In this document: positions 1 to 64,000 of the stretch, in pieces | Position numbering within the stretch: the first letter of the stretch is position 1 | Layout: every line of letters starts with the position of its first letter | Made by a program: the position numbers and the translations under genes | The notes under the pieces: generated by a model | Database searches by the model: none | Told to the model about the DNA's origin: nothing | Seen by the model: the letters and a program-made list of their open reading frames with translations, nothing else | Assembly (NCBI RefSeq): GCF_018326265.1 | Contig: NZ_AP023360.1 | Span: forward strand, 4,931,501-4,995,500 | Direction: 5' to 3' | DNA: 64,000 nucleotides | Origin: Catellatospora sp. IY07-71 | GTDB lineage: Bacteria > Actinomycetota > Actinomycetes > Mycobacteriales > Micromonosporaceae

Positions 1-2034
1 GGCCTCGCCGACACCCACCGGCGGCAGTCGCTCGACGAGCGCCTGCACCAGGCAGACCTCACCCGGCTGCGGCAGGCGGCGGACGGCAGACTGCGGCTCG
101 GGCCGCTGCAGGCGGCCGGGATCACCACGGTCGGGCAGCTGATCGCCCGGCGCCACCAGCTCCACCAGGTCCCCGGCATCGGGCGGGCCACCGTCGCGCA
201 GCTCGAAGGCGCCATGGAGGCCCTGGCCGCCGAGGTCGAGGCGGAGACCGCGCTGCGCCCCGACCCCGACCGCCGCTCACCGGCCGACACCCACCTGCTG
301 CGCTCGCTGCACCGGCTGCTGCTGGTGCGCCGCCGGGTGCGGCCCGCCCTAGGCCGGGCCGGTGAGCTGCACGACGCCATCGCCGGCCGGATCGAGGCGG
401 CCCGGCGGGCCAACAGCCGCTGGCGCAGCCTGTTCCGTGGCCGCCAGGGCCGCGAGGCGGACCGGGCCGCGCTCGCCGAGCTCGAGGCGGCGCTGCGCTC
501 GCCACGGCTGGAGACCGCCCGGGCCAAGGTGCACGCCGCCGAGGCGGCCCTGGCCAAGGAGCCGACCGATCAGCAGCTGTGGCGCAGGTACCAGGCCGAC
601 GCCGCGAGCTACCTGACGCTGCTGGCCGAGGCGACCGGCCGGGAGACCAGCGGGCGGACCGGGCAGCTGCCGTCCGACACCGCCGCCCGCGTCGACCAGC
701 TGCGCCTGGACACCAGCCTGCTGAACTCCAGCCTGCGCGGGTACCAGTCCTTCGGCGCGCGGTTCATGATCGCGCAGCGGCGGGTGATCCTCGGCGACGA
801 GATGGGTCTGGGCAAGACGGTGGAGACCCTCGCCGCCATGTGCCACCTGGCGGCGCAGGGCGAGCGGCACTTCCTGGTCGTCTGCCCGCCGAGCCTGGCC
901 GGCAACTGGATGCACGAGATCCGGCGGCACTGCCGGCTCACCCCGCGCCTGCTGTACGGCGGCGACGCCGCCAAGAACACCGCCGCCTGGCGCACGCACG
1001 GCGGTATCGGCGTGACCGCGTACACGGCGCTGGAGCGGCTGGACCTCAAGGGTGTGCAGCTCGCCATGGTGGCGTTCGACGAGGCGCACTACATCAAGAA
1101 CCCCACCGCCAACCGCACCCGGCGCAGCCGCCGCGTCATCGATCACGCCGAACGGGTGGCCCTGCTCACCGGCACCCCGCTGGAGAACCGGGTGGAGGAG
1201 TTCGGCGTGCTCACCGAGCACATCAACCCCGACGTCGCCCGGGAGGCCGCCGCGGCGTCCTCACCGGACGCGTTCCGGCAGGCCATCGCTCCGGCGTACC
1301 TGCGCCGCAACCAGTCCGACGTGCTCGACGAGCTGCCCGGCCGGATCGAGACGGTGCAGCCGGTGACGCTGTCCGCCGAGGAGGCCGCCGCCTACCGCAA
1401 GGCCGTCTGGGAGGGGCACTTCATGACCATGCGCCGGGCCACCTTCGGTGATCCGACCGGGACGTCGACCAAGCTCGACCACGTCCGCGAGATCGCCGGC
1501 GAGGCGCTGGCCGAGGGCCACAAGGTGGTCGTCTTCTCGTACTTCCGCGACGTGCTGACCGCGGTGACGGCGGCGCTGGGCGACCGGGCGCACGGGCCGC
1601 TCACCGGTTCCACCCCGCCCCTGCAGCGCCAGCAGGTCATCGACGCGTTCACCGCGAGCCGGAGACCGGCCGTGCTGGTCAGCCAGATCGAGGTCGGTGG
1701 CGTCGGCCTCAACCTGCAGACCGCCTCGGTCGTGATCCTGATCGAGCCGCAGTGGAAGCCCAGCACGGAGGAGCAGGCCATCGCCCGCTGCCATCGGATG
1801 GGCCAGGTCCGGCCGGTGCAGGTGTTCCGCCTGATCGCCGAGGACACCGTGGACACCAGCATGCGGGAGCTGGTCGCGGGCAAGGCCGCGCTGTTCGACG
1901 AGTACGCCCGGCCCAGCGCGGCCAAGGAGGCCAACGCGCAGGCGGTCGACGGCGGCGACGGCACCCGGGCCACCGCCGAGAAGAAGATCATCGAGCAGGA
2001 GCGGGCGCGCCTGCGCGAGTCCGGCGACGCCTGA
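1..2034 (+). CDS. SNF2-family helicase, N-terminus outside the window
   Basis: This is a Swi2/Snf2-type double-stranded-DNA translocase that uses ATP to move along DNA or remodel protein-DNA complexes. The frame is open from base 1, so the true start lies upstream; the ATG at 214 is internal. Around bases 160-210 there is a helix-hairpin-helix motif (VPGIGRATVAQL). The helicase core follows with motif I GDEMGLGKT (793-819), motif II DEAH (1078-1089), motif III LTGTPLENR (about 1165-1190), motif V GGVGLNLQ and motif VI QAIARCHRMGQ near 1690-1810. Both RecA-like lobes are complete and the stop is at 2032-2034. The substrate is unknown; the HHH motif suggests direct DNA contact. The next gene starts 38 bases on and is unrelated. 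Confidence 0.94.
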   Translation, partial: GLADTHRRQSLDERLHQADLTRLRQAADGRLRLGPLQAAGITTVGQLIARRHQLHQVPGIGRATVAQLEGAMEALAAEVEAETALRPDPDRRSPADTHLLRSLHRLLLVRRRVRPALGRAGELHDAIAGRIEAARRANSRWRSLFRGRQGREADRAALAELEAALRSPRLETARAKVHAAEAALAKEPTDQQLWRRYQADAASYLTLLAEATGRETSGRTGQLPSDTAARVDQLRLDTSLLNSSLRGYQSFGARFMIAQRRVILGDEMGLGKTVETLAAMCHLAAQGERHFLVVCPPSLAGNWMHEIRRHCRLTPRLLYGGDAAKNTAAWRTHGGIGVTAYTALERLDLKGVQLAMVAFDEAHYIKNPTANRTRRSRRVIDHAERVALLTGTPLENRVEEFGVLTEHINPDVAREAAAASSPDAFRQAIAPAYLRRNQSDVLDELPGRIETVQPVTLSAEEAAAYRKAVWEGHFMTMRRATFGDPTGTSTKLDHVREIAGEALAEGHKVVVFSYFRDVLTAVTAALGDRAHGPLTGSTPPLQRQQVIDAFTASRRPAVLVSQIEVGGVGLNLQTASVVILIEPQWKPSTEEQAIARCHRMGQVRPVQVFRLIAEDTVDTSMRELVAGKAALFDEYARPSAAKEANAQAVDGGDGTRATAEKKIIEQERARLRESGDA

Positions 2035-2072
2035 ACGGTTAGCGCCGCCGGGCGGCCGGGCATCATGCGGAC

Positions 2073-2537
2073 ATGGTCCGAAAGCTGCCGGCTGCCGGGT
2101 TCGTGCTCTGCCTCGCCGCATGCGCCGGTGGGCAGGCCGAGCCGCCGGCGCCGGGCGACGGCGAGGCGCTCGTGACGCTGATCAACGAGCGGCGGGCGGA
2201 GCTGTCCTGCCCGCCGGTCGCCGCCGACACGCGGCTGGCCGACGCCGCCGCCCGCCACGCGCGGGACATGCTCAGCGACGGCGTACGCGAGCACACCGGT
2301 TCCGACGGCAGCACCGCCGGGCAGCGCATCGCCGACAGCGGGTTCACGGCGGCGCGTACCGGCGAGATCCTGTTCTGGGCGCAGGGCACCGGCGATGCGC
2401 GGCAGGCGGTCGCCGGCTGGATGGACAGCCCCGGCCACCGCGCGATCATCAGCGACTGCCGGTACACCCACATCGGAGCCGTCGCCCTGACCGCGGGCAG
2501 CGAGTACGTGGCCGTGGCCGACTTCGCCACGCCCTGA
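2073..2537 (+). CDS. CAP-domain (SCP/PR1-like) lipoprotein
   Basis: A 154-residue exported protein of the CAP superfamily (cysteine-rich secretory, antigen 5, PR-1). The N-terminus has a short signal sequence ending in a lipobox (LAAC, Cys about residue 17), so it is probably membrane-anchored outside the cell. The CAP fold is shown by an LINERRAEL-type first helix, HARDM (conserved His), REHTGSDGST, and the W-x-x-SPGHR motif (GWMDSPGHRAII) near residues 112-123. Bacterial CAP proteins are found as extracellular lipid- or wall-associated proteins; the precise role here is unknown. It stands alone between the helicase and the PadR/sigma operon. Confidence 0.88.
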   Translation: MVRKLPAAGFVLCLAACAGGQAEPPAPGDGEALVTLINERRAELSCPPVAADTRLADAAARHARDMLSDGVREHTGSDGSTAGQRIADSGFTAARTGEILFWAQGTGDARQAVAGWMDSPGHRAIISDCRYTHIGAVALTAGSEYVAVADFATP

Positions 2538-2604
2538 CGCCCGGTCTGCAGCCGGTGACCGGGTGATGTAGTCCGAACGTCGACCCGTGCTCCCTGCCTG
2601 GCAC

Positions 2605-2664
2605 TTTACGATGACTATACCTAGAACTACTATGCATCGCACTGCTATGCATAAGACTTCTAGG
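2605..2664 (+). promoter_or_regulatory. Promoter and operator-like repeats before the PadR/sigma operon
   Basis: An AT-rich island in a very GC-rich region. TTTACG (2605-2610) and TACTAT (2628-2633), 17 bases apart, fit a vegetative promoter. Around it lie a 7-base inverted repeat CCTAGAA (2620-2626) / TTCTAGG (2658-2664) and two direct copies of CTATGCAT (2630-2637 and 2645-2652), 15 bases apart. Symmetric AT-rich sites like this are usual for PadR autoregulation, and a PadR-like domain is encoded immediately downstream. The binding partner is inferred. Confidence 0.6.
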
Positions 2665-2678
2665 GTAGGTGGGTGATC

Positions 2679-3548
2679 ATGGGTGTGCGGGAACCGGCTG
2701 TGCCGCTGGTGCTGGATGCCGTCGCGGAACGGGAGAGCCACGGGTACGCGATCCTCAAGCGGGTGACCGAGTTGTCCGGTGAGCCGCAATCCTGGCCGGA
2801 CGGGCGGCTCTACCCGCTGCTGCACCGGCTGGAGCGGCTGGGCCACCTCACGTCGGTCTGGCGGATCACCGAGACCGGCCGCCGCCGCAGGTTCTACCGT
2901 GCCGTGGGCGCGTCCGTGTCACATCCGCGGGCTGGGCGGTGCTCAGCAGGTGTGGAACGAGGTGTGGAACCAGCGGGCGGCGCGGCGGTGCTGTCACCGC
3001 CCGGCCGGGGCTGGCCGCTGCGGCGCGCCGAGCCCGTGCCCCGGTCACGGCCGGGGACCGTACGGCCCGACCTGGAGCAGGTCTTCCGGGACGCGTACCC
3101 GAGGGTCGTCGCGGTCGCCGCGCGGGTGCTCGGCTCCCGCGACGGGGCCGAGGACGTGGCGCAGGAGGTGCTCCTCGGTTTCGGCCGCTCCACGGTCCCG
3201 GCCGGGGAGGCGGCCGGCTGGCTGTGCGTCGCCGCGGCGCACACCGCGCTGAACCACCTGCGCGCGGGTCGCCGCCGGGCCACCCGGGAGCGGGCCGTGG
3301 GCGGCGACGGGGACTGCCCGGACGTCGCCGACACGGTGGTCGCGCGCGACGAGCAGCGCCGTGTCCGCGCGGCGCTGGCCCGGCTGCCCCGCAAGCAGGC
3401 CGTCGCCCTGGTCCTGCGGCACAGCGGCCTCAGCTACGCCGAGGTCGCCGCCGCTCTCGACATGTCACCCGGCAGCGTCGGCACCACGGTCCGCCGCGCC
3501 GAGTCCGCCTTGCGTAAGGAGTTGAACCGCGATGCGTCATCCGACTGA
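2679..3548 (+). CDS. PadR-like wing-helix segment read through into an ECF-type sigma factor
   Basis: One open frame of 289 codons contains two unrelated parts. Residues 1-75 are a PadR-family winged helix (SHGYAILKRVTEL, WPDGRLYPLLHRLE, RRRRFYR). Residues from about 125 on are a sigma-70 family factor: region 2 (DLEQVFRDAYPRVV, GAEDVAQEVL) and region 4 (RRVRAALARLPRKQAVA, LSYAEVAAALDMSPGSVG). The segment between them is low-complexity and unlike either family. In another frame, 2918-2947 reads VTSAGWAVLS, a good match to the PadR segment that should follow FYR, so the PadR gene probably suffered a frameshift near 2901-2917 and now runs into the sigma gene. GTG codons at 2952, 2964 or 3036 could start the sigma factor alone. 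ATG 2679 has AGGTGG six bases upstream. The stop overlaps the anti-sigma start by 17 bases. Confidence 0.75.
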   Translation: MGVREPAVPLVLDAVAERESHGYAILKRVTELSGEPQSWPDGRLYPLLHRLERLGHLTSVWRITETGRRRRFYRAVGASVSHPRAGRCSAGVERGVEPAGGAAVLSPPGRGWPLRRAEPVPRSRPGTVRPDLEQVFRDAYPRVVAVAARVLGSRDGAEDVAQEVLLGFGRSTVPAGEAAGWLCVAAAHTALNHLRAGRRRATRERAVGGDGDCPDVADTVVARDEQRRVRAALARLPRKQAVALVLRHSGLSYAEVAAALDMSPGSVGTTVRRAESALRKELNRDASSD

Positions 3549-4611
3549 CGGCACGCTGCGCCGGCTCGTCGACGAGCCCGACGGCGTGACCGCCCCCGAC
3601 CGCGCCCACGTCACCGCCTGCCCGGCGTGCCAGACCGCACTGGTGCGCGCCCGGCTCGACGCGGCGCTGGCCGCCTCGGTGCTGGACCTGACCGTCGACG
3701 TCGACGTCGCCGAGGGCTGGCGTCGCCTCTCGACCGCCACGGCCGGTGCCTCTACCACGGCTGCGGCTGCCGGGCGGCGACGCCGGATCGCGCTGCGCAG
3801 CCCCGTGGTCGCCGTCGCCGCCGTCGCCGCCCTGGTGGCGGGGGCCGGGGTCGCCGCTGCCACGGACTGGCTGCCGATCTTCCGCGCCGAGCAGGTCGTC
3901 CCGGTGACCGCGTCCGATGCGGACCTGGTCAGCCTGCCGGACCTGTCCGCGTTCGGCGAGTTGCACGTCACCGAGAAGCCTGAGCTGCGCAGGGTCGCCG
4001 ACGCCGCCGCAGCCGAGCAGGCCACCGGGCTGACCGTGCCGCGGGTGGCCGGGCTGCCGCGCGGCGTGACCGGGGAACCGGTCTACCGCGTCAGCGGCCC
4101 GGTGAGCGCCGAGTTCACGTTCTCCGCGGCGAAGGCCGCGCAGTCCGCCACCGCGACCGGCCACGCGCTGCCGCCCGCGCCGCCGGGCCTGGACGGGAGC
4201 CGCTTCCGGCTGACCGCCGGACCCGGCCTGCTCGCGGTCTGGTCGAAGGGCCGGGGTGTGCCGACGCTGATGCTGGCCCGTGCCGTCGCGCCCACCGCGT
4301 ACTCGACCGGCGTGCCGTTCGCGACCGCACGGGACTACCTGCTGTCGCTGCCGATGCTGTCCGAGGACATCGCCGCCCAGCTGCGCGGCTTCACCGGCGA
4401 CGGCACGACGCTGCCGCTGCTCGTCTCCGGTGAGCGGATGACCAGCACCACCGCCGACGTGAACGGCGTGACCGCTACGGTGCTCACCTCGCGCAACGGG
4501 GTCATGGCGGGGGTGGTGTGGGTGGACGGTGGTGTCGTCACCGCGCTGGCCGGTTCGTCGACCCCGGACGAGCTGCTGGCGGCGGCCCGCGAGCTGAGGT
4601 GGGACAGGTGA
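3532..4611 (+). CDS. Anti-sigma factor-like membrane protein with HxxxCxxC motif
   Basis: A 359-residue protein beginning inside the sigma gene. Residues 1-55 hold a zinc-type anti-sigma signature HVTACPACQ (HxxxCxxC, about residues 24-31). A basic stretch AGRRRRIAL is followed by a single transmembrane helix at about residues 88-110, then a roughly 240-residue extracytoplasmic part. Known ZAS anti-sigma factors hold an ECF sigma at the membrane and release it on a signal. Overlap with the sigma gene implies coupled translation and a cognate pair. The outer domain resembles no family I recognise; it may sense the cargo of the ABC exporter encoded next. Its stop overlaps the GTG of the ATPase gene (GTGA). 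Confidence 0.82.
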   Translation: MRHPTDGTLRRLVDEPDGVTAPDRAHVTACPACQTALVRARLDAALAASVLDLTVDVDVAEGWRRLSTATAGASTTAAAAGRRRRIALRSPVVAVAAVAALVAGAGVAAATDWLPIFRAEQVVPVTASDADLVSLPDLSAFGELHVTEKPELRRVADAAAAEQATGLTVPRVAGLPRGVTGEPVYRVSGPVSAEFTFSAAKAAQSATATGHALPPAPPGLDGSRFRLTAGPGLLAVWSKGRGVPTLMLARAVAPTAYSTGVPFATARDYLLSLPMLSEDIAAQLRGFTGDGTTLPLLVSGERMTSTTADVNGVTATVLTSRNGVMAGVVWVDGGVVTALAGSSTPDELLAAARELRWDR

Positions 4612-5560
4612 GTCTCGACACCGCTGCGCGGCGGCCCGAGCAGGCCGCTTCCGCGGCCGCGGTGTGGTGCTCGGGTCTGCGCAAGCGATACCGCAGCCGG
4701 GTCGCGGTCGACGACGTGTCGTTCACCGTCGGCCGGGGGAGGTGGTCGGGCTGCTCGGGCCGAACGGCGCCGGGAAGACGACCGCGATCAAGATGCTGCT
4801 CGGCCTGGTCCGGCCCGACGCGGGCGAGGTGCTGCTGCTCGGGCGGCCGGGTGCCGACCCACGTGCCCGCACCCGGGTCGGCTACCTGCCGGAGCTGTTC
4901 CGCTACCAGCCCTGGCTGACCGCGTCGGAGGTGCTGGCCCTGCACGTCCGGCTCGCCGGGGTGGACATCCCGGCCGCCGAGCAGCGGGAGAGCCTCGCGG
5001 CGGTCGGCCTCGCGGACCGGGCCGGCGACCGGCTGGGCGGCTTCTCCAAGGGTATGCAGCAGCGCCTGGGCCTGGCCGTGGCGCTGGTCGCCCGACCGGA
5101 GCTGATCGTGCTCGACGAGCCGACCAGCGCGCTGGACCCGATCGGCCGCGCCGACGTGCGCGACCTGGTGCTGGAGCTCAAGGCCCGGCAGGTCGCGGTG
5201 CTGCTCAACTCGCACCTCATCGGCGAGGTCGAGCGGGTCTGCGACCGGGTCGTCATCCTCGACAAGGGCCGGGTCGCGGCGGCGGGCACCCTCGCCGAGC
5301 TGCTCGGGCAGAACGAGCTGCGCCTGCGGCTGGACGCGGTGAGCCCGCAGGCCGAGCAGCGGCTCGCCGCCGCCGGGCCGGTCAGCCGGGACGGGGACGC
5401 CGTCACGGTCCAGCTGCCTGCCGACCTCGACCCCGCCACCGTGCCGGACCTCGTCGCCGACCTGGTCGGCCTCGGGGTACGCGTGCACGCCGTCGAACCC
5501 GGACGGATCAGCCTGGAGCAGCGGCTGCTGGACATCCTGCGCCACGAGGAGCACGCATGA
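4608..5560 (+). CDS. ABC exporter ATP-binding protein, interrupted by a one-base frameshift
   Basis: The natural start is GTG 4608, overlapping the anti-sigma stop (GTGA). From there the frame reads a normal ABC N-terminus (LRKRYRSRVAVDDVSFTVG). In the five-G run 4735-4739 the frame is lost; the rest of the domain (EVVGLLGPNGAGKTT Walker A, FSKGMQQRLGLA signature, LIVLDEPTSALDP Walker B, LNSHLIGE H-loop) continues in a second frame to the stop at 5558-5560. One extra G would restore a continuous protein of about 317 residues. An in-frame GTG at 4664 would give a 298-residue product with a nonsense N-terminus lacking the A-loop strand. This is either a real mutation or a homopolymer sequencing error. 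It pairs with the permease at 5557. Confidence 0.85.
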
Positions 5561-6396
5561 CCGCCAAGATCGTCCTCACCGTCGCCGCGCTCACGTTGCG
5601 GGAGGTCGCCCGCCGCCGGGTGCTGCGCGCGCTCGCCGTGCTGACGGCCGTGCTGCTGGGGCTGAGCGCGTGGGGGTTCTCCCGGATCGACGCCGAGTTC
5701 GGCGGCCTCACCAGCGGCGAGGCGCTGATGGCGGCCACCATCGTGCTCAACCTGGTGATGTTCGGCCTCAGCCTGATCGCCGCGCTGGGCACCGCGTTCC
5801 TCGCCGGGCCCAGCATGGCCGGTGAGATCGAGTCGGGGATCGCGCTGGCGGTGCTGGCCCGGCCCGTACGCCGTGCGGCGGTGCTGCTGGGCAAGTGGCT
5901 GGGGCTGGTGGCGTTCGGCAGCGGGTTCGTGCTCGCGGCCGGGTTCGCCCAGCTGCTCATCGTCCGGTTCACCACCGGTTACCAGTCCCCGCAGCCGGTG
6001 GCCGGGCTGGTGCTGCTCGCGTTCCAGACGACCGTGCTGCTGACCCTCGGGCTGCTGCTGTCGACCGCGATCTCGCCGATGGCCTCGGGCATCGTCGCCG
6101 TCGGACTGTTCGGCGCGGCCTGGGTCGCGGGCGTCGTCGGGGGAGTCGGCACCGCGCTCGGCAATGACAGCGTGGCCCAGGTAGGCACGGTGTCCCGGAT
6201 GATCCTGCCGACCGACGGCCTGTGGCGCGGCGCGATGTACGCGTTCCAGGACCCGATCCTGCTGTCGCCGCAGCTCATCGGGCACCCGCTGGTCGGCGAT
6301 GCGCCGCTCACCGGGCCGTATCTCGGCTGGGCCGCGGTCTGGGTCGCCCTCGTGGCCGGGCTCGCGGCACTGGCCTTCCAGCGGCGCGACCTGTGA
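5557..6396 (+). CDS. ABC-2 type transporter permease
   Basis: A 279-residue membrane protein starting inside the stop codon of the ATPase gene (ATGA overlap). About six hydrophobic segments are visible: ALAVLTAVLLGLSAWGF, IVLNLVMFGLSLIAALG, GLVAFGSGFVLAAGF, AGLVLLAFQTTVLLTLG, IVAVGLFGAAWVAGVVG and a C-terminal helix near residues 255-272. GPSMAGEIESGIALAVLARP is the usual cytoplasmic loop of ABC-2 permeases. With the ATPase it forms an exporter; substrate unknown. The sigma/anti-sigma genes in front suggest that the operon controls its own expression in response to an envelope signal. Confidence 0.88.
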   Translation: MTAKIVLTVAALTLREVARRRVLRALAVLTAVLLGLSAWGFSRIDAEFGGLTSGEALMAATIVLNLVMFGLSLIAALGTAFLAGPSMAGEIESGIALAVLARPVRRAAVLLGKWLGLVAFGSGFVLAAGFAQLLIVRFTTGYQSPQPVAGLVLLAFQTTVLLTLGLLLSTAISPMASGIVAVGLFGAAWVAGVVGGVGTALGNDSVAQVGTVSRMILPTDGLWRGAMYAFQDPILLSPQLIGHPLVGDAPLTGPYLGWAAVWVALVAGLAALAFQRRDL

Positions 6397-6433
6397 TGCG
6401 CGATGCCCTCGCCGGTGCCTGACGGGGTGGGAT

Positions 6434-6471
6434 GGTGAAGCCGGCAAGTGGATCCGCTCGCCGGCTTCACC
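6434..6471 (+). terminator. Hairpin terminator after the ABC permease
   Basis: A perfect 12-base inverted repeat GGTGAAGCCGGC (6434-6445) / GCCGGCTTCACC (6460-6471) with a 14-base loop, 38 bases after the permease stop. There is no T tract, as is common for actinobacterial terminators. Confidence 0.75.
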
Positions 6472-6551
6472 TATGACGACGCGCGCGAGCGCCGAAAGGT
6501 TGCCATCCGGCACGCCCGGTCTGCCTGCTCGCGGCGGCGGCGCCGCAGGAG

Positions 6552-6580
6552 TTGACATCGGCCGATGTGAACATGATCCT
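6552..6580 (+). promoter_or_regulatory. Promoter with 14-bp palindromic operator before the FAD oxidoreductase
   Basis: TTGACA (6552-6557) and GATCCT (6575-6580) are 17 bases apart. The perfect palindrome ACATCGGCCGATGT (6555-6568) overlaps the -35 box and the spacer, where a bound repressor would block polymerase. The start codon of the downstream gene is 60 bases further. The regulator is not identified. Confidence 0.6.
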
Positions 6581-6639
6581 TGGTGGTCAGGTGCGGCGGC
6601 GCGCTCCTCGACCGATCCTCTGCCGAGCAGGAGCTTGCC

Positions 6640-8655
6640 ATGCCGTACACCCGCCGCCACGTCCTGCGCCTGGGCACCGCCACGCTGGCCGTCGCCTCCG
6701 TCCCCGCGCTCGAGCTGCCCGCGCTCGCCGCCGCCGTCGTCACCGCCGACCTGGTGGTCTACGGCGCGACCTCGGCGGGCATCGCCGCCGCGGTGACGGC
6801 CCGGCGGCTGGGCCGCACCGCGCTGATCGTCGAGCCGGGCGCGCACGTCGGCGGCCTGTCCACGGGCGGGCTCGGGATGACCGACAGCGGCGTCAAGACC
6901 GCGATCGGCGGCCTGGCCGGGGAGTTCTACCGGCGGGTGTACGCGAAGTACCACGGCACCGCCGTCACTCCGACCTCGCCGGCCCGCTTCACGTTCGAGC
7001 CGCACGTCGCCGCGGCGGTCTGCGACGACCTGCTCGCCGAGGCGGGCGTGCCGGTCTACCTGAACAACCGGCTCACCGGCGTCACCCGGGCGGGCAACCG
7101 GATCACAGAGCTGGCCTGTGACAACGGCCAGGTGTACCGCGCTGCGATTTACATCGACGCCACCTACGAGGGCGACCTGATGGCGGCGGCCGGGGTCGCC
7201 TGGACGGCGGGCCGCGAGGCCAACTCCGTGTACGGCGAGACCATCAACGGGGTGCAGCTGCGCAGCGGGCACCAGTTCGACCGGTTCGTCGACCCGTACG
7301 TCACCGCCGGCAGTCCGGGCAGCGGCCTGCTGCCGGGGATCTCGGCGAGCCCGCTCGCGCCCACCGGCAGCGGCGACGCGCGCATCCAGGCGTACAACTT
7401 CCGGATGTGCCTGACCCAGGCCGCCGACCGGATCCCGTTCGCCAGGCCGGGCGGCTACGAGGCGATCCGCTACGAACCGCTGGCCCGGCTCGTCCAGGCG
7501 GGATACACCGGACCGTTCTTCACCACGCACGCGGTGGGCGGCGGCAAGACGGACTCCAACAACAACGGCGCGTTCTCCACCGACTTCATCGGCGCGAACT
7601 ACGGCTACCCCACGGCCTCCTACGCAGCGCGGGCCGCGACGGTCGAGGAGCACCGCGTCTACCAGCAGGGCCTCCTGTGGTTCCTGGCGAACGACCCGCG
7701 GGTGCCCGCGTCGGTGCGCAGCGCGACCGCCTCCTGGGGCCTGGCGCCCGACGAGTTCACCGGCAACGGCGGCTGGCCCACGCAGCTCTACATCCGCGAG
7801 GCCCGCCGGATGGTCTCCGCGAACGTGATGACGGAGGCCGACTGCCGCGGCAGCCGCGTCCCCGCTGACTCGGTCGGCCTGGCCAGCTACACCATGGATT
7901 CGCACAACTGCCAGCGCGTGGCGGTGTCCGGCGCGCTGAAGAACGAGGGCGACGTGCAGATCGGCGTGCCGCAGCCCTACCCGATCAGCTACCGCGCGAT
8001 CGTCCCGTACGAGTCGCAGTGCGCGAACCTGCTGGTGCCGGTGTGCCTGTCCGCCAGCCACATCGCGTACGGCTCGATCCGGATGGAGCCCGTGTTCATG
8101 ATCCTGGCCCAGTCGGCGGCGACCGCCGCGCACCTGGCGATCACGGCCGGCGCCGCGGTGCAGCAGGTGCCGATCGCGACCCTGCAGGCCCGGCTGCGCG
8201 CCGACGGCCAGCTGCTGACCTGGCCGCTCACCACCCCCGGTGAGATCATCGTGGACAGTTCGACCTCGGCCGGGGTGACCCGCGCGGGCGTCTGGCTCAG
8301 GTCCACTTCGGTCACCGGCTACTGGGGCCCCGACTACGAGCACGACGACAACGCGAACAAGGGCGTCAACCGGCTGCGCTTCACCCCGGCGATCCCGGCC
8401 GCCGGCACCTACCAGGTGTACCTGCGCTGGACCGCCCACCCGAACCGGGCGAGCAACGTGCCGGTCGACGTGTGCGCGAACGGCACGGTCACCACCCGCA
8501 CCGTCGACCAGCGCAGCGGGGGAGGGCAGTGGGTGTCGCTGGGCGCCTTCACCCTGCCCGCCGGTTCGTCGCCGACGGGTGCGAGCGTCCTGATCCGCAC
8601 CGAGGCCACCAACGGCTACGTCGTCGCCGACGCGGCCCGGTTCGTCCCGCTCTGA
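6640..8655 (+). CDS. Exported FAD-dependent oxidoreductase with C-terminal golvesin/xanthan-lyase-type domain
   Basis: A 671-residue secreted protein. ATG 6640 is chosen because GGAG sits six bases upstream and a twin-arginine signal (TRRHVLRLG, then a hydrophobic stretch ending near ALA) follows at once. Residues about 32-520 are an FAD-dependent oxidoreductase of the FAD_oxidored family, with the dinucleotide-binding strand DLVVYGATSAGIAAA and the following GGLSTGGLGMTD. Residues about 535-671 form a golvesin C-terminal-like / xanthan lyase carbohydrate-associated beta domain (GYWGPDYEHDDN, GTYQVYLRWTAH, WVSLGAFTLPAG). Tat export fits a protein that folds with FAD in the cytoplasm. The substrate is unknown; the domain pairing suggests action on extracellular polysaccharide or its breakdown products. 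It is a single-gene unit behind its own operator. Confidence 0.88.
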   Translation: MPYTRRHVLRLGTATLAVASVPALELPALAAAVVTADLVVYGATSAGIAAAVTARRLGRTALIVEPGAHVGGLSTGGLGMTDSGVKTAIGGLAGEFYRRVYAKYHGTAVTPTSPARFTFEPHVAAAVCDDLLAEAGVPVYLNNRLTGVTRAGNRITELACDNGQVYRAAIYIDATYEGDLMAAAGVAWTAGREANSVYGETINGVQLRSGHQFDRFVDPYVTAGSPGSGLLPGISASPLAPTGSGDARIQAYNFRMCLTQAADRIPFARPGGYEAIRYEPLARLVQAGYTGPFFTTHAVGGGKTDSNNNGAFSTDFIGANYGYPTASYAARAATVEEHRVYQQGLLWFLANDPRVPASVRSATASWGLAPDEFTGNGGWPTQLYIREARRMVSANVMTEADCRGSRVPADSVGLASYTMDSHNCQRVAVSGALKNEGDVQIGVPQPYPISYRAIVPYESQCANLLVPVCLSASHIAYGSIRMEPVFMILAQSAATAAHLAITAGAAVQQVPIATLQARLRADGQLLTWPLTTPGEIIVDSSTSAGVTRAGVWLRSTSVTGYWGPDYEHDDNANKGVNRLRFTPAIPAAGTYQVYLRWTAHPNRASNVPVDVCANGTVTTRTVDQRSGGGQWVSLGAFTLPAGSSPTGASVLIRTEATNGYVVADAARFVPL

Positions 8656-8662
8656 CGTCCGG

Positions 8663-9415
8663 TCACGGGCGGAAACTCGCCCGGTACTGCGTCGGCGTGC
8701 GCCCCGTCAGCTCCAGGAACGCCGCGTTGAACGCCGACAGTGAGGTGTAGCCGACACCGAAGGCGATCTTCGTGACCGGGGCGTCGCCCGCGGCCAGCTC
8801 CTCGATCGCGCGCAGCACCCGCATCCGGCGCAGGACCGCCTGCCAGGTCAGGCCGGTCTCCTCCGCGAACCGGCGCGCCAGTGACCGCGGCACCAGCCCG
8901 ACCTCGGCGGCCAGCTCCTCGAACCGGACCTGGCCGCCGAGCCGCTCCTCGGTCAGCCGCAGCGCCCGGCGCAGCTCCGGCGACCGTCCCGCCGGCACCA
9001 CGACCGGGCTCGGCTGCTCGGCCAGCCGCCAGGTGACGGCCGCGAGCGCGGCGAACAGCGTCCGGGCGTACGCGGGCAGCGGCTCCTCGCTGTCGCCCCA
9101 GGTGCTGCACTCGCCCACCAGGGCACGCGCGAGCGGGTTGAGGTCGAACACGGTCAGCGGCGCGGGCGGTGCCGGGGCGAAGCCCGGGTCGAACAGCACC
9201 GAAGCGGTCGTGACCGGCGACGGGATGCTCACCTGGATCGGCCGGCCCGCCTCGATCAGCGCGGCGCGTGCGGGCGGCAGCAGCCACGCCTGGCCCTGCG
9301 CCTCCAGCCGCAGCGCACCGGCGGAGGCGCAGAGCAGGTAGTGGCGGTCCACGCACAGCTCGCGGGCGGGCTCGGCAGCGAAGTCCCGCACGAAGGCGTA
9401 CGCCTCACGGGTCAT
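8663..9415 (-). CDS. AraC-family transcriptional regulator
   Basis: A 250-residue regulator. The N-terminal part (about 1-140) is an AraC-type cupin-like ligand domain (LCASAGALRLEAQGQAWLL). The C-terminal part has the two AraC helix-turn-helices: FEELAAEVGLVPRSLARRF and VTKIAFGVGYTSLSAFNAAF, then TGRTPTQYR. It ends eight bases from the convergent oxidoreductase stop. On its own strand it follows the small ABM monooxygenase gene with a 37-base gap, so the two may be co-transcribed and the regulator may respond to that enzyme's substrate. The target is not known. Confidence 0.9.
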   Translation of the reverse strand: MTREAYAFVRDFAAEPARELCVDRHYLLCASAGALRLEAQGQAWLLPPARAALIEAGRPIQVSIPSPVTTASVLFDPGFAPAPPAPLTVFDLNPLARALVGECSTWGDSEEPLPAYARTLFAALAAVTWRLAEQPSPVVVPAGRSPELRRALRLTEERLGGQVRFEELAAEVGLVPRSLARRFAEETGLTWQAVLRRMRVLRAIEELAAGDAPVTKIAFGVGYTSLSAFNAAFLELTGRTPTQYRASFRP

Positions 9416-9452
9416 CGGCGGCCTCGCACCCCCACATCCTAGGCGCGGCCGG

Positions 9453-9755
9453 TCAGCCGACCGTCTCCAGCAGCTCGGCGTGGAAGCGGCGGCTCACCGG
9501 AGCCGAGGTCATCATCGGCCGGAGCACCCGGCCCGACCGGGTGAACGACGGCGACTCCAGGTAGCTCGCGAACGACGCCTGGTCGTGCCACTCGTGCACG
9601 ACGGTGATCGCGGTGTCGTCCTCGCGGGAGGCGTACACCCGGAAGGCGGCGTTGCCGGGCATGGCACGCACCTGGTCGCGCTCGTGGTCCAGCTGGGCGA
9701 GGGCGGTCGGGCGGTCGGCGGCGGCCACGGTGAAGTCGACGAGGGCGATGAGCAT
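9453..9755 (-). CDS. Antibiotic biosynthesis monooxygenase (ABM)-domain protein
   Basis: A 100-residue single-domain protein with the ferredoxin-like dimeric alpha/beta-barrel fold of the ABM family: ALVDFTVAAADRPTALAQL, then NAAFRVYASREDD, ITVVHEWHDQASFASYLES. Members act as small cofactor-free monooxygenases, as heme or quinone oxidising enzymes, or only as binding proteins, so the reaction cannot be read from sequence. It lies directly upstream of the AraC gene on the same strand. Start ATG 9755 has AGGAGG-like sequence (complement of CCTCCTGA, 9756-9771) in front. Confidence 0.82.
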   Translation of the reverse strand: MLIALVDFTVAAADRPTALAQLDHERDQVRAMPGNAAFRVYASREDDTAITVVHEWHDQASFASYLESPSFTRSGRVLRPMMTSAPVSRRFHAELLETVG

Positions 9756-9937
9756 GCGGGAACCTCCTGATCAGGCCGCGACTGCCGCGGCGGGAACGGC
9801 TCCATCCTCTGGCCCGCACCATCCCGCCGGCTCCCGTCAGCCGGACGCGTGCACGCTCGCATCGGACATCATCTCGGCTCCGGACCCGCACGACATGTGG
9901 TCGCGGTCCCCGGCTGTCTCAAAACCGAGCGGCGTCG

Positions 9938-9956
9938 CAAAACTCATCTAGTTTTG
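9938..9956. repeat. Short AT-rich inverted repeat at the TetR gene end
   Basis: CAAAACT (9938-9944) and AGTTTTG (9950-9956) flank five bases. It overlaps the TetR stop codon (9944-9946) and may act as a weak terminator on the minus strand. A third CAAAAC lies at 9920-9925. The whole stretch is AT-rich against its surroundings. Confidence 0.4.
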
Positions 9957-10684
9957 ATACTGCGATAGACGGTGGCACGCGAGACGCCGAACCGCCGCGC
10001 GAGTTCGTCGACCCCCAGGCCGTCCGTCTCCCGCAGGCGGCGGATCTCGGCGGCGTCCTGTGTGGTCAGCACGGCTGGACGCCCGCCCGGCCGGCGGCGC
10101 GGACGCAGCGCGGCAGCCGGATTCGGGACCGGTTCCGTCACGCGGTCGGCGCCCACCCCGCCGGCCGCCAGGAGGGTGCGCGCGCCGTCGAGGATCAGCC
10201 TGCGCAGTCGCGCCGGTGGCACGTCGTGGAACATCACCACCGGATCGGCGAGCCCGGCTACGACCTGCGCCGCGCGCACGCGTTCGGCCAGCGTCGGGCG
10301 CGGACCGCTCACCAGCGTGTTGGCCAGCGCGATGGCGGCCTTGAAGCGGTCGGCGACCGGCGCCTGCACGAGCAGGGTCATGTCGCGGACCAGCATGAGC
10401 AGCGTGTCCCGGTGCCGTAGGTGCACGTCGAGGAAGGCCTCGATCGCGCGCTCGCGCACGGATTCCGGGTCGCCGGCGGCCTCGGCCGCGTTGAGCGCCT
10501 GTTCCAGCTCGTCGAGCACCGGGGCGGTCAGCTCGCGGAGCAGATCCTCCTTGGCGGCGAAGTGGTAGTAGAGCGCGGCCTTCGTGATGCCGACGCGGTC
10601 GGCGATCTCCTGCATCGAGGTCGCCCGGTAGCCGCGTTCGGCGAAGAGCGCCGCCGCCGCTGCCATGATCCGCTGTCTCGTCAC
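9944..10684 (-). CDS. TetR-family regulator with an added C-terminal resolvase-type HTH
   Basis: A 246-residue regulator. I start at GTG 10684, because the frame further upstream has no plausible ribosome site and reads into the divergent gene. Residues 1-50 are a TetR DNA-binding domain (FAERGYRATSMQEIADRVGI, TKAALYYHFAAKEDLL), followed by a helical ligand/dimer domain to about residue 180. After a basic linker (RPRRRPGGRPAVL) the last 45 residues read IRRLRETDGLGVDELARRFG and VSRATVYRSIKTR, which matches the C-terminal HTH of Hin/resolvase recombinases including the GRP minor-groove motif. Two DNA-binding domains in one TetR protein is unusual. It is divergent from the alpha/beta hydrolase gene and probably represses it. 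Confidence 0.88.
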   Translation of the reverse strand: MTRQRIMAAAAALFAERGYRATSMQEIADRVGITKAALYYHFAAKEDLLRELTAPVLDELEQALNAAEAAGDPESVRERAIEAFLDVHLRHRDTLLMLVRDMTLLVQAPVADRFKAAIALANTLVSGPRPTLAERVRAAQVVAGLADPVVMFHDVPPARLRRLILDGARTLLAAGGVGADRVTEPVPNPAAALRPRRRPGGRPAVLTTQDAAEIRRLRETDGLGVDELARRFGVSRATVYRSIKTR

Positions 10685-10693
10685 GCCGCTACC

Positions 10694-10736
10694 TACCCAT
10701 GGTAAGTAATTGTTGTTAGCATTTCGACCATGGGTA
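10694..10736. promoter_or_regulatory. Shared operator region between TetR and hydrolase genes
   Basis: The 45-base gap between the divergent starts carries TACCCATGGT (10694-10703) and its exact reverse complement ACCATGGGTA (10727-10736), the second copy spanning the hydrolase start codon at 10730. TAGCAT (10717-10722), seven bases before that ATG, could be a -10 box giving a leaderless message. Paired inverted copies at a divergent TetR promoter suggest autoregulation; binding is inferred. Confidence 0.55.
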
Positions 10737-11662
10737 AGCCTACGAGGCTCGACGTGTTCTTCGCGAGTGATCGTGGCCTGCTGGCCGGGTGTCTTTACCG
10801 GCCGGAGTCCCCGCAGCCGGTGCCGTGCGTGGTGATGTGCTCCGGCTTCGGCAGCACCATGGATCGCCTCTTTCCCTGGGCCGAGGCCTACGCCGAGGCC
10901 GGGCTGGCGGCCCTGGTGTTCGACTACGGCGGCTTCGGCCGCAGCGAGGGCGATCCCCGCCAGGTCGTCGACCTCGGCCGGCAACGGGCCGACATCCGGG
11001 CGGCGGTGGCCTGTGCCCGCGCCGCCGAGGGCGTCGATCCTGATCGCATCGTGCTCTGGGGGAACTCGCTCGGCGGCGCGCATGCCGTCGTCGTCGCGGC
11101 CGGCGATGCGCGGATCGCGGCCGTCGTGGCGCAGATCCCGTTCAACGGGTTCCCGCGGCGGGTCGCGGGACGGTCGACGGCGCAGACCCTGCGCCTCCTG
11201 GCGGCCATCGTCGCGGACGCGCTGCGGGGCAGACTCGGCCTGTCTCCGCACTACATCCCACTCGTCGCGCCGCCGGGCGAGGTGGCGGTCACCAACGCGG
11301 CCGAGGCAGCGGCCCACATCAGCACGCTGTCCGGCGGGGACACCCTGTGGCGCAACCTGGTCGCGCCCCGCGGCATCCTGCAGATGATGCGTTACCACCC
11401 GGACCGGGCGGCCGCGCGGCTGACGGTGCCGCTGCTGGTCTGCCTCGCGGCCGACGACGCTGAGACGCCCGTGGAGCTGAGCCGCCGGCTGGCCGACCGC
11501 GCGCGGCGCGGCACGCTGAAGCTGTACCCGGGCACCCACTTCTCGTTCTACGCCGATGCGCGCACCCGGCAGGCCGTCGCCGCGGACCAGATCCGGTTCC
11601 TGGACGATGTGCTCGCAGCTGCCGAAGGGGCAGGCCGTGCGTCCCACACCGACGAGCCCTAG
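10730..11662 (+). CDS. Alpha/beta-fold hydrolase
   Basis: A 310-residue cytoplasmic hydrolase. The nucleophile elbow is LWGNSLGG (Ser113), preceded by the strand LAALVFDYGGFGRSEG typical of dienelactone-hydrolase/esterase relatives. A cap-like insertion covers about residues 130-220. The acid residue is probably in LAADDAETP and the catalytic His in YPGTHFSFY (His270). No signal peptide is seen. It is divergent from the TetR gene, a standard arrangement for an inducible detoxifying or catabolic hydrolase, and its stop overlaps the ribosome site of the LuxR gene, so those two are probably co-transcribed. Substrate unknown. Confidence 0.9.
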   Translation: MGKPTRLDVFFASDRGLLAGCLYRPESPQPVPCVVMCSGFGSTMDRLFPWAEAYAEAGLAALVFDYGGFGRSEGDPRQVVDLGRQRADIRAAVACARAAEGVDPDRIVLWGNSLGGAHAVVVAAGDARIAAVVAQIPFNGFPRRVAGRSTAQTLRLLAAIVADALRGRLGLSPHYIPLVAPPGEVAVTNAAEAAAHISTLSGGDTLWRNLVAPRGILQMMRYHPDRAAARLTVPLLVCLAADDAETPVELSRRLADRARRGTLKLYPGTHFSFYADARTRQAVAADQIRFLDDVLAAAEGAGRASHTDEP

Positions 11663-11669
11663 GAGAGAC

Positions 11670-14393
11670 ATGCTCTACGGCCGAGCTGCGGAGCAGGAGA
11701 CGGTCGAACGGCTGCTGCGCGACGTGACGAGCGGTCGCCCCCGAGCCCTGATCGTGCGCGGCGAGGCAGGCATCGGCAAGTCGGCGCTCCTGGAGTACGC
11801 GGCGGCGAGCACACCGGCGCGGGTGCTGCGGGTGACCGGTGTCCAGTCCGAGGCCGACCTGCCGTTCGCGGCCCTGCACGTGCTGCTGCGCCCGCTCCTG
11901 GACCGGGTTGCGGCACTGCCGCCGCAGCAGTCGGACGCCCTGCTGGGTGCGCTGGGGCTGGGCTCCACCAACCGCGGGGACCGGTTCCTGGTCGGACTGG
12001 CGACGCTCAGCCTGCTCGTCGAGGTGTCGGCGACGACACCGCTGTTGTGCCTGATCGACGACGCGCACTGGCTGGACGGCGAATCGGCCGACGCCCTGCT
12101 GTTCGCCGCGCGGCGGCTCGGCGCCGAGAGCGTGGCCATGCTGTTCGCCACGCGCGAGTCCGAACGGGACTTCTCCGCACGCGGCCTGCCGGACCTGCGG
12201 TTGGGACGGCTGGAACCCGAAGCGGCCGGCCGGATCGTCGCCGAGCACGCCGCGGACCTGCCCCCGGCCGTGCGCGACCAGCTCGTGGCGGAGGCGCAGG
12301 GCAATCCGCTGGCGCTGGTGGAGCTGCCCTCGATGCTCACCGCCGAGCACCGCTTCGGCGGCAACGCGCCGCTGTCGCTCTCCTTCGGCACCGCGACGCC
12401 GGTGCTCGACCGGGTCTTCACCGGGTTCCGGGACCGTGTCGAGGAGCTGCCCGAGGCCACGCGGGCCTGCCTGCTCGTGGCCGCCCTCGACGACCGCGGC
12501 GATCTCGGTGTGCTGGCCGCCGCGCTGGAACCGCTCGGCGCCCGGCTCGACGACTTCGCCGCCGCCGAACGGGCGGGACTGGTCCGGGTCGGGGTGTCGA
12601 GTGTGGCGTTCCGCCACCCGCTGGTGCGCACCGCGGTGGTGCTGGCCGGTGATGTGGCGGCCCGGATGGCCGCGCACCGTGCCCTGGCCGCGGCGGTCGA
12701 CGGCGACCGGCGCGCGTGGCACCTGGCGGCCGTCACCCCGTGCCCCGACGACGCGGTGGCCGACGACCTGGAAGACCTGGCCCTGCGCGCCCAGCGGCGC
12801 GGCGGGCAGGCGGCGGTGTCGGCGGCCTACGCCCGCGCGGCCGAGCTGTCCGCCGATCCCGCCGTGGCCGCGCGCCGCCGGATCGCCGCGGCGTCGGCGG
12901 CGATCGAAGCGGGACTGTGGCGACGCGCCGGTGAACTGGTCGGTGAAGCCCGGCGCCGGACCGTGCCGCTGGCGCCCGCCGTCCTGGCCGAGCTCGCGAT
13001 GGTCCGGGCCAAGCTGGAGGCCGAGGCGGGGCGGCCGCTCGCGGCGGTGCGGCTGCTGCACGAGGCGGCGGCCAAGGTCACCGAGCTGCCGACCCTGCTC
13101 TCGCTGCTCAGCGTCGCCAGCTACCTCACCTGGTCGAGCGCACGTCATCCCGACCAGCTCGCACTGGCGCGCCGCACCGAGGAGCTGAGCCCGCCGGGCG
13201 ACGGTCCCGCCGCCGCGCTGCGCGGCATCAACAGCGGATTCCGGCGGATATTGGAGGGCGACGCGGTGACCACCTACAGCTATCCGAAGCTGCGGGACGG
13301 CGTCACCTCCATGCCGGTCGAGCTGCGCATGCTCGTCGTCCAGCACGCCCTCGTCCGCGCCGACTCCGACGGCATGTCCGACTACGCCGAGGCGATGGCC
13401 GAGGAGTGCCGCACCCAGGGACGGCTCGGTCGCCTGCCCCAGGCCTTGACGGTCCGGGCCATCGCCGAGATCCTCGGCGGCCGGCACCGCTCCGCGCGGG
13501 CCACCGTGGCGCAGGCCGCCTCCCTCGCCGCCGACGTAGGGCAGCCCATGTGGTCCGGCTATCTGGCCGGCATGCATGCCTGGCTGGCCGCGGCCGCGGG
13601 CGCGGAGCAGGAGTGCCTGGCGTCGGGAGCCGAGGCGCTGCGCGACGCCGAACGCCGGGCGTGGATGCCCGGCGGCTGCTGGGCCGAGTACGCGCGCGTG
13701 CTGCTCGACCTCGGTGCGGGCAGGTACGAGGCCGTCCTCGAGCGGCTGGATCACGCGGCGACAGGGCCGTCGCGGCACGCGTTCGTGTGGCGGTACACGT
13801 GGCCCGACTACGTCGAGGCGGCCGCGCGAGTGGGGCAGCCGGACCGTGCGGTGCCGCTGCTGAGCCGCTACGCGGAGTGGGTGACCGCCACCGGCCAGGA
13901 CGGGCCGCGTGCGGTGCTGGACCGCGCCCGGGCGCTGCTCGCCGCCGACGACGAGGCCGACGCCCACTACCAGCGGGCACTGGAGCTGCACAGCCGGGCC
14001 AGGCAGCCCTTCGACGAGGCCCGCACCCGCCTGCTGTACGGGGAGTGGCTGCGCCGCCAGCAACGCCGCGCCGCCGCCAGGGCGCAGCTCGAGGCCGCCC
14101 GCGAAGCCTTCGATGCCCTGGACGCGGCGCCGTGGTCGGCCCGGGCGGCGACGGAACTGCGCGCCGCCGGCGTCTCACTGCCCGACCGCGCCGGCGCCGG
14201 CGACCTGCTGGCCGAGTTGACCGCGCAGGAGCTCCAGGTGGTCCGCCTCGCGATGACCGGAGCGTCCAATCGCCAGATCGGCGCGCAGCTGTTTCTCAGC
14301 CCGCGGACGGTCGCCTCCCACCTCTACAAGGCGTTCCCCAAGCTGGGTGTCACCTCGCGCGCGGAACTGTCCCGGCTGGCGCCGCTCAGCTAG
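11670..14393 (+). CDS. Large LuxR-family regulator with AAA ATPase domain
   Basis: A 907-residue LAL-type (large ATP-binding LuxR) regulator. Start ATG 11670 follows AGGAG (11661-11665). Walker A is GEAGIGKS (residues 31-38) and Walker B is LCLIDDAHW near residue 128. A long helical, TPR-like middle region follows, and a LuxR-type HTH closes the protein (LTAQELQVVRLAMTGASNRQ, LSPRTVASHLYKAFPKLGV, about residues 848-900). LAL proteins activate pathway genes when ligand and ATP are bound. Position downstream of the hydrolase and facing the redox cluster at 15-17 kb suggests that it controls one of these units. The 3' end overlaps the convergent gene by eight bases. Confidence 0.92.
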   Translation: MLYGRAAEQETVERLLRDVTSGRPRALIVRGEAGIGKSALLEYAAASTPARVLRVTGVQSEADLPFAALHVLLRPLLDRVAALPPQQSDALLGALGLGSTNRGDRFLVGLATLSLLVEVSATTPLLCLIDDAHWLDGESADALLFAARRLGAESVAMLFATRESERDFSARGLPDLRLGRLEPEAAGRIVAEHAADLPPAVRDQLVAEAQGNPLALVELPSMLTAEHRFGGNAPLSLSFGTATPVLDRVFTGFRDRVEELPEATRACLLVAALDDRGDLGVLAAALEPLGARLDDFAAAERAGLVRVGVSSVAFRHPLVRTAVVLAGDVAARMAAHRALAAAVDGDRRAWHLAAVTPCPDDAVADDLEDLALRAQRRGGQAAVSAAYARAAELSADPAVAARRRIAAASAAIEAGLWRRAGELVGEARRRTVPLAPAVLAELAMVRAKLEAEAGRPLAAVRLLHEAAAKVTELPTLLSLLSVASYLTWSSARHPDQLALARRTEELSPPGDGPAAALRGINSGFRRILEGDAVTTYSYPKLRDGVTSMPVELRMLVVQHALVRADSDGMSDYAEAMAEECRTQGRLGRLPQALTVRAIAEILGGRHRSARATVAQAASLAADVGQPMWSGYLAGMHAWLAAAAGAEQECLASGAEALRDAERRAWMPGGCWAEYARVLLDLGAGRYEAVLERLDHAATGPSRHAFVWRYTWPDYVEAAARVGQPDRAVPLLSRYAEWVTATGQDGPRAVLDRARALLAADDEADAHYQRALELHSRARQPFDEARTRLLYGEWLRRQQRRAAARAQLEAAREAFDALDAAPWSARAATELRAAGVSLPDRAGAGDLLAELTAQELQVVRLAMTGASNRQIGAQLFLSPRTVASHLYKAFPKLGVTSRAELSRLAPLS

Positions 14394-15117
14394 TCCCGCG
14401 CTGGAGCCGGCGGTAGACGATCGGCTGGGCCGCGATCCCGTTGGCCTTGAAGTTCGCCAGCACGAAGCTGCGGAAACTCGGCCGGAAGAGCAGGCTCGGC
14501 AGGAACGTCGGCACCGTCGGCCAGCTCCCATGGTTGATGATCCCGTAGTCGGCGGGTTCGCCGTCCAGGGGACGCATCAGCGCCGAGTTCGGCAACGAGG
14601 TCTTCGCCTGGAACCACCCCGCCGTGTACTCCCACACCTTCAGCAGCGTGTCCCGATCGTCGGCGTAGAAGTAGTTGAACAGGAACGCATGGTCCGGGCC
14701 GTGGTCGACGTCGCCGAGCCGGGCGGCGTTGCCCGCCACCACCTCGTGGGTACGCCGAGACGCATTGCGCGCGATCTCCGCCACCTGCTGGTAGGCGGCG
14801 CTCTCCCGCAGGGCCAGGGCGTCGCCGACCGAGGCGGTGCGGAACAGCACGGCGACGTCATAGCGCGCGGGGTGCAGGCCACGGGCGGTCAGCAGTTCGT
14901 CACCCTCGCCGGGCGCACGCAGGATCGCACGGAACACCGTGACCTCTCGGGCGTCGGCGCCCGCAGCCGCTTCATGCAGGCGCACCGCGAGCGGGACGTG
15001 CCCGGACGGGAAGTAGCCGCGCCACCGTCCCGCTTCGGCGGCGAGCATGAGAAAGCCGTCGTCGGTCGGGGGCAGCAGGCGGGCCTTCACGGCCAGCTCA
15101 TCGCGGATCAGCTTCAT
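14386..15117 (-). CDS. Protein of unknown function, possibly dimeric alpha/beta-barrel
   Basis: A 243-residue soluble protein that I do not recognise. Start ATG 15117 is preferred over upstream codons in the same frame, because the upstream part overlaps the divergent promoter region and looks non-coding. Residues about 95-190 (YDVAVLFRTASVGDALAL, HAFLFNYFYADDRDTLLKVW, YTAGWF) have the strand-helix-strand rhythm of ABM/EthD-like barrels, weak evidence only. It is divergent from the HXXEE gene across a region with a perfect 10-base inverted repeat, and convergent with the LuxR gene. Confidence 0.75.
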   Translation of the reverse strand: MKLIRDELAVKARLLPPTDDGFLMLAAEAGRWRGYFPSGHVPLAVRLHEAAAGADAREVTVFRAILRAPGEGDELLTARGLHPARYDVAVLFRTASVGDALALRESAAYQQVAEIARNASRRTHEVVAGNAARLGDVDHGPDHAFLFNYFYADDRDTLLKVWEYTAGWFQAKTSLPNSALMRPLDGEPADYGIINHGSWPTVPTFLPSLLFRPSFRSFVLANFKANGIAAQPIVYRRLQRGTS

Positions 15118-15161
15118 GGCGCAGACGCTAACGGCCCAGGGGCGGGCCGCGCCTCTGTCGC

Positions 15162-15194
15162 ATGACTGATGCGAACGGAACACACATCAGTCAT
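15162..15194. promoter_or_regulatory. Perfect inverted repeat (probable operator) between divergent genes
   Basis: ATGACTGATG (15162-15171) and CATCAGTCAT (15185-15194) form perfect 10-base arms with a 13-base spacer, in the 122-base gap between the unknown gene (start 15117, minus) and the HXXEE gene (start 15240, plus). The 23-base centre-to-centre distance, about two helical turns, fits a dimeric regulator. The regulator is unknown; the LuxR or GlxA proteins nearby are candidates. Confidence 0.6.
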
Positions 15195-15239
15195 CCAACG
15201 GAGGCGAACGGATCCACGGCCTTCATAGGGTCTGAGGCC

Positions 15240-15851
15240 ATGAACGCAGTCAACCGACCCGAGCCCTACTCCGCGATCATCATGGCCGTGCTGGCCGCCG
15301 CCTTCAGCACCTGGGCGCTGCTCACCGTGCCGGTGCAGGGAGCCGCAGTCCTCGCCGCCGCGAGCGTCCTGGCCTGGAGCGGCTGGATCACCTTCAGCTA
15401 CGCCCGCCCCGTGCGGTCGCGCAGGGTCATCGCCGTCTACCTGCTCGCGGTGGGCTTCCAGCTGATCCACATGGCGGAGGAGTACACCGGCGGCTTCCCG
15501 CACGAGATCGTCGAACTGTTCGACTCCCCACGTGACTGGCCGGAGAACGAGTTCCTGCTGGTCTTCGTCTTCGGGTTCGGCGCGCTCTACTTCTTCGCCG
15601 GAGCCGGCGCGCTCTACCAGATCCGCGTGGCGAACTTCTTCCTCTGGTGGTACGCCCTCGGCGCCGGCCTGCTGAACGGGATCGCGCACTTCGTCTTTCC
15701 GATCATCAAGGGCGGCTACTTCCCCGGCCTGTATACCGCGGGCGGGCATCTGATCATGAGCGCCCTGCTCATCTACTTCCTCGTCCGCGAGAACCGCGAG
15801 CTCAAGGCCGCGGAGCAGGCGGAACCCGCGGCGGCGACGCCGGTCGCCTGA
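15240..15851 (+). CDS. HXXEE-domain integral membrane protein
   Basis: A 203-residue membrane protein with about six hydrophobic segments. The family-defining motif HMAEE (HxxEE, residues 77-81) lies within the third hydrophobic stretch, and later conserved-looking His residues (IAHFVFP, GGHLIM) fall in membrane segments, suggesting metal binding inside the membrane. HXXEE proteins have no established function. ATG 15240 starts a clean membrane protein; the 26 codons further upstream overlap the inverted-repeat operator. It heads a same-strand group with an SDR (53 bases downstream) and a carboxymuconolactone-decarboxylase-like protein. Confidence 0.82.
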   Translation: MNAVNRPEPYSAIIMAVLAAAFSTWALLTVPVQGAAVLAAASVLAWSGWITFSYARPVRSRRVIAVYLLAVGFQLIHMAEEYTGGFPHEIVELFDSPRDWPENEFLLVFVFGFGALYFFAGAGALYQIRVANFFLWWYALGAGLLNGIAHFVFPIIKGGYFPGLYTAGGHLIMSALLIYFLVRENRELKAAEQAEPAAATPVA

Positions 15852-15903
15852 GCGGGCGCGCCGGATTCCGAACCCACCCGAGTCGTGAACGGAAGGATCC
15901 AGT

Positions 15904-16722
15904 ATGTCGAAAACCGTCCTGGTGACCGGTGCGTCCACCGGAATCGGCCGCGCCACCGCACTGCTGCTGGCACGGGAAGGGTTCACCGTCTTCGCCGGGG
16001 TTCGCAAGGACGCCGACGGAGCGGCGCTCGGCCGCTCGGTCACTCCGATCAGGCTGGACGTCACCGATGCGGGACAGATCGCCGCCGCGGCCGAACGTGT
16101 GGGCCGGCTCGACGCCCTGGTCAACAACGCCGGCATCGGGGTCACCGGGCCGCTGGAGTTCGTTCCGCTGGACGCGCTGCGCCGGCAGTACGAGGTCAAC
16201 GTGTTCGGCCAGGTGGCCGTGACGCAGGCCATGCTGCCGATGCTGCGCGCCTCGCGGGGGCGGGTCGTCACCGTCGGCTCGGTGGGCAGCTGGATCACCC
16301 TGCCGTTCGGCGGCCCGCTGTGCTCCTCCAAGCACGCCATCCGCTCGCTCAACGACGCCCTGCGCATGGAGGTCAGGCCCTGGGGGATTCGCGCGGTGCT
16401 CATCGAACCCGGCTCGATCCACAGCGACGCCGTCGACAAGCTGGAGGAAGAGGTGGCGCCCCGGCTGGAGTCGATCGGGCCCGAGGGCCGCCGGCTCTAT
16501 GGCGCCGCGTACCGCACGATGACGAGCGCGAGCCTCCGGGAGGAGCGATCGGGATCCAGCCCCGACGTGGTCGCCCGGGCCGTCCTGCACGCGCTGGTGG
16601 CTCGCAGGCCCCGGTCGCGCTATCCGGTCGGCAGGAGGTCACGGCTGATGAGCACCCTCGGCCGGATCCTTCCGCAGTACACCCTCGACACCATCCGCCT
16701 GCGGGCACTCGGCCTGTCCTGA
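15904..16722 (+). CDS. Short-chain dehydrogenase/reductase lacking the usual catalytic tyrosine
   Basis: A 272-residue classical-SDR fold protein: cofactor motif VTGASTGIG (TGxxxGxG, residues about 7-15), NNAG (NNAGIGVTG) and a serine strand VVTVGSVGSW. The YxxxK active-site motif is altered: the protein reads GGPLCSSKHA, with Leu where Tyr normally sits four residues before Lys. The nucleotides (CTG TGC TCC TCC AAG) are unambiguous. The protein may be a binding or non-redox SDR, or may use another residue. Start ATG 15904 follows GGAAGGA. It is followed 12 bases later by the CMD-like gene, so they are probably co-transcribed. Confidence 0.9.
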   Translation: MSKTVLVTGASTGIGRATALLLAREGFTVFAGVRKDADGAALGRSVTPIRLDVTDAGQIAAAAERVGRLDALVNNAGIGVTGPLEFVPLDALRRQYEVNVFGQVAVTQAMLPMLRASRGRVVTVGSVGSWITLPFGGPLCSSKHAIRSLNDALRMEVRPWGIRAVLIEPGSIHSDAVDKLEEEVAPRLESIGPEGRRLYGAAYRTMTSASLREERSGSSPDVVARAVLHALVARRPRSRYPVGRRSRLMSTLGRILPQYTLDTIRLRALGLS

Positions 16723-16734
16723 ACGGAGCCCACC

Positions 16735-17400
16735 ATGATCCAGCTCGCCGGAGCCGACGCGCTCGTCGCCCTGGACCCCGTGTTCGCCCAGCTCGCCGTC
16801 GGGGTCGGCCGGCATCTGTGGGGCCTGCCCCACCTGACCGTGCGCGAGAAGGCGTTCATCTGCCTGACCGCGGACCTCTGCCACCCGCACCTGGGCACGC
16901 CGCTCGCCATGCACGTGCAGACGGCGCTGTCCCACGGCGTCGAGCCCGAGGCGATCCGGGAGCTGTACCGGCATCTCGCGCCCTACGTCGGCTACCCGAT
17001 CCTCGTGCCCGCTTTCCAGCGCCTCGGCGAACTCGGCCTGCCTCCGGCCCGGGACACCGAGCCGGTCACCGCGGCGGTGCTGGACGGGGCGCTGGCGCGC
17101 ACCGTCGGCGACCTGGCGAGAATCGACCGCCGGCTGGCGGCGTTCACCGAGGAGCAGCTTGCCCAGCGGTGGGCCCGGCCGCACCTGAGCGTCCGGGAGC
17201 GCGCCCTCTCCTGCCTGGTGGTGGACGTCTTGTACCAGACGCTGGGCGAGTCGTTGCGGCTGCACGCGGCGCTCGCCAGGAATGCGGGCGCCACCGACGA
17301 GACCCTGCGCGACCTGCTACGCGGGGTGGCGGAGTTCGGGCTGCCCCGGGCCTGGGCCGCCGCCCGTGCGCTCGGACTGGACGGCCAAGGCCCGCGCTAG
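16735..17400 (+). CDS. Carboxymuconolactone decarboxylase-family protein, two tandem domains
   Basis: A 221-residue all-helical protein with two CMD-like repeats: LPHLTVREKAFICLTADLC (about residues 30-48) and RPHLSVRERALSCLVVDVLY (about 143-162), each followed by a helix that would carry the active-site His/Cys region (LAMHVQTALSHG; LRLHAALARNAG). CMD-family members include gamma-carboxymuconolactone decarboxylase and the AhpD peroxidase partner. The AhpD CxxC pair is absent, so decarboxylase-like or unknown chemistry is more likely. It follows the SDR by 12 bases and ends before a strong terminator. Confidence 0.85.
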   Translation: MIQLAGADALVALDPVFAQLAVGVGRHLWGLPHLTVREKAFICLTADLCHPHLGTPLAMHVQTALSHGVEPEAIRELYRHLAPYVGYPILVPAFQRLGELGLPPARDTEPVTAAVLDGALARTVGDLARIDRRLAAFTEEQLAQRWARPHLSVRERALSCLVVDVLYQTLGESLRLHAALARNAGATDETLRDLLRGVAEFGLPRAWAAARALGLDGQGPR

Positions 17401-17407
17401 GCGGAAC

Positions 17408-17435
17408 GAGGCGGCGCGGATCCCCGCGCCGCCTC
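17408..17435. terminator. Bidirectional hairpin terminator
   Basis: A perfect 12-base stem GAGGCGGCGCGG (17408-17419) / CCGCGCCGCCTC (17424-17435) with a four-base loop fills the 44-base gap between the convergent CMD-like gene and the small protein gene, so it can end both transcripts. Confidence 0.85.
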
Positions 17436-17444
17436 GCCCGGCTC

Positions 17445-17774
17445 CTACCTGACCGCGGCTACCCCGTCCGGGGTCGCGAACAGGCGGTAGGAGCCCACGA
17501 CATCGAGCTGTTCGATCACCGGCGGGCCGTCCACGAAACCCTGCAGCTGCTGCAGGAACTGCCCGAACTCCGGGATCTCCTGCCGCGGGTCCGCCCTGCC
17601 GTCCGCCAGCTCCAGCAGGATCACGAAGGTGCCCGTGTCGGCGACACGGGTCGACGCGTACCGGATGCCGTCGGGGCGCACGCGTGCCAGCGCCGCGAAC
17701 AACTCCCGCGCTGCCGCCTGGGCCTGCTCGAGGGCGTCGGCCCGGACCTGCTGGCGTACCATCGTCACGCTCAT
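17445..17774 (-). CDS. Small ABM-like protein of unknown function
   Basis: A 109-residue soluble protein. The pattern MVRQQVRADALEQAQAAARE, DGIRYASTRVADTGTFVILL, then FVDGPPVIEQLDVVGSYRLF has the strand-helix-strand-strand order of ABM/dimeric alpha-beta-barrel proteins, but no catalytic signature can be named. ATG 17774 is followed by a good frame and preceded by a GAGGAGGACGAGAT-like purine tract on the minus strand. The next gene upstream on this strand ends or starts elsewhere, so it may be monocistronic. Confidence 0.75.
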   Translation of the reverse strand: MSVTMVRQQVRADALEQAQAAARELFAALARVRPDGIRYASTRVADTGTFVILLELADGRADPRQEIPEFGQFLQQLQGFVDGPPVIEQLDVVGSYRLFATPDGVAAVR

Positions 17775-17883
17775 CTCGTCCTCCTCGGTCAGCCGCTACG
17801 CGGCATCTCGCTTCTCGTGCCCATGACGAGCCAGGAGCCGGGAATGTGACAGCGATCGAGGCGCGGCTCGGAAGGAAGCCAGG

Positions 17884-18207
17884 TCATGCCGGTGCATCCG
17901 GGCCACGCCGGCCGGTGACCTTCGACGCCGGAAGACGGCCCGCTCTGGCCAGCCCGGTCATCTCGTCGCCGTCGACGGTGACCTCGAAGGCGAGGTTCAG
18001 CCGCATCGGCCGGGTGATCGACTGAGCCCAGGTAAGCCTTGTTCCCTGCTGCTCCAAGCCGGTCAGTGCGACTTGCTCGCCGTGCCGGACGTCGCGCATG
18101 ACGCCGGACAGCCCGTTCGCGTCTCGGGTCAGGGTCAGGATCGTGTGCTGGCGGCCGAGAGGTGTGTGGATCGACAGCTCCCATGCGCCTTCGACGGGGT
18201 GGGTCAT
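17884..18207 (-). CDS. Hypothetical protein with lipocalin-like beta pattern
   Basis: A 107-residue soluble protein starting two bases after the stop of the DJ-1/PfpI gene (ATG 18207). The sequence is an alternating beta pattern: EGAWELSIHTPLGRQHTIL, GLSGVMRDVRHGEQV, LTGLEQQGTRLTWAQS, LAFEVTVDGDEMTGLARAG. This up-and-down barrel rhythm is like small actinobacterial lipocalin-like proteins; the assignment is tentative. Tight coupling indicates that it works with the DJ-1/PfpI protein. Confidence 0.78.
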   Translation of the reverse strand: MTHPVEGAWELSIHTPLGRQHTILTLTRDANGLSGVMRDVRHGEQVALTGLEQQGTRLTWAQSITRPMRLNLAFEVTVDGDEMTGLARAGRLPASKVTGRRGPDAPA

Positions 18208-18209
18208 GG

Positions 18210-18857
18210 TCACACCGCCGCCACCGGGCGGCGCCAGACCGTGCCGCGCCGCTCGTGGGCGAACAGCCGCTCCACGGCCAGCGCCGTCTGCGGGCCGAAC
18301 TCGCGCTCCAGCAGGTACAGCCCCAGGTCCAGGCCGGAGGTGACCCCGGCGGCGGTGACCAGGTCGCCGTCGTCGACCACACGGGCGTCGACGGGCACCG
18401 CACCGGTCGCGCCGAGCAGGTCCAGGCCCAGGTGGTGGGTGGTCGCGGGACGGTTCTCGAGCAGACCGGCCATGGCCAGGATCATCGAGCCGCCGCACAC
18501 GGTGGCGACGGTGACGCCGTCCCGGCCGAGCGCCTGGGCGAGCAGCGCGGGCAGCCGGGTGTCGAGCGTGCGGCCGAGCAGCACCGGGATGCTGTCGTCG
18601 GCGGGTTCACCGTCGCCGGGCAGCTGACCGGCTGCTCCGGGTACGACGATGAGGTCGGCGCGGTGCGGGTCGAGCTGGGCGGTGGCGCGCAGGGTCAGCA
18701 GGCCGAGGCCGCTGGGCACCTCACGCGGGCCTTCCGCGCTGACCAGCTCGACGGTGACGGTGTGCTCGGTGAGCTCACCGGCGGCGGCGAGGACCTCGCA
18801 GGGGGCGATGACATCGAGCGGATCGAATCCGTCGAAGAGAACGAACTGGGCAAGCAT
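18210..18857 (-). CDS. DJ-1/PfpI (GATase1-like) family protein
   Basis: A 215-residue protein of the DJ-1/PfpI superfamily. The nucleophile elbow is VATVCGGSMILA (Cys121), with the following TTHHLG of the family and an N-terminal strand AQFVLFDGFDPLDVIAPCEV. Relatives include proteases, glyoxalase III-like enzymes and isonitrile hydratases; the substrate cannot be told. It is divergent from a GlxA-type regulator whose own N-terminal domain has the same fold, and is coupled to the 107-residue protein downstream. Confidence 0.9.
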   Translation of the reverse strand: MLAQFVLFDGFDPLDVIAPCEVLAAAGELTEHTVTVELVSAEGPREVPSGLGLLTLRATAQLDPHRADLIVVPGAAGQLPGDGEPADDSIPVLLGRTLDTRLPALLAQALGRDGVTVATVCGGSMILAMAGLLENRPATTHHLGLDLLGATGAVPVDARVVDDGDLVTAAGVTSGLDLGLYLLEREFGPQTALAVERLFAHERRGTVWRRPVAAV

Positions 18858-19022
18858 CGTGAATCAGACCTCCTTGGACACGCCTCGACGGTAGTCAGGC
18901 GGCATGATCACGAGAAGTGGCTGGACTGCCACGTTCCAACGGGTTCTCGCCAACAGGCTGCAGACGGCGGATCCGCACGTCACGAGTCTGGCGGAAAACT
19001 GGTGGGCGCTATAGTTCCGGCC

Positions 19023-19967
19023 ATGCACATCGTGGCGGTGCTCGCACTCGACCAGGTCATCCCGTTCGACCTGGCCACGCCGATCGAGGTGTTCTCGCGT
19101 ACGCGGCTGCCCGACGGGCGCGCACCGTACCGGGTGCGGGTCTGCGGGGTCACCTCCAGCGTCGATGCGGGCGCGTTCATCCTGCAGGCGCCGTGGGGGC
19201 TGGACGCCCTCGCCACCGCTGACACGATCATCCTGCCGGGCACGGCCGCCCTCGATCGCATACCCGATGTGGTGCTGGACGCGCTGCGGGCCGCGGCCGC
19301 ACGCGGGACCCGGATCGCCTCGATCTGCTCGGGCGCGTTCATCCTCGCCGCGACGGGCCTGCTCGACGGGCGGCGCGCGACCACGCACTGGATCGCGGCC
19401 GGGCTGCTCGCCGAACGCCATCCCGCGATCGAGGTCGACCCCGGCGTGCTCTATGTCGACAACGGGCAGCTGCTCACCTCGGCGGGCGCGGCCGCGGGCT
19501 TGGACCTCTGCCTGCACCTGATCCGCCGCGATCACGGCTCCGCGGTCGCCGCCGACGCCGCGCGCCTGTCGGTCATGCCGCTGGAACGCGAGGGCGGCCA
19601 GGCGCAGTTCATCGTGCACGACCAGCCGCCCACCCCGCGCGGCAGCGAGCTGGAGCCGGTGCTGGCGTGGCTGGAGGACAACTGCGCCACCGACCTGGGC
19701 CTGGACGCCATCGCCGCGCGCGCCGGGATGAGCACGCGGTCGCTCAACCGCCGCTTCCGCGAGCAGACCGGCACCACACCACTGCAATGGCTGCTGCGCG
19801 CCCGCATCCGCCGCGCACAGCACCTGCTCGAAGCCACCACCCAGCCCGTCGACCGCATCGCGGCGCAGGTCGGCTTCGGATCGCCGACCGCGTTCCGGGA
19901 CAGGTTCAAACGGATCGTCGGCGCCAGCCCGCAGACCTACCGCGCCACGTTCCAGAAGCCGCGCTGA
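19023..19967 (+). CDS. GlxA-type transcriptional regulator (DJ-1/PfpI domain + AraC HTH)
   Basis: A 314-residue regulator. Residues 1-180 are a DJ-1/PfpI-like domain (VAVLALDQVIPFDLATPIEV; elbow IASICSGAFILA with Cys102). Residues about 210-314 are the AraC DNA-binding domain with two HTHs (LDAIAARAGMSTRSLNRRFR; VDRIAAQVGFGSPTAFRDRF). ATG 19023 begins a good match; the open frame upstream is non-coding. It is divergent from the DJ-1/PfpI gene across 165 bases and very likely controls it. GlxA-type proteins usually act as activators responding to small metabolites or redox cues. Confidence 0.92.
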   Translation: MHIVAVLALDQVIPFDLATPIEVFSRTRLPDGRAPYRVRVCGVTSSVDAGAFILQAPWGLDALATADTIILPGTAALDRIPDVVLDALRAAAARGTRIASICSGAFILAATGLLDGRRATTHWIAAGLLAERHPAIEVDPGVLYVDNGQLLTSAGAAAGLDLCLHLIRRDHGSAVAADAARLSVMPLEREGGQAQFIVHDQPPTPRGSELEPVLAWLEDNCATDLGLDAIAARAGMSTRSLNRRFREQTGTTPLQWLLRARIRRAQHLLEATTQPVDRIAAQVGFGSPTAFRDRFKRIVGASPQTYRATFQKPR

Positions 19968-20028
19968 GCACGTGCGGGCCTGCGAGCACGGGACACACGA
20001 GTTGATCGTGGATTGGTAGCGTGCCGCG

Positions 20029-20517
20029 GTGATCCGTACCCGTATCAGTGGCGTCGTGCTTGCACTGACCGCCGCAGCCGCCCTTTCCGCCTGCTCCGAC
20101 GCCGAACCCGCCGCGACGGGCAGCCCGGCCGCGACGCCTTCGGCCACCACCGCCGCGAGCGCGCCTGCCGCCGCCGACGGCGACTGCAAGCAGGCGCAGG
20201 GCGCTCTGCTGGTCGCCTCGACGCGGATGGCCGGTGTCTCGCTCAACATCGGCATGGCGAAGCCGGCCAGCCCCCGCGAAGGCCTCGACAAGGCCGCCGG
20301 GGTGCTCGACCTCGCCCTCGGCGTCCTCGACGAGGCACTGCCCAAGATGACCGGCGGTGCCGTCAAGGACCTGGTCCAGTCGGTGCGCACGGACGCCGCC
20401 GCGTTCCAGCAGAACCTGAAGTCCAGCACCGACCCGGACGAGGCGGCCAAGGCCGCCGAAGCGTTCGCGGCCGCCGTGGACGCCAAGACGCAGCAGCTCG
20501 CCACCCTCTGTTCCTGA
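20029..20517 (+). CDS. Secreted lipoprotein of unknown function
   Basis: A 162-residue lipoprotein: signal sequence IRTRISGVVLALTAAAALSA then lipobox Cys (LSAC, about residue 22), a Ser/Thr/Ala/Pro linker, and a helical domain from residue 50 (CKQAQGALLVAST, LDLALGVLDEALPKMTG, VQSVRTDAAAFQQNL). Two further Cys (CK and the terminal CS) may form a disulfide. No family recognised. The GTG start at 20029 has no clear ribosome site and a TAGCGT-like -10 box lies close upstream, so the message may be leaderless. Confidence 0.85.
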   Translation: MIRTRISGVVLALTAAAALSACSDAEPAATGSPAATPSATTAASAPAAADGDCKQAQGALLVASTRMAGVSLNIGMAKPASPREGLDKAAGVLDLALGVLDEALPKMTGGAVKDLVQSVRTDAAAFQQNLKSSTDPDEAAKAAEAFAAAVDAKTQQLATLCS

Positions 20518-20528
20518 GCTGCCGCAAC

Positions 20529-20559
20529 GAGCAGGGGCCGCAGCCGGCCGCCCCTGCTC
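20529..20559. terminator. Hairpin terminator after the lipoprotein
   Basis: Perfect 10-base stem GAGCAGGGGC (20529-20538) / GCCCCTGCTC (20550-20559) with an 11-base loop, 12 bases after the lipoprotein stop. It precedes a second, longer inverted repeat in the same convergent gap. Confidence 0.75.
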
Positions 20560-20577
20560 TCGGCGGCGCGCCTGCAG

Positions 20578-20629
20578 TTTCGGGGAGGCTGCACGTATCG
20601 AGCACTGGATTCGTGCAGTTTCCCCGAAA
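20578..20629. repeat. Intergenic inverted repeat, type A (copy 1)
   Basis: Arms of 17 bases at 20578-20594 (TTTCGGGGAGGCTGCAC) and 20613-20629 (GTGCAGTTTCCCCGAAA) pair with two G-T wobbles around an 18-base loop. The core GTTTCGGGGAAACTGCA is shared with the repeat at 31235-31300. It lies between the convergent lipoprotein and ABC-permease genes. It may be a terminator or a mobile palindromic element of the REP/MITE kind; which is inference. Confidence 0.7.
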
Positions 20630-20640
20630 GCGTCAGCAGG

Positions 20641-21426
20641 TCACTTGACCTCGCGCCGGTGCAGGCGCAGCAGGCCGAGCACGAACGGCAGCGCGATCCA
20701 GACGGCCGCCGATGTGCCCAGCCGGGCCCAGTCGCGGCCTGTCATCACCGGCTCCAGCAGCAGGCCGGAGGTGACCGACAGGTCCAGCCACTCCGTCGGG
20801 CGGTGCAGCGCGGTCACCAGCTCGCCGAGGATGCTCCATCCGATGGGCAGCACGAAGTAGAGCACCACGGCGAGCGCCGAGTTCATCAGCGCCAGGCCGA
20901 ACGCCACCCCGAGCAGCACGTTGACCACCAGGAACAGCGCGGTGCGGCCGAGGAACTGCGCCGGGATCCGCCACGGGTCCGCCCCGCCGTCGGCGAACGG
21001 CAGCGCCGCCGCGGTCGCGGCCAGGCAGGCGGCGTACGCGAGCGCCGCGAGCGCCAGCGCGGCCAGCACCTTCGCCGCCACGACGCGCATCCGCCGCGGC
21101 ACCAGCGCGTACGTGGTCAGCGTGGTGCGGTGCGACCACTCACCGGTGACCGACAGCACCCCGAGCACCGGCAGCAGCACGGCGGCGGGCAGCAGGGTCG
21201 GCGCGAGCAGCGCCGGGAACGTCAGGTCGGTGGCCTCCCCGGCGGTCGTGACCACCACCACGACGGCGGCCGCGAGCAGCACGGTGATCGCGAGCAGCCA
21301 GGCACCGGCCCGGGTGTCGGCCATCTTGCGCAGCTCGACGACGGTGAGCCGCCACAGTGACGGGGCGGGGTACGCGGTCGCGGCGGCGGCGGCGACGGCG
21401 GGCCGGGCGGGGGCGGTGACGGTCAT
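20641..21426 (-). CDS. ABC-2 type transporter permease
   Basis: A 261-residue membrane protein with about six transmembrane segments (AGAWLLAITVLLAAAVVVVV; LLPAAVLLPVLGVL; a pair near residues 130-155; TALFLVVNVLLGVAFGLALM; VVLYFVLPIGWSILGEL; VWIALPFVLGLLRL). GEWSHRTTLTTYALVPRR is the typical cytoplasmic loop of this permease family. Its ATG overlaps the stop of the ATPase gene (21423-21426). Together they form an exporter, divergent from a two-component system that probably controls it. Cargo unknown; such units often export antimicrobial peptides or lipid-like compounds. Confidence 0.9.
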   Translation of the reverse strand: MTVTAPARPAVAAAAATAYPAPSLWRLTVVELRKMADTRAGAWLLAITVLLAAAVVVVVTTAGEATDLTFPALLAPTLLPAAVLLPVLGVLSVTGEWSHRTTLTTYALVPRRMRVVAAKVLAALALAALAYAACLAATAAALPFADGGADPWRIPAQFLGRTALFLVVNVLLGVAFGLALMNSALAVVLYFVLPIGWSILGELVTALHRPTEWLDLSVTSGLLLEPVMTGRDWARLGTSAAVWIALPFVLGLLRLHRREVK

Positions 21427-22316
21427 CGGGCGGTCCCTTCGGAGGTGGTGGTCAGGCTGAGGAACATCTCCTCCAGGCCGTGCGCGCCGCGCGAGCCCAG
21501 CTCCAGCAGCACGAGCCCGGCGGTCGCGGCGGCCCGGCCGACGGCCTCGGCGTCGGCGTCGACCAGCAGCGCCCCTCCACCGGCCGCGGTGCAGGTCAGC
21601 CCCGCCTCGGCGAGTGCCCGGTGGAGAGCGTCCGGGTCCAGCGCGCGCACCCGCGTGCCGGACCCGGCGAGCAGTTCGTCCTTGGCGCCCTGGGCCACGA
21701 TCCGGCCGTTGCCGATCATGACGAGCCGGTCGGCCACCGCCTCGACCTCGCGCAGCAGGTGGGAGGAGAGCAGCACGGTGCCGCCCCGGTCGGCGAAGTC
21801 GCGCAGCAGGCCGCGCATCCAGAAGATGCCTTCGGGGTCCAGCCCGTTGGCGGGCTCGTCCAGGATCAGCGCCCGCGGTTCGCCGAGCAGCGCCTGGGCC
21901 AGGCCGAGCCGCTGGCGCATGCCCAACGAGTACGCCCCGACACGTTTGCGTGCCGCCGAGGCGGGCAGGTCGACCAGGGTCAGCAGGTCGCCCACCCGGG
22001 ACGCGGGCACGCCGAGCAGCTGCGCGGCCAGCGCCAGCGTCTCCCGGCCGGTGCGGCCCGGATGCTGCGCCGACGCGTCCAGCAGCAGGCCGACCTCCCG
22101 CCCGGGGTTGGGCAGCCGCCGGTACGGGCGTCCGGCGACGGTGGCGTGCCCGCCCGTCGGCGGCGTCAGCCCGCAGATCATGCGCAGGGTGGTGGACTTG
22201 CCCGCGCCGTTCGGGCCCAGGAAGCCGGTGACGGTGCCCGGCTCGCAGGTGAAGGAGACGTCGTCCACGGCGAGCTGTGTGCCGTAGCGCTTGGTGAGAT
22301 GAGCGACCTCGATCAT
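21423..22316 (-). CDS. ABC exporter ATP-binding protein
   Basis: A 297-residue ATPase: Walker A GPNGAGKST (residues about 34-42), signature SLGMRQRLGLA, Walker B ALILDEPANGLDPEG and H-loop LLSSHLLREVE. The C-terminal 80 residues (about 215-297) are the accessory region usual in drug or bacteriocin exporter ATPases of the CcmA/NatA type. ATG 22316 begins IEVAHLTKRYG directly. It is co-translated with the permease and lies 133 bases from the divergent histidine kinase gene. Confidence 0.93.
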   Translation of the reverse strand: MIEVAHLTKRYGTQLAVDDVSFTCEPGTVTGFLGPNGAGKSTTLRMICGLTPPTGGHATVAGRPYRRLPNPGREVGLLLDASAQHPGRTGRETLALAAQLLGVPASRVGDLLTLVDLPASAARKRVGAYSLGMRQRLGLAQALLGEPRALILDEPANGLDPEGIFWMRGLLRDFADRGGTVLLSSHLLREVEAVADRLVMIGNGRIVAQGAKDELLAGSGTRVRALDPDALHRALAEAGLTCTAAGGGALLVDADAEAVGRAAATAGLVLLELGSRGAHGLEEMFLSLTTTSEGTAR

Positions 22317-22375
22317 GCGTACCAGCGTGGACGGGCGCGGGGCCGCCGCGCTGCGGCCGCCGGGCGACGGCCGCA

Positions 22376-22408
22376 GACTTCGGTCGGCGTGTGCCGTAGA
22401 CCAAAGTC
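22376..22408. promoter_or_regulatory. Imperfect palindrome between exporter and two-component genes
   Basis: GACTTCGGTC (22376-22385) and GACCAAAGTC (22399-22408) are inverted with one mismatch and a 13-base spacer, in the 133-base divergent gap. A NarL-type response regulator binding here could control both directions. TACCCT (22434-22439), 11 bases before the kinase ATG, may be its -10 box. Confidence 0.5.
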
Positions 22409-22449
22409 GGTACCCGCCGCCGTGGGCCGCCCGTACCCTGGGACGCACC

Positions 22450-23664
22450 ATGACGAGCAGCGATGCCCCCCACCCCCTGCTGCGCCGGCTGCTGCCGGGC
22501 GAGCTGCGCGCCGACGGCCGCCGCTCGTTCCGCGACCGGCTGGTCGACGCCGGATGTGTGGTCGTCGCCGTGTTCGTCGGGCTGGTCGTGTACGACCTCG
22601 AGGTGTCGTGGCGGCCCCAGCCCCTGCCGGAGCTGCTCGCCTTCGCCGACCTGGGCACGGCCGCGGTGCTCTGCCTGGCCCTGTTCTGGCGTCGCCGCCT
22701 CCCGGTCGGGCTGGCCGTCGCGACCGCGCTGGCCGGCGTGTTCTCCCCGCTGTCGGCGGGCGCGGGCCTGGTCATGCTGCTCACCGTCGGCGCCCGGTGC
22801 AGGCCGCGGACGGTGCTTCTCATCGCCGGGCTGCAGGCGGCCGCCACGCTGCCGTACCTGGCGATCTACCCCGACCGCGAGTTCGGCTACACCTTCTCGT
22901 TGCTGTGGACCCTGACCATCCTCGCCATGTTCACCGGGTGGGCGCTGCTCATCGGCGCGCGCCGCCAGCTCGTGCAGTCGCTGCGGGAGCGGGCCGAGCG
23001 GGCCGAGGCCGAGCAGGAGCAGCGTGTCGCGCAGGCCCGCCAGCGGGAGCGGACCCGCATCGCCCGCGAGATGCACGACGTGCTCGCCCACCGGATCTCG
23101 CTGCTCAGCCTGCATGCGGGGGCGCTGGAGTTCCGGCCCGACGCGCCGCCGCAGGAGGTCGCCCGCGCCGCCGGGGTCATCCGCGACAGCGCCCACCAGG
23201 CGCTGCAGGACCTGCGGCAGGTCATCGGGGTGCTGCGCGCCGCCGACGCCGACGCCGAGCCCGACCGCCCCCAGCCGACCCTGGCCGACCTGCCCGCGCT
23301 GGTCGAGGAGTCTCGAGCGGCGGGGATGCGGGTGCGGTTGTCGCAGCGCCTGCCCGAGCCGGTGACGGTCCCCGCGCACGCCGGGCGCACCGCGTACCGC
23401 GTGGTCCAGGAGGGTCTCACCAACGCCCGCAAGCACGCGCCGGGCGCCGCCGTGCAGGTCGCGGTCGAGGGCGGGCCCGAGGACGGCATCACCGTCGAGG
23501 TGCTCAGCCGGGCGCCGCTCGGCGGCGCGCCGGGCATCCCCGGCACCGGCACCGGACTGATCGGGCTGGCCGAACGGGTGTCGCTGGCGGGTGGCCGCAT
23601 CGAGCACGGCCGCACCGGCGGCGGCGACTTCCGGCTCTGGACCTGGCAGCCGTGGCCCGCATGA
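22450..23664 (+). CDS. Sensor histidine kinase (NarL/DesK-type, HisKA_3)
   Basis: A 404-residue kinase. About five or six transmembrane helices occupy residues 30-170 (CVVVAVFVGLVVYDL, LFWRRRLPVGLAVA, LVMLLTVGA, LTILAMFTGWALLIG) with short loops, so sensing is probably in the membrane. A coiled-coil linker rich in Arg/Glu leads to the H-box REMHDVLAHRISLLSLH (phospho-His in MHD). The ATPase domain shows EGLTNARKHA (N-box) and GTGTGLIGLAERV (G-box). ATG 22450 is chosen over an upstream in-frame codon that overlaps the divergent promoter. It is coupled by ATGA to the response regulator. Confidence 0.93.
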   Translation: MTSSDAPHPLLRRLLPGELRADGRRSFRDRLVDAGCVVVAVFVGLVVYDLEVSWRPQPLPELLAFADLGTAAVLCLALFWRRRLPVGLAVATALAGVFSPLSAGAGLVMLLTVGARCRPRTVLLIAGLQAAATLPYLAIYPDREFGYTFSLLWTLTILAMFTGWALLIGARRQLVQSLRERAERAEAEQEQRVAQARQRERTRIAREMHDVLAHRISLLSLHAGALEFRPDAPPQEVARAAGVIRDSAHQALQDLRQVIGVLRAADADAEPDRPQPTLADLPALVEESRAAGMRVRLSQRLPEPVTVPAHAGRTAYRVVQEGLTNARKHAPGAAVQVAVEGGPEDGITVEVLSRAPLGGAPGIPGTGTGLIGLAERVSLAGGRIEHGRTGGGDFRLWTWQPWPA

Positions 23665-24311
23665 TCAGGCTGCTGATCGTGGACGACGATCCGCTGGTGC
23701 GCGCCGGGCTGACGATGATGCTCGCCGGGCTCGACGACCTGCGGGTGGTCGCCGAGGCCGCCGACGGGACCGAGGTCGCCGCGGCGGTGGCCGCGCACGC
23801 CCCGGACATCGTGCTGATGGACATCCGCATGCCGCGCATGGACGGGCTGGCCGCGACCGAGCAGCTGCGCCGCCGTCCCGGCGCCCCCGACGTGGTGGTG
23901 TTGACCACCTTCGACGCCGACGAGCACGTGCTGCGGGCGCTGCGGGCCGGTGCGGCGGGGTTCCTGCTGAAGGACACCCCGCCCCCGGAGCTGGTGCGCG
24001 CGCTGCGCAGGGTCGCGGCCGGCGAGCCGATCCTGTCCCCGTCGGTGACACGCCGCCTGATCAGCCAGGTCACCGACGGCACCGGCGCGGTCCGGGCGAA
24101 CCGGGCGCGGCAGCAGCTGGACCGGCTGACCGAACGGGAGCGCGAGGTCGCGGTTGCCGTCGGGCAGGGCCTGTCCAACGCCGAGATCGGGGTCCGGCTG
24201 CATATGAGCGTGGCCACGGTGAAGGCGTACGTCTCGCGGCTGCTGGCCAAACTCGAACTCAACAACCGGGTGCAGATCGCGCTGCTCGCGCACGACGCCG
24301 GTCAGGTGTGA
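23661..24311 (+). CDS. NarL/FixJ-family response regulator
   Basis: A 216-residue regulator with an N-terminal receiver domain (LLIVDDDPLVRAGL acidic pocket; phospho-acceptor Asp in VLMDIRMP, about residue 54; VLTTFDAD; conserved Lys in FLLKD) and a C-terminal LuxR-type HTH (LTEREREVAVAVGQGLSNAE, MSVATVKAYVSRLLAKL). It overlaps the kinase stop (ATGA), so they are a cognate pair. The divergent ABC exporter is the expected target, through the palindrome at 22376-22408. Confidence 0.94.
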   Translation: MIRLLIVDDDPLVRAGLTMMLAGLDDLRVVAEAADGTEVAAAVAAHAPDIVLMDIRMPRMDGLAATEQLRRRPGAPDVVVLTTFDADEHVLRALRAGAAGFLLKDTPPPELVRALRRVAAGEPILSPSVTRRLISQVTDGTGAVRANRARQQLDRLTEREREVAVAVGQGLSNAEIGVRLHMSVATVKAYVSRLLAKLELNNRVQIALLAHDAGQV

Positions 24312-24317
24312 GCGGCC

Positions 24318-24743
24318 TCAGATAAAGATCTTCACGGTGACGACCGCGCCGGACGGGCCGCCGGAGATGTCGAACGCGTCGGTGAACTGGCGCACCACCC
24401 ACAGGCCGCGCCCGCCCTGCTCGCTGAGCGGCACCCGCTGGGTGCCCGCGTTACCGGGATCGGCGATGCCCGTGCCCTCATCACTGACCTCGCAGTACAC
24501 GGCGCCGTCGGCGCGCCACAGGCGCAGCCGGCCGCTGCCCCCGCCGTGCCGGATCGCGTTGGTGGCCAGCTCGGTGGCGACCACCAGCAGCCTGCTCAGC
24601 CCCGGATCGGCCAGCCCGAACTCGGCCGCGTGCGCCGCCACCGAGGCCCGCAGCGTGTACAGGTCCTCCGTGACGAACGTGATGTCCAGTCCGGGCTGTG
24701 TCATCGGCCTTGACGGGTCCTGGACCGGATCGGCGCTGCTCAT
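24318..24743 (-). CDS. Anti-sigma regulatory kinase (RsbW-like HATPase)
   Basis: A 141-residue single-domain HATPase_c protein: VVATELATNAIRHGGG (N-box, Asn and the following His), EVSDEGTGIADPG (G1 box) and GGRGLWVVRQFTD (G2 box). This is the RsbW/SpoIIAB-like group that binds sigma factors or phosphorylates STAS antagonists. Start ATG 24743 overlaps the end of the MEDS/STAS gene by four bases, so the two are translated together; the STAS part of that protein is the obvious partner. The partner sigma factor is not encoded in this window. Confidence 0.9.
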   Translation of the reverse strand: MSSADPVQDPSRPMTQPGLDITFVTEDLYTLRASVAAHAAEFGLADPGLSRLLVVATELATNAIRHGGGSGRLRLWRADGAVYCEVSDEGTGIADPGNAGTQRVPLSEQGGRGLWVVRQFTDAFDISGGPSGAVVTVKIFI

Positions 24744-25600
24744 GGCTGCCTCTGCAAGGACATCTGTGTGGCCTGCCCGGCGCCGACCGCCTCCAGGACC
24801 GCCGCGACCGGCGGTGGACAGGAGACGGTCATCCGGCGCGGCGCGGGCAGCGCCAGGGCGCTCTGCACGATGGCCGTCGCGGCGGTGACGTCGATGAAGC
24901 GCAGCCTGGTGAGGTTGAGGTGGATGTTGTCGTCCAGCCGCAGCGCCTCGGTGAGCGCCTGCCCGAGCGGCTCCAGGTGCGTGTAGTCCATCTCCCCGGC
25001 GATGCGCACACCCGCCGGCCGGTGCTGGCGGCAGATCCGCAGCAGGGGAGTGTCGTAATAGGCGAGCGCCGCGACGGTCTTGTGATGGGCGTCGGCGGCG
25101 AACGCCAGCGTCACCGCGTCGAACGTCTCCCGGTCGTACTGGCAGATCGCGGTCAGCCGGCCGTCGGTGAACAGGCTCGCCGCCTGCCGCTCGAACGTCA
25201 GCAGCTGGTCCACCGCCATCGGCCGGCCGGCCCAGCACATGTCGGCGGCCACCCGCAGCCCCGGCACGCCCCGCCGGGCCGCCCGGTGCCGCTCCGCGGC
25301 GATCAGCGCCACCATGCGCTCGGCGGTCGCCCCGCCCTCCACGGCCGGTGCGTCGTGGCTGGCGTACAGGGTGAGCTGGCCGGAGCCGATGGCCGCCACC
25401 GCGGCGACCTCCCGCATCGCCAGCTCGGCGGCCAGCTCGTCCGGGCTCAGCGAGTCGGTGAAGCAGATGACGCGCTGCCCCCGGTGCAGGCCGTCGGCGA
25501 CGAACTCGGCCACCAGGTCGAGCCGCTCATCCGGGTCGGTGAACGTCAGACAGGCATGATCACCTGGGTGAAGCTCGTCGACGGTGACCGCATCCGCCAT
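24740..25600 (-). CDS. MEDS-domain sensor with C-terminal STAS-like domain
   Basis: A 286-residue cytoplasmic protein. Residues about 8-165 are a MEDS domain (DcmR-type sensory domain): HPGDHACLTFTDPDERLDLV, GLHRGQRVICFTD, and the motif ICQYDRETFD typical of the family. Residues about 190-286 resemble a STAS/anti-anti-sigma domain (RIAGEMDYTHLEPLGQAL, NIHLNLTRLRFIDVTAATAI; the Ser/Thr usually phosphorylated would be in FIDVTAA). Such MEDS-STAS proteins are known in actinomycete partner-switching modules. Coupling to the RsbW-like gene supports this. ATG 25600 follows a GGAGAAGGG ribosome site on the minus strand. Confidence 0.88.
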   Translation of the reverse strand: MADAVTVDELHPGDHACLTFTDPDERLDLVAEFVADGLHRGQRVICFTDSLSPDELAAELAMREVAAVAAIGSGQLTLYASHDAPAVEGGATAERMVALIAAERHRAARRGVPGLRVAADMCWAGRPMAVDQLLTFERQAASLFTDGRLTAICQYDRETFDAVTLAFAADAHHKTVAALAYYDTPLLRICRQHRPAGVRIAGEMDYTHLEPLGQALTEALRLDDNIHLNLTRLRFIDVTAATAIVQSALALPAPRRMTVSCPPPVAAVLEAVGAGQATQMSLQRQP

Positions 25601-25637
25601 GAAAATCCCTTCTCCGGCGCGGGGTGGCAGGCCGCTA

Positions 25638-25663
25638 TTACCCGGCCGAAACCTCGCCTAATC
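25638..25663 (-). promoter_or_regulatory. SigF/SigB-like promoter before the MEDS-RsbW operon
   Basis: Read on the minus strand, GATT (25660-25663) and GGGTAA (25638-25643) are separated by 16 bases. This fits the GNTT-N(14-16)-GGGTAA pattern of stress sigma factors of the SigF/SigB group. The -10 box lies about 38 bases before the MEDS start. An anti-sigma operon driven by the sigma it controls is a common feedback layout. Confidence 0.5.
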
Positions 25664-25712
25664 AAGCTATCCTGCACGATTACTCCGCGGATCGGGGACG
25701 CGGGCGCTGCGC

Positions 25713-28196
25713 TCACCGCCCTGCATGCACCCGCCCGCAGGAAGGACAGGGTGCGGTAGCCGACGTTGCGAGCCCCAGCGTGTCCAGCACGGAACGGTCG
25801 AGCTGCTCGTCCTCGGCGAGCCACAGCACGCGGCTGAGCAGCCGCGTCGTTGCCGGGGACTGGTCGGCGACCGGGCGGTACAGCGCCCGGTGCATCTGCT
25901 CGCCGAACCCGTACGGCAGCTCGCGCGGCCGCCGCCCGCCGTTCACCGTGACCGCCTCCGTGCCGAGGTGCACGCGATAGGTCGCCCGCGAGCCGCTGAC
26001 CACGGCCGTGTCGCCGTCGAGGGCGATCCGGTCCGAGCCGCCCCGCCCCAGCACCGCCGTCAGCAGCTCGGCCCGGGACCGGGCCAGGCCCGGCGGGTGA
26101 TCGCCGACGCTGCGGCGGCCGGCGCGGGCGGCCCGCTCCAGGTCGCGTAGCGCCTCGGAGAACACCGCCGGAGGCAGCTCGCCGGCCGCCACCGGACCGG
26201 CCCCGTCCGCGAACTCCAGCCGGACAAACCCGATGTCACCGGCGCCCCAGCAGCCCGGCACCGCGCCGTGCAGCACCATCGTGTGCGCGCCGGCCCGTCT
26301 CGTCGCACGGGCCGACGGCGCGTCGTCGAGGCGCCAGCCCCGGGAGGCCAGCTCCCGTACCGCCGCGCCGCCGCCGATCACCCGGCCGGTGAACCGCGTG
26401 GCCTGCCCCAGGGCCTCCTCCGGCGTCGGGGCGTACCACTCCCGGAACAGCTGCGGCACCGGCTGGCACAGCCGCAGCCGGGCCGCCTCCGCCTGCCAGT
26501 GCCCCAGCAGGCCCGCGGCGGCCAGCACCGCCGGATGCGCCGCGACCACCGGCCCCGCCACGTCCACGTCGCCCAGCAGCCCGAACCGCCCATGCACGTC
26601 CTGCCACACCAGCAGCGGCAGCAACCCGGCACCCGCCGTCGTGGCCCGCAACCGGGCCAGCTCCACGGCGGGCAGCGGCTCGCCGGTCGCCACGAGACGG
26701 CGCAGCCTGCCGCACAGCCGCGCGGCCTCGCCGCGCATCAGTTCCTGCCGCTCGCGCAGCGCCGCGTACCCGGGATCGTCGCGCACCGCCTTCGGCACGG
26801 ACCGCAGCGCCCGGCCGCCCTTCACCGCGACGATCGCCGCCTCCGCGTCCTGGAAACCGACCGCTGCGGTGTACGCCCCGACGCTCACCACCGGCACCTC
26901 CGGCGTGGGCGAGTAGGCCTCCCCGGCGGCGTCCAGCGCGGCCGCGTCGGCATACCCGCCGACCTGGGCCAGGTGGTCGAGCGCGACGTCCACCGCGATC
27001 GCGTGCTGCCTGCGCCGCTCCGGGGCGGGGAACAGCTCCTCGGCCCGGCGGCGCAGCTCGCGCAGCGCGACCCAGCGGTCCAGCACCGTCTCGCCGTCGC
27101 CGGGCGGCAGCATGCCGTACGCGGTGATGCCGACGGGCGACCACTTCTCCACGCGCGTCATGATCGGCTTGCGGCGCAGGCCCAGGGCCGCCGCCACCAC
27201 GTCGTTGGGCGCGAGCTTCAGCAGCCGCTCGGCGTCCGCCGGGCGCACCTCGGCGGCGGCCGCCAGGATCGCCGCCCGGTCGTTGCGCACCACCCGGCTC
27301 GGCGCCTGCCCGGCCTGGATCAGGCGCAGCAGCCGCTCTGCCCCGGCCAGGCCCAGCAGCGGCAGCAGCACGTGCGCGTCCCCGGCCGCCAGGCGCATCG
27401 TGAACGCCGCCTCCTGCCGTTCGCGCGGCTGCTCGCGCAGCTGCTCGATCAGTTCGGCGCGCTCGGCCGGGGTCAGCTCGGCGGCGCCGAGGTGGCGGGC
27501 CACCCGCCAGTTGCCCGTGAAGTCCAGCCCGCGCAGCACGAACCGCAGGCCGCGCGGGACGGCCGTGCTGACCAGCCGGTCCCAGTCCGCGTCGGGCGCC
27601 GAGGTGAGCTGCCACAGGCGCTCGTCGCAGGCGGGCCGGAAGCGGTCGGCGGTGGCCGCGGCGACGATCGGCTTGCGGTGCCCGGCCAGGTCACGGCACA
27701 GGTACGGGTCCTCGGCGAGCAGGCCGACGAGTTCGTCGTCGAGTTCGCCGGCGGCCTGCAGCGCGTCGGCGATCAGCGCCTGCGACGTGTTGTCCACGTC
27801 CCCGAGCGGGGTGACGGCGAGCACGCGCAGCAGCTTGCGATCGCCGCGGTCGAGCGCGGCGTCGACCAGCCCGTTCAGGTGGACGCCGAAGGGGGTGTCC
27901 TCGTCGGCGAACTTCTCGGCCGCCTCCTCGCGCACGGTGGTGGGCCACGGCGCGTCGAACACGTCCCCCGGGTCCGCCGGGTCGGTGAGCGGGAACGCGG
28001 TGTCGTAAATGCGGTCCAGCTCCCGCTCGTCCGCGTCGGCCAGCGCGCCGGCGCCGCCGCGGCGGTTGAGCTGCGCCAGCATGTCCCGCGCCGTGGCGCG
28101 CAGGGTGGCGAGGTCACCGGCGGCCGCCGCCTGCCGCGCGCGGCTCACCAGCACCATCAGGACCAGCCGGTCGACCGGCTGCTCGCGGTTGCCCAT
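25713..28196 (-). CDS. DUF4132/MolR-type large protein
   Basis: An 827-residue cytoplasmic protein. The C-terminal 250 residues include CWGAGDIGFVRLEF, SDRIALDGDTAVV, YRVHLGTEAVTVNG and ATTRLLSRVLWLAEDEQLDR, the hallmark ending of the DUF4132/MolR/YehI group. The N-terminal two thirds are helical and repeat-like (LRVLAVTPLGDVDN; GLDFTGNWRVARHLGAAELT). A terminal CPSCGRVHAG looks like half a zinc ribbon. The function of the family is not settled; members are linked to molybdate or DNA-repair-related loci and often carry WGR domains, which I do not see here. It is a single gene; ATG 28196 has GGGTGAGG upstream. Confidence 0.8.
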   Translation of the reverse strand: MGNREQPVDRLVLMVLVSRARQAAAAGDLATLRATARDMLAQLNRRGGAGALADADERELDRIYDTAFPLTDPADPGDVFDAPWPTTVREEAAEKFADEDTPFGVHLNGLVDAALDRGDRKLLRVLAVTPLGDVDNTSQALIADALQAAGELDDELVGLLAEDPYLCRDLAGHRKPIVAAATADRFRPACDERLWQLTSAPDADWDRLVSTAVPRGLRFVLRGLDFTGNWRVARHLGAAELTPAERAELIEQLREQPRERQEAAFTMRLAAGDAHVLLPLLGLAGAERLLRLIQAGQAPSRVVRNDRAAILAAAAEVRPADAERLLKLAPNDVVAAALGLRRKPIMTRVEKWSPVGITAYGMLPPGDGETVLDRWVALRELRRRAEELFPAPERRRQHAIAVDVALDHLAQVGGYADAAALDAAGEAYSPTPEVPVVSVGAYTAAVGFQDAEAAIVAVKGGRALRSVPKAVRDDPGYAALRERQELMRGEAARLCGRLRRLVATGEPLPAVELARLRATTAGAGLLPLLVWQDVHGRFGLLGDVDVAGPVVAAHPAVLAAAGLLGHWQAEAARLRLCQPVPQLFREWYAPTPEEALGQATRFTGRVIGGGAAVRELASRGWRLDDAPSARATRRAGAHTMVLHGAVPGCWGAGDIGFVRLEFADGAGPVAAGELPPAVFSEALRDLERAARAGRRSVGDHPPGLARSRAELLTAVLGRGGSDRIALDGDTAVVSGSRATYRVHLGTEAVTVNGGRRPRELPYGFGEQMHRALYRPVADQSPATTRLLSRVLWLAEDEQLDRSVLDTLGLATSATAPCPSCGRVHAGR

Positions 28197-28416
28197 GCCT
28201 CACCCCGTCCGCCCGCTCCGTTACTGCGGGGACCCTAGACGAGGGCCACGACAGGACGCACCGTCGGTCCCCGACACGATCGTGGGCAATCGCTCTCCCA
28301 TGATCGTCCGATGTGCTTCGTGCCAACTCGGCGCCCGGAATGCTGCCCCCGGCAACAAATACGCTGGCCAGCGCCCATTCGCGGACCGCTCCGTGTCACG
28401 TGGACGAAACACGCTC

Positions 28417-28466
28417 TTGACAGGCCTTCAACAAGCGATAACTCTCTCTTCCAGAGAGCGCTCTCT
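28417..28466 (+). promoter_or_regulatory. Promoter with LacI-type operator before the secreted beta-helix enzyme
   Basis: Within the 339-base divergent gap 28197-28535, TTGACA (28417-28422) is followed by GATAAC (28437-28442, 14-base gap) or TAACTC (28439-28444, 16-base gap). Just downstream is the perfect palindrome AGAGAGCGCTCTCT (28453-28466), a CG-centred LacI-family operator shape. Its 12-base core GAGAGCGCTCTC recurs before the GH3 gene at 61533-61544. The rest of the gap shows a CACGATCGTG palindrome (28275-28284) and nothing else I can name. Confidence 0.65.
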
Positions 28467-28535
28467 ACCGTCCAGCACCGTCCCGCTCGCCCGGGCCGGT
28501 GTTCCCGTTCCGGAGCTCCTCAGCAGGGAGAAGAG

Positions 28536-31160
28536 ATGCAACCGGTACTACGTCTGACCGCGGCCCGCGGCAGACCCCTGTACGCCCTCGTCCTCGCAGT
28601 CGTCGGCGTCATGCTCATGGCATACACGGTCGTGATCTCGACGACCGAGGCGAACGCCGCGGTGACCCTGCTGTCGCAGGGCAAGCCCGTCACCGCGTCG
28701 TCCGTCGAGAACGCGGGCACGCCCGCGACCGCCGCGGTCGACGGCAACACCGGCACCCGCTGGTCCAGCGCCGCCGCCGATCCGCAGTGGATCCAGGTGG
28801 ACCTGGGCGACACCGCCACCCTCAGCCAGGTGATCCTGCGCTGGGAGGCGGCGTACGCGACCGCGTTCCAGATCCAGACCTCGGCCAACGGCACGAGCTG
28901 GACGAGCGTCTACAGCACCACCACCGGCACGGGCGGCGTGCAGACGCTGAACGTGACCGGCTCCGGCCGGTACGTGCGCATGTACGGCACGGCCCGGGCC
29001 ACCGGCTACGGCTACTCGCTGTGGGAGTTCCAGGTCTACGGCGAGATCGGCGGCGGCACCGGCTGCGGCACCGCGAACGTGGCGCAGGGCAAGCCCGCCA
29101 CCGCGTCGTCGGTCGAGAATGCCGGCACCCCCGCCTCGGCGGCCGTGGACGGCAACACCGGCACCCGCTGGTCCAGCGCGTTCGCCGACCCGCAGTGGCT
29201 CCAGATCGACCTGGGCGCGACCACCGCGATCTGCCAGGTCGTCCTGACCTGGGAGGGCGCCTACGCGACGGCCTACCAGATCCAGGTGTCCAGCAACGCG
29301 TCCACCTGGACGTCGGTGTGGAGCACCACCACCGGCGCCGGCGGCACGGTGACGATCAACGCGGCGGCCTCCGCGCGTTACGTCCGGATCTACATGACCA
29401 CCCGGGCCACCGGGTGGGGCTACTCGCTCTGGGAGGTCGCCGTGCGTTCCGGTGGCACCCCGACCTCGCCCACCCCGAGCCCGAGCACCAGCCCCGGCGG
29501 CCCGATCCAGGGCGGCGGCTCGCTCGGCCCGAACGTGAAGGTCTTCGACCCGAGCATGTCGGGCGCGACCATCCAGTCGCAGGTGGACGCGGTCTTCAAC
29601 CAGATGGAGTCGGACCAGTTCGGCTCCGGTCGCTACGTGCTGGCGTTCAAGCCGGGCACCTACAGCGGGTTCAACGCGCAGATCGGCTTCTACACCTCGA
29701 TCCTCGGCCTGGGCCAGAACCCGACCGACGTGCGGATCAACGGTGACGTGACGGTCGACGCCGGCTGGTTCCAGGGCAACGCCACGCAGAACTTCTGGCG
29801 CTCGGCCGAGAACCTGTCGATCAACCCGTCGGCCGGGTTCACCCGGTGGGCCGTCTCGCAGGCCGCGCCGTTCCGGCGGATGGACATCAGCGGCGACCTG
29901 AACCTGGCCCCGAACGGCTACGGCTGGGCGTCCGGCGGTTACATTGCCGACAGCCGGGTCTCGGGCGCGGTCGGCCCGTACTCGCAGCAGCAGTGGTACA
30001 CCCGGGACAGCCAGATCGGCAGCTGGGTCAACGGCGTGTGGAACATGGTGTTCTCCGGCGTCGTCGGCGCTCCGGCCAACGGCTTCCCGAACCCGGTCTA
30101 CACGACGCTGAACAACACCCCGCTCAGCCGGGAGAAGCCGTACCTGTACCTGGACTCGGGCGGCAACTACCGGGTGTTCGTGCCGTCGCTGCGGACCAAC
30201 GCCCGCGGCATCAGCTGGGCGTCCGGCTCCACTCCGGGCACCTCGCTGCCGCTGACGTCGTTCTACGTCGCCAAGCCGGGTGACACCGCGGCGCGGATCA
30301 ACCAGGCGCTGGCGCAGGGCCTGCACCTGCTGTTCACGCCGGGCATCTACCACATCGACGGCACGATCAACGTGAACCGGGCCGACACCGTGGTGCTGGG
30401 CCTGGGCTACGCCACGATCATCCCGGACAACGGCGTGGTCGCGATGCGGGTCGCCGACGTGGACGGTGTGAAGATCGCCGGTGTGCTGTTCGACGCCGGC
30501 ACGGTCAACTCGCCGATCCTGCTGGAGCTCGGCCCGACGGGCTCGTCGGCGAGCCACAGCGCCAACCCGACGTCGATCTCGGACGTGTTCTTCCGGATCG
30601 GCGGCGCCCACCCGGGCAAGGCGACCACGAGCCTCGTGGTCAACAGCCACAACGTGATCATCGACCACATCTGGGCGTGGCGCGGCGACCACGGTGCGGG
30701 CATCGGCTGGACCGTGAACACGGCCGACCAGGGCGTCATCGTCAACGGCAACAACGTGCTGGCCACCGGCCTGTTCGTCGAGCACTACCAGAAGTACAAC
30801 GTGATCTGGAACGGCCAGGGCGGACGGACCATCTTCTTCCAGAACGAGCTGCCGTACGACCCGCCGAACCAGGCCGCGTACATGAACGGGTCGACCAGAG
30901 GCTACGCCGCGTACAAGGTGGCCGACTCGGTCACCAGCCACGAGGCGTGGGGTCTGGGCGTCTACTGCTACTTCAACGTCGACCCGACGATCCACGCCGC
31001 GCGCGGCATCGAGACGCCGAACAACCCGAACGTGCGGTTCCACAGCATCTCGACGGTGTCGCTGGGCGGCAACGGCGTGATCGACAACGTCATCAACACC
31101 ACGGGCGGCCCCGCCCAGGGCACGGCGACGGTCCCCAGCACCGTCACCAACTACCCGTGA
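28536..31160 (+). CDS. Secreted protein with two discoidin (F5/8 type C) domains and a beta-helix catalytic-like region
   Basis: An 874-residue exported protein. A long signal segment (residues about 12-40) ends near EANAA. Two tandem F5/8 type C (discoidin, CBM32-like) domains follow at about 45-172 and 180-305; both show AVDGNTGTRWSSA, DPQW(I/L)Q(V/I)DLG and GYSLWEFQV-like motifs and are close copies of each other. After a Pro/Ser/Thr linker (about 308-325) comes a 550-residue region with repeated short strands and many Gly/Asn (VKIAGVLFDAG, VVNSHNVIIDHIWAWRGDHG, GVIVNGNNVLATGLFVEHYQ), typical of a right-handed beta-helix glycosidase or lyase. Relatives are often mislabelled adenylyl cyclase. 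A polysaccharide substrate is likely; which one is unknown. ATG 28536 follows GGGAGAAG. Confidence 0.87.
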   Translation: MQPVLRLTAARGRPLYALVLAVVGVMLMAYTVVISTTEANAAVTLLSQGKPVTASSVENAGTPATAAVDGNTGTRWSSAAADPQWIQVDLGDTATLSQVILRWEAAYATAFQIQTSANGTSWTSVYSTTTGTGGVQTLNVTGSGRYVRMYGTARATGYGYSLWEFQVYGEIGGGTGCGTANVAQGKPATASSVENAGTPASAAVDGNTGTRWSSAFADPQWLQIDLGATTAICQVVLTWEGAYATAYQIQVSSNASTWTSVWSTTTGAGGTVTINAAASARYVRIYMTTRATGWGYSLWEVAVRSGGTPTSPTPSPSTSPGGPIQGGGSLGPNVKVFDPSMSGATIQSQVDAVFNQMESDQFGSGRYVLAFKPGTYSGFNAQIGFYTSILGLGQNPTDVRINGDVTVDAGWFQGNATQNFWRSAENLSINPSAGFTRWAVSQAAPFRRMDISGDLNLAPNGYGWASGGYIADSRVSGAVGPYSQQQWYTRDSQIGSWVNGVWNMVFSGVVGAPANGFPNPVYTTLNNTPLSREKPYLYLDSGGNYRVFVPSLRTNARGISWASGSTPGTSLPLTSFYVAKPGDTAARINQALAQGLHLLFTPGIYHIDGTINVNRADTVVLGLGYATIIPDNGVVAMRVADVDGVKIAGVLFDAGTVNSPILLELGPTGSSASHSANPTSISDVFFRIGGAHPGKATTSLVVNSHNVIIDHIWAWRGDHGAGIGWTVNTADQGVIVNGNNVLATGLFVEHYQKYNVIWNGQGGRTIFFQNELPYDPPNQAAYMNGSTRGYAAYKVADSVTSHEAWGLGVYCYFNVDPTIHAARGIETPNNPNVRFHSISTVSLGGNGVIDNVINTTGGPAQGTATVPSTVTNYP

Positions 31161-31191
31161 CCCCACCCACCCCATAACCCGCCCCACCTAC

Positions 31192-31223
31192 GGGCCGACC
31201 CGGCTGCCCCGCCGGGTCGGCCC
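31192..31223 (+). terminator. Hairpin terminator after the beta-helix enzyme
   Basis: Perfect 13-base stem GGGCCGACCCGGC (31192-31204) / GCCGGGTCGGCCC (31211-31223) with a six-base loop, 31 bases after the stop codon. Confidence 0.85.
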
Positions 31224-31234
31224 TCCTCGTCGCG

Positions 31235-31300
31235 GGTGCGGTTTCGGGGAAACTGCAGGATCGGCCGACCAGATTGGTGCAGTTTCCCTGAAACTGCACC
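31235..31300. repeat. Intergenic inverted repeat, type A (copy 2)
   Basis: 23-base arms at 31235-31257 and 31278-31300 pair with two G-T wobbles around a 20-base loop. The arm core GTTTCGGGGAAACTGCA matches the repeat at 20578-20629, so this is a dispersed element. Within the left arm GTTTC/GAAAC also form a small internal palindrome. It sits between a strong terminator and the SDR start. Confidence 0.72.
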
Positions 31301-31332
31301 CCGGCGCGGCGGGGGGTGGTGATGATGGCCGG

Positions 31333-32128
31333 GTGAAGATCGAGCTGGCGGGGGCGGCGGGCGCTGGTGTCGGGGTCGACCCAGGGCATCGGGTACGCGA
31401 TCGCGGCGGCGCTGGCCCGGAGCGGTGCGCACGTCGTGGTCAACGGCCGGGGCGCGGAGTCCACCGAAGCGGCCGCCGCGCGGCTGCGCGACGAGATGCC
31501 CGGCGCCGATGTGGTCGGTGTCGCCGCCGACCTGGGTGTCGCGGAGGGGGCCGAGACGATGCGCGCGGCCGTGCCCGAGCTGGACATCCTCGTCAACAAC
31601 CTGGGCATCTTCGGCGCGTGGCCGGTGCTGGAGGTCGACGATGACGAGTGGCGCCGCTACTTCGAGGTCAACGTGCTGTCCGCGGTGCGGCTGATCCGGC
31701 TCTACCTGCCGGGCATGATGGAACGCGGCTGGGGCCGGGTCACCGCCATCGCCAGCGACTCGGCGATCGTCACTCCGGTCGAGATGGTCCACTACGGCAT
31801 GACGAAGACCGCGCTGCTCGCGGTGACCAGGGGGTATGCCAAGGCGGCGGCCGGGACCGGGGTGACCGTCAACTCGGTGCTGGCCGGGCCGACGCACACC
31901 GCGGGCGTGGAGACCTACGTGGCCGAACTGGTGGGCGGCGAGCTGCCCTGGGACGAGGCGCAGCGCCGGTTCATGCGCGAGCATCGGCCGTACTCGCTGC
32001 TCCAGCGCCTGATCGAGCCCGAGGAGATCGCGCACATGGTCGCGTACCTCAGCTCCGATCTGGCCTCGGCGACCACCGGCGGGGCGCTGCGGGTGGACGG
32101 CGGCTACGTGGACGCGATCATCCCGTGA
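31333..32128 (+). CDS. SDR-family oxidoreductase, start disrupted by one extra G
   Basis: A classical SDR: cofactor loop SGSTQGIG, NNLG, and a full catalytic set with Ser in IASDSA and YGMTK (YxxxK). The natural start should be GTG 31333 (MKIELAG...), but the five-G run 31350-31354 shifts the frame; removing one G gives MKIELAGRRALVSGSTQGIG, the normal N-terminus. As it stands the only continuous product starts at GTG 31367 (253 residues) and lacks the first beta strand. This is either a mutation or a homopolymer sequencing error, like the one in the ABC gene at 4735. No partner gene; substrate unknown. Confidence 0.82.
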
Positions 32129-32187
32129 CCGCCCGGCGCGCCCCGGCACGGCAGGCCGCGTACCGGTGCAATCTGTAGACCGAGGGT

Positions 32188-33639
32188 GTGCCGAAGGTGA
32201 GGTCGCGGGTGTTCGGTTGGCGTGAGGTGTACGGCGGCGGCACCCCGCCGCCGGGGCAGGTGGTCGCCCCCGACGAGCGGCTGTCCTGGCCGCGCATGTT
32301 CGGCCTGGGCGCCCAGCACGTGGTCGCCATGTTCGGGGCCACGTTCGTGTTCCCGGTGGTGATGGGGCTCAACCCGCAGCTGGCCATCATGGTCAGCGGC
32401 GTGGCCACCATCTGCTTCCTGCTCATCGTGCGCGGCCTGGTGCCCAGCTACCTGGGCACGTCGGCGTCGTTCGTCAGCGCCGTCGCGGCGATCCGTGCCC
32501 AGGGCGGCGACTCCGCCGCCGTGACGGGCGCGATCCTGGTCGCCGGCCTGGTGCTCGCGCTGGTCGGCCTGCTGATCCACCTGCTCGGGTTCAAGGTGCT
32601 GCACGCCGTGCTGCCGCCCGTGGTTACCGGCGCCGTCGTCATGCTCATCGGCTTCAACCTCGCGCCCGTGGTCGCCTCGGTGTACTGGCCCCAGGACCAG
32701 TGGGTGGCGCTGGTGACGATGCTGTTCGTCATCGTGGTCGCGGTCGCCGCCCGCGGTTTCGTCGGCCGCATCGCCATCTTCCTGGGGCTCATCTTCGGGT
32801 ACGTGCTGTCCTGGCTGCTGGACCGGGTCGTCGGCCCGATCACGTCGGTGCTGCCCGGCAGCAGCGAGGCGACCACGCACGACAGGGTGGACTGGTCCGG
32901 CGTCATGGCCGCGCCCTGGCTCGGGTTCCCGCCGCACACCACGGTCGACGCGAACGGCAACGAGATCGCCGGCTGGCACCTTCCCTCGTTCAACGTCGCG
33001 TTCATCCTGCTGGTGCTGCCCGCCGTGGTCGCGCTGATCGCGGAGAACGCCGGGCACGTCAAGGCCGTCGCCGAGATGACGCGCCGCGACCTGGACCCGG
33101 TCATGGGCAAGGCGATCGGCGCCGACGGTGTGGCCACCGTGCTGGCCAGCGCGGTCGGCGGCTCGCCGACCACCACGTACGCGGAGAACATCGGGGTGAT
33201 GGCGGCGACCCGGATCTACTCCACGGCCGCTTACCTCATCGCCGCGGTGGTGGCGATCCTGTTCGGCTTCTCGCCGAAGTTCGGCGCGGTCATCTCCGCC
33301 ACCCCGGGCGGGGTGCTCGGCGGCATCACCGTCGTGCTCTACGGCATGATCGGCCTGCTCGGCGCGAAGATCTGGAAGGAGAACGGGGTCGACTTCGGCA
33401 ACCCGATCAACCTGGTGCCGCTGGCCGCGGGCATCATCATCGCCATCGGCAACACGTCGCTGGTGTTCAGCGACACGTTCGAGCTGAGCGGCATCGCGCT
33501 GGGCACCATCGTCACCATCGTCGGCTACCACCTGGCCCGCTGGCTCGCCCCGGAATACCTGCGCGAGCAGCAGCGCCTCGAACGCCCCGGCTTCGGGACC
33601 GTGCCGATCGAGGAACGCCGCGGCATCGCCGACGCCTGA
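32188..33639 (+). CDS. NCS2-family nucleobase (uracil/xanthine) permease
   Basis: A 483-residue transporter with 12-14 hydrophobic segments. Family motifs are LGAQHVVAMFGATFVFP (QH motif, about residues 42-58), LIAENAGHVKAV and GGSPTTTYAENIGVMAATRI (substrate-site region about 311-330). NCS2 permeases import nucleobases by proton symport. ENAGH with a GGSPTTTYAEN segment fits the uracil branch more than the xanthine branch, but this is not decisive. GTG 32188 has no ribosome site at proper distance; TGTAGA (32174-32179) could be a -10 box for a leaderless message. Confidence 0.92.
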   Translation: MPKVRSRVFGWREVYGGGTPPPGQVVAPDERLSWPRMFGLGAQHVVAMFGATFVFPVVMGLNPQLAIMVSGVATICFLLIVRGLVPSYLGTSASFVSAVAAIRAQGGDSAAVTGAILVAGLVLALVGLLIHLLGFKVLHAVLPPVVTGAVVMLIGFNLAPVVASVYWPQDQWVALVTMLFVIVVAVAARGFVGRIAIFLGLIFGYVLSWLLDRVVGPITSVLPGSSEATTHDRVDWSGVMAAPWLGFPPHTTVDANGNEIAGWHLPSFNVAFILLVLPAVVALIAENAGHVKAVAEMTRRDLDPVMGKAIGADGVATVLASAVGGSPTTTYAENIGVMAATRIYSTAAYLIAAVVAILFGFSPKFGAVISATPGGVLGGITVVLYGMIGLLGAKIWKENGVDFGNPINLVPLAAGIIIAIGNTSLVFSDTFELSGIALGTIVTIVGYHLARWLAPEYLREQQRLERPGFGTVPIEERRGIADA

Positions 33640-33673
33640 GCCCGCCCCCGCCGCGCCAGCCCAGTCGGCTGGG

Positions 33674-33740
33674 CAAGATCGCTGTGCCGTGTCGAGAAGT
33701 GCGGTCTGACCACAGGTTTGGACACGAAGTCGCGATCTTG
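33674..33740. repeat. Intergenic inverted repeat, type B
   Basis: CAAGATCGC (33674-33682) pairs with GCGATCTTG (33732-33740), and after a five-base internal loop CGTGTC (33688-33693) pairs with GACACG (33721-33726). The element fills the gap between the convergent permease and ArsR genes and probably folds into a long hairpin in RNA. Confidence 0.65.
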
Positions 33741-33757
33741 GGGGGCCGGGCCGGGGG

Positions 33758-34738
33758 CTAGAGCGACGCGGTGGCGGCCAGGGCGTCGCCGAGCGGAGTC
33801 CGGCGGTAGAGGACCGAGCGGCCGGAGCGGGCGCGGTCGAGCAGGCCCGCCCGCAGCAGCACGGCCAGGTGGTCACCGACCGCACCCGGGGCCAGGCCGA
33901 GCGACCGGGCGAGCTGGGTCGTGCTGGCAGGCTCGGCGAGCGCTTCGAGCAGGCGTGCTCGTGCCCTGCCGACCAGCGCCGCGAGCGCCTCGGCGGGCGG
34001 CGGGTCCGGCTCCCACAGGGCGGCGACGCCGCGCGCCGCGTAGATGATCGCCGGGTGCCAGGGCTGCTCGTGGTGGGCGGCGACGCCCGGCCAGATGAAC
34101 ACCGACGGCACCAGCAGCAGCCCGCGCCCGGCCACCTCGACCTTGGCGTTGAGCAGTTGCGGGATCTCGATGCCGCCGGACCGCCAGCGCACCCGGGGCA
34201 GCCCGTCGAACGCCGCCGCCCAGCCGGAGCGGCCCAGGTCCGCCGAGCGGTGCAGCACGTCGCGTTCGCAGATGACGCGCAGCCGCAGCCAGTCGGCGGC
34301 CAGCAGCGCGTGCCAGGCCCGTTCCAGGGCATCGGCCAGCAGCGCGGCCACGTCCGGGTCGTGCAGTACGGCGAGCGCCTCGGCGTCGTGGCAGGGGCGC
34401 AGGGCGAGGCCGGACCGGACGTCACGGCGGGCCAGCGGGAGCGGGGTGGCGCGTACCACCGCGAGGTCGTCTTCGATGCTCTGGGCCAGCCCTCCGGGTG
34501 GCGGCGCCAGGAACCCGGGACCGTGTCGCAGCGAGTGCAGCGCCACCACCGCGCGCATCGCCGGGTCGGCGCTCAGCTGCTCGTACGCCGGACGCAGCCG
34601 CGCGGCCCAGCTCACCGGGAGCCGCTGGTTGCGCGACAGCCCCGCCAGGATGCGGATGAGGCTGTCCAGCTCGAACAGCGGGCTGATCGCGAACCGGCTG
34701 TGCAGCAGGTCGTCGGCGGTGACCTCGAACCGGAGCAT
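33758..34738 (-). CDS. ArsR-type HTH regulator with N-terminal DUF5937-like domain
   Basis: A 326-residue regulator. Residues 1-240 match the DUF5937-type region seen in actinobacterial ArsR proteins (MLRFEVTADDLLHSRFAISP at the start; HPAIIYAARGVAALW). The last 80 residues are a winged helix: RARLLEALAEPASTTQLARS, LGLAPGAVGDHLAVLLRAGL, then the wing SGRSVLYRRTPLG. It is divergent from an MFS exporter across 66 bases, so it is the probable repressor of that exporter, released by the exported compound. No metal-binding Cys motif of classical ArsR is seen. Confidence 0.88.
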   Translation of the reverse strand: MLRFEVTADDLLHSRFAISPLFELDSLIRILAGLSRNQRLPVSWAARLRPAYEQLSADPAMRAVVALHSLRHGPGFLAPPPGGLAQSIEDDLAVVRATPLPLARRDVRSGLALRPCHDAEALAVLHDPDVAALLADALERAWHALLAADWLRLRVICERDVLHRSADLGRSGWAAAFDGLPRVRWRSGGIEIPQLLNAKVEVAGRGLLLVPSVFIWPGVAAHHEQPWHPAIIYAARGVAALWEPDPPPAEALAALVGRARARLLEALAEPASTTQLARSLGLAPGAVGDHLAVLLRAGLLDRARSGRSVLYRRTPLGDALAATASL

Positions 34739-34804
34739 GCCCCGACCTTACGCCGCTGGACGAAACATTCGCTGCCCGCGCGAGCCGTCCGTGACGCTCA
34801 CCGT

Positions 34805-36010
34805 GTGATCGAGACCGAGGCCGGCCCGGCCACCTACCGCGACGTGCTCGCCGAGCCGGTGTTCCGCACCCTGTTCCTCACCCGCACCCTGGCCATCGGG
34901 GCCGGGTCGCTGCGGATCCTGGCCCTGTCCGTGCTGGTCTTCGACCGCACCGGGTCCCCGGTGCTGACCGCCCTGACGTTCGCGATCGGGTTCGTGCCGC
35001 AGGTCGTCGGCGGGACGCTGCTGGCCGCGCTCGCCGACCGGCTGCGGCCCCGGCCGCTGATCACCGCCGGGTTCCTGCTCGATGCCGCGGCCGCCCTCGT
35101 GCTCGCGCTGCTGCCGCTGCCGGTCGGGGCGAGCCTGGCGCTGCTCGCGGGCGTCGCGGTGTTCGGGCCCGTTTTCAACGGCGCGTCCAACCGGCTGATC
35201 GCCGAGCAGCTCACCGGTGACGCGTACGTGCTGGGCCGGGCCCTGTCGAGCGTGGCCGGCGGCGGGGCGCAGCTGCTGGGGCTGGCGTTCGGCGGCGCGG
35301 CCGTGGCGGTGCTGGGGCCCGGCCGGACGCTGCTGGCCGCGGCCGCCGTCGGGCTGGTGGCCGCGGTGTGGGTGCGGTTGCGGCTTCCGGACTTCGCGGC
35401 GCCGTCGGCGGAGTCCGGGTCGGCGCTCGGGCAGAGCTGGGCGGTCACCGGGCGGCTGTGGCGCGACCGCCCGGTCCGGCGGCTGCTGCTGGTGCAGTGG
35501 CTGCCGCCCGCGTTCATCGTCGGGGCGGAGGCGCTGGTGGTGCCGTACGCGGCCGAGCGCGGCCACGGGTCCGGGACGGCCGGGATCATCCTGGCCTGCG
35601 CGCCGCTGGGCATGGTCGTCGGCAACCTCCTCTACAGCCGCCTGCTGCGCCCGGCCGCACGGGAACGGCTGGTGGCCGTCGTGATCGCCGGGCTGGGCGG
35701 GCCGCTGGTGCTGCTGGCGGTGCCGGTGCCGGCCGCCGTCGCGATGGTGGTGATGTTCCTGGCCGGGGCGGCCTTCTGCTACTCGCTGGGCGTGCAGCGG
35801 CCGTTCCTGGAGGCGCTGGCGCCGGAGATACGCGGGCAGGCGTTCGCGCTGCAGTTCACCGGCCTGATGACGTTGCAGGGCGTGGGGCCGGTGCTGCTGG
35901 GCGTGCTCGCCGAGCAGACCTCGATCGGGGCGGCGATGCTCGTCGCGGGACTGGGCACGGCCGCCGTCGGTGGCTGGTGGGCGCTGACCCTCAGGCGGTT
36001 CCCGGCCTGA
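34805..36010 (+). CDS. MFS transporter
   Basis: A 401-residue membrane protein with about 11-12 transmembrane helices. The pattern VFRTLFLTRTLAIGAGSL, LVFDRTGSPVLTALTFAIGF, ALADRLRPRPLITAGFLLDA (the loop 2-3 motif) is that of small actinobacterial drug-exporter MFS proteins. GTG 34805 is chosen because it immediately precedes the first family-like residues, while upstream sequence belongs to the divergent ArsR promoter. It is most likely a proton-driven exporter controlled by the ArsR protein. Its end faces the C39-like gene across a long perfect-looking hairpin. Confidence 0.9.
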   Translation: MIETEAGPATYRDVLAEPVFRTLFLTRTLAIGAGSLRILALSVLVFDRTGSPVLTALTFAIGFVPQVVGGTLLAALADRLRPRPLITAGFLLDAAAALVLALLPLPVGASLALLAGVAVFGPVFNGASNRLIAEQLTGDAYVLGRALSSVAGGGAQLLGLAFGGAAVAVLGPGRTLLAAAAVGLVAAVWVRLRLPDFAAPSAESGSALGQSWAVTGRLWRDRPVRRLLLVQWLPPAFIVGAEALVVPYAAERGHGSGTAGIILACAPLGMVVGNLLYSRLLRPAARERLVAVVIAGLGGPLVLLAVPVPAAVAMVVMFLAGAAFCYSLGVQRPFLEALAPEIRGQAFALQFTGLMTLQGVGPVLLGVLAEQTSIGAAMLVAGLGTAAVGGWWALTLRRFPA

Positions 36011-36062
36011 GGGTCAGGTCGCGGTCCCGTCGGGCGGATCCGGCCGGGTTCGCCACGTTCGG

Positions 36063-36115
36063 GCTTTGCTCTGCACACGAATACCCACCGTGCGTATTTG
36101 TGTGCAGAGCAAAGC
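36063..36115. repeat. Intergenic 22-bp inverted repeat, type C
   Basis: Arms 36063-36084 and 36094-36115 are 22 bases each, complementary apart from one G-T wobble, with a nine-base loop. It is placed in the 111-base gap between the convergent MFS and C39-like genes and can terminate both. Arm ends read GCTTTGCTCTGCACAC... It shares no sequence with the other repeats here. Confidence 0.75.
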
Positions 36116-36121
36116 GGCTCG

Positions 36122-37375
36122 TTACCAGTTGGCCTGGGCGGGGGCGGGCGGGAGGGCCGTGGCGGGCTGCTTGACGACGTACACGACGCCGCCGCTGGTG
36201 CCCAGCCAGGCCGCCTCGAACTGGGCGCGGCCGACGGTCTTGCGGACGGCCGCGTTGGTCGCGGCGGCGGGGTCGTTCAGCACGGGCTCACCGGTCGCGG
36301 AGAAGCCGACCAGCACCAGCAGGTGGCCGTTGGTGCCGTAGGTCAGGCCCGGGATCTCGTTCTTCTTGAACGACAGCGACAGGATCAGCGGAATCCCGGC
36401 GGCGATGAACTTCTCCGCCTCGTTCAGCGAGCGCAGCCGCGTGACGAAGCCGTCGATGCCGAACCGGCCCGCGTAGGCGGTGTTGAACGGCCAGTTGCCG
36501 GTGCCGCCGTAGTTGGCGTCGTAGGTGCTGCGGGCGGCGTGGTCGACCCACGGGTCGGCGTAGCCTGGATCCACCCACGCGTAGTCGGCAGGTGTCGGGC
36601 CGGTGCCCCAGTAGGCGAGCACCATCGACGTCGAGGTCGGGCTGCACCAGGCCTCTCCGCCACCGCCGTACTGCGGGTACTGTCCGGCGTGGATGCTCTG
36701 GGAGTACTGCGGCACGTTGAGCGTGATGCCCTGCGCCGCGGCCGGTGCCGTGGCGGTGCCGGAGCCCGACACCGCTGAGGCGACCGCGCCGAGGCTGCGC
36801 ACCACCGGGGTGAGCGAGCCCCCGGCGGGCCGGTACAGCGTCACCCGCACCTGCCAGCTGGTCAGTTCGCGTCCGGCCGCCGCGGTCCAGGTGTCGATCG
36901 CGATGCCGCCGTCGGCGTCGGTCTGTCCCGGCACGGACGTGCGCTGGATGGTCGCATCGTCGGCCGCCCACCTGCCCATGATCTTCCAGGCCGTGGTGTT
37001 GCCCGCGGCGGTCACGCCGCGCAGCTCCACCTGCACCCAGGTGGCGCCGGGCGTGTCGGCGGTCCAGGAGGCGATCGCCTCGGTGGCCGGGAAGCCGGTG
37101 GTCACCGAGGGCGACGTCCAGCTCGCGTAGTCGTAGTTCGCGCCGAGATAGGTGTACTGGCCCGCCGCCGCCGTCAGGCGCAGGGCATCACCCGATGCGG
37201 CGGTGCCGAGGTGGGTGCCCGAGCCGAAGTCGGCGTCGGAGGTCCAGCCCCGGTACGCGATGTTGCGCGGCCCCGCCGGTGGCGTGGGCTTGGCGGCGGC
37301 CGGCCCGGCGACCGTGGCGAACCCGATCGACGCACCTACCGCGACGGTCGACCGAAGCACTGCCCTGCGCTCCAT
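36122..37375 (-). CDS. Exported C39-like peptidase-fold protein
   Basis: A 417-residue secreted protein. ATG 37375 is preferred: GGAG lies five bases upstream and a twin-arginine signal (ERRAVLRSTVAVGASIGF) follows. Residues about 40-205 form a beta-rich domain unlike any I can name (YLGANYDYASWTSP; TWVQVELRGVTAAGNTTAW). Residues about 225-417 are a peptidase_C39-like papain fold: EAWCSPTSTSMVLAYWG (Cys244), NGHLLVLVGFS (His) and VLNDPAA (Asn/Asp). C39-family domains cleave or bind peptides; this type is common in actinomycete exported proteins of unknown substrate. Confidence 0.88.
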   Translation of the reverse strand: MERRAVLRSTVAVGASIGFATVAGPAAAKPTPPAGPRNIAYRGWTSDADFGSGTHLGTAASGDALRLTAAAGQYTYLGANYDYASWTSPSVTTGFPATEAIASWTADTPGATWVQVELRGVTAAGNTTAWKIMGRWAADDATIQRTSVPGQTDADGGIAIDTWTAAAGRELTSWQVRVTLYRPAGGSLTPVVRSLGAVASAVSGSGTATAPAAAQGITLNVPQYSQSIHAGQYPQYGGGGEAWCSPTSTSMVLAYWGTGPTPADYAWVDPGYADPWVDHAARSTYDANYGGTGNWPFNTAYAGRFGIDGFVTRLRSLNEAEKFIAAGIPLILSLSFKKNEIPGLTYGTNGHLLVLVGFSATGEPVLNDPAAATNAAVRKTVGRAQFEAAWLGTSGGVVYVVKQPATALPPAPAQANW

Positions 37376-37432
37376 GAATGCTCCATTCGTGACGGGAATA
37401 TTCATCAGAGCATCCCGCGACGAAGGGATTCT

Positions 37433-38473
37433 TCACAACACCTGATCGGTGAGCGGCGGTACGGTCTCGCCCGGCGGCACCGGGCCGGGCGGCGTGCCGT
37501 CGCCGAACGGGCGGCCGCCGAGCTGCTCGCGGTGGTGCGGGGTGAGCCAGCCGGCCGGGTCCGGCCCGGCGGGCACGATGCCGGTCGGGTTGATGTCGCG
37601 GTGCACCTCGTAGTAGTGGCTCTTGATGTGCCCGAAGTGGATCGTGTCGCCGAAACCGGGCGTGGTGAACAGGTCGCGCGCGTACGCCCACAGCACCGGC
37701 AGCTCGGTCAGCTTGCTGCGGTTGCACTTGAAGTGGCCGTGGTACACGGCGTCGAAGCGGACCAGCGTGCAGAACAGCCGCACGTCCGCCTCGGTGATCG
37801 TGTCGCCGACCAGGTAGCGCCGGGCCGACAGCCGCTCCGACAGCGCGTCCAGCCGCCCGAACAGGCGCCGGTACGCGGCTTCGTACGCCTGCTGCGAGCC
37901 GGCGAAGCCGCACCGGTACACACCGTCGTTGACGTCCTCGAAGACCTGCTCGTTGATCGCGTCGATCTCGTCGCGCAGCGGCGCGGGGTAGAGCTCGGGG
38001 GCGCCGGGGCGGTGCAGCGCGGTCCACTCCAGGGACAGGTCCAGCGTCATCTGCCGGTAGTCGTTGGTCACCACCTGGCCGGTGGGCACGTCCACGATCG
38101 CGGGCACGGTGATGCCGCGCTCGTAGCCGGGGAACCGGGCGAAGAAGGCCTCCTGCAGCCGCTCGATGCCCAGCACCGGGTCGCGGCCGCCCGGGTCGAG
38201 GTCGAACGTCCAGCTGCGCTTGTCGTGCGTCGGGCCGGTTACGCCCATCGGCAGCGCCTCCTCCAGCCCGAGCAGGCGGCGTACGATCACCATCCGGCCC
38301 GCCCAGGGGCAGGCGCGGCTGACCACGAGCCGGTAGCGCCCGGCCTCGACGGGGTAGCCGTCGCGGCCGTCGGCGGTGATGCGGGTGGCGATGTAGCGCT
38401 GGTCGCGGGTGAACGCCCCGTCCGGGTTCACGTAGCTGCCGGGTCCGGTTTCGGTGATCGTGGTGTCGGCCAT
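37433..38473 (-). CDS. Glutathionyl-hydroquinone reductase-type GST-fold protein
   Basis: A 346-residue cytoplasmic enzyme of the Xi/omega-like GST class. The N-terminal thioredoxin fold has the active-site SRACPWAGR (Cys55, CPWA), and the C-terminal helical domain begins near residue 165 (YPAPLRDEIDAINEQVFEDV, DGVYRCGFA). Family members reductively remove glutathione from glutathionyl-hydroquinones. Actinobacteria generally use mycothiol, so the thiol substrate here may differ. Start ATG 38473; a second in-frame ATG nine bases upstream is possible. It is divergent from the large BTAD regulator. Confidence 0.9.
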   Translation of the reverse strand: MADTTITETGPGSYVNPDGAFTRDQRYIATRITADGRDGYPVEAGRYRLVVSRACPWAGRMVIVRRLLGLEEALPMGVTGPTHDKRSWTFDLDPGGRDPVLGIERLQEAFFARFPGYERGITVPAIVDVPTGQVVTNDYRQMTLDLSLEWTALHRPGAPELYPAPLRDEIDAINEQVFEDVNDGVYRCGFAGSQQAYEAAYRRLFGRLDALSERLSARRYLVGDTITEADVRLFCTLVRFDAVYHGHFKCNRSKLTELPVLWAYARDLFTTPGFGDTIHFGHIKSHYYEVHRDINPTGIVPAGPDPAGWLTPHHREQLGGRPFGDGTPPGPVPPGETVPPLTDQVL

Positions 38474-38621
38474 GGCACCCATACTGCCGACCGCGGCGCG
38501 CCACGCCCAGCCGTCGCGTGGCGCATCACGCACATTCCCGACAGAATCCTTGTCCACACCGGAGGGTGGCCGCAGCCTGTCAGCACAGGTCGGTGTACGG
38601 GCGGGAGGTGCGGGAACGGCG

Positions 38622-41600
38622 ATGGCACCAGCAGCGAGCCGGCGCATGGTGATCGCGGCGGCGGGATACGGCAAGACGACCGCGCTGCGCCGCTGGTGTC
38701 CCGCGCCCGGGGCCCGCTGGTGGCCGGGCGGCACCGACGCGGCGGCGTTCGTCGTGGACGCCGCGGCCGCCGGTGACGGGCCGATCGTGCTCGACGACCT
38801 GCCCGCGCTGCCCGACGGCGAGCTGCGCAGGTTGCTGCGGGCCGTCGCGGGCGTCAGCGCGGACGTGGAGATCGTGCTGGCGTCACGGTGGCCGCTCGCC
38901 TGGCGGCCGCACGCGGGCCCCGGCCGGTGGACCGAAGTCGGCCCGGCCGAGCTGGCCTGCACCGTGGACGACGTCGCCGAGCTGCTCACCGAGGCGTGCG
39001 GGTCGGCCGACCCGGACCTCGCCGCGCGCCTGCACGCCGCGACCGCCGGCTGGCCCGCCCTGGTGCAGCTCGCTGTCGAGGCCGTACGCGTGCACGGACC
39101 GGACGCCGAACCCGCCGCCGGGCCGCTCGCCGCGTACGTCCGGGATCAGGTGCTGCCGGAGCTGCCGGAGGACGTCCGGCTGCTGCTCGCGCGGGCGGGC
39201 GAGCTGTCGCCGCTCACCGCGGGCCTGTGCGCGGCGCTCGGCGTGCCCGAGGCCGAAGCGCTGAGCGCGCTGCTGCGCCGGGCCGGGGTGCTGGTGCGGG
39301 AGCCGGGCGCGGCGCCGGGGCTGCCGGTCGTGGAGCGGATCGTGCCGGTCGTCGCCCGGGTCGCGGCGGCCGATGACACGGGCGGGCGGGACGCGGCGCG
39401 CACGGCCGCGGCCTGGTATCGCGAGCACGGTCCGGCGGCGGCCGCCGCGCGCGAGCTGATGCGGGCCGGGGACCGGGCCGGGGCGGCGCAGCTGCTGCGG
39501 GAGCACGGCGGGCGGATCGTGTCCGGCGGGCACGTGGGTCTGGTCGTGCGCCTGGTCGGCGAGCTGCCGCCGGAGGAGCGCGACGAGCGGCTGTGGCTGC
39601 TGCTCGGCGACGCGCTGCGGACCTCGGGCGATCTCGGTGCCGCGCAGCGGGCGTACGAGGAGGCGGCGGGCACCCGGCGGCCGCTGCCCGCGGCCACCGC
39701 CTGGCGGCTGGGCCGGGTGTCCTATCAGCGCGGTGACGCGCACGGGGCGCTGGCCGCGTTCGCCCGCGCCGCGCCGGGTGAGTCCGGTGCGGACGCGGCG
39801 CTGCTGGCCGCGGCCGTCGCGAACGCCCGGCTGCTCGCGGGCGACGTCGACGACGCGGTGGACTCGGCACGGCACGCGGTGCGGACGGCCGCGGCGGCCG
39901 GTGACGACGCCGCGCTGGCCGCCGCGTACCTGAGCCTGGCGCTGTGCCTGGGGGTGGCGGGGGACAGCGCGGGCAGCGCGGAGCACTTCGCGCTCGCGCT
40001 GCCGATGGCGCAGCGCACCGGGGACGTGCTGCTGCTGACCCAGATCCATACCAACCGCAGCTACCAGCAGCTGCAGCAGGCGCATTACGCGGCGGCGCTG
40101 GAGTCGGCGGAGCTGTGCGCCGTGTACGCGCAGGCGGCCGGTTCGCCGAGCCTGCACGCCATCGCGACCAGCAACGAGGCCGACGCGCTGGCCATGCTCG
40201 GCCGCTACGACGAGGCGGCCCGCCGCTACCGGACCGCGATCGCGCACTACCAGCGGCACGGCTCGCGCCGGTTCGCCGGGGCGGTGCTCGGGCTGGCCGA
40301 GCTGTACTGGCGGCGCGGGTGGCGCGAGCAGGCGCGGGCCGCGTACGAGCAGGTGGTCGAGGTCGCGTCCGGGGCCGGCAACGCGCACGTGCTGGTGCCC
40401 GCGCTGGCCGGGCTGGCGCTGACGGTGCTGGCCGACGACGTGAAGGCCGCCGCCGGGTACGCCGAGGCCGCCGCCGACCAGGCCGGGCCGGAGCTGAGCC
40501 GCCCGGCGCTGCTCGCGCAGGGCTGGATCGCCCTGCACCAGGGCGCCCCGGTGCGCGCCGCCGAGCTGGCCACCGAGGCCGCGCGGGCGGCCCGGACCCG
40601 GAGCGAGCCCGCGGGCCTGGCCGACGCGCTCGAACTGCGGGCCGCCGCCGAGGCCGACCCGCACCGCGCCCGCGCCGCGCTACGGGAGGCGCGGGCGATC
40701 TGGGCGGAGGCCGGAGCTGCGGTGGAGGCCGCACGTATCGCGGTGCTGGCCGCGCGCCTGCCCGGGGCGGGCGCGGACGAGCGGGCCGACGCGCTGCCCG
40801 CCGCGCAGCGGCTGGCCGCCGCCGACGCGCTGGCCGACCGGATCGGCGCGGCCACGGGTTCCGCGGACCGGCCGCAGGTGCGGGTACGCGCGCTCGGCCG
40901 GTTCGAGGTGGAGCTGGCCGGGCAGGTCGTGCCCGCGTCGTCGTGGCAGTCGCGCAAGGCCCGTGACCTGCTGCGCATCCTGGTGGCGCGGCGCGGGCGG
41001 CCGGTGCCGCGCAGCGAGCTGTGCGAGCTGCTGTGGCCCGACGCCGACGGGCAGAAGACCGGGCACCGGCTGTCGGTGCTGCTCAACATCGTGCGCGGGG
41101 TGCTCGACCCGGCCAAGGTCCACGCCGCCGACCACCATCTCAGCGCCGACCAGTCGAGCATCGCGCTGAACGTGGCCACGACCGGTGTGGACGTGGAGGA
41201 CTTCCTGGACCAGGTCGCCCGAGCCCGGCGGCTGGTCGAGCAGCAGGCGACCGAGCAGGCCCGGCTCGCGCTGCTCGCGGCCGACCAGCTCTACCGGGCC
41301 GACGCGTTCGAGGACGAGCCGTACACCGAGTGGGCGGGCCCGCTGCACGAGGAGGCGCGGGCGGCGTACCTGGCGATGCTGCGGATGCTCGCGCACACCA
41401 GCCGCCTCGCGGGGCAGCCCGGTGCGGCGGTGAGCTACCTGCTGCGGCTGCTGGAGCGCGACCCGTACGACGAGCGCGCGCACCGGTCGCTGGTGCGCAC
41501 GCTCGTCGCGGGCGGCCAGCACGGCGAGGCCCGGCGCGCGTTCGCCCGCTACGGCGACGCGATGCGCGCGATCGGAGTGTCGCCGCCGGACCGGGATCTG

Positions 41601-41639
41601 CTGGTCCCGGTCCGGCAGGCGGCCGTGGCGCGGCGCTGA
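38622..41639 (+). CDS. Giant MalT-like STAND ATPase regulator ending in a SARP/BTAD domain
   Basis: A 1005-residue regulator. The N-terminus has a MalT-type Walker A (AAAGYGKTTAL, Lys18) and a STAND ATPase core to about residue 270. Residues about 280-740 are TPR-like helical repeats (QQAHYAAALESAELCAVYAQ, EADALAMLGRYDEAARRYRT). From about residue 750 comes an OmpR-like winged helix (VRALGRFEVELAGQ, WQSRKARDLLRILVARRG, SELCELLWPDADG), followed by the bacterial transcriptional activator domain (about 845-1000). SARP/AfsR proteins usually carry the DNA-binding part first; here it is last. The target is unknown. It ends one base from the convergent secreted-protein stop. Confidence 0.92.
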   Translation: MAPAASRRMVIAAAGYGKTTALRRWCPAPGARWWPGGTDAAAFVVDAAAAGDGPIVLDDLPALPDGELRRLLRAVAGVSADVEIVLASRWPLAWRPHAGPGRWTEVGPAELACTVDDVAELLTEACGSADPDLAARLHAATAGWPALVQLAVEAVRVHGPDAEPAAGPLAAYVRDQVLPELPEDVRLLLARAGELSPLTAGLCAALGVPEAEALSALLRRAGVLVREPGAAPGLPVVERIVPVVARVAAADDTGGRDAARTAAAWYREHGPAAAAARELMRAGDRAGAAQLLREHGGRIVSGGHVGLVVRLVGELPPEERDERLWLLLGDALRTSGDLGAAQRAYEEAAGTRRPLPAATAWRLGRVSYQRGDAHGALAAFARAAPGESGADAALLAAAVANARLLAGDVDDAVDSARHAVRTAAAAGDDAALAAAYLSLALCLGVAGDSAGSAEHFALALPMAQRTGDVLLLTQIHTNRSYQQLQQAHYAAALESAELCAVYAQAAGSPSLHAIATSNEADALAMLGRYDEAARRYRTAIAHYQRHGSRRFAGAVLGLAELYWRRGWREQARAAYEQVVEVASGAGNAHVLVPALAGLALTVLADDVKAAAGYAEAAADQAGPELSRPALLAQGWIALHQGAPVRAAELATEAARAARTRSEPAGLADALELRAAAEADPHRARAALREARAIWAEAGAAVEAARIAVLAARLPGAGADERADALPAAQRLAAADALADRIGAATGSADRPQVRVRALGRFEVELAGQVVPASSWQSRKARDLLRILVARRGRPVPRSELCELLWPDADGQKTGHRLSVLLNIVRGVLDPAKVHAADHHLSADQSSIALNVATTGVDVEDFLDQVARARRLVEQQATEQARLALLAADQLYRADAFEDEPYTEWAGPLHEEARAAYLAMLRMLAHTSRLAGQPGAAVSYLLRLLERDPYDERAHRSLVRTLVAGGQHGEARRAFARYGDAMRAIGVSPPDRDLLVPVRQAAVARR

Positions 41640-41640
41640 C

Positions 41641-42537
41641 TCAGCACCCCGGCGTGTAGAACGTGCCGATGTTGCTGCCCCAGCCGGTCATCGACTCCGC
41701 TGTCTCCTCGTCGGCCGCCGCGACGGCACCGGACCGGGCGGCCGGCGACAACGGCAGGGACAGGCCGAGATAGCGGGAGGCGCGGACCTCCCCGCTGCCG
41801 TAGAGCTTCAGCTGGAACCGGTCGAGGTGGGTGCCGGCCCCGGTCACCGAGCCGCCGATGCCGAGGTATCCGTAGTCCGGTTCCGGCAGCACGACGGTGC
41901 GGGGATAGAGGACCGGCGTGCTCGGACCCTGCTCCCGTGTGCACGCGAACGCGGTGAGCTCTGGTGAGGGCAGGCAGATGCCCACCACGGTCAGCTGCGC
42001 GAGCGCCGGCCTGGTGCCGGACGCCTGCGCGCGGACCCTGACGAGCGCGTTGCCGGGCCGCAGCTCGTCGAGGCGCCAGTCGCCGGAGGAGCGGTGCATC
42101 GCGAAGCCGTAGCCGACGGCCTGATGCTCGTCGGGGCAGGTGGCGACGATGGAGTCGCCGGACACGGTGTCCTCCACACGCTCCGGCGGTGTCTCGTCGC
42201 GCAGGCACATCGCCTGGGCGGTGAGCGAGAACCCGCCGGCCGGCGGGACCCCGGGGCGTGCCGCGACCACCGCCGAGGTCAGGTCGTCGCTGGGCTCCAT
42301 GCGGGTCAGCAGCGCCCTGCCCCCGCCGCCGGTGGTCCAGCCGCCGACGGCGACCACCCACGTGCCACGCGGGCAGGTCACCGTGACCTCCTTGGCCAGG
42401 GTGTCGGTGGTGCTGCTGGTCTCCTCCTCCAAGGTGAGCAGTTCGTCGGCGTACGCGCCGGTCGGCGCGGGCAGCAGGCCGAGCAGCGTGGCGGCGAGCA
42501 CGGTGGCGGCGACTCGGGTGACGGTTGCCGTTGGCAC
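41641..42537 (-). CDS. Secreted protein with two tandem Cys-bearing repeat domains
   Basis: A 298-residue exported protein. GTG 42537 follows a strong GAGGAGGAGAA ribosome site; the signal peptide covers residues 1-30 (VAATVLAATLLGLLPAPTGA, cleavage near AYA). Two tandem copies of one module are visible: TCPRGTWVVAVGGW ... LTAQAMCLR (about 52-113) and TCPDEHQAVGYGF ... LTVVGICLP (about 130-190). The last third has a further Cys pair (AFACTRE, TPGC), so six Cys could form three disulfides. This CP-x-G...C module is widespread in actinobacterial secreted proteins with no known function. It is divergent from another secreted protein gene. Confidence 0.83.
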   Translation of the reverse strand: MPTATVTRVAATVLAATLLGLLPAPTGAYADELLTLEEETSSTTDTLAKEVTVTCPRGTWVVAVGGWTTGGGGRALLTRMEPSDDLTSAVVAARPGVPPAGGFSLTAQAMCLRDETPPERVEDTVSGDSIVATCPDEHQAVGYGFAMHRSSGDWRLDELRPGNALVRVRAQASGTRPALAQLTVVGICLPSPELTAFACTREQGPSTPVLYPRTVVLPEPDYGYLGIGGSVTGAGTHLDRFQLKLYGSGEVRASRYLGLSLPLSPAARSGAVAAADEETAESMTGWGSNIGTFYTPGC

Positions 42538-42745
42538 AGCAGTTCTCCTCCTCTGGCGTCCGGTGCGGACGGCCGCCTTCCATGCTCGGCACGGTCGTCA
42601 CGGTGGCGTCATGGTCGTCCGTCAGCCGACTGACACTGACCCGACCGTGACCGCGCGCTGACGGGCGCGGCGCAGCCTGATCCCGCCGCGAACGCCGCGG
42701 CACTCCGGCCGCGGGAGCGGGCGGAGCAGCCGAAGGGATCACCTC

Positions 42746-43351
42746 ATGAACAGACGTACCGTCGCCGTGCTGGCGGCACTGGCCACCGTGCTCGCGGTGG
42801 CCGGGGCGGCGAGCCCGGTCACCGCCGCGGCGCAGTCCGTGCCGCGGGCCGTGGCGCTGCTGGACGAGGACAGGGCGACCGACGCGGGCGGCAACGGCCC
42901 GGTCGCCTGCAACGGCGGCGCGCAGGAGCAGAGCTTCACCGTGTCCGACAACGCGCCGCTCACCCTGGCCGAGACCGGCATGATGTTCCAGCCGCTGCCC
43001 GGCGCCGCGATCACCGTCACCACGCCGGCCGCGGACAACGACCAGCTCCTGGTGCTCTTCACCGCCGAGGGACGGGTGCAGGGGCAGCCGGTCACCTACG
43101 CGGCGCCGCTGGACTTCCTGCAGATCCAGATCCTGATCGACGGGGTGCCCGTGGGCGCCAACGACCTGACGTTCACCTCCGGGGCCGGGGAGTCCGGCGC
43201 GACGCAGGCCTGCAAGCGGGTGGCCGCGCCCGTCTTCGCCCCGGCACCGCACGTCGTGGAGGTGCAGTGGCGGCTGGTCGACCAGGCGGGAGCGAGCATG
43301 CTCACCGGCATCCTGGACGACTGGACGCTGAGCGTGCAGGTCAGCGCCTGA
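42746..43351 (+). CDS. Secreted protein of unknown function
   Basis: A 201-residue exported protein with a clear signal peptide (NRRTVAVLAALATVLAVAGA, cleavage near ASP/AAA). The mature part is beta-rich: RAVALLDEDRATDAG, VACNGGAQEQSFTVSDN, DNDQLLVLFTAEGRVQGQ, LQIQILIDGVPVGAND, HVVEVQWRLVDQ. Two Cys (ACNGG and ACKRV) probably pair. No family is recognised; the strand order suggests a jelly-roll. ATG 42746 has GAAGGGA upstream. Divergent from the two-repeat secreted protein across 208 bases in which I see no clear operator. Confidence 0.82.
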   Translation: MNRRTVAVLAALATVLAVAGAASPVTAAAQSVPRAVALLDEDRATDAGGNGPVACNGGAQEQSFTVSDNAPLTLAETGMMFQPLPGAAITVTTPAADNDQLLVLFTAEGRVQGQPVTYAAPLDFLQIQILIDGVPVGANDLTFTSGAGESGATQACKRVAAPVFAPAPHVVEVQWRLVDQAGASMLTGILDDWTLSVQVSA

Positions 43352-43377
43352 TCGGCACCCTGCCCGCCGTCGACGTC

Positions 43378-43424
43378 GGCCTGTGACGTCGAGGATCCGG
43401 CTTCCGGATCGGACGTCATAGGCC
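43378..43424. terminator. Long hairpin terminator between convergent genes
   Basis: Outer arms GGCCTGTGACGTC (43378-43390) and GACGTCATAGGCC (43412-43424) pair with one G-T wobble; inner arms GATCCGG (43394-43400) and CCGGATC (43404-43410) close on a CTT loop. It lies between the secreted-protein and GGDEF gene ends. Confidence 0.8.
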
Positions 43425-43444
43425 GGCGTTCACGGCAAGGCGGG

Positions 43445-44938
43445 TCAGCGGTGTGCCGCCGGGACGGTGCCGTGGCCGGGCAGGGACGCGTCGTAGATCG
43501 CGTGGCCGCCGGTGCCGCGGCGCTTCGCCTCGTACATGGCCAGGTCGGCGCGGGCGACGAGCTCCGCGGGATCGTTGCCCGTGGCGGCGCTCAGGGCGAT
43601 GCCGATGCTCACCCCGACCCGCAGCCGCTGCTGGGCCACCCGCATCGGCTTGCCCAGCGCGTCCACGATGCGGCTCGCCACCGCCGTAGCGTCGCCCGCG
43701 CCGTCCACGCTGGACAGCATCACCGCGAACTCGTCCCCGCCGAAACGCGACGCCGCGTCCCCGGCGCGCAGCTGCGCGGTGACCCGGTCAGCGGTGACCG
43801 TCAGCAGCTGGTCGCCCGCGGCATGGCCGAGGGAGTCGTTGATGTCCTTGAACCGGTCCAGGTCCAGGAACAGCACCGCGAGCGTGCGCCCGTCGGACTC
43901 GACCACCGCCAGCTGCTGGGCCAGCTGCTCCAGGAACAGCCGCCGGCTGGGCAGCCCGGTCAGCGCGTCGTGGTGCGCCAGCCGCATGCGCACCACCGTG
44001 GCAGCGTCGGTCAGGGCCAGGCTGACGTTCTCGGCGAAGGCGCGCAGGGTCTGCTCATCGGCCGGGGTGTAGGCGCGGTCCACGTCGCAGGACGCCACGA
44101 CCAGGGCGCCGGTGACGATGCCGCTGTCGTGCACGGGCGCGGCCATCGACGCGTGCACCCCGTTGGGACCGAGCAGCTTGAGCATCCGTGACTGGGCCTC
44201 CTGCCCGTGCCGGACCACGACCTGGTCGGTCACGATCGCCTCGCCCGCCACGGACGCGTCGGCCACGTCGACCACGGGCCGGTCGGCCGGGTCCACCGGC
44301 CGGGTGCCCGCCGCCGCGGCCAGCCTGACCCGGGAGGAGGTGGGCTCGTCGCGCACCCACAGCAGCCCGATCTCGTCGCCGAGCAGGTCCCGTGCGCCGA
44401 TGGTGATGGTGTCGAGGATCTGCTGCAGGTCCTCGCGGCGGGAGATGGCCCGCTGGATCGTGAACAGGTGCTCCAGCAGCCGCTGCCGCTCCTCCAGCGA
44501 CTGCCGGATGGAGTGCTCGGCCGCGAGCGTGCGCAGCATCGTCAGGGTCAGCTCCAGCACCCGGGCCATACCGCGGACCAGGTTCTGCTCCTCGATGCGA
44601 AACGGGGCGTCCCAGCGGGCCAGCACCAGATGCCCCGGGTTGCTGCCCGCCCAGGACGCGGTCACCGCCGGGCAGCTGCCCAGGCCGGGTACGTCGAGCT
44701 CGGCACGCTGCCGCAGCGTGACCGCGACGATCTCCTCGTGCGGCACCGCGCCCGGCGGAAACCCGATCGACGCGGTCACCTTGCCCTCGAACACCACCGC
44801 CGCGACCTCCGCCTCCAGCGCCTGCGCCGAGCGCTCGACGGCGTTCTGCACCGCCGACGTCTCGTCGGTGGACGAGGAGACCACGGCCAGCAGCTCCACC
44901 AGCTGCTGGATGTACAGCGACTCGGCGAGCCCCGCCAT
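43445..44938 (-). CDS. Diguanylate cyclase: double GAF-like sensor with GGDEF domain
   Basis: A 497-residue cytoplasmic protein. Residues about 1-150 look like a weak GAF-like domain, 165-315 a clear GAF domain (RREDLQQILDTITIGARDLL, VHASMAAPVHDSGIVTGALV), then the GGDEF cyclase (about 330-490): DALTGLPSRRLFLEQL, DLDRFKDINDSLGHAAGD and the intact active site RFGGDEFAVML. It should make cyclic di-GMP from two GTP. No RxxD inhibitory site is obvious just before GGDEF. It starts one base after the FIST gene stop (44940-44942), so the FIST protein is its probable sensory partner. Confidence 0.93.
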   Translation of the reverse strand: MAGLAESLYIQQLVELLAVVSSSTDETSAVQNAVERSAQALEAEVAAVVFEGKVTASIGFPPGAVPHEEIVAVTLRQRAELDVPGLGSCPAVTASWAGSNPGHLVLARWDAPFRIEEQNLVRGMARVLELTLTMLRTLAAEHSIRQSLEERQRLLEHLFTIQRAISRREDLQQILDTITIGARDLLGDEIGLLWVRDEPTSSRVRLAAAAGTRPVDPADRPVVDVADASVAGEAIVTDQVVVRHGQEAQSRMLKLLGPNGVHASMAAPVHDSGIVTGALVVASCDVDRAYTPADEQTLRAFAENVSLALTDAATVVRMRLAHHDALTGLPSRRLFLEQLAQQLAVVESDGRTLAVLFLDLDRFKDINDSLGHAAGDQLLTVTADRVTAQLRAGDAASRFGGDEFAVMLSSVDGAGDATAVASRIVDALGKPMRVAQQRLRVGVSIGIALSAATGNDPAELVARADLAMYEAKRRGTGGHAIYDASLPGHGTVPAAHR

Positions 44939-44939
44939 G

Positions 44940-46124
44940 TCAGCTCAGTGCCAGCACAGCGAGGGTCTGGTTGTGGAATCCGTCGATGCCGTGATTGCGG
45001 GCGATCTCGCCGTAGGTGTAGAAGCCCGCGTACGGGATGCTGCCGGCCCACCGGTCCAGGCGCTCGCCCTCCCGCCGGATGCCGTCGTCGCCCAGCACCG
45101 CGCGCAGGGCGGCGCAGCTGAAGGTGAGCATGCCGATCGGCTCCTGCCCGTGCAGCCGGTCGAGCGCGTCCTGGCAGGCGGAGTCCGTCGCGTCCAGGAT
45201 GGACTGCTCGTCACCGGTCATCACCCAGGTCAGCCCGCCCGGGTCGATCGCCCCGCCGCCGCCGATCGACCGGCCCTCCAGATCGACCTCGGTGGACAGG
45301 TTGCGTGCCTCGACCCCGCTGCGCCGCTGCACGCCCAGCGGGCGCGGCAGCGCGAACGCGGTGAACGCCGCCGGGTCGGTGTACGCCTCGGGCGGGGCGT
45401 CGAGCCGTTCCAGGTAGACGTCGAGCGCGGGCCGGTCGTCGAGGGTGAGCACCCGCCCGTCGGCGGCCCGGGTCACGATCATCGGCTGGCCGACGGTGCG
45501 CCAGCCGTGGCTGACCCCCACCGCGATCGGCGCCTCCGACGCGATCGCCGCGCCGATCACCGCGTTCGTGAGCACCTGACCGTCCTTGAACAGGTATGCC
45601 CCGCTCATCCGCCAGCCGTCGGCCGCGGCCCCGCCGAACAGCGGCACGCCCGCGCCCAGCGCCCGGTAGCAGCCGCGCACGATGCTCTCCTGGTCGCGGA
45701 CCAGCCCGTCGGTGAGCAGCATCAGCACCCGGTGCGGCAGCCCGACCCGCCCGACGCAGCCGGCCACCTCGTAACCGGCGTCGGCCTGGCGGCCGGTGAC
45801 GTCCTCGGCGACGCAGGTGGACACCTCCAGCCCCGCCCCGCCGAGCGCGGCCACGGTCACCGTGCCGTCGGCCGGGCCGCCGGGCCCGATCTCGCCGTGC
45901 GTGGTGCAGCCGATCACCGGCACGCCTGGCGCGGCCTCGGTGACCCCGGCCAGCACCGCCGCCGCGTCGTGGGTGATCGCCGCGAAGACGACCAGCAGTT
46001 TCGGATCGGGGCCCATCCTGGCCGTACGCACGGCCTCGGCCGCCGCCGCCCGGGAATCGGGCCGGCTGCTCCGTCCGACGCCCATCCAGCGCCGTTCGTG
46101 CGGTTCTCTGTCGGAGATCTGCAC
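44940..46124 (-). CDS. FIST-domain sensory protein (FIST N + FIST C)
   Basis: A 394-residue soluble protein with the two-part FIST architecture: FIST_N at about residues 35-225 (LLVVFAAITHDAAAVLAGV, VIGCTTHGEIGPGG, LFGGAAADGWRMSGAYLF) and FIST_C at about 235-380 (ALDVYLERLDAPPEAY, SILDATDSACQDAL, FYTYGEIARNHG). FIST proteins are predicted ligand-binding, possibly amino-acid, sensors placed with signal-output genes. Here it is coupled to a GGDEF cyclase. GTG 46124 is the start, because GGGAGG lies four to five bases upstream on the minus strand. An A6 tract (T6 on plus, 46145-46150) lies just upstream. Confidence 0.9.
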   Translation of the reverse strand: MQISDREPHERRWMGVGRSSRPDSRAAAAEAVRTARMGPDPKLLVVFAAITHDAAAVLAGVTEAAPGVPVIGCTTHGEIGPGGPADGTVTVAALGGAGLEVSTCVAEDVTGRQADAGYEVAGCVGRVGLPHRVLMLLTDGLVRDQESIVRGCYRALGAGVPLFGGAAADGWRMSGAYLFKDGQVLTNAVIGAAIASEAPIAVGVSHGWRTVGQPMIVTRAADGRVLTLDDRPALDVYLERLDAPPEAYTDPAAFTAFALPRPLGVQRRSGVEARNLSTEVDLEGRSIGGGGAIDPGGLTWVMTGDEQSILDATDSACQDALDRLHGQEPIGMLTFSCAALRAVLGDDGIRREGERLDRWAGSIPYAGFYTYGEIARNHGIDGFHNQTLAVLALS

Positions 46125-46225
46125 CGTACCTCCCGAGATGACGCTTTTTTAAGTGCGCCGACATCCCCTCAATACGCTACTACCGTGCGTATCACCGTAC
46201 GTCGGGCTCGCGGCCGGGCCACAGG

Positions 46226-46669
46226 TCAGCGGATGTACAGGGTGCCGCGCATGCCCGACGTGCCGTGGTAGAGGCAGGGCATCGGGTAGGTGCCGGGCTC
46301 GGTGACCTCGATCAGCACCGTGCGGGTGTCGGCCCCGTTGAGATTGCCCGTGCCCGCCGCGGACGGCACCCGCAGCGCGATGTCGTGCGGGGTCAGCCCG
46401 ACGTTGCGGAAGGTGAACTCCACCCGGCCCGGGCGGGCCGAGACCACCTCCGGCGTCATGCGCAGCTTGTCGTCGACGGTGATCTCGATACGCTGTACGC
46501 CGTCGGCGCCCATGGCCGCCGCCACGCCCTCCGGCTGCGCGGCGATGCTGGGCAGCGCCGCGCCCTGGGCGTCGGGGCCGCCCTCCAGCCCCCACAGCGA
46601 GCAGCCGGACAGCGCCACGGCGGTCGCCAGCGGGACGGAGCAGGACAGCAGGCGGGTCAGCAGGCTCAT
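46226..46669 (-). CDS. Cupredoxin-like lipoprotein
   Basis: A 147-residue lipoprotein: signal sequence with lipobox ALSGCS (Cys about residue 23), then a cupredoxin-like beta domain. The C-terminal loop CLYHGTSGM (Cys, His, Met spacing) matches type-1 copper ligand loops, and TPHDIALRV supplies the upstream His. It should bind copper outside the membrane and pass electrons. ATG 46669 overlaps the stop of the DyP-fusion gene (46666-46668), so the two are translated together and probably work as one redox unit at the membrane surface. Confidence 0.87.
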   Translation of the reverse strand: MSLLTRLLSCSVPLATAVALSGCSLWGLEGGPDAQGAALPSIAAQPEGVAAAMGADGVQRIEITVDDKLRMTPEVVSARPGRVEFTFRNVGLTPHDIALRVPSAAGTGNLNGADTRTVLIEVTEPGTYPMPCLYHGTSGMRGTLYIR

Positions 46670-49152
46670 GCGGGGTCGTCTCCGAACAGGTCCTGGCCCA
46701 CGTAGCCGCCGGTCGCGGCTCCGCGCGGCATGGCGAACAGGGCGCTGGTCTCGTGGCGGATGAAGCGGTTGAGCGCGTCGGAGCCGGCCAGCCGCCGCTG
46801 CACCGGCACGAAGCCCCGCGCCGGGTCGGCCTGCCAGGCCAGGAACAGCAGCCCGGCCTCGATGTCCTCGGCGTAGGACCAGCCCCGGCGCAGCATCGCC
46901 GCGCCGTTGTTGAAGGCCGGTGCGGCCAGGCGGATGTGCGCGTCGGCGGGAATGGCGAGCCCGCCGCCCGGGGCGGTCGCGCCGAAGTCGGCCGGGGTGC
47001 GCTCCTCGCCGCCGGACAGCGGCGCGCCGGTGTCCTTGCGGCGGCCGGTGACCCGCTCCTGGGCGGGCCGGCCGAGGCCGTCCCAGTCGTCGAGCAGCAT
47101 CCGGATACGGCGTACCACCAGCAGCGAGCCGCCCTGCAGCCAGCGCGGCGCGGCCGGGTCGGTGACGAACACCTTGCTGTCGAAGTCCTCGTCGGTGGGC
47201 CGGGGGTTGTTCGTGCCGTCGAGCTGGCCCATCAGGTTGCGGCTGGTCGCGCCGTCGGCGGTGACACCGGGTGCGCTGCTGAAGCCGTCGGTCTGCCACC
47301 GGACCCGGGCGTACGGCCGCGCCAGCCGGGCCAGCTCGCGGGCGGCGTGGAACACCACCAGCGCGTCGTCGGCCGCGACCAGCAGGCACAGGTCGCCGTC
47401 GCTGCGATCCGGGTCGAGGTCTTCGCCCGGGAACGCGGGCAGCGGCGCGAGCTGCTTCGGCCGGTTCGCGGCGGTCAGCCCGGCCTTGCCGAACAGGCTC
47501 GGCCCGAACCCGATGGTCACCGTGAGCGATGCCGGGCCCGCGCCGGTGACGACGTGATCGCCCGGTGCGCCGAGCGCCTGCCCCGCGGTGAGCTGCTCGG
47601 CCGCCTGGCTCCAGCGGCGCAGCAGCGTACGCAGACCCGCCCGGTCCACGCCGGGGACCAGGTCGAACGCGGTGACCCGCAGCCGGGCCTGCGGCCGGGC
47701 CGGGGTCGCGATGCCCGCCTGGCGCTCGCCGTGGAACGCGACCCGGGCCGTGCCGATCGACGACCGGCCCGGCTCACCGGGTTCCGTCTCGGCGGGGGTG
47801 TCGGTGCCGGGGCCACCGCCCGCCGCGATGCCGCCCGCCGCGCCGAGGATCACCCCGACGCCGCCCACGGCCAGCGTCCCGGCGAACCCGCGCCGCCCGA
47901 CGGTCGCCTCCTCCCGCGGTGGCGCGGCTGCCGCGGCGGCCCGCGCTCCGAGCAGGATCGGCGGCTCCGCCTGCGCGTCGTCGGCGGTGTCGCGAGCCGG
48001 CATTGTCGCGAGCGAGTGCGGGGTCTCGCCGTTCGCCGGGGGTTCGGCGGCGGACGTGGCGACTCCGGCGGACGTGGCGACTCCGGCGGAGGCGGACTGG
48101 GTGCGCGAGGCGGGTTTGAAGCGGCGCCAGAACAGCGGCCCGGCCAGCAGGAGACCGGCGCCGAGGCCGACGATCAGGGCGACCGTGGCGCGGTTGAGAT
48201 CGGCGGGCAGGGCGGACGGGGCCGAGGAGCGCCACCACACCGGCGCGTCGTCCAGCGCCATCATCGAGGCGAGCAGCCCGCCCACACCCATCCCGACGAA
48301 ACCGAGGAACGTGGCGCCGCGCGCGATGAGCACCGCCGCGACGATGCCGAACGGCCAGATCAGCAGCGCGGTCATGTCCGAGCCGAGGAACGCGCCCAGC
48401 CGCTCGGGCACGTTGCCCTCGGTGACCAGCGCGACCCCGGCCGCGTGTGCGACGTCGGCGGCGATCAGCGCGCCGAGCGCCGCGCCCACCAGCCGGTGCG
48501 CCCACCGGGTGAACACGAATCCGACGACGAGCAGCGCGGACAGGGCGGTGAGCAGGTACCACGGGGTGGGGGAGGGGCCGGGCACCCAGTCCAGGGAGCC
48601 GGTCGCGGTGAGGACCCGGCCGTCGTGGTCGAGGTCGACGCGCCACTCGGAGATCCGGTGCGGCGCGGTCGGGTCGGCGGCGACCGCGATCGGCAGCGTG
48701 GTCAGCATCCAGTGGGTGCGGTGGTCGTGCCAGCGGTGCACGGGCTCGTCGGAGACCTTGCGCCAGCGCGGGGCGGCGGCCGGGTCGGCGTCGGCGGGCA
48801 CGCGGGTGGAGCCGAACCGGTCGGCGTTGAGGTAGGTCGCGGGGGAGCCGTCGTTGAGCCAGACGCCGTCGGGCCCGATCCTGGCGTACGGCTCCTCGCT
48901 GTAGCCGCGTACCACGACCTCGGTTTTCGTGGTGTTGCGCAGCTGGAGGCGGGAGCCGTTCTCGACGACGGACAGGGCGACACCGGGCACCGCCGGGGAG
49001 AGCCCGGACAGGGTGGTCGCGAAGTTGGTCGCACCGACCCCGCCGACCTCGTGGGCCGACGCGGCGCTTGCCGGACCGAGCACGAGCAGCAGACCGGCCG
49101 CCACGGCCAGCAGCAGCCGGACCGGCCGCGCCACCGACGTGTACACCCGCAC
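46666..49152 (-). CDS. Membrane domain fused to a Tat-type DyP heme peroxidase (EfeB-like)
   Basis: An 828-residue fusion. Residues 1-35 are a signal peptide (LLLAVAAGLLLVLGPASA). Residues about 35-190 form an extracytoplasmic beta domain starting with HEVGG, with many His (VHRWHDHRTHW). About five to six transmembrane helices cover 195-345. After a low-complexity loop with an 18-base tandem coding repeat (SAGVAT twice), a second Tat-like signal VGRRGFAGTLAVGGVG appears at about 417-432, followed by a DyP-type peroxidase (about 455-828): GQLDGTNNP (GxxDG motif, near residue 645), AHIRLA (proximal heme His, near 737) and MLRRGWSY (distal Arg). EfeB-type DyPs are normally separate Tat-exported proteins acting in iron or heme handling. 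The frame is continuous through the junction. Confidence 0.88.
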   Translation of the reverse strand: MRVYTSVARPVRLLLAVAAGLLLVLGPASAASAHEVGGVGATNFATTLSGLSPAVPGVALSVVENGSRLQLRNTTKTEVVVRGYSEEPYARIGPDGVWLNDGSPATYLNADRFGSTRVPADADPAAAPRWRKVSDEPVHRWHDHRTHWMLTTLPIAVAADPTAPHRISEWRVDLDHDGRVLTATGSLDWVPGPSPTPWYLLTALSALLVVGFVFTRWAHRLVGAALGALIAADVAHAAGVALVTEGNVPERLGAFLGSDMTALLIWPFGIVAAVLIARGATFLGFVGMGVGGLLASMMALDDAPVWWRSSAPSALPADLNRATVALIVGLGAGLLLAGPLFWRRFKPASRTQSASAGVATSAGVATSAAEPPANGETPHSLATMPARDTADDAQAEPPILLGARAAAAAAPPREEATVGRRGFAGTLAVGGVGVILGAAGGIAAGGGPGTDTPAETEPGEPGRSSIGTARVAFHGERQAGIATPARPQARLRVTAFDLVPGVDRAGLRTLLRRWSQAAEQLTAGQALGAPGDHVVTGAGPASLTVTIGFGPSLFGKAGLTAANRPKQLAPLPAFPGEDLDPDRSDGDLCLLVAADDALVVFHAARELARLARPYARVRWQTDGFSSAPGVTADGATSRNLMGQLDGTNNPRPTDEDFDSKVFVTDPAAPRWLQGGSLLVVRRIRMLLDDWDGLGRPAQERVTGRRKDTGAPLSGGEERTPADFGATAPGGGLAIPADAHIRLAAPAFNNGAAMLRRGWSYAEDIEAGLLFLAWQADPARGFVPVQRRLAGSDALNRFIRHETSALFAMPRGAATGGYVGQDLFGDDPA

Positions 49153-49299
49153 CGAACCTCCCCAAACGCGGGCCGCACGCCTGCGACCCGGTCAGCGTTG
49201 GTCGGCGGGGGAGGCCTTCTGGTTCCGGAGCGGCCCGGGTGACCCTGGTCACCTTCGGCTGTCGACCAGGCCCTCGGCGGGGCGAGGTGTTGCGGTTTC

Positions 49300-49347
49300 G
49301 GCTCCACAACTTCTGGGTTGTACCTACAACCCAGAAGTTGTGGAGCC
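49300..49347. repeat. Intergenic perfect 23-bp inverted repeat, type D
   Basis: Arms 49300-49322 and 49325-49347 are perfectly complementary over 23 bases with only two bases between (48-base near-perfect palindrome; arms begin GGCTCCACAACTTCTGGG). It lies 32 bases beyond the methyltransferase stop on the minus strand and upstream of the DyP-fusion gene, so it can end the methyltransferase transcript. On DNA it could extrude a cruciform. Confidence 0.78.
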
Positions 49348-49378
49348 CGGAGCGATGGTGTCCGCGCGAGCGGCCTGG

Positions 49379-50119
49379 TCAGTAGTAGCTGCCGGGCTGC
49401 GGTGCGGGAGCCGGGGCAGGGGCGGCGGCGGGAGCATAGGAGGGCACCGGTTCCCCGGCGGGGCGGGTCAGCCGCACCCAGGTGAACGACTGCCAGCCGC
49501 CCGACGGGGTCCGGTGCTGCTCCTGCTCGGCCTGCAAGAGCTGGAAGCCGGGAAACTGCTCGGCCAGCGCCTGCATGCCGTAGCGGGCCACGGGCAGGCC
49601 GGAGCAGGAGTCCGGGCCGTCCTCGGCGAACGTGCCGATGACGGCCTGCCCGCGGGGCGCGAGCGCGGCGGCGAGCACGCGGCGGTAGCGGTCGCGGTCG
49701 GCCGGGTCGGTGAGGAAGTGGAACACGGCACGGTCGTGCCAGAAGTCGTACCGCCGCAGCGGCGACCAGGTCAGCAGGTCCCGGGCCATCCAGTGCGCCG
49801 CCATGGCGCGCTCGCCCAGCCGCCTGCGGGCCGCGGCCAGCGCCGCCTCCGACAGGTCGAGCACCGTCACGTCGGTCATGCCGCGGACGAGCAGCTCGTC
49901 GACGAGAGTGGAAGCACCGCCGCCGGCGTCGAGCACCGAACTGCCGGGGCGTGCCCCGCCGGCCTCCAGCAGCCTCAGCGACATTGCGGGCGTGGGCTGG
50001 TACCAGCTGACGTTCTGTGGATCATTTCGGTCGTATACGGCCTGCCAGTGCTCGGCAGTGCCGGAGAGCTGTGGCACGTGATCAGCATCGCACCGTGCCT
50101 GGTCGGACGGAGCGACCAC
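49379..50119 (-). CDS. Class I SAM-dependent methyltransferase
   Basis: A 246-residue protein with a Rossmann methyltransferase core: motif I VLDAGGGASTLVDEL (about residues 62-76), acidic residue in VTVLDLSEAAL, motif IV-like FWHDRAVFHFL. The leader DPQNVSWYQPTPAMSLRLL is typical of a group of small methyltransferases related to thiopurine methyltransferase-like proteins. The C-terminus is Pro/Ala-rich. The start could be GTG 50119 or GTG 50077; the latter begins just before the conserved part. Substrate unknown. It is divergent from the protease operon at 50310. Confidence 0.88.
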   Translation of the reverse strand: MVAPSDQARCDADHVPQLSGTAEHWQAVYDRNDPQNVSWYQPTPAMSLRLLEAGGARPGSSVLDAGGGASTLVDELLVRGMTDVTVLDLSEAALAAARRRLGERAMAAHWMARDLLTWSPLRRYDFWHDRAVFHFLTDPADRDRYRRVLAAALAPRGQAVIGTFAEDGPDSCSGLPVARYGMQALAEQFPGFQLLQAEQEQHRTPSGGWQSFTWVRLTRPAGEPVPSYAPAAAPAPAPAPQPGSYY

Positions 50120-50309
50120 TCCTTACCGACGGCGGCCGTGGATGTGGTATTGATCCGTCCGGCCTGATCACGGCGAGTGGTCCGTGGCCATGCCGTCACC
50201 CGGTCAGTCTGTCTTCGCCCGCAAGCCGTTTTCAGGGTTCCGGTATCCAGCGATCGCCACCACACTCTCTTGTGGAACGAACGGGGTTACGGCCGGAGGG
50301 GACGAGGTC

Positions 50310-51293
50310 ATGGCGGAGAAGGTCGTCAGCGTGAACAAGCACGGGTTCAGCGTCAAGAACACGCACGGCCTGCCGTTCAGGCCGGTGTCCGCGTTCGTGC
50401 CCGCGCCGCGCCGGACTCCGGCGAGTCGTGCGCCCGACCTGCGGCGGCCTGTCGTCGCGGTCCTGGACACCGGCGTCGACCCCGCCCACCCCTGGTTCCA
50501 GGGCGATCCGGGCGACCCGGTGCTCCTCGACGCGTACGACGAGGGCTGGCCGCGTCCCGCGATCGCCGACTACGGCCCCCACCACGGCACGTTCGTGGCC
50601 GGTGTGGTCCGGCAGCATGCGCCGGACGCGATCATCCTGTCGGTCACGCTCGACCGCGGCAAGGACGGGCGCATCGCCGACCGGCAGATCCTCAAGGCGC
50701 TGACCCACCTGTACGACCAGCAGCACAGGCTCATCGACGTCATCTGCCTCGCGATCGGCTTCCGGTCCCTGAACGCCGCCGACGAGTGCTACAAGGAGGA
50801 GGTGCGGGCCGCCGTCGACCGGCTGGCCGAGCGCGGCACGATCCTGGTCGCCGCCGCCGGCAACTACGGCACGCCCGAGCCGGTGTACCCGGCCGCGTTC
50901 GCTTCCAAGGCGGCGCTGGTGGCCTCGGTCGGCGCGGTGACCGTCAAGGGGCACCTGGCCGACTTCAGCCGGGACGAGGATTGGGTCACCCGCCACTGCG
51001 TCGGTGTCGACGTGTTCAGCGCCACGCCGCTGGCATCCGGCGGCGCGCTCTCGACGCTCGACGACATGGCGGTCCACGACGACAACGAGCAAACCGCGCT
51101 GACCGGCTTCGGCGTCGGCAGCGGCACCTCGTACGCCGCCGCGGCCTACGCCGGGATGCTGGCACAGGCGCTGCTCGACCAGTCCGGTGTGGCGCCCTTC
51201 GACACCTCGACCCCCCGGGAGCGGGCCGAGCGCGTGCTGAACGCCCTCACCACGCCCGACCCGCACAGGGCCGGGAACGGGGAGGCCGCATGA
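50310..51293 (+). CDS. Subtilisin-like (S8) serine protease without signal peptide
   Basis: A 327-residue subtilase with the full catalytic triad: Asp53 in VAVLDTGVD, His92 in HHGTFVAGV, Ser274 in GVGSGTSYAAAA, plus the oxyanion Asn in VAAAGNYG. There is no signal peptide, propeptide or membrane segment: the sequence begins with a short polar stretch (MAEKVVSVNKHGFS), so it should act in the cytoplasm, unlike most actinobacterial subtilases. ATG 50310 is chosen for the GGAGGGG tract eight bases upstream. It is the first gene of a four-gene coupled operon; its stop overlaps the sigma-factor ATG (ATGA). A substrate within the same operon (sigma, unknown protein or CHAT) is plausible. Confidence 0.92.
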   Translation: MAEKVVSVNKHGFSVKNTHGLPFRPVSAFVPAPRRTPASRAPDLRRPVVAVLDTGVDPAHPWFQGDPGDPVLLDAYDEGWPRPAIADYGPHHGTFVAGVVRQHAPDAIILSVTLDRGKDGRIADRQILKALTHLYDQQHRLIDVICLAIGFRSLNAADECYKEEVRAAVDRLAERGTILVAAAGNYGTPEPVYPAAFASKAALVASVGAVTVKGHLADFSRDEDWVTRHCVGVDVFSATPLASGGALSTLDDMAVHDDNEQTALTGFGVGSGTSYAAAAYAGMLAQALLDQSGVAPFDTSTPRERAERVLNALTTPDPHRAGNGEAA

Positions 51294-51889
51294 CGGCGGC
51301 GGCCGGAGCGGACACCGTCCCGGCCGAGGGCCGCGCGGCGGTGCTGGCCGGGCTGCTGGAGAAGGCGCGCGAGGGCGACCGCGGCGCGCTGGACGCCATC
51401 GTGCGCGAGGTCAACCCGCTGCTGTGGCACGTCGCCCGCGCGCAGGGCCTGGCCGCCGAGCCCGCCGCCGACGTGGTGCAGACGACGTGGCTGGTGTTCG
51501 TACGCCACCTCGACACCATCCGCACCCCGCAGGCGCTGCTGGGCTGGCTGGCCACGACCGCCCGGCGGGAGGCGTGGCGGCTGCTGCGCCAGGAACGCGC
51601 CGGCGCCGACCCGGACTCCGAGGTGGTGGAGCACGCGCTGTCCCCGGCGGCCGACGTGGACGAGCAGGTGCTCACCCACGAGCGCGACCGGGCGCTGTGG
51701 CGCGCCCTGCAGGCGGTGTCCGACCGGTGCCGCCGCCTGCTGCGCGTCGTGGCGCTGGTGGACCGGCCCGACTACGACGTGCTGGCCGAGGCCATGGGCA
51801 TGCCCCGGGGCAGCATCGGCCCCACCCGGGGCCGCTGCCTGGCGAAAGTACGCGAGCTGCTGCTCGCCGATCCCACCTGGAGCCGGTGA
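51290..51889 (+). CDS. ECF-type RNA polymerase sigma factor in a protease operon
   Basis: A 199-residue sigma-70 family factor. Region 2 is LLWHVARAQGLAAEPAADVV, QTTWLVFVRHLDTI, WLATTARREAWRLLRQ (about residues 45-105). Region 4 is RALWRALQAVSDRCRRLLRV, YDVLAEAMGMPRGSIGPTRG (about 140-195), including the SIGPTRGR recognition helix. It overlaps the protease stop by four bases and its own stop overlaps the next ATG (TGATG). No anti-sigma factor of a known kind is present, so control may be through the proteases or the 161-residue protein. Targets unknown. Confidence 0.92.
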   Translation: MTAAAGADTVPAEGRAAVLAGLLEKAREGDRGALDAIVREVNPLLWHVARAQGLAAEPAADVVQTTWLVFVRHLDTIRTPQALLGWLATTARREAWRLLRQERAGADPDSEVVEHALSPAADVDEQVLTHERDRALWRALQAVSDRCRRLLRVVALVDRPDYDVLAEAMGMPRGSIGPTRGRCLAKVRELLLADPTWSR

Positions 51890-52374
51890 TGACCGACCCG
51901 GACGGCCTGCTCGACGACCTCGACGCGGACATCCTCGACGCGCTGGCGCGGACCTGGGCCGCGGTGGACCCGCCCCCGGCCGACCTGGACGACCGCGTCT
52001 CGTTCGCGCTGCGGCTGGCCGACCTGGACGTGGAGGCGGCGCGGCTGCAGCACGACGCGCTGGTCGGGTCGGGCGCGCGGGCGGCCGAGCACGCGCGCAC
52101 CATCACCTTCGACTGCGACATCCTGAGCCTGATGGTGTCGGTGCTGCCCGGCGACGACGGGGTACGCGTCGACGGCTGGCTGGCCCCGCCCGCGCCGCTG
52201 CAGGTGGAGCTGCGCACCGCCGCGGCCGGGCCTGACGGGCAGGACGTGATCCACACCGCGCAGGCCGACCAGGCGGGCCGGTTCGTGTTCACCGGCATCC
52301 CGCACGGGCTGGCCCAGCTGCTGGTGCACGGGGCGGGGCTGCGCACCGTGGTGACACCCGGCATCGTGCTGTGA
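51889..52374 (+). CDS. Unknown 161-residue protein between sigma factor and CHAT protease
   Basis: No family recognised. The N-terminal half is helical and acidic (LLDDLDADILDALARTWAAV, LDDRVSFALRLADLDVEAAR). The C-terminal half (about residues 90-161) has a beta-sandwich rhythm: GVRVDGWLAPPAPLQVELRT, VIHTAQADQAGRFVFTGIPH, LAQLLVHGAGLRTVVTPGIV, like carboxypeptidase-regulatory or SpaA-like modules. There is no signal peptide or membrane segment. It starts in the sigma stop (TGATG) and ends in the CHAT start (GTGA), so it is translated in fixed ratio with both. It could be the sigma partner/inhibitor or a protease substrate; this is inference. Confidence 0.85.
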   Translation: MTDPDGLLDDLDADILDALARTWAAVDPPPADLDDRVSFALRLADLDVEAARLQHDALVGSGARAAEHARTITFDCDILSLMVSVLPGDDGVRVDGWLAPPAPLQVELRTAAAGPDGQDVIHTAQADQAGRFVFTGIPHGLAQLLVHGAGLRTVVTPGIVL

Positions 52375-54896
52375 GCGACCGGCCGCGCGCCGCCGAGCTG
52401 CACGCGGCCGGGGTCGCGGCCACCAACGACATGCGCCCGGCGCTGGGCGCGCGGCGGCACCGGGCGGCGCTGCGGGTGCTGGACGACGCCCCGCCCGGCG
52501 GCGACCCGGCCGAGGACGCCGCGCTGCGCGCCCGGATCCTGGTCAGCCTCGCCTACGCGGTCTCGGAGCTGGGCCGCATCGCCGAGGGCCTGGGCCACCT
52601 GGACGAGGCGGAGCGGCTGCTGCCGCCCCAGCAGCGCGGCACGCTGCACGGGCAGCGGGCGGTGATGCTGCGCCGCACCGGCCGCGACGACGAGGCGCTG
52701 GCCGAGTACGGCCGGGCGCTGCGGGTGCTCGACGAGCGCCGGGAGCCCCGCGACCTGGCCCGGGTGCTGCTGAACCGGGCCGTGCTGCACCTGCACGCGC
52801 CCCGCCCGGCGGCGGCCCGTGCCGACCTTGGCCGTGCCGCCCAGGTGGCGCAGCGCCACGGCTTCGGCCTCATCGCCGCCAAGGCCCGGCACAACCTGGC
52901 CCTGCTCGACCTCGCCGCCGGTGACCTGCCCAGGGCGCTGGGCGCGTTCGCGGCCCTGTCCGTCGAGTACACCCGCTCCGCGCCCGGCGTGCTGCCCCTG
53001 CTCGGCCTGGACCGGGCCCGGGTGCTGCTGGCCGCGGGCCTGTTCCGGGAGGCCGACGACGATCTCGCGGCGGCGCTGGCGCGGCTGCGTGCCCAGGGCA
53101 TGGGCCAGGACGAGGCCGAGGCGCTGCTCGCCCGCGCCGAGGCCGCCCTGCTGGCCGGCCGGCACGCCGACGCGCGGCGCTGGGCGGGGCAGGCCCGGTC
53201 CTGCTTCCTGAAGCGGCGCAACGGGCGCTGGGCGGCGCTGGCGGACCTGGTCGACCTGCGCGCGGCGTACGCGACGGGCGGGCCGGACCGGGTGCTGCTG
53301 CGCCGGGCGAACACCCTCGCCGCCCGCCTGTCCGAGCTGGCGCTCGACGAGGACGCGCGGGTGGCGGGGCTGCTCGCCGCGCGGGCGAACGCCGCATTGG
53401 GCCGGACCGCCGACGCCGTGGACGCGCTGCGCCGCCACGGCGTGCTGCGCCACGGCGACCGGCTGGACACCCGGGTGCTTGGCCGGCTGGCGCGGGCCGA
53501 GGTCGCCGCCGCGTCCGGCCGGGCCGGCACCGCCGCGCGGCAGCTGACCACGGGCCTGGCCGAGCTGCACCGCTACCGCGCCCAGGTGGGCTGCCTCGAC
53601 CTGCAGACCGGCGCCGCGGTGCACGGGCGGGACCTGGCCGGGGCCGGACTGCGCCGCGCGCTGGACCGGGGCCGCCCGGCCGAGGTCTTCGCCTGGGCCG
53701 AGCGCTCCCGGGCGCAGGCGCTGCTGCTGCCGCCCGTACGCCCGCCGGCCGACCCCGAGACCGCCGCCGCCCTGGCGGCCCTGCGGCAGGTCCGGCTGGC
53801 CGTACGCGAGGCCGAGCGCGCCGGGCGGCCCGCCGGTGCGCAGCGCTCGCACGCCGCCGAGCTGGAGCGGCGCATCCGGCACCGTTCGTGGACGCTGGCC
53901 GGGCCGGGCACCGGCGGCGCACCCGCTCCGATGGGCACCGTCGCGCAGGCCCTCGGCGACGCCGCGATGGCCGTCTACCTGCACGACGGCCCGGCGCTGC
54001 GCGCGCTGGTGCTGGCCGGTGGCACGGCGCGGCTGGTCGACGCGGGCCGCCCGGCCGCGGCGGCCGAGATCGCGCTGCGGCTGCGCGCCTCCCTGGACGC
54101 GCGGGCCGGGCGCGCGCTGCCACCTCGGCTGGCCGACGCGGTGCTCGCGTCCGTGCGCCGCGACGCCGCCGAGCTGGCCGCGGCGGTGCTCGGGCCGGTG
54201 CTCGCCGTCGCGGGTGACCGCGACCTGGTGCTCGTGCCGACCGGTGAGCTGCTGACCGTCCCGTGGAGCCTGCTGCCCGGCGCCGCCGGCCGGCCGGTCA
54301 CCGTGGCCGCGTCCGCGACCAGCTGGTACACGGCGCGGCAGCGGGCTTACGGCGAGCCGGGCCCGGCCGGTCCGGCGCTGCTGGTGGCCGGGCCGGGCAA
54401 CGACCGGGCCGAGGCGGAGGTGCACAAAATCGCGCGGTGCCACCCGGGCGCGCGGGTGCTCACCGGCCCGGCGGCGACGGCGGCAGCGACCCTGGCGGGC
54501 TGCGACGGCGCAGCTCTGCTGCACGTGGCCGCGCACGGCAGGCATCAGGGCGAGAACGCGCTGTTCTCCGCGTTCGAGCTGGCCGACGGCCCACTCATGG
54601 GCTATGACCTGCAGCAGCTGTCCGTCGCGCCCCGGGTGGCCGTGCTGTCGGCCTGCGAGCTCGGCCTGGCCGACGTGCGGCCCGGCCACGAGTCGGTCGG
54701 GCTGAGCACCGCCCTGATAGCGGCCGGGACCGCGACCGTGGTGGCGAGCGTCAGCCGGGTCGCCGACGACGTCGCGATGCACGTGATGACGGGCTTCCAC
54801 CGGCGGCTGGCCGCGGGTGCCGCCCCCGCCGCCGCCCTTGCCGCCGCGGCGGGCGAGACCGAACCGGCCGGGTTCGTCTGCTTCGGGGCGGGCTGA
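52371..54896 (+). CDS. TPR-CHAT protein (caspase-like protease)
   Basis: An 841-residue cytoplasmic protein. Residues about 20-480 are TPR-like helical repeats (GRIAEGLGHLDEAERLL, TGRDDEALAEYGRALRVLDE, RHNLALLDLAAGDLPRALGA). A coiled-coil-like stretch follows (about 465-505), then the C-terminal CHAT domain (about 570-841) with the caspase-type dyad: His722 in LLHVAAHGRH and Cys762 in VAVLSACELGL. The last strand is PAGFVCFGAG. CHAT proteases (separase/caspase relatives) are known from type III-E CRISPR, gasdermin loci and other bacterial conflict systems. GTG 52371 overlaps the previous stop. A degraded copy of its C-terminal strand follows at 54966-55001. Confidence 0.92.
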   Translation: MSDRPRAAELHAAGVAATNDMRPALGARRHRAALRVLDDAPPGGDPAEDAALRARILVSLAYAVSELGRIAEGLGHLDEAERLLPPQQRGTLHGQRAVMLRRTGRDDEALAEYGRALRVLDERREPRDLARVLLNRAVLHLHAPRPAAARADLGRAAQVAQRHGFGLIAAKARHNLALLDLAAGDLPRALGAFAALSVEYTRSAPGVLPLLGLDRARVLLAAGLFREADDDLAAALARLRAQGMGQDEAEALLARAEAALLAGRHADARRWAGQARSCFLKRRNGRWAALADLVDLRAAYATGGPDRVLLRRANTLAARLSELALDEDARVAGLLAARANAALGRTADAVDALRRHGVLRHGDRLDTRVLGRLARAEVAAASGRAGTAARQLTTGLAELHRYRAQVGCLDLQTGAAVHGRDLAGAGLRRALDRGRPAEVFAWAERSRAQALLLPPVRPPADPETAAALAALRQVRLAVREAERAGRPAGAQRSHAAELERRIRHRSWTLAGPGTGGAPAPMGTVAQALGDAAMAVYLHDGPALRALVLAGGTARLVDAGRPAAAAEIALRLRASLDARAGRALPPRLADAVLASVRRDAAELAAAVLGPVLAVAGDRDLVLVPTGELLTVPWSLLPGAAGRPVTVAASATSWYTARQRAYGEPGPAGPALLVAGPGNDRAEAEVHKIARCHPGARVLTGPAATAAATLAGCDGAALLHVAAHGRHQGENALFSAFELADGPLMGYDLQQLSVAPRVAVLSACELGLADVRPGHESVGLSTALIAAGTATVVASVSRVADDVAMHVMTGFHRRLAAGAAPAAALAAAAGETEPAGFVCFGAG

Positions 54897-54941
54897 GCCG
54901 CGGTCACTCCTTCCCCCAGCGAGCCCGCGACCAGGTTCGCG

Positions 54942-55001
54942 ATGCCGCGCGGCAGCGACCAGATCACGCCTGTCGGATTCGCCTGCTTCAGGGCGGGTTG
55001 A
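54942..55001 (+). pseudogene. Remnant duplicating the CHAT C-terminus
   Basis: In the same frame as the CHAT gene and 70 bases beyond its stop, 54966-55001 reads TPVGFACFRAG then TGA, against EPAGFVCFGAG then TGA in the CHAT gene; the identity continues for four bases past both stops. The open frame from ATG 54942 is only 19 codons. It looks like a leftover of a tandem duplication of the CHAT 3' end. A tiny expressed peptide cannot be excluded. Confidence 0.5.
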
Positions 55002-55197
55002 GCCGATCGGCGGTACCTGGACGGCGGACGTGACATCCAGTGACGCCCGTAACTTTGAGTTAATTAATGTCCGAATTGCCCACCCGGTCACCAGCGGAGA
55101 CGACGCTGAGTCATTGTTCTGTCACGGTAGATGGTTTGTGGCCACGTCTGCGGGTTCGCTACCTTGTCTCTTGCCCTTGACAGAAGCGGAGCATCGC
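55002..55197 (+). promoter_or_regulatory. AT-rich leader region of the M23-like gene
   Basis: About 300 bases separate the CHAT stop from the next gene. After the CHAT remnant, 55049-55075 is strikingly AT-rich (TTAATTAAT) for this genome and probably holds the promoter. GGTAG (55127-55131) and CTACC (near 55160) can form a base-paired stem in the leader. I cannot name a riboswitch here. Confidence 0.4.
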
Positions 55198-55899
55198 GTG
55201 CAGTACCGGCCAGAGGTTTCCAAGGAAGGCGACAGGTATCGCGGCAGGCGTCGCGCGGCAGCGCCGTCCCGCCGTCGGTACGCGGCAGTCCTGGCCACCG
55301 CGGCGGCCGGTGCGGGTGTGGTGGCGTTCGGCGCGGGAGCGGCCGTCGACGACGCCAAGAGCGATCCGATCGTAGAGGTGGCCGCCGGCGCGGCGGTCGA
55401 CGACGCGCGTGCCCAGGCCGCCGACCGTGCCAACCGTGCCGAGCGCACCATGGACACCTCGGTCAGCGCGACCTCCGCCGACTCCTGGGTGCTCCCGCTG
55501 CACGACTACGACATCGTCCCGCAGCACGCGGTCCGCTCCAGCCTGCTGCCCAAGGGTCTCGACCTCGGCGGCCTGCCGGAGGGCACCCCGTTCGCGTCCG
55601 TGCACCAGGGCATCGTGGTGCAGGCCGGCTGGAACGGCGCCTTCGGCAACTCGATCACCGTCGACCACGGCGGCGGCGTCAAGACGGTCTACGCCCACGC
55701 CAGCGCCGTGCTCGTCAAGGTCGGCCAGCAGGTCGGCGCGGGTGAGCAGATCGGCCTGCTGGGCAACAGCGGCTACGCGTACGGCACGCACCTGCACCTC
55801 GAGGTCTACGTCAACGACGCGGTGCAGAACCCGATGAGCTGGTTCTCGGCCAAGGGCATCGACTTCGAGCTGGAGATCGAGGCGCAGCCCGCCGCCTGA
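55198..55899 (+). CDS. M23/LytM-fold protein missing one zinc ligand
   Basis: A 233-residue exported protein. GTG 55198 follows GGAG at six bases. A basic start (YRGRRRAAAPSRRRYAAV) and one hydrophobic segment (about residues 38-55) give a membrane-anchored or exported protein; a helical linker (about 65-90) precedes the LytM domain. The second zinc and active-site motif HLHLEV is intact and the catalytic-site His is present (VYAHAS), but the first motif, normally HxGxD, reads PKGLDLGG: the zinc-binding His is Pro. The domain is therefore probably inactive and regulatory, like EnvC/NlpD LytM domains that activate amidases. It is convergent with the DHA2 exporter. Confidence 0.88.
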   Translation: MQYRPEVSKEGDRYRGRRRAAAPSRRRYAAVLATAAAGAGVVAFGAGAAVDDAKSDPIVEVAAGAAVDDARAQAADRANRAERTMDTSVSATSADSWVLPLHDYDIVPQHAVRSSLLPKGLDLGGLPEGTPFASVHQGIVVQAGWNGAFGNSITVDHGGGVKTVYAHASAVLVKVGQQVGAGEQIGLLGNSGYAYGTHLHLEVYVNDAVQNPMSWFSAKGIDFELEIEAQPAA

Positions 55900-55905
55900 C
55901 CGGCG

Positions 55906-57522
55906 TCACTGACCACTCTCGCCCGGCTGCCGGGCGGGCAGGCGCCGGGCGAAGAACAGCGCCACCAGCGCGATCAGCGCCAGCAGCGCCAGCGCCGCGC
56001 GCAGCCCGTCCAGACGCGCCTGCTCGTTCTCCGCGACGATCGCCTCGGCCTGCGCCGGATCCACGCCCGCCGCGGCCAGTCCCGCCGACAGCTGCGCGTC
56101 GGACACGAACGGCACCCCGGCGGCGAGCTGCACCTGCGCCTGCTGGTACACCGAGTCCGGCACGGCCGGGTGGTCCCGGATCCCGGTCAGGAACGACGTC
56201 GTCAGCGCCGAGATCAGCACCGCCCCGGCCAGCGCGGTGCCCACCGACGCGCCCAGGTTCGTGATCGTGTTCTGCAGGCCGCCCACCTCGGCGCTCTGCT
56301 CGTCCGGCACCGCCGAGACGGTGACCGCGCCCAGCTGCGACGCCAGCGCGCCGATGCCCAGCCCGGCCAGCAGCAGGGGCCCCGTGACCACCTCCGGCCC
56401 GGCCCCGAGCTGCAGCGTCGCGGCCAGCAGGACCAGCCCGGCCAGCAGCGCCAGGAAGCCCACCCGCACCACCCGCCGGGGCGAGGCGTCGGGCAGGAAA
56501 CGCGGGACGCCTACCGCCGCGACCAGCAGCGACACCGACAGCGGCAGGATACGCACCCCGGTGTCGACGGCCGACAGGCCCAGCGCGACCGACAGGAACA
56601 GCGGCACCGTGAAGAACAGGCCCGCCTGCAGCAGGTACTGGAAGCCGAACGCGGTCAGGCCGCCGCGCAACTGCCGGTTGTCCAGCATCGCCGGATCGAT
56701 CAGCACCGGCTGCCCGCGGTCGCGGCGGCGACGTTCCCGCGCCAGGAAGCCCAGCAGCACCAGGCCGCCCGCGATGACCAGCCAGAACACCGGGGACAGG
56801 CCCAGCCACGACGGGCCGCCCGGCTTCGGGTTGACGAAGCCCCAGGCCCCGGCGCGCAGGATGCCGTAGACGACCAGCACCAGCCCCAGGCCGGACAGGG
56901 CCGTGCCGCCCAGGTCCAGCCGGGTGCCGGGAGAGGGCGGCAGCTCGCTCATCCGCCGGGTGAGCGCCAGGATGCCCAGCACCACCACGACCTCACCGGC
57001 GAAGACCCAGCGCCACGACGCGTACGTGGTCAGCGCCCCGCCGATGAGCGGGCCGACCGCCACCGCGATCGCGCCGGACGCGGCGACCAGGCCGTACGCG
57101 CGCGGCCGTTGCGACCGGCCGAAGTTGGCCGCGACCAGCGCGACGATCGCGGGCAGGATCAGCGCGGCGCCGATGCCCTCCAGCAGCGACCAGCCGATGA
57201 GCAGCACGGTCAGGTTCGGCGCGAGCGAGGTCAGCAGCGAGCCCGCGCCGTAGATCACGCAGCCCAGCGCGAACGCGCGCTTGTAGCCCATGATCTGGCC
57301 GAGCTTGCCACCCGTGATCATGAGCGCGGCCATGACCAGGGTGTACATCGTGATCGCGCTCTGGATGCCGGTGACGTCGGTGCCGACGTCCTGCGCCACC
57401 GTCGCGATCGACACGTTCATCACCGAGCTGTCCAGCGTCATCAGGAACTGGCCCGCCGCCAGCGTGGGCAGCACGACGGCCGAAGTCGCGGCAGCCGCCG
57501 TGCGGGTCGCTTCGCCGGTCAC
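55906..57522 (-). CDS. DHA2-family (EmrB/QacA-type) MFS drug exporter
   Basis: A 538-residue transporter with 14 predicted transmembrane helices. Family marks: QFLMTLDSSVMNVSIATVAQ in helix 1 (motif D1-like LDxSVxNVAL), GGKLGQIMGYKRAFALG in loop 2-3, and ILPAIVALVAANFGRSQR. A roughly 60-residue C-terminal loop (VPDSVYQQAQVQLAAG ... VDPAQAEAIVAENEQARLDG) precedes the last helix, usual for actinobacterial members. It exports drugs or cationic compounds by proton antiport. No regulator lies beside it; the convergent M23-like gene ends six bases away. Confidence 0.93.
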   Translation of the reverse strand: MTGEATRTAAAATSAVVLPTLAAGQFLMTLDSSVMNVSIATVAQDVGTDVTGIQSAITMYTLVMAALMITGGKLGQIMGYKRAFALGCVIYGAGSLLTSLAPNLTVLLIGWSLLEGIGAALILPAIVALVAANFGRSQRPRAYGLVAASGAIAVAVGPLIGGALTTYASWRWVFAGEVVVVLGILALTRRMSELPPSPGTRLDLGGTALSGLGLVLVVYGILRAGAWGFVNPKPGGPSWLGLSPVFWLVIAGGLVLLGFLARERRRRDRGQPVLIDPAMLDNRQLRGGLTAFGFQYLLQAGLFFTVPLFLSVALGLSAVDTGVRILPLSVSLLVAAVGVPRFLPDASPRRVVRVGFLALLAGLVLLAATLQLGAGPEVVTGPLLLAGLGIGALASQLGAVTVSAVPDEQSAEVGGLQNTITNLGASVGTALAGAVLISALTTSFLTGIRDHPAVPDSVYQQAQVQLAAGVPFVSDAQLSAGLAAAGVDPAQAEAIVAENEQARLDGLRAALALLALIALVALFFARRLPARQPGESGQ

Positions 57523-57770
57523 GGCAGCCTCCTCTCACCGGGGTCCGGATGACAGCGTCGCCCACCGGCCGCGCTCCTGGGGCGCAATCGCGCGGATCTC
57601 CTGCCGGAGAGATGTCGAGATCCGGCCGGCGGCTCCGTCCATCCCACGACGGCCACCCTGCATGGCGGCCTCCGGCGTGCACCGGCGCCGCCCGGACCGG
57701 TGTGGCGGACCCGTTCGCGGCGGGCCGCCCGATACGTTGGGCTGTGGCAGGCCCGGCGGAAGGAGATCCG

Positions 57771-58136
57771 ATGTCGGAGAACAAGCGCACGGTCGAGCGA
57801 TACCTGGACGGGTTCCGCAAGAACGACCACGCGCAGATCCTGTCGTGCCTGACCGACGACATCACCTGGACCGTCTACGGCGCGTTCAAGCTGTCCGGCA
57901 AGCAGGCCTACGACGAGGCCATCGACGGTCCCGGCTTCATCCAGCCGCCCACGCTGGACCTGGTCCGGATGGTCGAGCAGGACGACGTGATCATGGCCGA
58001 GCTGACCGGCGAGGCCCGCCGCACCGACGGCTCGGTGATGCGTATGTCCATGGCCGAGGTGTTCGTCATGCGCGGTGGCCTGATCGCCGAGCGCCGGGCC
58101 TGGGTGATCGAGCTGAAGGAGAACGACCACCGCTGA
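57771..58136 (+). CDS. SnoaL/NTF2-like protein
   Basis: A 121-residue single-domain protein with the cone-shaped NTF2-like fold: TVERYLDGFRKNDHAQILSC, LTDDITWTVYGAFKLSGKQA, AELTGEARRTDGSVMRMSMA, EVFVMRGGLIAERRAWVIEL. SnoaL-like proteins act as small cyclases, hydrolases or binding proteins; no catalytic residue set identifies the reaction. ATG 57771 follows AGGAG at five bases. It is monocistronic, preceded by 248 bases without a gene on either strand and followed by two hairpins. Confidence 0.88.
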   Translation: MSENKRTVERYLDGFRKNDHAQILSCLTDDITWTVYGAFKLSGKQAYDEAIDGPGFIQPPTLDLVRMVEQDDVIMAELTGEARRTDGSVMRMSMAEVFVMRGGLIAERRAWVIELKENDHR

Positions 58137-58145
58137 GCGGCGGCC

Positions 58146-58180
58146 GGGCGGCCGACCCGAGAGGAAGGGGCCGGCCGCCC
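58146..58180 (+). terminator. Hairpin terminator after the SnoaL-like gene
   Basis: GGGCGGCCG (58146-58154) / CGGCCGCCC (58172-58180), a 9-base GC stem with a 17-base loop, nine bases after the stop codon. Confidence 0.7.
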
Positions 58181-58271
58181 GCCCGTTTCACGCCGCAGAT
58201 CGGCCGGACCTCGCAGACCTGGCGGGGATGCCACCTGACCGGTGCACCCGCCCACGTGCCAGGCACGTTAA

Positions 58272-58315
58272 GAAGGGCACCTTCTTATACGCGAAGCGTT
58301 AAGAAGGTGCCCTTC
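58272..58315. repeat. Intergenic compound hairpin repeat, type E
   Basis: Arms GAAGGGCACCTTCTTA (58272-58287) and TAAGAAGGTGCCCTTC (58300-58315) are perfectly complementary; between them ACGC (58289-58292) and GCGT (58296-58299) pair around GAA, so almost the full 44 bases fold into one hairpin. GTTAAGAAGG also occurs as a direct repeat (58267-58276, 58298-58307). It lies between the convergent SnoaL-like and GH3 genes. Similar AAGAAGGG/CCTTCTT elements are, as far as I know, dispersed in Micromonosporaceae genomes. Confidence 0.75.
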
Positions 58316-58326
58316 CTTTCACGGGG

Positions 58327-61455
<3,129 letters not shown>

Positions 61456-61528
61456 GGGCTGCTCCTGTCGTGGTGCGGGACGGGACAGGACGCGCCGCGT
61501 GGGGGACGGCCACGGTGGACGCGTCGTG

Positions 61529-61579
61529 TTTGGAGAGCGCTCTCCAAAGCAGCTTCATAGAGTCGGGCCGATTAGTCAA
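61529..61579 (-). promoter_or_regulatory. Promoter and LacI-type operator of the GH3 gene
   Basis: On the minus strand TTGACT (61574-61579) and TATGAA (61554-61559) are 14 bases apart. Five bases downstream lies the perfect 20-base palindrome with half-sites TTTGGAGAGC (61529-61538) / GCTCTCCAAA (61539-61548). The layout and the core GAGAGCGCTCTC match the operator at 28453-28466 before the other discoidin enzyme. The cognate LacI-type regulator is not in the window. Confidence 0.72.
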
Positions 61580-61592
61580 CCCGTGCCCGACC

Positions 61593-61621
61593 GGCCCGGA
61601 CGGCGCACCGCCGTCCGGGCC
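61593..61621 (-). terminator. Hairpin terminator after the penicillin-binding protein
   Basis: Perfect 13-base stem GGCCCGGACGGCG (61593-61605) / CGCCGTCCGGGCC (61609-61621) with a CAC loop, 12 bases beyond the PBP stop on the minus strand. Confidence 0.85.
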
Positions 61622-61633
61622 GCACGCATCAGG

Positions 61634-64000
61634 TCAGCCGCCGAGCAGGGACTGCAGCGGTGTCGGCAGCACGATGGGACCGGGACCGGGACCGCCCGGC
61701 GGCGGTGACGGCACGGGGCTGCCGCCGGGCGCCGGCTTCTTCTTGCACTTCTTCTCGTCGTCGTCGTCGCAGTCCTCGTCGTCGTCGTCCTTCTTCGGCG
61801 GGTCGACGCCGTCGCCGACCCCCTCGGACTCGCCGAGCTTGCCGCCGGTGCCGTTGGCCAGCGGCTCGGGCAGCAGCTTCATGCCGGTGTGGGCGGCGTT
61901 CATGAAGGCCTGCCAGATGTCGGCGGGCAGGCCGACGCTGGTGATGTTGCCGCCGCCCAGCTTGGCGGGCCGGTAGATGGGGTCGGAGGCGTTCTTGACG
62001 TTGCCGACCCAGATCGCCGACGCGATCTGCGGGGTGTAGCCGACCGTCCACACGTGGGAGTGGGCGTTCTCCTTGGTCTTGCTCTCCCAGGTGCCGGTCT
62101 TCGCGGCGGCCTGGCGGCCCAGCAGCGGGTGGTAGTAGTAGCCGGGCATCGTCTTGAGCACCCCGGTCACCTCGTCGGCCACCTCGGCGCGGATGCGGCG
62201 CTCGGCCTGGATGACCTCCCCGGCCTGCGGGACCAGCTTGTACTTGCCGGTCTTCTCGTCCTTCTTCTCGACCTTGATCACGAAGTGCGGTTTGTAGTAG
62301 ATGCCGTGGTTGGCGAAGGTCGCCATGCCCGAGGCGTGGTCCAGCACGGTGATCGGGTACTGCCCGAAGCCGACCTGGTAGTCGAACGAGGCGCGGCTGA
62401 TGTCGGTGGCCGGGTCGGTGAGGTCGCGCGCCTTGCCGTCGCTGAGCGCCCACATGGTGTTGACGCCGGCCGCGTGCGCCATCTTGACGACCTTGTCCGG
62501 GCCGATCTTCTTGGCGATCTTGAAGAAGGGCACGTTGAGCGACATCCGGGTGACGTCCTTCAGCGTGCACTTGCGCTTGCACTTGAGCTTGCCCGGGTCG
62601 CGGCCGGCGTTCTCCACCTCGTACGGGCACAGCTTGTACTTGTCGCAGTTCTTGTTCTTGCCGGTGGCGGTGATCGGCGTCGGGTCCCAGGTCGACTTCA
62701 GCGAGATGCCCGCGTCGATCGCGGCGGCCAGCGTGTACACCTTGAACGACGACGCGGGCGGATGGCCGCCGTCCTCCCAGGTGGTGCCCTCGTTGATCTT
62801 CCCGGCGTAGTCGATGCCGGTGCCGTCGGCGCCGCCGTAGTAGGCCAGCACCCGGCCCGTCTTCGGGTCGATGGCGACCCCGGCCGCGATCACGTTCTTC
62901 GGATACCCGTTGATCTTCGTGCCCTTGACGTCGATCGCGTCTTCCACGTCGTTGGTGCACTGCTTCTGGTCGCCCTTGCCGGTGCACGACTGCTTCCACT
63001 CGAAGGTGCGGAACAGCTGCGCCTCCAGCGCCTTCTGCGCCTTCGCGTTGATCGTCGTGGTGATCCGGTAGCCCTTGTTGCGCCAGTCGGTGATGCCCCA
63101 GGCGGTCATCTCCCGGTCCACGTACTTCTGGATCACGAAGCCGGTGCCCGTGCCCTGCACCCCGGTCTCACCCGACTTCGCGGAGTACTTGCGCAGCGCC
63201 TTGTCGGGATAGACCATCGCCGCCCGCTGCTGGGCGTCGATCCGGCCCATCTCGACCAGGTTGTCCAGCACATAGTTCCACCGGATGCGGGCCGCGTCCG
63301 GGTTGAAGTGCGGGTCGAAGCCCTTGCTGCCGTCGGCCTCGTTCGGCTCCGGCTGCTTGAGCACCGCGCCGAGCACCGCGGCCTCCTCGACCGTCAGCTT
63401 GTCGGCCGGCTTGCCGAAGTACGCCCTGGCCGCCGCGCCCACGCCGCTCGATCCGCGGCCGAACCACACCGTGTTCACGTAGAAGCCGAGGATCTCGTCC
63501 TTGCTGTGCTCCTCCTCCAGGCGGCGCGCCATCACCGCCTCGCGCAGCTTGCGGGCGTAGCTGACCTCCAGGTCCTTCGCGGCGTTGCGGGCGTACTGCT
63601 GGGTGATCGTCGAGGCGCCCTGCGTCTCGCCGCCGGTCAGGTTGTTCCACGCGGCGCGCGCGATGCCCCACACGTCGATGCCGCTGTGCTGGAAGAAGTT
63701 CTTGTCCTCGCCCGCGATCAGCGCCGCCTTCACCTCGTCGGACAGCGTCGGCATGGCGACGATCTGCCGGTTCTCGCCGCCGAGCTTGGCGATCTGCTCG
63801 CCGTCGGAGGAGTAGACGAAGGTGTTCTCGTTCTCGCTGAAGTCCGCGGGCTCGGGCACCGAGTCGTAGAAGTAGGCGCCCGCGATCAGGCCGCCGCCCG
63901 CGAGCATCACGATCATCGCCACCGAGGCCAGCAGGATGCTGCGTCCCCACCGCTTGCGGCGCTTGCCCTTGCTGTCGGCCTCGCTGAGCCGGGTACGGGC
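61634..64000 (-). CDS. Bifunctional penicillin-binding protein (class A PBP), N-terminus outside the window
   Basis: The frame is open to the right edge, so the start lies beyond 64000; GTG 63922 is internal. After a basic cytoplasmic segment (KGKRRKRWGRS) one transmembrane helix (ILLASVAMIVMLAGGGLIAG) anchors the protein. The GT51 transglycosylase domain shows GEDKNFFQHSGID (catalytic Glu), GASTITQQYARN and RKLREAVMARRLEE. The transpeptidase domain has SxxK in PASSFKVYTLA, SLN in MSLNVPFFK and AAKTGTWESK (KTG). It polymerises and cross-links peptidoglycan. The C-terminal tail is unusual: Asp-rich, then Lys/Cys, then Pro-rich. At least 788 residues are in view. Confidence 0.94.
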   Translation of the reverse strand, partial: ARTRLSEADSKGKRRKRWGRSILLASVAMIVMLAGGGLIAGAYFYDSVPEPADFSENENTFVYSSDGEQIAKLGGENRQIVAMPTLSDEVKAALIAGEDKNFFQHSGIDVWGIARAAWNNLTGGETQGASTITQQYARNAAKDLEVSYARKLREAVMARRLEEEHSKDEILGFYVNTVWFGRGSSGVGAAARAYFGKPADKLTVEEAAVLGAVLKQPEPNEADGSKGFDPHFNPDAARIRWNYVLDNLVEMGRIDAQQRAAMVYPDKALRKYSAKSGETGVQGTGTGFVIQKYVDREMTAWGITDWRNKGYRITTTINAKAQKALEAQLFRTFEWKQSCTGKGDQKQCTNDVEDAIDVKGTKINGYPKNVIAAGVAIDPKTGRVLAYYGGADGTGIDYAGKINEGTTWEDGGHPPASSFKVYTLAAAIDAGISLKSTWDPTPITATGKNKNCDKYKLCPYEVENAGRDPGKLKCKRKCTLKDVTRMSLNVPFFKIAKKIGPDKVVKMAHAAGVNTMWALSDGKARDLTDPATDISRASFDYQVGFGQYPITVLDHASGMATFANHGIYYKPHFVIKVEKKDEKTGKYKLVPQAGEVIQAERRIRAEVADEVTGVLKTMPGYYYHPLLGRQAAAKTGTWESKTKENAHSHVWTVGYTPQIASAIWVGNVKNASDPIYRPAKLGGGNITSVGLPADIWQAFMNAAHTGMKLLPEPLANGTGGKLGESEGVGDGVDPPKKDDDDEDCDDDDEKKCKKKPAPGGSPVPSPPPGGPGPGPIVLPTPLQSLLGG

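Follow-up and report, generated by a model that had tools for sequence, protein, structure and literature searches.

The analyzed window is a stretch of 64,000 nt from the forward strand of Catellatospora sp. IY07-71 (GCF_018326265.1, contig NZ_AP023360.1, 4,931,501-4,995,500). At window positions 50310..54896 it contains four overlapping genes for an S8 subtilase, an ECF sigma factor, a 161-residue protein and a TPR-CHAT protease (Table 1). The gene junctions ATGA, TGATG and GTGA were re-read from the sequence and overlap as the initial annotation had stated. The maximal 19-residue hydropathy ranged from 1.03 to 1.76 across the four proteins, so that no clear membrane segment was evident, again in line with that annotation. 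The promoter-like pair at 50243-50268 and the short form of the window S8 had not been mentioned there.

Table 1. Features of the four-gene locus; positions refer to the window.
Feature	Position	Strand	Description
S8 subtilase	50310..51293	+	327 aa; short form; Pfam PF00082 Peptidase_S8 E 1.4e-24
ECF-type sigma factor	51290..51889	+	199 aa; Sigma70_r2 5.4e-9; NCBIfam sigma70-ECF 3.9e-16; matches to PDB ECF sigma factors
Small protein	51889..52374	+	161 aa; candidate soluble anti-sigma (partner of the sigma factor) and putative substrate of a protease
TPR-CHAT caspase-like protease	52371..54896	+	841 aa, GTG start; Pfam CHAT 9.5e-32
Promoter-like pair GTATC-N17-CTCT	50243..50268	+	proposed sigma target (autoregulation)
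Small-protein N-terminal helices 10-26 and 33-44	51916..52020	+	predicted; proposed sigma-binding part
Arg64 codon of the small protein	52078..52080	+	R in 172/177; candidate cleavage site
CHAT catalytic His722 codon	54534..54536	+	His in 150/160, 10 gaps, 0 substitutions
CHAT catalytic Cys762 codon	54654..54656	+	Cys in 150/160, 10 gaps, 0 substitutions

Gene content was compared across 180 loci, 100 of which had been picked by the small protein and 80 (the named loci) by the sigma factor. The loci picked by the small protein contained a sigma gene in 96, a CHAT gene in 92 and a subtilase in 87 of 100 cases. Among the loci picked by the sigma factor the small protein was found in 75/80, CHAT in 63/80 and the subtilase in 51/80; the small protein was absent from 5 and CHAT from 17 of these 80, some of the loci being cut by contig ends. 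After removal of two duplicates (L044=L097, L058=L125), S8 was present in 136/178, CHAT in 153/178 and all four genes in 129/178 loci. The genes occurred together in different families and in several arrangements. These counts support the view that the four genes are a conserved module in which a sigma factor is combined with two protease genes.

The S8 triad Asp53/His92/Ser274 and the CHAT dyad His722/Cys762, described as intact in the initial annotation, were never substituted among the aligned relatives. Asp53 was kept in 106 of 141 S8 relatives (35 gaps), and His92, the oxyanion Asn185 and Ser274 each in 140 of 141 (1 gap). That annotation had made its reading depend on gene content and catalytic residues being kept across relatives, and both were found to be kept. 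At least 150 open codons precede the catalytic Asp in 97 of 108 S8 relatives, as judged from open-frame lengths. The window S8 is, by its sequence, a short form that lacks the N-terminal stretch and the tandem tags of many relatives. The CHAT protein (AlphaFold2 mean pLDDT 89.7) is composed of a TPR-like helical solenoid at approximately residues 1-450 and a CHAT domain at 598-827; the TPR_12 match (E 6.7e-7, 29.8 bits) was just below the cut-off of 30.1.

The second protease of the module is not always a subtilase. Papain-like or trypsin-like genes were present in 9 of 42 loci lacking S8 vs 1 of 138 loci with S8 (Fisher p 8e-6, a value that ignores relatedness, since the replacements represent about two lineages and the profiles were built from the same loci). 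Judged from these gene contents, papain-like or trypsin-like proteases can apparently stand in for the subtilase, which has not been described for this module before. The proteolytic module proposed in the initial annotation was borne out as a conserved gene set in which two proteases accompany a sigma factor, with the refinement that its second protease can be of another type than subtilase.

Many subtilases carry species-specific tandem peptide tags, which are a new observation as well. Such tags were scored in 36 of 105 S8 linkers and in 0 of 105 shuffled ones (three shuffles each); the remaining 69 examined S8 proteins had no scored tag, as is the case for the window S8. The tags lie between the N-terminal stretch and the catalytic domain of the subtilases, and near the C-terminus in trypsin-like proteases. 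One tag was common to two unrelated proteases of Knoellia: in the 4.0-Mb genome GWGDGI occurs ten times, six times in S8 and four times in the trypsin-like protease, and nowhere else. In 11 further genomes, each searched for a single tag, 76 of 78 matches were located at the protease of the module according to their coordinates. Searching the S8 tag letters in the small protein, sigma factor or CHAT protein of the same locus gave just four stray four-letter matches.

In 173 of 177 cases the small protein is immediately preceded by a sigma gene of the same orientation, wherever S8 and CHAT were placed. This is partly so by construction, 80 of the 180 loci having been picked by sigma, yet a sigma gene is also present in 96 of the 100 loci for which the small protein had served as the query. 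The small protein was predicted with a mean pLDDT of 86.9 (AlphaFold2) and consists of two N-terminal helices followed by beta strands. Block 61-70, with a pLDDT of 63, is a low-confidence linker holding the nearly invariant Arg64. The region of the second helix is 4 residues shorter in the sigma-less loci L060 and L064 and 13 residues shorter in L066, all three belonging to one genus and probably reflecting one event. A counter-case is L197, which has no sigma gene and has kept the helix; gaps of four or more in the helix region were seen in 4 of 173 small proteins accompanied by sigma. Because the sigma gene directly precedes it and the helix is shortened or gone in three sigma-less loci, the small protein is probably the partner of the sigma factor. 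Both the adjacency and the helix change within that genus are new.

Known anti-sigma features were not recognized in the small protein. Its fold gave no PDB match at E 0.001 or better and no known anti-sigma fold, and Pfam and NCBIfam contained no anti-sigma domain, such as that of the zinc or class I type, matching it. The Pfam match to CarboxypepD_reg (0.0051) was below the cut-off. A mutual-information analysis of 132 loci showed no concentration of small protein-sigma co-variation in the helices (0.0066 vs 0.0059 of pairs above z 3.5). A possible paralogue of the small protein within its own genome, a second match in L002 with E 0.004, lay in a histidine-kinase-like frame and was rejected.

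A promoter-like pair, GTATC-N17-CTCC, was found repeatedly ahead of the operon and also ahead of other protease genes; it has not been reported previously. The window copy, GTATC-N17-CTCT, has one mismatch and scored 10.6 vs -4.6 for the next best site within approximately 1 kb upstream, which is below the score of 15 used as cut-off for counting. It is located inside an 88-base stretch of which 82 bases are identical to the sister locus L033, and outside of this stretch the agreement drops to 7/30 and 14/32 bases. The stretch conserved in L033 is wider than the motif itself.

Perfect copies at spacing 17 were found in 26 of 89 sigma-first upstream regions, as compared to 0, 1, 4 and 0 at spacings 15, 16, 18 and 19. 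With the matrix, which was trained on 43 of the sigma-first regions, the reverse strand of these regions scored in 18/89. Among untrained regions a site at score 14 was present in 22/61 S8-first (reverse strand 6/61) and 7/27 divergent regions (reverse strand 0/27). Counting only sites with at most one mismatch, spacing 17 and a position within 500 bases upstream, the S8-first (6/61) and divergent regions (1/27) taken alone were not clearly above shuffles. At score 15 the motif was found in 69 of 176 loci, with a density roughly 30-fold that of other regions when the training loci are counted in, and was absent from 107; when the loci were clustered by sigma identity (70%), 39 of 112 clusters had it. 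It preceded 5/5 trypsin-like and 2/5 papain-like genes, as compared to 11/458 unlabelled neighbours.

Within the window genome GTATC-N17-CTCYT gave 5 matches vs 4 for the reversed control, and no regulon beyond the operon was seen. The form GTATCWG-N15-CTCYT matched in 23 of 30 genomes (51 vs 19 for the reversed control). Many of these matches were intragenic, and neither the window genome nor the sister genome contained any; hence no genome-wide regulon was drawn. A second pair, CCAAC-N16-AGCC, came up in 14 S8-first regions but seemed to be part of the reading frames of related S8 genes, and it was discarded. No Rfam family was found for the short transcript expected after CHAT in 9 loci.

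The initial annotation had suggested that the sigma factor is set free when one of the proteases processes the 161-residue protein. This would be the most economical model. We propose an ECF sigma switch that is gated by proteolysis, regulates its own operon and is similar to ECF54 in its context, with a relay resembling Csx29-Csx30-CASP-sigma, and give it an even chance of being correct. The small protein would bind sigma via its N-terminal helices and keep it silent. A trigger sensed by the TPR part would activate the CHAT protease, which would cut the small protein, Arg64 of the flexible linker being a possible site, and free sigma. The freed sigma factor would then use the GTATC-N17-CTCC promoters to transcribe its own operon and, in other genera, additional genes for proteases. 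The subtilase, or its papain-like or trypsin-like replacement, would be a second, downstream protease; the tandem tags that it carries in many species may serve as docking sites for the TPR solenoid or as cleavage sites for CHAT. If this holds, the relay of Csx29, Csx30 and sigma known from one CRISPR subtype would be a special case of a widespread CRISPR-free actinobacterial circuit. The sigma group would moreover become accessible to experiments, given its promoter sequence, a candidate anti-sigma in which a putative cleavage residue is named, and downstream proteases that bear tags.

The switch may be extended to a version in which TPR-CHAT frees its own sigma without CRISPR, sigma induces interchangeable, unrelated tagged proteases and the tag is read by TPR-CHAT; this version is possible, albeit doubtful. 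If true, the tag code would represent a cascade of intracellular proteolysis in bacteria, reinforced by positive feedback at the level of transcription and distributed among actinobacteria, and tags common to unrelated proteases would represent a new wiring of protease cascades.

Alternatively, the TPR part might bind the tags of the second protease and CHAT might cut and thereby activate it, with the small protein as protease inhibitor or adaptor and sigma merely boosting expression. The positions of the tags in subtilases and trypsin-like proteases, the tag common to two Knoellia proteases and its counterparts at the module's protease in the 11 further genomes would fit such a zymogen cascade. 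However, the operon is kept all the same where S8 is untagged, as in the window and in most S8 proteins examined, and the sharing of a tag comes from one genome, where gene conversion between neighbours could explain it. We regard this alternative as unlikely.

According to the ECF54 section of a 2022 review (PMC8999054, citing Casas-Pastor 2021 and Huang 2015), genes for a carboxypeptidase, a subtilase and CHAT proteins lie near these sigma factors. Its model member is actinobacterial (Geodermatophilus), and no experiment on the group is named in that account. The claim of the initial annotation that no system of this composition had been described is in conflict with this section. The window sigma factor is of ECF type by its Sigma70_r2, NCBIfam sigma70-ECF and PDB matches, has no classical anti-sigma gene beside it and shares the described neighbourhood, the carboxypeptidase-like match lying below the Pfam cut-off; its likeness to ECF54 is one of context. 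As described in that section, the group has no anti-sigma and the neighbouring proteases are invoked, from their genetic context, to hold sigma inactive by degrading it. In the present loci the small protein resembles a partner of sigma, and the 'carboxypeptidase' is probably this small protein, whose weak CarboxypepD_reg match indicates a regulatory-type fold and not a peptidase. Moreover, sigma and small protein were paired in 10 of 80 sigma loci in which both S8 and CHAT were missing (some cut by contig ends, one with a papain-like gene). Degradation of sigma itself is in our view rather improbable. The promoter motif, the protease replacement and the tags go beyond the description of ECF54 in that section.

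CHAT proteases serve in bacterial abortive-infection and conflict systems. The two proteases could accordingly kill or arrest the cell upon phage attack, with sigma regulating the module, and the analogy to Csx29 as well as a weak PADLOC match of the CHAT protein to BovA (E 0.019) point in this direction. Among the other operon members, the subtilase matched a PADLOC profile (E 3.8e-11), and sigma and the small protein had no match. The neighbours, however, gave no support to the conflict role suggested in the initial annotation: eight of nine flanking window proteins had no PADLOC match and the ninth was a methyltransferase with a mad2 match. Of 27 neighbour proteins scanned from other loci, among them seven of the eight largest proteins, seven matched PADLOC models, seemingly via generic ATPase, helicase and DNA-binding parts, one of the 27 giving a weak CARF-type match (E 5.6e-6). 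No Cas effector was found among these 9 and 27 proteins, and the families that recur beside the module seem to reflect local synteny among related species. No convincing link to defence was present among the neighbours scanned, and a conflict module is very improbable. That the four genes are chance neighbours which merely overlap, a reading favoured by the high-GC setting and nothing further, is refuted by the co-occurrence counts and has virtually no probability.

The proposed switch shares with RseA/DegS the idea of an ECF sigma freed by cutting its anti-sigma, but the proteins of the operon show no evident membrane segment. In terms of relay the switch would resemble the type III-E CASP/Craspase system (Csx29, Csx30, CASP-sigma), and the CHAT model matched Csx29 (Foldseek, 7y9x_B, E 5.0e-11, TM 0.37/0.42). 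Differences are the lack of Cas matches in the scanned neighbours, the second protease within the operon and the actinobacterial host. The NCBIfam csx29 model gave E 0.086 (11.6 bits vs a cut-off of 300), and a profile search recovered the CHAT domain at E 6e-4; a relative of Csx30 was not detected, the three PDB chains matched by profile A1 up to E 5 not being named Csx30. With human separase (9hn5_A, E 9.2e-13, TM 0.49/0.32) the protein has in common a helical solenoid and a caspase-like domain, while it is bacterial, smaller and operon-encoded. All TM-scores with Csx29 and separase are below 0.5.

Re-reading of the sequence confirmed the four genes, their overlaps and the catalytic residues as described in the initial annotation. 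The host genome is a single contig of 8.6 Mb. A search with the small protein gave matches in 58 of 150 genomes of the family, and its profile matched 121 of 394 genomes of the class. From these tables, 60 family and 40 class matches were picked by hand with their surroundings, weak matches included. A second sample, independent of this pick, was obtained with the sigma factor and comprised 80 named loci, the best 80 of at least 106 relatives. Part of the loci was incomplete at the ends, so that real gene absences may be fewer than the following counts suggest: the 100 loci picked by the small protein carried the sigma gene in 96, the CHAT gene in 92, the S8 gene in 87 and all four genes in 82 cases, and of the 80 loci picked by the sigma factor, 75 carried the small protein, 63 CHAT, 51 S8 and 49 all four.

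The initial annotation had called for a check of gene order across actinobacterial genomes. The order sigma gene followed by small protein was kept in 173 of 177 cases, whereas the places of S8 and CHAT vary (of 176 loci, 60 begin with S8 and 89 with the sigma gene, and in 27 CHAT is divergent). No replacement of a catalytic residue was found at any aligned position.

The module is real and conserved, and it is already catalogued as a gene neighbourhood. That no system of this composition had been described does not hold, since PMC8999054 reports carboxypeptidase, subtilase and CHAT in the context of ECF54 and proposes proteolysis without an anti-sigma factor. The caspase systems with ECF sigma genes in PMC8195603 differ from this module in gene composition. 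No experimental study of module, promoter or tags was found in the open-access literature searched.

In the best-supported reading, whose chances we consider about even, the CHAT protease would cut the small protein and thereby free the sigma factor. This would resemble, without CRISPR, the cutting of Csx30, the inhibitor of CASP-sigma, by Csx29 (PMC10028731). The AlphaFold2 model of the CHAT protease in the window consists of a helical solenoid and a caspase-like domain (mean pLDDT 89.7). Its top Foldseek matches, none of which reached a TM-score of 0.5, were human separase, Csx29, DdvA and a protein of the ciliary central pair; the CHAT family profile finds Csx29 chains by sequence (E 6e-4). 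DdvA, matched by the solenoid (8rot_A, E 5.2e-12, TM 0.32/0.30), is a transmembrane anti-sigma factor, so that the TPR part might itself be in direct contact with the sigma factor.

In the AlphaFold2 model of the small protein (mean pLDDT 86.9), a pair of N-terminal helices is followed by a linker of low confidence and then by a domain of beta strands, which has only weak likeness to carboxypeptidase regulatory-like or PA1324-like domains. Linker residue Arg64 is the same in 172 of 177 proteins, with variable adjoining positions. Three loci without a sigma gene, all from a single genus (L060, L064 and L066), have a second helix region that is shorter by 4, 4 and 13 residues, while gaps of four or more occur there in 4 of 173 small proteins with sigma. 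We therefore think that the helices may hold the sigma factor, although a single lineage is not proof. Locus L197 has no sigma gene, yet the helix is retained, and a co-variation test of small protein against sigma gave no specific support for the helices as the holding part.

Among nine flanking proteins of the window one PADLOC match was found, to mad2 (methyltransferase). At other loci, 27 neighbour proteins were scanned, comprising 7 of the 8 largest and 20 family representatives. Seven of these had matches, one of them weak and of CARF type; we read the matches as generic (ATPase, UvrD-helicase and DNA-binding parts), and no Cas effector matched among the 27.

The promoter-like motif GTATC-N17-CTCC was found by a paired-word search of operon upstream regions. 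In sigma-first loci the motif was specific in its spacing, with a perfect copy at 17 in 26 of 89 cases, whereas the other spacings gave between 0 and 4. A matrix trained on 43 sigma-first regions found sites outside the training set (score 14) in 22 of 61 S8-first regions (reverse strand 6) and in 7 of 27 divergent ones (reverse 0); on the reverse strand of sigma-first regions it found sites in 18 of 89. With training loci included, a site at score 15 lay within 1100 bases upstream in 69 of 176 loci, and motif density upstream was ~30 times that elsewhere. The weaker copy of the window sits inside an 88-base stretch that is identical at 82 of 88 positions in the sister locus L033, with little agreement outside. 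This variant occurs exactly once in the host genome, where a looser family pattern gave 5 matches versus 4 for the control. Autoregulation of the operon through the motif is the natural reading; this sigma factor would presumably use the site.

Of the new observations, the tags and the replacement of one protease by another are the most surprising. Tandem repeats ahead of the catalytic domain were present in 36 of 105 S8 proteins and in none of 105 shuffled ones, with a period of six in 32 of the 36 (for example NPFTRT, HPITGG, NPYATG, FPYHSA and GWGDGI). The copies vary at synonymous sites, and therefore the peptide itself is kept. The S8 of the window lacks both N-terminal stretch and tags, so that the member in the window is a reduced one. 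Trypsin-like proteases of Cellulomonas carry PFTE repeats, and in Knoellia sinensis GWGDGI is common to S8 and a trypsin-like protease, all 10 matches in the genome falling in these (6 and 4). With genes assigned by coordinates, P(F/Y)HSAF matched at the S8 gene in 20 of 20 cases (five genomes, all from a single genus of the same family as the window), the tag pattern of four Microbacterium genomes in 12 of 14 with two strays, and all 44 matches in two Cellulomonas genomes lay in one short stretch per genome, at the trypsin-like gene.

Trypsin-like genes, so labelled from weak Trypsin_2 and NAL1 matches, or papain-like genes were found in 9 of 42 S8-less loci versus 1 of 138 S8 loci. Four of the nine belong to Cellulomonas and five to Pseudonocardiaceae. 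All 5 loci with trypsin-like genes have the motif upstream of them, as do 2 of the 5 with papain-like genes.

Coordinates of features in the window and in related loci (L plus number)
Feature	Location	Position	Remark
Window in host genome	G000:C1	4931501-4995500	
Divergent methyltransferase adjoining operon	window	49379-50119 (-)	PADLOC mad2 E 2.1e-12, probably generic
Weaker motif copy GTATC-N17-CTCT	window	50243-50268	score 10.6
GFACFRAG-stop, echo of CHAT-end DNA (GFVCFGAG-stop)	window	54975-55001	105 bases downstream; noticed by eye
Motif copy just after CHAT	L037, L105, L107, L111, L113, L116, L119, L132, L135, L161, L177, L178		6-56 bases past CHAT match
112-aa protein right after CHAT	L132	12132-12467	motif copy in front
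105-aa protein right after CHAT	L178	4420-4734	motif copy in front
HopA1-family protein behind motif	L094	4645-5601	Pfam HopA1 E 3.8e-14; adjoins sigma and small-protein genes

Tandem-repeat calling gave no repeat at the echo of the CHAT end. Motif copies just after CHAT were seen in 12 of 180 loci; the two short proteins behind such copies matched no Pfam family at E 0.01. Nine of the 12 loci were folded and gave no match in Rfam; in these nine, strong hairpins follow downstream, judged by eye often within ~150 bases, as would be expected of a short RNA. Another protein gene lies downstream of a motif copy in L202. One locus (L156) has two pairs of sigma and small-protein genes, and between them the motif precedes a matrixin gene, a single scanned case. 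Several kb away from the module, the motif stands before similar ATPase proteins in L163, L165 and L168, and the one scanned (L163) carries a LuxR-type domain.
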